From the IMG/VR virus record IMGVR_UViG_3300049491_000435, positions 1 through 20,496 of that record: a DNA stretch of 20,496 nt; one strand, written 5' to 3'. This stretch comes from a virus. Shown here piece after piece: positions 1 to 20,496 of the stretch (its first letter is position 1; each line of letters opens with the position of its first letter). The position numbers and the translations under genes are program-made. The notes beneath the pieces were generated by a model. That model was not told the DNA's origin. It made no database searches and was given only the letters and a program-made list of their open reading frames with translations.

Positions 1-77
1 TTCAGTTCGGTGATTGCGAATAGGACTCCGGCCAGATCGACCGGGGGATGCAAGTGTACGTGGACGACGATCTTCAT
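1..77 (-). CDS. Start of a small unrecognised phage protein, cut by the window edge
   Basis: An ATG at 77-75 opens a frame that stays open to base 1 for 25 codons (MKIVVHVHLHPPVDLAGVLF and on). An in-frame TAA at 95-93 excludes a longer start. The beginning alternates hydrophobic and polar residues, which fits a beta strand, followed by a likely helix. It begins 30 bases after the endolysin stop and continues the same direction. There is no clear Shine-Dalgarno site, since the bases before the ATG are a run of C. I do not recognise the family. By position it could belong to the lysis cassette, but nothing visible shows a signal peptide or lipobox, so a spanin role is not supported. Confidence 0.45.
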   Translation of the reverse strand, partial: MKIVVHVHLHPPVDLAGVLFAITEL

Positions 78-107
78 GGGGGGGATTTGCAGTTAGGGAG
101 CGCGAGC

Positions 108-656
108 CTACGTGATGTGTACGCGATGCGCGAACCACCCGAACATGAAGTTCTCGTTTGCTTTCCGCGCTTCGCCGCGCTCCAGATAGTAGGTGCCCTG
201 CTGGGCATTGAGCGCATTGAGCATCACGACCTCGCCAAGGGTTTTGCGCCGAAGAATGAATGCACGAAGTGTCGCCAGCGTCGCGGGGCCAAGGTTGCCA
301 TCGACCTCGATATCGGGGTAATGCGTCCCGCCCTGGTTGAAACTGTTCAACGCGCGTTGAATGAACTTCACGGCCTTGCGCGGAGAGATGTTCACGCCGC
401 ACTCGAACAACTCGTCGGCGACGCGCTCTCCGGCCGCATTGGTCACGTCATCCAGGCGCATCAGGTCCCACCAGCCGCGCCGGTAAATGTCCGTGGCAAC
501 TGACAGCGGCATGTCACGCATCGGTCCGCGGTAGTTGAACGTGCGAGCGGTACTGGACGTGATGCCGAACATCGTCTCTCCGCCGGCATCGTCCGGGTCT
601 TTGGAGTAGCGGCCTTCAATGCCGATGATCTTCAGGAACGAATCTTCGAAACTCAT
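108..656 (-). CDS. Endolysin, GH108-type N-acetylmuramidase with C-terminal peptidoglycan-binding region
   Basis: This 182-residue protein should cleave peptidoglycan in the periplasm at the end of infection. Residues 14-32 carry the signature of glycosyl hydrolase family 108: the expected catalytic Glu14 in EGRYSKDPDDAGGETMFGIT, a Gly-Gly-x-Thr turn, then GIT. The second half, about residues 80-165, fits the companion peptidoglycan-binding domain, with 'FECGVNISPRKAVKFIQRAL' followed by 'VDGNLGPAT'. Length is normal for the family. There is no signal peptide or SAR membrane segment at the N-terminus, so export should depend on a holin. Its ATG at 656-654 overlaps the stop of the holin candidate as ATGA, implying coupled translation. 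Function is confident from the motif; the family name is from memory and not from a search. Confidence 0.9.
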   Translation of the reverse strand: MSFEDSFLKIIGIEGRYSKDPDDAGGETMFGITSSTARTFNYRGPMRDMPLSVATDIYRRGWWDLMRLDDVTNAAGERVADELFECGVNISPRKAVKFIQRALNSFNQGGTHYPDIEVDGNLGPATLATLRAFILRRKTLGEVVMLNALNAQQGTYYLERGEARKANENFMFGWFAHRVHIT

Positions 657-853
657 GACTCGTCACCGGCAGGCGGATCATCCGCATCGCGCACGACGTA
701 CTGCACGGCAGCGGTCACGAGGACCGTCAAGGCGCCCTGGACCTCGATAGGCACATCCAGCGCGACCTGCTTGGCGGCCCACACCGCGATTGTGACAACG
801 GCTCCGGCCATCACGCCGGCGATGACCTTGTTCGTCGGCTTGCTGCTGCTCAT
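653..853 (-). CDS. Holin candidate, two membrane segments
   Basis: A 66-residue protein with two hydrophobic segments, about residues 10-30 and 36-54, joined by a short turn containing Asp-Val-Pro. The N-terminus is short and polar with lysine, and the tail is acidic (RDADDPPAGDES). This size and topology match class II holins. The pattern 'IAGVMAGAVVTIAVWAAKQV' followed by 'DVPIEVQGALTVLV' resembles holins found next to endolysins in many prophages. It would form pores in the inner membrane that let the cytoplasmic endolysin reach the wall. It overlaps the upstream membrane protein (ATGA at 853-850) and the endolysin (ATGA at 656-653), so the three are likely translated together. A role as antiholin to its upstream neighbour is an alternative. 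Confidence 0.75.
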   Translation of the reverse strand: MSSSKPTNKVIAGVMAGAVVTIAVWAAKQVALDVPIEVQGALTVLVTAAVQYVVRDADDPPAGDES

Positions 854-1206
854 GGCTGTCCTTTCGTTGTGCGCCTGACATCTGCCGCTTCGACGGCGCT
901 GATTCGTCGACTCATGTCATCGAGTTTGAACCTGACTTCCGATTCGACCTTGGCGTCGATCACCGCAGCGTGATTCAGTTTGTCGTTGATCGCTTTAACT
1001 TCGGCCCCCATTTCGGCCTGGCGAACGACTTGTTCAGACTGAGTCCTGGACAAGTCGCGCACCCCGAAGAACATGGCGACGGCCTGGGCCGCGCCAAGCC
1101 CGAGAACGCCCAAGATCCAGACAAGCGGAATCTCGCGCGTGATCTTGATCGTCTGTTTCGATGCGTCGATCGAAGAGAAATCCGTATCTCGAATGTGCGG
1201 CTGCAT
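850..1206 (-). CDS. Single-pass membrane protein with coiled-coil tail, lysis cassette (antiholin- or spanin-like candidate)
   Basis: A 118-residue protein. Residues 1-26 are polar, residues 27-48 form one clear membrane helix (IPLVWILGVLGLGAAQAVAM), and residues 52-108 are charged and predicted helical or coiled coil. The start is taken as the ATG at 1206-1204, because a GGAG Shine-Dalgarno core sits eight bases upstream. A GTG in frame at 1215 is too close to that core. It follows the giant ejection protein after a short gap and overlaps the holin candidate as ATGA. A short N-terminus, one membrane helix and a coiled coil is the layout of an inner-membrane spanin or a pinholin or antiholin partner. 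The sequence does not decide between these, and no outer-membrane spanin partner is visible. Confidence 0.65.
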   Translation of the reverse strand: MQPHIRDTDFSSIDASKQTIKITREIPLVWILGVLGLGAAQAVAMFFGVRDLSRTQSEQVVRQAEMGAEVKAINDKLNHAAVIDAKVESEVRFKLDDMSRRISAVEAADVRRTTKGQP

Positions 1207-1222
1207 CGCGATCACTCCACGT

Positions 1223-4200
1223 TTAGAACAAGCCGGCCTGGTTCGGATCGCCCTTCTTGTCGATCTCGTCGACGAGCCCGCGGATCATGTCGGCGATGCG
1301 CTTGGGAGCGCGCGCATCCGCTTCCAGCGAGCGCATCAGGGCCACCACGGGCTCGGAAGCCTCTCCGCCCAGCAGCGAGCCCTGGGACAACGCCTCGTTG
1401 ACCTTCATGCCTTGCTCACGCGCATCGCTATAACGGCGCACCGCCTCGACCAGGTCGGGCGCGAAGTCACGGCCGGCGCGAGTCCCTGCGTCCAGCAAGT
1501 TGCGCAACTTTGCAACCTCAGGCGCCGCACGCAGCATGCCGCCCAAGATGTTGCGCACGTTGGCATCGGTGGATTCGGCCATCAGAGCGACGATGTTCGG
1601 GTCGTCGTAGGCCTTCGAGAAGATCGCATTCCGAATCCGATTGGCGCCGCGCTGCGACAAGCGTCCATCGGCGGTCATCAACTGACCTTGTTCGGCTGGA
1701 CTGACGGCGTAGCGCATGAACTGACGGATGAACTCGGCCGAGCCGCCGGTGTTCATCTGTCCGTCGTCGCTGGTGATGAGGCCTTCCAGGTCCGGCAAGC
1801 GCTGTGCATCGGCGCGCGCCTGCTCGGTATCGCTCATGGCCGAAACCGCCGACTCGTTCGCTTGGCGCGCGAAGTCCGCGCGATCGACATCCACGGTCCG
1901 CTCGCGCACCAAAACCGGCCGGTCCATGGAGCGCACGTCCGCCGCGGTCAAGCCGAAACGCTCGGCGTTCTCCTCAAGGTAGGCGCGATACCGATCAGCC
2001 TTGCCGCCCTGGTACGCGCGGCGCAGGGCGATCGTGCGGGCGTTGCCAGATTCGACGATGCCGTCGGGACCGATGATCGGAGCGCCGTCCGAGGCCTTCG
2101 GCGAATCGGCCAGCAGCTCGGGCTGGATGTCGTTCTGGATGCGCGTGATCTGCGCCTGAGAACTCATGCGCGATCGGTCGCGCGGCTGAATGTCTTGGTT
2201 GAAAGCCGGGTTCGGGTTCAGGTCGTCGTCGTGCGACGTGATCAACAAACCGACATCGGCGAGCCGGTATTGCACCGGCACCCGCAGGCCGCGCTCGGTC
2301 ACGACCGAGGTTTGCGCACCGGTGGCGCCCAGATCAGGCGCACCAGCGGCATGGCTCAGTCCTTCGGCTTGCGCACCGGACTGGCCGACTTCTTCACTTG
2401 CTCGTTCAGGCCGGTGCAGTAGGCCTCGGCCCACTCCTTCGTCCCGAATCGAGGCGCGACTTGATTCGGCGAGGAAGCCGGCACGGATGGCGTCGGTGAT
2501 TTCGCCGCGCTGGTGGGCGTCATTCAGGGCTCCTTCGATCTGCTCACGTAGCAAATTATATTTGACAGCGGGCAGAAGGTCTATGGCCTCCGGTCGGGCG
2601 TTGCCCTTGCCGCGTGAGTTGTCCACGCCCTGGAAGTCGACACGCAGGTCGTTGCGATAGCGCTTCGTCAGCGCACGCATGACTTCGCTGGCGCCGACGT
2701 GTGTCTTGACATGCTCGGCCAGCGGCACCGTTCGGCCGCTGCCTTCCTTGCGAGCCATGTTCATCGCGCGCGACATGGCCTGATAGAAGGCGTCGACCGG
2801 ATCGGCGTAGGTGTACAGGATGCGCACGTCGCGCCCGGCATCGAGCGCCTGTTCGATCTTCTTGATCGACGAATCCAAGCCGTTCATGTTCGTGTCGAAC
2901 ACGATTTCCGGATTGCCGAGCTTTCCGCCTGCGGTTTTCAATCCGGTGCTCTTGCCGGCACCGGTGCCTCCGGCGGTGAACAGGACCGCGCGGTCCTTGC
3001 CTGCTGGCGTCGGCCCGGCCAGCCGGTCGGCGTAGACCTTCTTGATGAACGCGCTGGCCGGCTCATGCACGTCGGCGCTGCGGGTGCGGTCCTTCAGGTA
3101 GTCGGGCGAAAGCTCGCGCGCGGTGTCGGTGTTCAAGACCGTGCCGCCATTCGAGTCAGGCCGCTTGGCGTACTCGGCGACCGCTGCGTCGTAGTCCTTG
3201 CGCAGCTTGGCGCTCAAGCGGTCGGTGATCGGGTTTCCGGTCGGCTCGGTCGCGCGCCGCAGCCCCTCTTCGGCATCGGCAAGGCTCTTGCCTACCGCCC
3301 CGGTCGCTCCCCGCGGCCGCGCGGGTCCTTCGCGTTCGGCTCTGGGCGCTGCATTGCGGTCAGGCCCGGACTGCTTTCCCCCGGAGCCAGTTTCGAGGCG
3401 AGTTGCTTCTGCACGTCGCCCCAAGTCTTCGCTGCCGACAGCACCTTGCTTGCCTTGAGTCTCACGTGCCTTCCCCTCTTCGATGATGCGCCTTACTTCC
3501 CGGTCAAAAGCCCCAGGACTGTTCTCGAACTGCTGCGCGGCGCGCTCGACGGCAGCCGAGTCGTACTCCAGTGCCTGCCATGTGGTTTTCGCGCGTGCAG
3601 CTTCCTGGTCGCCGAGCCGGTGCGCCTTGCGCCAGGCGGTTTCGCCCTCGGCGCGCATGCGCACTGCGTCGACCATTGGATCAAGCGCGAGTTCGCGCAC
3701 TTCCGGCGCCGGGATGGCCTTGCGTTCGGCGCCCAACTTCGCCGCCCGGGCCTCGAACTTCGCCTTGATCTCGGGATCGGTGACGGCATCGGCCAGTTTG
3801 AGGTACTCGGCACCGCGGGCGGCATCGGTGGCGCGCTTGCGTTCCGCGGCGATCTCGGTATCCAGGTCCTTCAGTACCTGCGTGTCGGTCGCCTGCTCGC
3901 GCAACTGCACCAGTTCGCGCTCGCGCTTGGTGGCGCCACGGCGGCCGGCGGGCAACTCTTCGGCCCGGCCGACCGGGATACTGCCGCGCTTTGGCACTTC
4001 CGGTTTCTCGACCGGGATTGAGGCCAACTCGGTCGCCTCGCCGGCCGGAATCTTCTCGGCGCGCAGCTCGTTCGCCCGCGCTTGGAGCGCTTGGCGCAAT
4101 TCTGGCTCTTCGGTGGCCTGCGCAGTCTTCTCCAGGGCTTCAGCCTCGGCCGCGCGCTTGCGCTGTGCCTCGGCGGCCCGGGCGTCGGCTTGGACCTTCT

Positions 4201-6358
4201 TGGCCTGCTGCTCAAGCACGCGCACCGTTTCGGGACTGGCGCCTTCCTTCAGACGGTCTATCTCGGCAAGACGAGTGTCAAGATCTCCGGGGCGCGCGGA
4301 AGCTTCACGTGAAACCGTCGGTGCAGGCTCAGGCACTCGCGGCGCGGGCTGCATTGCCTCGGCCTCAAACGCGCGCACTGTGCCGGGCTCCAGTTTCTGG
4401 TCAGGCCCGAGCGCATAGCGTACCTTCGCCTTGATCTTGCGCTCCTTCAGGTTCTGGATGCCTTTCTTGAGCAGCGTGAAGGCAGGCAGCGGGACCGTTC
4501 CGCCCGAGGCCATGTAGGTCGCCAGCGTGTCGAATCCCTGCACCAAAACCGAGGCGGTGTTCGACGTGTTCACGGATCCAGGCGGTGCGGTATTGATGTC
4601 GGCCACGACATCGCGCAGGTCGCGCATCTGCTCGGCGCCTTTCTTGCCAAACAGGAAGTCAAGTTTCCCGTCCTCGTCAAGTTTGTCGACGACGCGGCCG
4701 AACTTGGCCGACGAAGGAACCTTGTTGCCGCGCTCGTCGCGCGCATCTCCGCCGAACACTTGCTTGCGGATGTGATCGATCGCGGTGCCGCGCATGTCCT
4801 TCCAGGCCTGCGCGCCTTTCTCGCCTGCGCCGATGAGCGTGTCGCGCACGTTCTGCACGTCGGCAAGCGAGCCGCGCAATACCGCGCGATCGAACACGTC
4901 CTCGAACGCGGTGCGCCGGTCGCTGCTGTTCTTCTTGAGTTGGATCAAGTCGCGGATGACGCCCTTTTCCTTGAACTCCTTGGCGTACTCGGCGTACAGC
5001 TTGCGTGCCCCCTTGTAGAGGTCGCCTCCGGCGTTCTCGGTGGCCGCGTCGATGCGCTTGATCAGTTCGCCCGCGTGCACGCTGTTGGGCGTGCCGAATT
5101 CGGTGTTGGCGCGGATCGCCTTGCGCACGTCTTCGAGCGCCTTGATGCTCACCTGACCGGTGGCTTCCGGGTCGTTCTTGAGCAGCTGCTCTTCGGCCAA
5201 CTTGAGAATCGGCGCGAGTTTCTCGCGGGTCGTCTGCGTCTGATCCTCGATGTATGAGCGCACGGCGCTGTAGGGCACCAGTTCCGAGGTTTCGCCAGCC
5301 GCATCGGCCGCCTCGTAGGCAGCTCGGATTTCCTGCTTCGCCTTCTCGGCCTTCTCGACGATCGGGTCGACCACCTTGCGCCCGAGCGCACCGCGGTCAA
5401 TCTCCGTGGCTCCCGTCTGCTCGATGAAGGCTTCGAAATTCTTGGTCACAGCCTCTGTCTTGTCGGCAGCGGCCTCGCGCAGCGGCTTGCCGAGTTCCGG
5501 GTTCTTCGCCGTTTCTTTTTCAAAGCGCTGCTGCTCGAAGGTGCGTTCGGCATCGCCCTTGGTCAACTTGACCGGCACCGGCAGCGAGGCGGCACGCTCA
5601 CGGCGCTGCGTCGCCACTTTGGTGCCAGCCGCGCCGACACTGCCAGCCGGAGGCGCCTCGCTCGGGAGCGCGCGCTCGACGGCCTGCGCAATGGCCTTGA
5701 TGGGCGCCTCCAAGCCGCGCCTGGCCGGCTCTGTGGCGAGCGCAGCAGATTGCCGCATGCCGAGACCGCTCGGCGTTGCCGCGCCGGCGAGCGAGCCATG
5801 CACCCCGATGACGGGAGGCGCGTTCTGCGCAGCCTGGTCGAAGCCCTCTGTCAGGGTGCGGCCGAACTCGGTTTGAGGCTCTGGCCCCGTCGTGATGCCG
5901 GTAGCCTGGTAGATGTCCCGGACCAAGCCAATGCCCTTCTCGGCGCCGACCTGCATGCCGGCCTCGCCCGGGCCGCCGCCGGCCGCGCCGGTCAACCCGA
6001 TCAAGCCGCCGACGGTGCCGCCAGCCACTTTCGCGAAGATGTCGAGCGCACCCTCGACGGCTCCGACCACCTTGTCGCGCACCGGATTCGCGGCGGCGAC
6101 GCGCCGGCGCTGCTCGGCCTGCACCTGAGCAGGCGCTTGCCCTGCCGCCCACTGCGGATCAACGCCTGGGATTTCGACGCGCCTTCCAGGCGGAGCCAAG
6201 CCGCCTTGGTTTCCGCTCACATCCGGCAGCGCGCTTTCGACGGTGGGAGTCGGTGCGTCTGCCTCCCATGCTGCCGGCGCCGCGCTGCGGCCGCGCAGGC
6301 CAGTGGCGGCGCGCGGCTTGTCTTCGACGACAGGATCGGATTCCCAGGGTGCGGACAT
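1223..6358 (-). CDS. Giant ejection/polyvalent protein with permuted zeta-toxin-like kinase and ddrB-type ParB domain
   Basis: A 1711-residue protein, the last of the ejection module. Residues 1-40 are proline/alanine-rich and hold two WE[AS]D motifs (PWESDPVV at 4-11, AWEADAPT at 30-37). Residues 95-130 are small and hydrophobic, resembling a membrane-interacting segment. Residues 260-650 are long charged helices ending in the segment APPGSVNTSNTAS (591-603), typical of phage ejection proteins. Residues 694-779 and 810-891 are two diverged copies of one helical module. Residues about 1050-1290 look like a zeta-toxin-type kinase with Walker A GGTGAGKST (1130-1138, Lys1136). Residues about 1350-1490 match the ParB-like domain of P1 DdrB-type proteins, with 'QPRDR' and 'APIIGPDGIVESGNARTIAL'. 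The C-terminus is helical. Known polyvalent proteins carry such domains and are thought to enter the host with DNA. Delivery here is inferred. The reading frame is intact. Start ATG 6358 has only a weak AAGAAG ribosome site and follows the upstream stop by 3 bases. Confidence 0.85.
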   Translation of the reverse strand: MSAPWESDPVVEDKPRAATGLRGRSAAPAAWEADAPTPTVESALPDVSGNQGGLAPPGRRVEIPGVDPQWAAGQAPAQVQAEQRRRVAAANPVRDKVVGAVEGALDIFAKVAGGTVGGLIGLTGAAGGGPGEAGMQVGAEKGIGLVRDIYQATGITTGPEPQTEFGRTLTEGFDQAAQNAPPVIGVHGSLAGAATPSGLGMRQSAALATEPARRGLEAPIKAIAQAVERALPSEAPPAGSVGAAGTKVATQRRERAASLPVPVKLTKGDAERTFEQQRFEKETAKNPELGKPLREAAADKTEAVTKNFEAFIEQTGATEIDRGALGRKVVDPIVEKAEKAKQEIRAAYEAADAAGETSELVPYSAVRSYIEDQTQTTREKLAPILKLAEEQLLKNDPEATGQVSIKALEDVRKAIRANTEFGTPNSVHAGELIKRIDAATENAGGDLYKGARKLYAEYAKEFKEKGVIRDLIQLKKNSSDRRTAFEDVFDRAVLRGSLADVQNVRDTLIGAGEKGAQAWKDMRGTAIDHIRKQVFGGDARDERGNKVPSSAKFGRVVDKLDEDGKLDFLFGKKGAEQMRDLRDVVADINTAPPGSVNTSNTASVLVQGFDTLATYMASGGTVPLPAFTLLKKGIQNLKERKIKAKVRYALGPDQKLEPGTVRAFEAEAMQPAPRVPEPAPTVSREASARPGDLDTRLAEIDRLKEGASPETVRVLEQQAKKVQADARAAEAQRKRAAEAEALEKTAQATEEPELRQALQARANELRAEKIPAGEATELASIPVEKPEVPKRGSIPVGRAEELPAGRRGATKRERELVQLREQATDTQVLKDLDTEIAAERKRATDAARGAEYLKLADAVTDPEIKAKFEARAAKLGAERKAIPAPEVRELALDPMVDAVRMRAEGETAWRKAHRLGDQEAARAKTTWQALEYDSAAVERAAQQFENSPGAFDREVRRIIEEGKARETQGKQGAVGSEDLGRRAEATRLETGSGGKQSGPDRNAAPRAEREGPARPRGATGAVGKSLADAEEGLRRATEPTGNPITDRLSAKLRKDYDAAVAEYAKRPDSNGGTVLNTDTARELSPDYLKDRTRSADVHEPASAFIKKVYADRLAGPTPAGKDRAVLFTAGGTGAGKSTGLKTAGGKLGNPEIVFDTNMNGLDSSIKKIEQALDAGRDVRILYTYADPVDAFYQAMSRAMNMARKEGSGRTVPLAEHVKTHVGASEVMRALTKRYRNDLRVDFQGVDNSRGKGNARPEAIDLLPAVKYNLLREQIEGALNDAHQRGEITDAIRAGFLAESSRASIRDEGVGRGLLHRPERASEEVGQSGAQAEGLSHAAGAPDLGATGAQTSVVTERGLRVPVQYRLADVGLLITSHDDDLNPNPAFNQDIQPRDRSRMSSQAQITRIQNDIQPELLADSPKASDGAPIIGPDGIVESGNARTIALRRAYQGGKADRYRAYLEENAERFGLTAADVRSMDRPVLVRERTVDVDRADFARQANESAVSAMSDTEQARADAQRLPDLEGLITSDDGQMNTGGSAEFIRQFMRYAVSPAEQGQLMTADGRLSQRGANRIRNAIFSKAYDDPNIVALMAESTDANVRNILGGMLRAAPEVAKLRNLLDAGTRAGRDFAPDLVEAVRRYSDAREQGMKVNEALSQGSLLGGEASEPVVALMRSLEADARAPKRIADMIRGLVDEIDKKGDPNQAGLF

Positions 6359-6361
6359 GGA

Positions 6362-8503
6362 TCACTTCTTGGTGCGAGTGACGCCGTTCGGGTCGATGTA
6401 GGTCGCGCCCGAGGGCAGTTTGTTGTAGGCCGCGGCGGCGGCCTTGGAATCCGCTGGCAAGCGCTGCGGACTGGCAGCGGCCGGCTCGCGCCCAACTTGG
6501 CCGGACTGGCGGCGGTCGGTGTCTGGCAGCGCAGAGACGCCGGGGCCCTTGCTGCCGCCGACCTTGAACTCTCGGTAGCCGTTGTCCGGGCCATAGGTGC
6601 CTTGCAAAGCGTCCATTTCTTCGCGGAACACCCGGACGAAGCCACGCAGTTTCTTGCGCGCCGCATCTGCATCGTCCTTCTCGGTCGGGACGAACGGCGC
6701 GAGCCGCGGGAATTCGGAAACTGTGACAGCCGCGCCGCTGCGGTCGTGAATGACCAGCGAACCGAGGTCGGCAATGGCGGCGCGCGCTTCAACGCCCTTC
6801 GGATCAAGCCGGTTCAGCACTTGGTTCGGGAGGTAGCCCTTCAGGCCGGTCGCCTCTGCGTCGATCGTTTCGCCCTCGCGCGCCGGGCCGCCAGCGCCGA
6901 GCAAGCGCAGCGCGCGTGTTGCGCGCTCTAAGTTGGTGTTGTTCTCCAGCAAGGCTTTCTGAGCTGGCGCTGGCACGTCCTTGAGCTTTCCGCTGGGGCC
7001 GAAATCCGAGGTCGAATCGAAGCGCTTTGCGAGTGCCAGCATCTTCTCGCGGCGGTTGCCCTTCTGGCTGATTTCGCTTGGCTTGATCGACCCGTTCGCG
7101 AGTCCCTCGACGACGATCGCATCGTCTTCCGACAGGGAGTCGAGCAGCGCTTGCCCGGTGGCCCCCTTCGGAGGCGCCGGGCCCGTGAGCCCACCGCCGC
7201 CAGAGCCACCGCCCGTGCCGCGGCCAACCTTGCCGCCCTTGGGCGCGCGCAGTAGGCCCTGCTGCTGAAGCGAGATCGCCGCCTCCGCTTCGCTGACGCC
7301 TTGCTCTTCGGCGTAATCCTGAACCGCCTGGATGTTTGCGGCCAAGCCCGTCGCACGCGGCTTCTCGCGCGGCGCGCCCTCAATGACTTCGCCCGTCGGC
7401 TTGCCGCTGGACGTGTCGATGCCGACCAGCCGCTGGCCCGGGCTCACGGCCTTGTACTCGACCGGAGCCTTTGCCGGCATGCGGCCTCGAACCGAGTAGA
7501 AGGCCTTCAGGAAGTCGTCACTTGATGCGCCCGCTTCCTTGCGGCCCTGATCCATCTTGGCGGCAAGCGCCGGGTTTCCGATCGCCGTCGAAAGAGTCTG
7601 CATCTGCGCGGCGTAGTCCATCGCCTTTTGCATGTCGATCGCTCGCGGGGGGTCGTTCGGATCGCTGGATCGGTTCTCGGTGACCGGCGCGATGTAGTAG
7701 CCGGTCGCACCAAGTGGCGCGCCTTCCTCGGCCGACATCTCGGCCCCATCCGTCTTCGCCGCGCCGCTGCGCACGTACACCTTGACCACGGGCAGCACCT
7801 TGTTCGGGTCCGATGGGTGCGGAATCAGCTTGACGATCTGCTTGCCGACGATGATGCCGCCGTGCGGGCTGGTCTCGCCGAGGCCGATCTTCAACTCGGG
7901 TTCCAGCAGCACGTTCGCGCCGCGCAGCACCGCGCCCTCGTTCTTGAACTCCAGGCCGTCCATGATGTCTGCGACCGCAGCCGAGACCTTCGAAGGCTTC
8001 CCGTCGCGCCCGATCAAGTCCGCCGGATCGCGACGCGCTTGAACCGCGACCATCTGATACAGGTCGCCCGGCGACATCTCGTCGATCGATAGCCGCCCGC
8101 TCTGAAGTTGCATCGCGCTGTCTTTCGCGCGCTGCTCCATTTGCCGCACGACTGGATCGTAGCGTTTCCGCAACAAAGTGTTGCGCGATGAAGACACTTG
8201 ATCGGCCCGCGTCTTGTACGTGCCGGCGATGTCCTGGGGGATGTTCTTCATCCCGCCGTACTGCTGGAGGTAGCCCTCGCCCTCGGAGCGCAGGTCGTCG
8301 AACTCCTTGTTGATCGCGTCGAGCGCGCGGTCTTCTTCAAGGCGCTTGTCGGCCTCGCGCTGGCGCTGTAGTTGCGCGTCGGCGAGCAGCACCTGGCGCT
8401 TGTCATTCTGCTCGGCCAATTCCTGCTGGCGCAGTCGCATGCCCAGGCCGATGCCGGATTCAAGACCCGATGCGGCCGCGCCGCCTACGCTCAAGCCGGC
8501 CAT
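6362..8503 (-). CDS. Large DNA-ejection (internal virion) protein
   Basis: A 713-residue protein. It begins with a small glycine/alanine-rich segment (1-22), then charged helix or coiled coil (23-130) and a folded region around 190-290. A glycine/serine linker lies near 424-440, and a conserved-looking C-terminal part follows. The segment LDPKGVEARAAIADLGSLVI (566-585) and the next residues, through AAVTVSEFPRLAPFVP, are the kind of motif shared by internal proteins of podovirus-like prophages. So is the C-terminal LPSGATYIDPNGVTR (696-710). Such proteins leave the head and help DNA cross the cell envelope. The ATG at 8503 overlaps the upstream stop as TGATG, and a TTG one codon earlier is rejected. 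The next gene, the giant polyvalent protein, starts after a 3-base gap, and the two are probably ejected together. The ejection role comes from family resemblance and order; no catalytic motif is visible. Confidence 0.7.
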   Translation of the reverse strand: MAGLSVGGAAASGLESGIGLGMRLRQQELAEQNDKRQVLLADAQLQRQREADKRLEEDRALDAINKEFDDLRSEGEGYLQQYGGMKNIPQDIAGTYKTRADQVSSSRNTLLRKRYDPVVRQMEQRAKDSAMQLQSGRLSIDEMSPGDLYQMVAVQARRDPADLIGRDGKPSKVSAAVADIMDGLEFKNEGAVLRGANVLLEPELKIGLGETSPHGGIIVGKQIVKLIPHPSDPNKVLPVVKVYVRSGAAKTDGAEMSAEEGAPLGATGYYIAPVTENRSSDPNDPPRAIDMQKAMDYAAQMQTLSTAIGNPALAAKMDQGRKEAGASSDDFLKAFYSVRGRMPAKAPVEYKAVSPGQRLVGIDTSSGKPTGEVIEGAPREKPRATGLAANIQAVQDYAEEQGVSEAEAAISLQQQGLLRAPKGGKVGRGTGGGSGGGGLTGPAPPKGATGQALLDSLSEDDAIVVEGLANGSIKPSEISQKGNRREKMLALAKRFDSTSDFGPSGKLKDVPAPAQKALLENNTNLERATRALRLLGAGGPAREGETIDAEATGLKGYLPNQVLNRLDPKGVEARAAIADLGSLVIHDRSGAAVTVSEFPRLAPFVPTEKDDADAARKKLRGFVRVFREEMDALQGTYGPDNGYREFKVGGSKGPGVSALPDTDRRQSGQVGREPAAASPQRLPADSKAAAAAYNKLPSGATYIDPNGVTRTKK

Positions 8504-8754
8504 CAAAAAAGCCCCCCGCCAATCGCCCCGATGACGCCGCCGACAAGCGCGCCCACAGGGCCGAATGTCGATCCGTACATCGCCCCGGCGCTTGCCCCGA
8601 GCTGCACATTGCCGGCCTTTCGGGACTTCTCCATCTGCCGGTTTCCAAGCACGCGCTGCTGCTCTTGCTCGGCGGCTTGGCCGAGCATCTGCGAGGCCTG
8701 CTCCTGCTCTTGCAGGCCGGCTGCCGCCAGTCCGCCGCCTACGGTTCGTGCCAT
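8503..8754 (-). CDS. Small glycine-zipper protein of the ejection module
   Basis: An 83-residue protein with two parts. Residues 1-48 are glutamine- and glutamate-rich and probably helical. Residues 53-83 form a glycine-zipper hydrophobic hairpin (GASAGAMYGSTFGPVGALVG, then GVIGAIGGGLF). Gly-zipper segments of this kind insert in or associate with membranes in many small proteins. The ATG at 8754-8752 has a GGAG core eight bases upstream; a longer frame reaching into the previous gene is rejected. The stop overlaps the start of the 713-residue ejection protein as TGATG. The position suggests an internal virion protein that could help form the trans-envelope channel during ejection. That role is inference. 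Confidence 0.7.
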   Translation of the reverse strand: MARTVGGGLAAAGLQEQEQASQMLGQAAEQEQQRVLGNRQMEKSRKAGNVQLGASAGAMYGSTFGPVGALVGGVIGAIGGGLF

Positions 8755-8767
8755 GTCTGGTCTCCGA

Positions 8768-9187
8768 TCAGATTTGGGGCGCTGGGTTGCCAAGCACCGA
8801 GGACTGCCGCTCGCGTGTGCGTGCGCCGGCGACGTTTTGCGCCGTCACGTCGGCAAGCGACCGGGCGATACCGTAACTGCGATCCGCGGCCTTCTGCTCC
8901 TCGGCGTCGAGGGTGATCCCCAGGCCTTTCAGCCGGCGCTGCGTCGCGCCTTGCTGCGCGTCGAAGGACATGTTCACGTTCTGGCTTGCCTGCTCTTGCG
9001 CCTTGGTCACGACGTTCGGGTCGCGCGCGTACTCGATCAAGTCGTCCTGGTAGGGCAGGAAGTTGGCAGTCCAGCTCGCCCACATGTCGCGGGTCAGCGC
9101 GGCATAGTTCTGCGCGGCGTAGTCCTTCGCACCCGAGTCGATGCTGAAAGGGTTCGCGTTGAGGTCGTAGCCGGTCGTGTTTGGCAT
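8768..9187 (-). CDS. Small internal/ejection virion protein
   Basis: A 139-residue helical protein. It has an aromatic segment (MWASWTANFLPYQDDLIEYA, 35-54), a predicted long helix, and the segment QRRLKGLGITLDAEEQKAAD (83-102), and it ends 'SVLGN'. The arrangement of an N-terminal tryptophan block, an Arg-rich 'RLKGLG' turn and a long alanine-rich helix parallels the 216-residue protein encoded just upstream. The two may be related. Neighbours on both sides are ejection-type proteins, so a role inside the head or tail is likely. The ATG at 9187 lies one base after the upstream stop, with no strong ribosome site, so translation is probably by re-initiation. No named family is recognised with certainty. 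Confidence 0.65.
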   Translation of the reverse strand: MPNTTGYDLNANPFSIDSGAKDYAAQNYAALTRDMWASWTANFLPYQDDLIEYARDPNVVTKAQEQASQNVNMSFDAQQGATQRRLKGLGITLDAEEQKAADRSYGIARSLADVTAQNVAGARTRERQSSVLGNPAPQI

Positions 9188-9188
9188 G

Positions 9189-9839
9189 TCAGTCCCCGCT
9201 CGTTCCCAGCGTCGAGAATCGATCCATGGCGTTGCTGCCGTTTGCACCGAAGTCGTTGTTCGTGCCGATGCCGCCGCCCGAGGGCCGACCCATCATGCCA
9301 AGGCCCATGCCGGCGAACTGGCCGACGAGTTGCGCATTGCCCATGCGGTTTTCGAGCGACGCGCGCGCATCCTCGGAAGCTTGACGCCCGCTCATGGCTG
9401 CCTGGCTCGTCAGGCCTTGGATCGCTGCGCCTTGCTGGCCCTGGCCCAGCGCCATGATGGTGTTCAGGCCGCTCACGTAGGCGTCATCGACTTGTTGGTC
9501 GGCGCCGGCAAGACCCATTCCGGTCGCGGCCGCTTGGTCCTCGCCCATGCCGGCGATCGCGAGTTTCGCTTTCCCCGAGCCCAGACCGCCGGTGCGCGCG
9601 AGGTTCGCTTCCAAGCCGCCGCGCGCTTCGGAGAACTGCGCCTCGGTCGATGTCGATGCGACGCCACGAGCTGCCTTGCGCGAGGCCGAATCCGGCTTGG
9701 CGAGGTCGGCGATGTGCGATGCGAGCTGCCTTTGCAGCGGCAGCCATTTGGTCTTGTAGTTCTGCACCTTCGCAAGCGCCATCTGAACCATGGCGCGTTG
9801 CTGGGGTGTTTCGCTGACTTCTTCGCTGCTGCCGCTCAT
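9189..9839 (-). CDS. Internal/ejection virion protein, alanine- and glycine-rich
   Basis: A 216-residue protein. Residues 10-50 are helical with a 'YKTKWLPLQRQLASHIADLA' block. Residues 68-150 are long alanine/glycine-rich helix containing 'SEARGGLEANLARTGGLGSG'. Residues 168-216 are a low-complexity Gly/Met/Asn tail (FAGMGLGMMGRPSGGGIGTN). This composition and size resemble the small internal proteins encoded before the large ejection proteins of T7-like and related podoviruses. The ATG at 9839-9837 overlaps the upstream stop as ATGA; a longer in-frame extension reads as arginine-rich shadow of the upstream gene and is rejected. The exact role is unknown, and an ejection protein is the best fit by context. 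Confidence 0.65.
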   Translation of the reverse strand: MSGSSEEVSETPQQRAMVQMALAKVQNYKTKWLPLQRQLASHIADLAKPDSASRKAARGVASTSTEAQFSEARGGLEANLARTGGLGSGKAKLAIAGMGEDQAAATGMGLAGADQQVDDAYVSGLNTIMALGQGQQGAAIQGLTSQAAMSGRQASEDARASLENRMGNAQLVGQFAGMGLGMMGRPSGGGIGTNNDFGANGSNAMDRFSTLGTSGD

Positions 9840-10216
9840 GTGTATCGCCAGAACTCGCGTTTGCCTCGCGGCCGCCACGCCGGGCCGAGCCTGCGAGCCC
9901 AGCCCCTGCGGACGGATCGGAATGCCACCGTGGTAGCGGTCAGATCGCGCGCCACAGCGAGCACGGCGGGTTCTGCATCGACGAAAGCCCCGAACCGGCT
10001 GGCGAGCGCCAGCAACACGAAAGCCTCCAAGTCGCCCGGATTGTCGCCCGGGCGAAGGGAGAGGACAAACACCCCGGGCGCACCGATGAAGCACAGCGCG
10101 TCGCCTCGAAGGCAAGCGGCGTGCGCGTCCTCGGCATCGGGTGGCAGATCGACGAGCAGCGGCCACACATCTTCGATGTCGTCGACGAGATCAAAGGCAC
10201 TTCCGGAAGCGCTCAT
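9836..10216 (-). CDS. Small protein, possible GNAT-fold acyltransferase-like
   Basis: A 126-residue protein lying between a fibre-like protein and the ejection module. It starts with a helix containing 'VDDIEDVWPLLVDLP', then a strand-like 'GDALCFIGAPGVFVLSLRPG' and a helix. It ends with an aromatic and arginine-rich stretch 'RRGWARRLGPAWRPRGKREF'. Small phage proteins at this place in the gene order often look like reduced GNAT folds and end with the same Arg-Gly-Trp and terminal Trp/Phe-Arg pattern. I see no clear acetyl-CoA pyrophosphate loop (Q/R-x-x-G-x-G/A), so enzyme activity is doubtful. The start ATG at 10216 overlaps the upstream stop as TGATG, and the stop overlaps the next start as ATGA. 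It could equally be an unknown structural or assembly protein. Confidence 0.6.
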   Translation of the reverse strand: MSASGSAFDLVDDIEDVWPLLVDLPPDAEDAHAACLRGDALCFIGAPGVFVLSLRPGDNPGDLEAFVLLALASRFGAFVDAEPAVLAVARDLTATTVAFRSVRRGWARRLGPAWRPRGKREFWRYT

Positions 10217-11022
10217 CACGGGCTTTCGAGCGCGAACATCGGATCGCCGTCGACCCCGTCGCCGTTGTCGATCACGATGCCGGTGCCGCTGCCGGCAAGC
10301 AGCATGCGCGAGACCAAGGTGCCGTTCGCCTTGACGACGATCCCGTCGGGGCCCTCGAACAGTTCGTCGAGCGCGGCGATGCGCTCAAGCAGCAGCGCCA
10401 GGGTCACCGGCATGGCGAGTTCGAACGGGTCCGGGTAGATGCTCTGCTGGCGCAGTAGCGCAAGCTCTGGCGACACCCAGATGGTGCTCGTTCCGGTCGC
10501 CACGCCGACGGGGATCACGGCCGCGACGTAGGCGGTTTCCTGGGTGATCTCTCCGCCCGGCCCGGCATAAACCGGCCGGCCTGGTTCCAGGCCGCCGCCC
10601 GGCAGCGTCAGTGGCCCGCCGCGCTGGATGGTGATCGGAGAGCCGGCGCCGCTTGCGGTGATCGCGATTCCGAGGGCGGCGTGGATCAGCGTCGGATCGT
10701 TCGGGTCGGCCGTGGCGCATTGGTTCGGCGATGACGGAACGACGACATCGTAGAGCGCCACCGGTGAACTTGCGGCCAGCGTGATCGTGTCGGCCGCGCC
10801 GATCGCAGACTCAAGCGCCGAGACGCGCTGCGTCAGCGTGGTCAACGCGCGTGCCAGCGCGGCGACCTGTGGCCCGAGCGATGTCGCATCTGCCACGCTG
10901 CCCAGTCGCGTAACCTCGGCATCGAGCCCGAGCAGCCGCTGCCGGATCGCATCGATGCGCACCGCGACCTCGCGCAGTTCCATGCTGCGCAGTTGCGTGA
11001 CGGGCGGCGAGCCCAGCGGCAT
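10216..11022 (-). CDS. Coiled-coil fibre-like structural protein
   Basis: A 268-residue protein. Residues 12-77 look like a coiled coil (LRSMELREVAVRIDAIRQRL, then 'VAALARALTTLTQRVSALES'). Residues 84-190 are beta-rich and contain a Gly/Pro block (GGPLTLPGGGLEPGRPVYAG). A second helix lies at 204-222. The C-terminus has the phage-fibre type motif 'GTGIVIDNGDGVDGDPMFAL' (246-265). That end motif is common at the ends of modules in tail-fibre or appendage proteins. I infer a trimeric appendage or tail-tip protein joined to the nozzle encoded just upstream, which overlaps it as TGATG at 11024-11020. A longer frame reaching 11538 is arginine-rich shadow of the nozzle gene and is rejected. The receptor-binding role is not shown. 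Confidence 0.7.
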   Translation of the reverse strand: MPLGSPPVTQLRSMELREVAVRIDAIRQRLLGLDAEVTRLGSVADATSLGPQVAALARALTTLTQRVSALESAIGAADTITLAASSPVALYDVVVPSSPNQCATADPNDPTLIHAALGIAITASGAGSPITIQRGGPLTLPGGGLEPGRPVYAGPGGEITQETAYVAAVIPVGVATGTSTIWVSPELALLRQQSIYPDPFELAMPVTLALLLERIAALDELFEGPDGIVVKANGTLVSRMLLAGSGTGIVIDNGDGVDGDPMFALESP

Positions 11023-13367
11023 CAGTCCAGCTCCCCGACATCCTCGGCGGTATCGAACATGCGCACGCGCGACGTGCCGATCAGTTCCTGTTCGTAGCTC
11101 ACCTTCGCGGTGCGCTGGGTCGGCACGCGGAATTCCTCCGCGCTCGTCACGACGTTCTCGAACTGCATGAGGCCGTCCTGGTAGCCGCGCACGATCAGGT
11201 TGTCGTAGTCCTGCGCCTGCACGCGCACGAACATCGGCGCGTAGGGTGCCTGCATGAGGTTCAGCCGGCCGCGCCACAGGTAGGTCATCAGCGCATTCTC
11301 GTCGCCGTCGAACTGGTAGATCGTCTGACCATCCGGGGCAGGCGCAGTGCTCGGCTGTGGCAGGTACGGTGTCGTCGGCTCGTCGTTCTCGTCGAGCGCC
11401 AGGTAGAGCGCGTCCGTGGTCGGGTCTGCATGCGCTGCGGTTGCGTGGTAGGCCAACTCGATCAGGCCGAAGCCGTCGGGCTTGAAGTCGAGCGCGTAGC
11501 CGCCGCTCGCCAAGCCGGTATCGAAGAAGAAATGGCACACGTCGTCATGCGAGATAGCCAGGACGCTTTCGGGCTCAAGGTCCTGCCACTGCGTGCGCGT
11601 GAAGGTGCCGCGCGTGATGTTCACCGGCGCGGCCACACCGGAGATTGCCATCAAGCCATCGGGTGACGCGAAGACCACTCCGACACCAGAGACGTAGGCG
11701 AGCGAACGCTTTGAGACGCAGGCCTGCGGCACTTCGAGCTTCGCCGCTGCGTAGTCGCTCGGCGACTGGCCCTGCGCGACGTAGGGAAAGCTCATCGTGC
11801 CGATCACGACGGCCGTGTCGATCGCACCGATCGCCACGATGTCGGTGTCGGTGTTCAGGCGGTAAGCCGGCGGCCACGCATGCGGACGGTTCTGCGCGCT
11901 GAAGCACAACTGGTTGCGCCGGAATCCGACCATGATCCCATTGGGCAGCGCGAGGATGCCGCGCAAGTCGTCAGGTGGCAGAGACCATCCTTTGGTTTCC
12001 AGCGCCTCGCCAAGCTGCTCATCGGTGAGCGTGTCCACGTAGTCGGCCTGGGACAGCGGGATCTCGGCAACCAGCCGAAAGATCGCGCCGGTCGCATCGG
12101 CGACTGATCGATAGATGCGCTTGGTCTCGATCTCGTAGTCGGCGCTAATGCCGGTGGGCAGACTGATCGACGTGGTGACTGTGACGCTCACGCCGTCGGG
12201 CCGAAGGATTGTCGCGCTGGCCGGGCTCGGCGCGCTTTCCTCGCCCAGGTCGTTGACCAACGTGAACACGTAGCTGGTCGCGACGTTGATGATCGTCGCG
12301 CCGGTCGCGCCGCTGGCCTGCACGTGAATGTTGTCGTAGTAGGTCCGGAACTCGTCGACGGAATCCACATGCGTTGTCTCGGCCACGAAACCACAGTAGC
12401 CGCCGATGTTGAACGTGTTCGTCGCCGTCACTTCGCCGAGCACCGTCGAGCCTTGCAAGAGCCTCGCAGTCACGGTCTGGGTGCCGTCGCTGTTGACCAA
12501 GACGGTCACATTGACCGAATACCAGACGCCAAACGACAACACGCCGATGACATCCGAGGCGATGGCCGAGCCCGACCGAGAGATCCAGCCTGCCGCAAGA
12601 ATGATGCTCAACGCGCCACTATCGGAGGCATAGCCGACGGAAATTCCGTTGCCGGTGCTCGGGTTCATCACGTGTGCAAGCATCTGCTTGCGCGAGCCAT
12701 CGCCAGACGTGAACTGAAAGTCCGCGGTCATCGTCACGACTGCCGCGCTTTCGACGCCGAAATTGCGATAGAGGTAAGCCGAGTTCCCTTCGTTGTTCTC
12801 GAACGTGATCTCATAACTCGGCGCCGGATTGCCAATCGTGGCGGACTGCGAAACTTCGCTGCGCACGCCGCCGCTGCTGACCAGCGGCGATGTCGACCAA
12901 CTTGTCGCCAGCGAGTCGCCTTCGTCAAGGATGTCGATCGAAAAAGTCGTTGGCGAAGTGTCGACTCCGACGACCAGCGTCGGCGCGCTGTCCGAAGCGG
13001 GAACGCCGATCGGTCGCGTGACAACAGGCGCGGCGCCGCCTGGCGACTGGAAAGCCAATGCGTAGTTGGTCCATCGCGGTTGCGCGTACTCGTCGGGACC
13101 GGTCAGGTACACCCGGAATGTGTCGTCTCCTGGGATGGGACTGCGCGCTACGTCCACGTCGGTGGCCCAGGACATCCATGCGCCGTTCAGGCGGTAGATC
13201 GTCTGCGGCGCGATCGCGAGTCGCTCGATCTCCACGAACTGGCGCCACGCCTCCAGGTCGCCAGATTGCAGCCTGGCGTTCACAGCGCGCTGCGCACCGT
13301 TGGGCGGCAGCGCTCTGGGCGTGACGCGCGGCGCCTCGCCGCGGAACGAGTTGAGCGCGACCTTCAT
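11022..13367 (-). CDS. Podovirus tail nozzle (tail tubular protein B-like) with lectin-like insertion
   Basis: A 781-residue protein. The N-terminus (LNSFRGEAPRVTPRALPPNG, 5-24, then 'RAVNARLQSGDLEAWR') and the central block (LRGILALPNGIMVGFRRNQL, 468-487; 'SAQNRPHAWPPAYRL') match a common family of podovirus tail tube or nozzle proteins. So does 'CVSKRSLAYVSGVGVVFASP' at 550-569. Between them, residues about 143-350 read as a concanavalin/LamG-type beta sandwich ending in 'FRTYYDNIHVQ'. A fibronectin-like strand set containing 'VNDLGEESAPSPASA' follows. The core would form the tail channel, and the inserted domain could bind carbohydrate at the outer face. The ATG at 13367 overlaps the glycosyltransferase stop as ATGA. 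The additional 85 N-terminal codons of the open frame are arginine-rich shadow and are excluded. The nozzle assignment is strong; the lectin-like call is from pattern only. Confidence 0.8.
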   Translation of the reverse strand: MKVALNSFRGEAPRVTPRALPPNGAQRAVNARLQSGDLEAWRQFVEIERLAIAPQTIYRLNGAWMSWATDVDVARSPIPGDDTFRVYLTGPDEYAQPRWTNYALAFQSPGGAAPVVTRPIGVPASDSAPTLVVGVDTSPTTFSIDILDEGDSLATSWSTSPLVSSGGVRSEVSQSATIGNPAPSYEITFENNEGNSAYLYRNFGVESAAVVTMTADFQFTSGDGSRKQMLAHVMNPSTGNGISVGYASDSGALSIILAAGWISRSGSAIASDVIGVLSFGVWYSVNVTVLVNSDGTQTVTARLLQGSTVLGEVTATNTFNIGGYCGFVAETTHVDSVDEFRTYYDNIHVQASGATGATIINVATSYVFTLVNDLGEESAPSPASATILRPDGVSVTVTTSISLPTGISADYEIETKRIYRSVADATGAIFRLVAEIPLSQADYVDTLTDEQLGEALETKGWSLPPDDLRGILALPNGIMVGFRRNQLCFSAQNRPHAWPPAYRLNTDTDIVAIGAIDTAVVIGTMSFPYVAQGQSPSDYAAAKLEVPQACVSKRSLAYVSGVGVVFASPDGLMAISGVAAPVNITRGTFTRTQWQDLEPESVLAISHDDVCHFFFDTGLASGGYALDFKPDGFGLIELAYHATAAHADPTTDALYLALDENDEPTTPYLPQPSTAPAPDGQTIYQFDGDENALMTYLWRGRLNLMQAPYAPMFVRVQAQDYDNLIVRGYQDGLMQFENVVTSAEEFRVPTQRTAKVSYEQELIGTSRVRMFDTAEDVGELD

Positions 13368-14005
13368 GCGGGCATCCAGCGCGGAATCGGCGTGCACACC
13401 CGCTCCCACGAGCGTGTCACTGCGCGCAACTCGGGCATGGCAGCCTCGTAAGCCGCCGACCATCCGGCGCTTGCCGAAGTGGCCTGATCGTGCTGGCGCC
13501 ACAGGTAGCCGATCACCGGCACCTGCACGGCACCGTGCTTCAGTGCAGCATAAGCGCGGATCAGCCAGTCGATGCCGATGCCGATGCGTTGCGCGTGCTC
13601 CAAGATCACCGGATGCAGGCACGAGCGGCGTACTACAGCCAGGTGATGCAGCATGCGCGGGTGCATTGCGACGTCGTGCGTAGTGCGGGAGCGCGTGTCG
13701 CAGGACATCGGAGCGCCGTTGGCGTCGATACGCTGCTCGAAAGTGAATGCCACTCCCGCCCCGGTCTGCTCAAGCGCCTTGCGGCACAGATCAAGCGCGT
13801 TGCCGACCATCATGTCGTCGTCGTCGACGAACGCGATCGCTTCGGCCCATTGGGCGCTTTCCCAGCGAGCGCCCTGAAAGTCGGACGGGCAACGCGAAAC
13901 CACGTGCTGGGCGCCACGCGGGAGTTCGCTTGCGACTGAAGCACAGCACTGTGCCAGCCACCGCGGCCGGTCGCCCCTCGTCAGCGTGGACACGACGAGA
14001 TCCAT
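13364..14005 (-). CDS. GT2-type glycosyltransferase within the tail gene cluster
   Basis: A 213-residue protein with features of GT-A fold, family 2-like transferases. It opens with the nucleotide-binding strand and helix 'MDLVVSTLTRGDRPRWLAQC'. An acidic metal-binding motif follows in 'AIAFVDDDDMM' (Asp61-Asp64). Then come 'HLAVVRRSCL' (121-130), 'GIGIDWLI' (142-149) and the terminal 'GYLWRQHDQATS', which resembles the end of GT2 domains. It should transfer a sugar from an activated nucleotide sugar. The domain is shorter than many GT2 proteins but retains the key landmarks. The ATG at 14005 overlaps the upstream stop as TGATG, and the stop overlaps the nozzle start as ATGA, so it is co-translated with virion proteins. 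The acceptor is unknown: virion protein, host surface glycan or other. No membrane segment is seen. Confidence 0.75.
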   Translation of the reverse strand: MDLVVSTLTRGDRPRWLAQCCASVASELPRGAQHVVSRCPSDFQGARWESAQWAEAIAFVDDDDMMVGNALDLCRKALEQTGAGVAFTFEQRIDANGAPMSCDTRSRTTHDVAMHPRMLHHLAVVRRSCLHPVILEHAQRIGIGIDWLIRAYAALKHGAVQVPVIGYLWRQHDQATSASAGWSAAYEAAMPELRAVTRSWERVCTPIPRWMPA

Positions 14006-14703
14006 CAGTCGACCCAAGGGTCACTGATGCGAATGACAAACACGAGCGCATCGAATGTGCACCCGACGCCCGCGCCGTCGTACTTGAGCGCATAAAGCGC
14101 TGGCGTGATCGCCTGCGGCAGTCCAGTCGCGTTCACGACGAAACTGTCGGTCCATTGCATCGCTGGATCGACCCCGGCATCGCCGCCGCCCGGAGCGAAG
14201 CGCGCATGCCTGCTGCGAGTAAGCACCAGCGCCTCGGCCACTGTCGACCCGAAAAGTGACCAGTCTTCATTGCCCGTGGGCCAAGATCCCCCTGTCGCGG
14301 TCACGCGCGAAGCAATATCGATTCGGTACAGACCCGTCTCATCGATTTCGATTTGGCTTGTTGCCTCGTTCCATGAGGCTTGAGTGCTGGTTGCCAACAC
14401 CGTACCGGTCCAGTCCGAGAAATCGGCATTGGCAAACTCGCCGGCTGTCGCGCCGACAAGGGACACGACAAGAATCGGGACAGACGAGCCGGGCGCAGCG
14501 CTCGGGTTGCTTCCGTCAGCCAACGTGAGCACGTTGGCCGTTTCGCCGGTGCCGCGAGATCCCACCAGCGAGCCAGTGAGGTTCACGGTGTCGACGGCGC
14601 GGTCGCCGAGGTTCACGCCGTCCTGCTGCCATTGGATGTTCTCCGGGAACTCGCCAGTCGGAGGAGGGAACGTGCCGACCGGAGTGAGCGAAAAGGCTGG
14701 CAT
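14005..14703 (-). CDS. Fibre-like virion protein with C1q/jelly-roll-like C-terminal part
   Basis: A 232-residue protein. The N-terminal region contains 'FPENIQWQQDGVNLGDRAVD' followed by 'TVNLTGSLVGSRGTGETANV', the pattern of a fibre anchoring or trimerising segment in phage appendages. A serine/proline linker lies near 66-75. Residues 78-232 are all beta, with 'TSQIEIDETGLYRIDIASRV' and the closing strand 'FDALVFVIRI'. This resembles C1q/TNF-type jelly rolls found in phage head or tail fibres. The ATG at 14703 overlaps the stop of the connector-like protein as TGATG, and its own stop overlaps the glycosyltransferase start. Being adjacent to the glycosyltransferase, it is a plausible acceptor, but this is speculation. 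It might be a head fibre or tail appendage; the sequence alone does not tell. Confidence 0.6.
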   Translation of the reverse strand: MPAFSLTPVGTFPPPTGEFPENIQWQQDGVNLGDRAVDTVNLTGSLVGSRGTGETANVLTLADGSNPSAAPGSSVPILVVSLVGATAGEFANADFSDWTGTVLATSTQASWNEATSQIEIDETGLYRIDIASRVTATGGSWPTGNEDWSLFGSTVAEALVLTRSRHARFAPGGGDAGVDPAMQWTDSFVVNATGLPQAITPALYALKYDGAGVGCTFDALVFVIRISDPWVD

Positions 14704-15353
14704 CACATTCCCCCGACGATGAACGGTCGCTTCTTGGCGATGAAGGTTCCGACGTTGTACTCGCGCTGCTCATCGGCGCGGGCGTTGCTGATGCCGGCCT
14801 GAAACTCGCGCATCTTGATCTGCGACATCTGCAAGTTCGTCCAAGGCTGGTCGGGGATCTCGTACAGGTAGGCCAGCGCTCCCGCTTGAAGCTTCTGGTC
14901 CCATCGCGCGAGCATCTCCGAAGGCACTGAGTTGCACATCAGTGTTGGCTGAAGCACCAGCGTGATGACGACATCGTAGGTCGCGTCCGGCGTCGGGTTG
15001 AATGCGATCTGCGATTCGGGCACGTAGGCATAGCGGACGGGCTGACCCGGCGGCTGCCCGGCGGGCCAGCCGGTGGGAACCGACACGCGCAGCGGGCGCG
15101 GTTGCGTGTTGCCAAGCAGCGGCGCGCACGATACCGCCTTCACGCCGATGACTTCGAGATCAGGATCGGTGCCGAGGCTGTACAGGGCGGAGCCCTCGAC
15201 TGTCTGCGCGGCCAACGTCGAGCGCAGCCACCGTGATTGATGGCAGAACTCGCGCGCGGCGCGGTTGTAGGCCCGGATGATGGTCGCGTTCGGCGCCTTG
15301 CGCGTGATCTGCGCGATGTCGGCGATCAGGTCGATGATGGGCGCTTGGCTCAT
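14703..15353 (-). CDS. Head-tail connector-like structural protein
   Basis: A 216-residue protein starting with helices (IIDLIADIAQITRKAPNATI, then 'RAYNRAAREFCHQSRWL'), followed by a beta-rich middle and a long closing helix (PWTNLQMSQIKMREFQAGIS). A helical N-terminus with an 'AyNrAarEFC..SrWL' pattern, a beta insertion and a C-terminal helix rich in polar residues is the plan of podovirus adaptor or tail-tube A-type proteins. It lies between another connector-like gene and the fibre and nozzle genes, which is the expected place. The ATG at 15353 follows the previous stop by three bases. The last residues (KKRPFIVGGM) sit right at the overlap with the next gene. The connector role is from architecture and order; the family name is uncertain. 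Confidence 0.65.
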   Translation of the reverse strand: MSQAPIIDLIADIAQITRKAPNATIIRAYNRAAREFCHQSRWLRSTLAAQTVEGSALYSLGTDPDLEVIGVKAVSCAPLLGNTQPRPLRVSVPTGWPAGQPPGQPVRYAYVPESQIAFNPTPDATYDVVITLVLQPTLMCNSVPSEMLARWDQKLQAGALAYLYEIPDQPWTNLQMSQIKMREFQAGISNARADEQREYNVGTFIAKKRPFIVGGM

Positions 15354-15356
15354 GGG

Positions 15357-15998
15357 TCACTCCCCGACGCTGGCCGAAACCTTCGGCGCGACTTGCACCT
15401 GGGCAGCGCTCTTGATGCCCAGCGCCTGCAAGCCCTTCTGAAGCCAGTAGTCGGCCTTCTGCACGTCGCCCTTGCGACTGTTCTCGGCGTAGGCGCGATG
15501 CAGCGTGAAGCAATACAGGGTGTACTTGTAGGTGTCGACCAGCACGATCGGCGACGCCTCGCTTGTCAGGGCAGGCGGCGCGGCGCCGTACAGCACCCGG
15601 ACCGAGCCCGAGCCGTCATTCGGCGGCGTGATGTCGAAGCGGCGCGGGTCGCGTGCATCGGCGCACCAATGCTGCACGTCAACCTCGCCGGTCGCGGCGC
15701 GCCAGAACCGATTCTCCGTGTCGAGCAGTTCGCGCTCGACCAGCGTTGCAGCTCGGCGCGATACCTCGTTCTCGTTCACATCGAGGATCGCGATGCCGTC
15801 GACTGGAAGGTCTTGATTCGTGCCCGCGACCATCGGTACGAACTCGTGCTTGGTGTAGGCGTCCGGCTTGTAGAACGACACCATGCGCTCGGCATCCGTG
15901 ACGAACCCGCGCAGTTGGACTGCCGACCATGTAGCAAGGTCGTCGTCAATCAGCGTAGCGCGCGCGTCGTTCGTGATGTCCGATGCGACGAGGGCCAT
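15357..15998 (-). CDS. Head-tail adaptor-like protein (DUF6682-type)
   Basis: A 213-residue protein. The N-terminus 'DITNDARATLIDDDLATWSA' followed by 'VQLRGFVTDAERMVSFYKPDAYT' fits a known phage adaptor pattern: a short helix, a Trp-containing turn, then a helix ending in a lysine/arginine-Pro-Asp-Ala. I remember this as DUF6682, phage adaptor protein. The middle is beta-rich, with 'LPVDGIAILDVNENE' and 'RFDITPPNDGSGSVRVLYGA'. The C-terminus has the helix 'YTLYCFTLHRAYAENSRKGD', typical of packing against the portal ring. It should bridge the portal and tail nozzle. The ATG at 15998 follows the previous stop by three bases. The next gene is another connector-like protein, supporting a head-completion pair. 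The DUF number is from memory. Confidence 0.75.
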   Translation of the reverse strand: MALVASDITNDARATLIDDDLATWSAVQLRGFVTDAERMVSFYKPDAYTKHEFVPMVAGTNQDLPVDGIAILDVNENEVSRRAATLVERELLDTENRFWRAATGEVDVQHWCADARDPRRFDITPPNDGSGSVRVLYGAAPPALTSEASPIVLVDTYKYTLYCFTLHRAYAENSRKGDVQKADYWLQKGLQALGIKSAAQVQVAPKVSASVGE

Positions 15999-16001
15999 GG
16001 C

Positions 16002-16445
16002 TCAGTCCGCCTTGCTGAGGCCACCGGCCGCGGCGCCGCGTTGCGCGACCAGCGGATCGACGCCGGCAAGCTTGGCGACGATCGACCGGATCTTGTTCAT
16101 GTGCATGTCGGGATCGATCGGCTCGCTGTATTCGTCCATCGCGAACTTGATCAGATCGTCCTTGCTGGCCCGAGCGATGTCGAACGGCTCTTCTTCGACC
16201 AGCGGCTCGCTCATGACGACGGCGCGACGACGCTGCGAGAAGCCCTTGAGGTACTCCATGCGCTGCTCGATGGTCGCGCCGAGTTCGCCGTGGTACGGCC
16301 GGAAGTTCTGCTTGCGGGCGATCAGCGGCACGTTCGGGAACAGGATGCCGTCGTCGCGAATCAGGAACGGCACGGCCTTGTTCTGGCGCGTCTTGCTGCG
16401 GTGCGCAGCGACGCGCTCTTCGATGGCCTCGGTCATAACTTCCAT
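16002..16445 (-). CDS. Conserved-looking phage protein of unknown role with HeH-like C-terminal helices
   Basis: A 147-residue protein. The N-terminal part is basic (VAAHRSKTRQNKAVPF), then 'IRDDGILFPNVPLIARKQNF', and 'RPYHGELGATIEQRMEYLKG'. Residues about 93-127 (SKDDLIKFAMDEYSEPIDPD, then 'MHMNKIRSIVAKLAG') resemble the helix-extension-helix motif seen in several phage morphogenesis and DNA-associated proteins. It sits directly before the head-tail adaptor gene, so a part in head completion is plausible. The start ATG at 16445 has a GGAG core about 11 bases upstream; an ATG three codons later is an alternative. A hairpin lies just upstream at 16475-16496, separating this gene from the capsid group. 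I do not recognise the family. Confidence 0.75.
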   Translation of the reverse strand: MEVMTEAIEERVAAHRSKTRQNKAVPFLIRDDGILFPNVPLIARKQNFRPYHGELGATIEQRMEYLKGFSQRRRAVVMSEPLVEEEPFDIARASKDDLIKFAMDEYSEPIDPDMHMNKIRSIVAKLAGVDPLVAQRGAAAGGLSKAD

Positions 16446-16474
16446 GGGGTGTTGCTCCGATTGGAAAATGGAAT

Positions 16475-16496
16475 GCCCGACCCCGCAGGGCCGGGC
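16475..16496 (-). terminator. Terminator-like hairpin after the capsid genes
   Basis: Read on the minus strand, GCCCGGCC pairs with GGTCGGGC across a six-base loop, giving an eight-pair stem with one G-U. It is followed by ATTCCATTTTCC. The T tract is weak, so this is an attenuator or inefficient terminator at best. It lies in the only intergenic gap of note (16446-16510) between the small post-capsid gene and the connector genes. A leaky terminator here would raise capsid mRNA relative to tail mRNA. The hairpin may instead protect the 3' end of a processed capsid transcript. Confidence 0.4.
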
Positions 16497-16510
16497 GCTG
16501 GCTCACGCGC

Positions 16511-16717
16511 TCAGCTACCGGCCGGGCTCGTGCCCGGGGTCATCGCGCGCTTGAACGTCCCCGACGTGCTGCCGCCGCCGCCGGGCTGGTTGGGCAGCGG
16601 CTTGTTCGGGTAACGCGCCGTCGCCTTGCCGCCGTTCTTTTGGCGGTCGGCGCCGATGATCGCCGGCGTCTCCTTGATCGGGATGCCGGGGCCGTAGGGG
16701 GTCTTCTTCGTGTCCAT
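16511..16717 (-). CDS. Small proline/glycine-rich protein after the capsid gene
   Basis: A 68-residue protein, basic and low in hydrophobic residues: 'MDTKKTPYGPGIPIKETPAI', then 'KPLPNQPGGGGSTSGTFKRA'. It is probably disordered. It starts 26 bases after the capsid stop and has a strong AAGGAG ribosome site, suggesting abundant translation in line with the capsid. Short genes in this place sometimes encode decoration or stabilising proteins, but nothing in the sequence identifies a beta-tulip or other decoration fold. The role is unknown. Confidence 0.7.
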   Translation of the reverse strand: MDTKKTPYGPGIPIKETPAIIGADRQKNGGKATARYPNKPLPNQPGGGGSTSGTFKRAMTPGTSPAGS

Positions 16718-16726
16718 CTTGGACTC

Positions 16727-16731
16727 TCCTT
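16727..16731 (-). promoter_or_regulatory. Strong ribosome binding site of the 68-residue gene
   Basis: The minus-strand sequence is AAAGGAGAG, with its core nine bases before the ATG at 16717. It is one of only two near-consensus Shine-Dalgarno sites in the window and fits a highly expressed virion protein. Confidence 0.6.
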
Positions 16732-16743
16732 TCGTGGTGTGGA

Positions 16744-17676
16744 TCAGCCGCGACTGATGATCGCCGTACCGACGTAGGCCGGCTCGACGACCTCGAACCC
16801 GTATACCATCAGCCCCTGCACCAGGTAGCCGAAGTCGTTCGGGTTGTCGATCATGCGCAGCTCGGTGATCTGCGACGCGAACGTGAGACCGGCGCTGTGG
16901 CCGAACATCGCGTAGGTCGCGGCAGTCGCCGGGCTGTTCTGCGTCAGCAAGCTGCGAGACTGGTAGATCGTGAAGCGGTCGACCTCGCCTGTCTTGCCGT
17001 TGCGCAGGATCGACACCCCGTCACCGGCAAGGCTCGCGATCTTCAAGTCCGACCGCTTGATGCGCGAGATCATCCACGGCGGCAGCACCATCCACCGGCC
17101 TTCATCGTCGACGTTTTGCTCGTCGAGCACTTGCCCGCAATCGACGATGAAGTCGATCACGTTCGATGCACTCACCGAGCGCGGCGCCGCCGCCGTGCCG
17201 AGGTTGATGTCGTTCGAATCGACACCGGCCGTGCTGCCGCTGTTGTCCGCCGACACATCCGCCGGAATGGTCTCCAACATGTCCGCATCCGCCGCGATGC
17301 GCAGCTTGATGCTGCCGTCGTTGGCGAAGATGTCGGCCATGTCGAGATCGCTCTGGCGAGCGTCGACGGTGTTCACAGCGACCGCAAAGCTCTTGCCGTT
17401 GTCGATCGACAGCGTGACCGAATTGCGGGCCGGGTACTCGTTGCTGAGGCCCTGGCCGATCACGTAATCGCTGACGGTCACATCCGGCACGGTGCGGATG
17501 ATCACGTTCGCGCCCATGCCGACGATGTCGCCTTCGTAGTCCACCGAGGCAATTTCGCCGAAGACGGTCGTCTTGTAGAACTTTTCAACCAACTTGCCGG
17601 AGAAAATCTCTGGGTCGTAGTTGACAGTGCCGGTGGGGCCGTAGTCCGGCACACCGCTGGCGCGTGGGAAACTCAT
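16744..17676 (-). CDS. Major capsid protein (HK97-fold type)
   Basis: A 310-residue protein that forms the head shell. It begins 'VNYDPEIFSGKLVEKFYKTT' then 'VFGEIASVDYEGDI', and next 'ANVIIRTVPDVTVSDYVIGQ'. These are characteristic of coat proteins in podovirus-like prophages: a flexible N-arm, the E-loop-like strand and 'IDNGKSFAVAVNTVDARQSD'. The middle contains 'RWMVLPPWMISRIKRSDLKI', typical of the spine helix and P-domain. The C-terminus is 'GLMVYGFEVVEPAYVGTAII'. It follows the scaffold gene by 39 bases and has the best ribosome site of the window (AGGAG six bases before the ATG), as expected for the most abundant virion protein. Family resemblance is strong; the fold is inferred from it. 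No protease gene is seen next to it, so maturation cleavage is not indicated. Confidence 0.88.
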   Translation of the reverse strand: MSFPRASGVPDYGPTGTVNYDPEIFSGKLVEKFYKTTVFGEIASVDYEGDIVGMGANVIIRTVPDVTVSDYVIGQGLSNEYPARNSVTLSIDNGKSFAVAVNTVDARQSDLDMADIFANDGSIKLRIAADADMLETIPADVSADNSGSTAGVDSNDINLGTAAAPRSVSASNVIDFIVDCGQVLDEQNVDDEGRWMVLPPWMISRIKRSDLKIASLAGDGVSILRNGKTGEVDRFTIYQSRSLLTQNSPATAATYAMFGHSAGLTFASQITELRMIDNPNDFGYLVQGLMVYGFEVVEPAYVGTAIISRG

Positions 17677-17682
17677 GGTGTT

Positions 17683-17687
17683 CTCCT
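17683..17687 (-). promoter_or_regulatory. Strong ribosome binding site of the capsid gene
   Basis: The minus-strand AGGAG core, in TCAGGAGAACACC, lies six bases upstream of the capsid ATG at 17676. It fixes the capsid start and indicates high translation. Confidence 0.7.
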
Positions 17688-17715
17688 GAGGATGTGTGTG
17701 GGCACCCGTGCGGCG

Positions 17716-18738
17716 TTAGCCGTATGGGCGTTGCAACCTCAGCCGCGCCTCGAACTCGGCCACATCCTTGTCCGTCACGTACCGCGGGTCACGCGGATTG
17801 CGGATCGTCGCCCTGCGCTTGGTGTACTCGCGAATTTCCTCGCGCGACGGGTAGCCCTTGCCGGCGACGTTGGCGGTCGGTGCATCACCGCCGCCGCCAT
17901 TGCCAGCCCCGCGCGCCGCGACAGGGGGCTGGTTCGCAGGAAGCTTCGTCTTCGAGTAGTCGCGAAAGACAGTGGCGACCCCTTGGGCATTGCGCGTCGA
18001 TCGGTAGCGATCCAGACGCGCCTGCCGCGGTTCTCCATCGTCACCCAGTTCGCGCAGCCACGCGAGCCACCCCTGTTCGGCGTTGATCTCGTCAAATTCG
18101 GGGACAAGCTGGCTCAGCCGCGTCCAAAACGCTGACTCGGCATCCTGGACCTTGCGGTCCTGGGCATCCTTGGCGGCGTCCTTCAGCGGCTTGACTTCGG
18201 CGTCGATGATCTGCTGCGCCTGCTGCCCGGCTGCCTTGACGGCAGCATGGGCCATGGCTTCGCACTGATCCTCGCCGAAGCGCTCGATCTGATCCGGTGT
18301 GAAGAAAAGGTTGAGGTCGATCTTGTCGGACCCACCAGCGGGCCGAGCGGCGGCTTGCTGCTCCATGTCCCGCATGCGCTGGGTGAGTTCTCCGAGACGC
18401 TGATCGCGATCCGCCATCGCATCCGCGTGATCCTGCCGCAGCTTGTCGTTGATGCCTTGCATCAGACGGAAACGGTCGCGCCAGTAGGTCGGGTCGTTCT
18501 CGCGGCTTTCTGCGGCGGGAGCGGCCAGTGGCGGTGCGGGGGACGCGGCGCTCTGGGGTGCGGTGTCAGCGTCGTTCGTGAGGGCCGCGGGGGCGCCATC
18601 CGGCTCGGCCGGGGGTGGTGCGCCTGCGGCGGTGCGCGCCTCGGCGCGTTCGCGGAGGCGTTCGGAAACGCGCTCCATTTGGCGAACGACCGCGCGGGGC
18701 AGTTGCTGAGTATCGAGGTCTGAGACGTTCGGTTGCAT
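17716..18738 (-). CDS. Capsid scaffold protein
   Basis: A 340-residue, highly charged and largely helical protein directly before the capsid gene, the classic place for scaffold. An N-terminal helix 'PRAVVRQMERVSERLRERAE' is followed by an alanine/proline-rich linker. A coiled coil (YWRDRFRLMQGINDKLRQDH, then 'ADRDQRLGELTQRMRDMEQQ') comes next. After helices around 'FFTPDQIERFGEDQCEAMAH' there is a glycine-rich linker and a basic helical end (EIREYTKRRATIRNPRDPRY, then 'DKDVAEFEARLRLQ'), the part that usually binds coat subunits. It should direct procapsid assembly and leave before DNA fills the head. The start is set at ATG 18738; a GTG four codons upstream at 18750 is possible, and neither has a good ribosome site. 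The call rests on architecture and order. Confidence 0.8.
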   Translation of the reverse strand: MQPNVSDLDTQQLPRAVVRQMERVSERLRERAEARTAAGAPPPAEPDGAPAALTNDADTAPQSAASPAPPLAAPAAESRENDPTYWRDRFRLMQGINDKLRQDHADAMADRDQRLGELTQRMRDMEQQAAARPAGGSDKIDLNLFFTPDQIERFGEDQCEAMAHAAVKAAGQQAQQIIDAEVKPLKDAAKDAQDRKVQDAESAFWTRLSQLVPEFDEINAEQGWLAWLRELGDDGEPRQARLDRYRSTRNAQGVATVFRDYSKTKLPANQPPVAARGAGNGGGGDAPTANVAGKGYPSREEIREYTKRRATIRNPRDPRYVTDKDVAEFEARLRLQRPYG

Positions 18739-18795
18739 GAGGGGCTTCACGATCCGCAGGGTCGCTGCTGGGGTTCGATGGGTTGATGGTGGCGA

Positions 18796-19083
18796 TCAGT
18801 CGGCCATGTGGTTGACGATCGGCAGACGCAGGGGCCGGTTCGGCTGAGGCTTGTTCATCGTCTGGCCGGGTGCGGACGCAAGCGAGGCGTCGAAGGACTG
18901 CAAGAGTTCCTCGATCTCCAATGCGCGGCCCTGGCTGCGATACAGGTCTTCCCCGATGGCGCGCCGGTTGCGCCGATCGCAGTCCGCCAGGCGGTCCTGC
19001 AACACGGCCACCAGCAGGCGCCCCTCTGGCGTCGAGCCGAAGCGTCGAAGCATGTCGAGGTCTTGCTGATGGTTGCGGGCCAT
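18796..19083 (-). CDS. Small helical phage protein of unknown role
   Basis: A 95-residue protein. The first 60 residues form charged helices: 'HQQDLDMLRRFGSTPEGRLL', then 'AVLQDRLADCDRRNRRAIGE', then 'RALEIEELLQSF'. The tail is proline-rich (NKPQPNRPLRLPIVNHMAD). Small proteins with this helical pattern occur between portal and scaffold genes of podovirus-like phages and may help head assembly, but I do not recognise a named family. The start is put at the ATG at 19083; a TTG twelve codons upstream (19119) would extend it with residues that look like chance translation. The ribosome site is weak for both. Confidence 0.65.
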   Translation of the reverse strand: MARNHQQDLDMLRRFGSTPEGRLLVAVLQDRLADCDRRNRRAIGEDLYRSQGRALEIEELLQSFDASLASAPGQTMNKPQPNRPLRLPIVNHMAD

Positions 19084-19125
19084 GCCGGGGATTCTCGCGG
19101 GAGGATTGGAACCCCGCAAACGTGC

Positions 19126-20298
19126 TCAGAGCAGTTGCTCGGCGGCCAGCGCAGCGCGGCGTTCGTTCTCGCGGTCGATCTCTTCGCGACGCATCTTGCG
19201 CGGCTTGGGCGGCTCCGGAAGAGCGTCCAGGTCGATCGGCTCGCGCAGCGCTGGCAGGATGGATTCGAGCCCATCGGCGATTGGATCGCGCAGCGGCGGG
19301 ATCACGACTGCCTTGAGCATGGCGAGTTCGGCCAAGGCGGCTTCAAGGCGCTCGTTCAGCTCGCCGTATCGCGGCTGCGCCTTGCCCTGCATCGTCGCGG
19401 CTTGAGCCACCAAGCGCCCGGACACGATGTGCAACCGGTACAGATGCGGCGCGGCCTGTAGCGATGCGGCATCCGCGCGCAGCGCGCCGAAGGCATCGTG
19501 TTTGTGCATGCGCCGCGCTTCGCCGCGCATCGTGGCCGCAGCAGCAACCAAGCGGCCGCCATTCGCGTGCGCCGGTCGCACGATCGGATCGGCCTCCCAC
19601 GGCTTGGCGATCTCCGGCTCTGGCACCGGCTCTGCGTGCTCAAGCCAGCGCACGCGCACGTTTTGGCGACCCTGGTACTTGGCATCAAGCAAACTTGATC
19701 CGCCGCCATGCACAGCCACGCCAGAGAGTTGCGCGGGGTCAGCTTGCAGCGCGCCGGATGTCGCATGAGAACTGGCTGCGTGCGCTGCCGAGCCGTTGAT
19801 GGCCGCGGTGTCGGCCGCCAAAGCGCCGGACGCCACGTGAGCATGCGCGGCGATGCCGGCAATCTCTGCTGCGTCGCTCGCAAGCGCCCCAGATGTCGCG
19901 TGGAGCGTCCGATGATCCGCCGTGCCTGCAAGCGTGGAGGCATCCGCAGCGAGCGCACCGGCCGTGACGTGTTGATGCGCCGCAGTTCCGGCAATCGTTG
20001 CGGAACCGCTTGCCAGCGCACCGCTTGTCACATGCTGGTGCGCTGCCGACCCCGAGATGGTGGCGCTGCCTGCTGTCAGCGCTCCGGAGGTTGCGTGCAG
20101 CGCCAGGTGCTGTGCCGTGCCCGCCAGTGTTGCCGCGTCTGCGGCGAGAGCCCCGGACGTGGCATGCAGCGCGAGATGCGTTGCGGTTCCGGCCAGCGTA
20201 GCGCTGTCGGCAACGAGTGCCCCAGATGCCGCGTGACCAGCAAGACCGGATGGCCTACTGCTGAGCGGCCCCGTCGATAGTGGCCTGACTCCGAGCAT
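19126..20298 (-). CDS. Tandem-repeat protein with SGALxADxAxxxGxAxH repeats
   Basis: A 390-residue protein. Residues 22-197 contain eight tandem units of 21-23 residues with the consensus HxTSGALxADxATLxGTAxH. Three diverged units follow at about 243-310, after a linker. The repeating short strand with paired Gly-Ala-Leu and Gly-x-Ala positions would suit a solenoid or stacked beta rod. The linker holds KPWEADPIV (232-240), a motif also present at the N-terminus of the giant ejection protein. The C-terminal 80 residues are a charged helix (ELNERLEAALAELAMLKAVV, then 'KMRREEIDRENERRAALAAE'). It lies upstream of the scaffold and capsid genes. The ATG at 20298 follows the previous stop by six bases with no good ribosome site. 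A virion-associated role, such as a head-bound fibre, is inferred. The exact function is unknown. Confidence 0.7.
   Translation of the reverse strand: MLGVRPLSTGPLSSRPSGLAGHAASGALVADSATLAGTATHLALHATSGALAADAATLAGTAQHLALHATSGALTAGSATISGSAAHQHVTSGALASGSATIAGTAAHQHVTAGALAADASTLAGTADHRTLHATSGALASDAAEIAGIAAHAHVASGALAADTAAINGSAAHAASSHATSGALQADPAQLSGVAVHGGGSSLLDAKYQGRQNVRVRWLEHAEPVPEPEIAKPWEADPIVRPAHANGGRLVAAAATMRGEARRMHKHDAFGALRADAASLQAAPHLYRLHIVSGRLVAQAATMQGKAQPRYGELNERLEAALAELAMLKAVVIPPLRDPIADGLESILPALREPIDLDALPEPPKPRKMRREEIDRENERRAALAAEQLL
19699..20235 (-). repeat. In-frame tandem repeats of 63-69 bases
   Basis: Eight protein-level repeats of 21 or 23 codons lie in the 390-residue gene. Two unit lengths are mixed, 69 bases (ending 'HLAL', 'HRTL' or similar) and 63 bases (ending 'HQ' or 'HA'). 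All keep the reading frame. The DNA copies are diverged from each other, which points to old duplication rather than recent slippage. Confidence 0.8.
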
Positions 20299-20304
20299 GG
20301 GGCA

Positions 20305-20496
20305 TCACGTCGAGATGACGACGACGTAGCTGTCGCCGCCTTGGCCGCCAGCGCCGCCGGTTACACCCCCGCCGCCGCCACCACCGCCCGAGCCGATGCC
20401 GCCTTTGCCGCCGGCGCCACCGGTCCCGGCCGCCCCGTTCGTGCCGCCGCCCGTGCCGCCATAGGCGAAGAACATGCCGCCGATGTAGATCGACAT
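20305..20496 (-). CDS. Glycine-rich protein, possibly the C-terminal part of a longer gene
   Basis: At least 63 residues, starting with a methionine codon that occupies the last three bases of the window, so the true start may lie outside. After 'MSIYIGGMFFAYGGTGGGTN' the sequence is almost all glycine with Ala, Thr, Ser and Lys, and it ends in a hydrophobic strand 'DSYVVVIST'. Gly-rich regions closing with such a strand are typical of phage tail-fibre tips and related virion proteins, where they form polyglycine helices. It precedes the repeat protein by six bases. If ATG 20496 is the real start it would be a small glycine-rich virion protein. Confidence 0.6.
   Translation of the reverse strand: MSIYIGGMFFAYGGTGGGTNGAAGTGGAGGKGGIGSGGGGGGGGVTGGAGGQGGDSYVVVIST

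What the first reader, a model, noticed from the sequence alone, without database searches (positions are those of the whole stretch)
2489..3211. Zeta-toxin-like kinase that looks circularly permuted, inside an ejection protein
Residues 1074-1103 of the giant protein (bases 3050-3139) hold 'NTDTARELSPDY' followed by a His-x-Pro-Ala-Ser block. They resemble the zeta-toxin segment that in canonical zeta follows the P-loop and binds the sugar nucleotide. Here this segment precedes the Walker A motif GGTGAGKST (residues 1130-1138) by about 50 residues. Only 12 residues separate the P-loop from the next strand, 'EIVFDTNMNG'. The later arginines (R1197, and R1209 in 'GRTVP') remain. This reads as a rewired zeta fold carried on a virion protein. 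If active it would phosphorylate a nucleotide sugar or other host target early in infection. Zeta-type domains in phage polyvalent proteins are known; the permutation and the fusion to the ejection domain are what I would check.
Basis: partly seen in the sequence, partly recalled or inferred. Interest (0 to 1): 0.78.

Follow-up and report, generated by a model that had tools for sequence, protein, structure and literature searches.

The report
Rewired zeta kinase on phage protein
A large phage protein, probably pushed into the bacterium with the viral DNA, carries a small-molecule kinase domain of the zeta-toxin type whose parts occur in an unusual order; that order was already known from one crystallised gonococcal toxin, but here it belongs to a large, mostly unnamed phage family with a changed substrate site.

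Summary
Residues ~1046-1295 of a 1711-aa minus-strand protein form a zeta-type P-loop kinase in which the substrate segment comes before the Walker A motif. This is a two-block swap (order 2-1-3), not a circular permutation. AlphaFold2 gives pLDDT 93; the best PDB matches are 6EPG/6EPH/6EPI, Neisseria gonorrhoeae zeta-1 (TM 0.75-0.78). Rocker et al. 2018 described the same "topological rewiring" there, so the topology is not new.

New here: (i) a large phage family of this domain (189 viral contigs in one capped scan), mostly solo ~300-aa genes; (ii) catalytic Asp, Walker Lys and both Arg invariant in 42/42 proteins aligned, while the two residues credited with UDP-MurNAc preference in zeta-1 (K59, N75) are Arg and Ser/Ala in nearly all phage-type copies; (iii) a rare chimera: a putative ejection protein, normally a ~600-650 aa free-standing protein (0 of 80 closest relatives carry cargo), extended by the kinase plus a phage-P1 DdrB module.

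Best explanation: an active nucleotide-sugar-type kinase delivered with phage DNA as cargo of a polyvalent virion protein. Fold and catalytic residues are supported by computation; substrate, delivery and effect are inferred.

The parts
1223..6358 (-). 1711-aa polyvalent protein (P0001)
4439..5692 (-). residues 223-640: all-helical putative ejection-protein domain, normally a free-standing ~600-650 aa protein
   Evidence: homologous to Pseudomonas phage AH02 gp13 and ctnlZ23 UOF80810; 413 relatives in viral contigs, closest 80 free-standing; AlphaFold2 pLDDT 84, no known fold matched
3224..4438 (-). residues 641-1045: charged, low-conservation linker
   Evidence: 43% / 27% identity to the two syntenic relatives, against 62-66% in the kinase domain
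2474..3223 (-). residues ~1046-1295: topologically rewired zeta-type kinase domain
3014..3151 (-). block 2 (residues 1070-1115): substrate segment GGTVLNTDTARELSPDY...HEPAS, placed before the P-loop; matches Zeta_toxin profile 40-90 in relatives
3125..3127 (-). D1078, equivalent of catalytic D56 of gonococcal zeta-1; 42/42 invariant
   Evidence: PMC5923241
2945..2971 (-). block 1: Walker A GGTGAGKST, residues 1130-1138 (K1136 = K115 of zeta-1)
2879..2908 (-). start of block 3: strand EIVFDTNMNG (residues 1151-1160; D1155 = E133 of zeta-1)
2768..2770 (-). R1197, equivalent of R175 of zeta-1; 42/42 invariant
2732..2734 (-). R1209, equivalent of R181 of zeta-1; 42/42 invariant
2615..2623 (-). D1246-N1247-S1248: motif typical of the phage-type clade, absent from zeta-1-like plasmid copies
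1250..2338 (-). residues 1341-1703: DdrB N-terminal module (Pfam ddrB-ParB at 1357-1487), homologous to phage P1 DdrB
6362..8506 (-). upstream neighbour, 714 aa, probable virion protein; its homologue lies just upstream in both syntenic relatives
108..1215 (-). downstream genes: small protein of unknown function (850-1215), holin (653-853), endolysin (108-656)

Best explanation
The segment is an active, topologically rewired zeta-type P-loop kinase of the same topology as gonococcal zeta-1, carried as cargo in a phage polyvalent virion protein. The N-terminal ejection-type domain and the C-terminal DdrB module are the loading and delivery parts: the protein is made late, packaged, and enters the next host with the DNA. 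Inside, the kinase phosphorylates a small nucleotide-linked metabolite, D1078 acting as base, K1136 holding ATP and R1197/R1209 neutralising phosphates. The substrate is most likely a UDP-activated sugar, which would briefly drain envelope precursors. Steps supported by computation: domain, block order, fold, catalytic residues, strong conservation, fusion partners, late gene position. Inferred: packaging, injection, catalysis, substrate, benefit to the phage.
For: Collinear match to zeta-1 by sequence and fold (TM 0.75-0.78, rmsd 3.4-3.8; canonical zeta structures only 0.41-0.47 and rmsd near 10, as expected if blocks are swapped). Model pLDDT 93.3, pTM 0.89. D1078, K1136, R1197, R1209 invariant in 42/42 proteins from phages, plasmids and bacteria. 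The kinase and DdrB domains are the most conserved parts between the window and two syntenic Burkholderiales loci (66/64% and 62/65%, against 22-48% elsewhere). The kinase recurs in polyvalent proteins with DdrB in both orders, DarB-like Eco57I+SNF2, ART-PolyVal, InPase+LPD38. P1 DdrB is in the virion and Dar proteins are co-ejected (PMC9024508, PMC12810830). Zeta kinases were predicted in phage MuF-fused and conjugative polyvalent proteins (PMC5512222).
Against: No experiment. K59 and N75 of zeta-1, credited with UDP-MurNAc preference, are R1081 and S1094 here, so the substrate may differ. No virion proteomics for this phage. The ejection-type domain matches no solved structure. Most family members are solo genes beside replication/terminase genes, so the kinase is not tied to the virion in general.
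Confidence: 0.55

Rival explanations
1. Same kinase, but its substrate is not a UDP-sugar: it phosphorylates NAD or another nucleotide metabolite, as the zeta-fold AvrRxo1 does with NAD, perhaps to counter NAD-based or nucleotide-signal phage defences.
For: Uniform change at both UDP-MurNAc-selecting positions (K59 to R, N75 to S/A) and phage-type D1155-N1157 and D1246-N1247 in place of E-Q and R-D in zeta-1-like plasmid copies. AvrRxo1 is among the next-best folds and is a NAD kinase (PMC5087710, PMC5491322).
Against: AvrRxo1 has lower fold similarity (TM 0.44-0.49); the two phosphate-binding arginines and catalytic Asp of the sugar-nucleotide kinases are all kept; no NAD-specific feature was tested.
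Confidence: 0.2
2. The kinase works late in the producing cell: made just upstream of holin and endolysin, it stops peptidoglycan synthesis and helps lysis, or its toxicity is simply harmless then.
For: The gene lies directly upstream of a small gene, the holin and the endolysin on the same strand; gonococcal zeta-1 expression lyses E. coli (PMC5923241).
Against: Fusion to an ejection-type protein and a DdrB module has no obvious use for lysis; relatives are fused to quite different virion or anti-restriction domains.
Confidence: 0.13
3. The domain is a catalytically dead remnant used as a structural spacer in the virion protein.
For: No activity data exist.
Against: All catalytic residues invariant in 42/42 and the domain is better conserved than flanking linkers.
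Confidence: 0.04
4. Chance resemblance of an unrelated P-loop ATPase.
For: Walker A motifs are common.
Against: Pfam, PDB sequence search, AlphaFold2 model and fold search all agree on zeta.
Confidence: 0.01

Closest known systems
Neisseria gonorrhoeae zeta-1 toxin (PDB 6EPG, 6EPH, 6EPI; Rocker et al. 2018, PMC5923241)
   Same: Same block order (substrate segment, then P-loop, then rest), same kinase fold, equivalents of D56, K115, R175, R181 conserved, collinear over the whole domain.
   Different: ~17% structural identity; K59 and N75 equivalents are R and S; no OB-fold domain after it; no epsilon-1-like antitoxin gene recognised; embedded in a 1711-aa phage protein.
Canonical zeta / PezT (PDB 1GVN, 3Q8X, 2P5T)
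   Same: Kinase fold, catalytic Asp and P-loop, Pfam Zeta_toxin homology in three separate blocks.
   Different: In canonical zeta the P-loop block comes first; here it is second. Sequential fold alignment drops to TM 0.41-0.47.
Phage and plasmid polyvalent proteins with zeta kinases (Iyer et al. 2017, PMC5512222)
   Same: Long late-gene phage protein with several effector domains; zeta kinase and DdrB-like ParB both named there.
   Different: The passage found there describes zeta fused to MuF and in conjugative elements; the searched text did not mention block-swapped zeta or fusion to a P22-like ejection-type protein.
Phage P1 DdrB
   Same: C-terminal ~360 aa homologous to the N-terminal part of DdrB at 35% identity.
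   Different: P1 DdrB is a separate protein without kinase or ejection-type domain.
Pseudomonas phage AH02 gp13 (next to a P22-like injection translocase)
   Same: Homologous to residues 223-632 (32% identity).
   Different: Ends at 658 aa, without cargo domains.

Membership tests
Topologically rewired zeta kinases (gonococcal zeta-1 class) | Substrate block precedes the P-loop block, nucleotide-kinase fold | tested here: met
Topologically rewired zeta kinases (gonococcal zeta-1 class) | Catalytic Asp (D56), Walker Lys (K115), R175 and R181 | tested here: met
   D1078, K1136, R1197, R1209; 42/42
Topologically rewired zeta kinases (gonococcal zeta-1 class) | UDP-MurNAc-contacting K59 and N75 | tested here: not met
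   R1081 and S1094; R and S/A in nearly all phage-type relatives, K and N in the two plasmid copies. So not filed as a UDP-MurNAc 4-kinase.
Topologically rewired zeta kinases (gonococcal zeta-1 class) | C-terminal OB-fold domain (gonococcal toxins and Eikenella only, per PMC5923241) | tested here: not met
   Followed by a linker and the DdrB module; not a feature of the whole class
Topologically rewired zeta kinases (gonococcal zeta-1 class) | Bicistronic toxin-antitoxin operon | tested here: not met
   Embedded in one 1711-aa ORF among phage genes; no antitoxin gene recognised by eye in the window or beside solo relatives. An unknown antitoxin cannot be excluded.
Topologically rewired zeta kinases (gonococcal zeta-1 class) | Phosphorylates UDP-sugars at the 4'-OH | not testable with these tools
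   needs biochemistry
Canonical zeta / PezT toxins | P-loop block N-terminal to the substrate block | tested here: not met
   order 2-1-3
Polyvalent proteins (Iyer et al. 2017) | Several effector domains in one long polypeptide of a phage or conjugative element, in late/virion gene context | tested here: met
   zeta + DdrB-ParB + ejection-type domain; major capsid, structural, holin and endolysin genes in the window
Polyvalent proteins (Iyer et al. 2017) | Packaged in the virion and delivered | not testable with these tools
   needs virion proteomics
Phage ejection proteins (P22 gp16/gp20-like) | Homology to a protein known to be ejected | tested here: inconclusive
   Homologue AH02 gp13 sits beside a protein of the 'released from the phage upon host infection' PHROG; 6 of 80 relatives have that neighbour; gp13 itself has no PHROG and the fold is unmatched

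The most novel reading that the evidence does not exclude
The phage clade of rewired zeta kinases has a different substrate from zeta-1 and is an effector loaded as cargo onto a normally cargo-free ejection protein, so that a small-molecule kinase acts in the host in the first minutes of infection.
Probability: 0.3. Interest if true: 0.75.

Novelty: new variant of a known kind. Interest (0 to 1): 0.5.

Why it matters
It shows that the block-swapped zeta kinase, known mainly from a gonococcal toxin-antitoxin pair and its proteobacterial relatives, is a large phage family, found both as solo genes and as cargo on virion-type proteins. Injected kinases acting on small molecules are little known in phages; this family gives clear test proteins and a clear question (which substrate, given the uniform change at the two selectivity residues). 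The ejection-protein chimera may show how phages load enzymes onto their DNA-delivery machinery.

Tried and rejected
Single-sequence scans of viral contigs found nothing; a four-sequence alignment was needed. Megablast of the whole gene against phage records: no match. NCBIfam: no match for the giant protein. A pattern search in the own record matched nothing and was uninformative. The window's own segment before the P-loop is too diverged to hit Pfam alone. Fold search of the ejection-type domain against the PDB: no match at E <= 0.001. Literature searches for an ejection protein with zeta toxin: none; for 'circular permutation' with zeta toxin: two unrelated papers. Circular permutation rejected: the C-terminal block stays in place and two internal blocks change order. 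No antitoxin recognised beside solo relatives. Zeta_toxin hits elsewhere in host genomes were mostly P-loop regions only and were not used as canonical controls.

Full report
What is there. The window is a 20.5-kb virus record. Minus-strand genes include a major capsid protein, structural proteins, a 714-aa protein, the 1711-aa protein of the finding (1223-6358), a small protein, a holin and an endolysin.

Domains of the 1711-aa protein. Pfam finds ddrB-ParB (1357-1487, E 1.8e-37) and Zeta_toxin (1151-1235, profile 97-178, E 2.4e-8). Residues 1341-1703 match the N-terminal part of phage P1 DdrB. Residues 160-632 match free-standing proteins of phages ctnlZ23 and AH02; the AH02 one lies beside a P22-like injection translocase whose PHROG is 'released from the phage upon host infection'.

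Block order. The part after the P-loop matches Zeta_toxin profile positions of about 90-188 in relatives. The part before the P-loop, cut out alone, matches Zeta_toxin in 12 of 24 relatives, best E 0.0024, no other family in more than two, at profile 40-90 where printed, and the P-loop at 8-28. So blocks 1 and 2 have changed places and block 3 stays: a swap, not a circular permutation. The individual E-values are weak; the consistency across relatives and the structure carry the argument.

The known precedent. The best solved relative is the N. gonorrhoeae zeta-1 toxin, collinear over the whole domain (E 2e-5 single sequence; E 7e-49 profile). [quoted passage not shown] The topology is therefore known since 2018.

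Structure. AlphaFold2 with 24 sequences: pLDDT 93.3, pTM 0.89. Foldseek's first six PDB hits are zeta-1 chains (TM 0.75-0.78); canonical zeta, PezT and AvrRxo1 follow at 0.41-0.49 with large rmsd, as a sequential aligner must give for swapped blocks. Among viral models the best are uncultured Caudovirales proteins (TM 0.83-0.88) and a cedratvirus protein (TM 0.80).

Active site. By alignment D1078 = D56 (base), R1081 = K59, S1094 = N75, K1136 = K115, D1155 = E133, R1197 = R175, R1209 = R181. D1078, K1136, R1197 and R1209 are invariant in 42 of 42 proteins. K59 and N75, which the paper credits with preference for UDP-MurNAc, are K and N in the two plasmid copies but R and S or A in nearly all other rows. 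I infer an active kinase with possibly altered substrate choice.

The family. One viral scan gave 189 relatives, 80 kept. Most of these are solo ORFs of about 280-380 aa; in the one neighbourhood checked by PHROGs (L032) the gene lies between a primosomal/replication gene and the terminase genes and has no PHROG. Others are fused: ~740-920-aa proteins among virion genes (L036, L048, L065, L066, L076), a 3123-aa protein with glucosaminidase, InPase and LPD38 (L008), and in bacterial assemblies DdrB-ParB before or after it, ART-PolyVal, or Eco57I+SNF2. In the tree the window sits with L086 (Rubrivivax MAG) and L087 (Burkholderiales MAG) with support 99/93.

The chimera. Those two loci share the gene order upstream. 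Kinase and DdrB parts are the best conserved (62-66%), the ejection-type part 42-48%, linkers less. Among the 80 closest viral relatives of the ejection-type domain (413 found), none carries kinase or DdrB, and the median complete ORF is about 640 aa. The cargo is thus an addition to a normally bare protein; the sample is of closest relatives only. The domain is helical with no PDB match, so 'ejection protein' is inferred from position and neighbours.

How it likely works. [quoted passage not shown]). Iyer et al. proposed that zeta kinases in polyvalent proteins weaken the cell wall at DNA entry (PMC5512222). The simplest reading is delivery of a nucleotide-sugar kinase at infection. Rivals: another substrate such as NAD, as AvrRxo1 uses, or late action beside the lysis genes. 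None was tested experimentally.

Novelty. Known: zeta fold, block swap, zeta in polyvalent proteins, DdrB. I found no report of: the phage clade of swapped kinases with its own selectivity residues, or the ejection-type/kinase/DdrB chimera; the literature search covered open-licence papers only.

Noticed in passing
L093:7884-8738 (+) and L094:100-1089 (+): Bacterial relatives of the kinase begin with what looks like a Sec signal peptide (L093) or lipobox (L094), which is odd for an ATP-dependent kinase; L093 has also lost the R1081 and H1098 equivalents.
   Followed up: no
BFVD A0A2R8FDL0 (Brazilian cedratvirus): A giant-virus protein matches the model with TM 0.80/0.75, suggesting a block-swapped zeta kinase in a eukaryotic virus.
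   Followed up: no
window:6317-6358 (-) and window:19126-20298 (-): Both proteins contain a PWE-x-DP motif (APWESDPVV at the N-terminus of the giant protein, KPWEADPIV in the other); L086 has GPWEQF near its likely start. Possibly a packaging or processing signal.
   Followed up: no
L032:7860-8810 (+) and many similar loci: Solo phage kinase genes of ~300 aa between replication and terminase genes, with no PHROG family.
   Followed up: partly
L098-L102: Five Acidobacteriota assemblies carry a separate clade of solo copies with Q in place of H1098 and no antitoxin recognised.
   Followed up: partly
L091:1410-13580 (+): A protein of at least 4057 aa with DdrB-ParB, swapped zeta kinase, Eco57I-type methylase and SNF2 domains: a DarB-like anti-restriction protein with the kinase in it.
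   Followed up: partly
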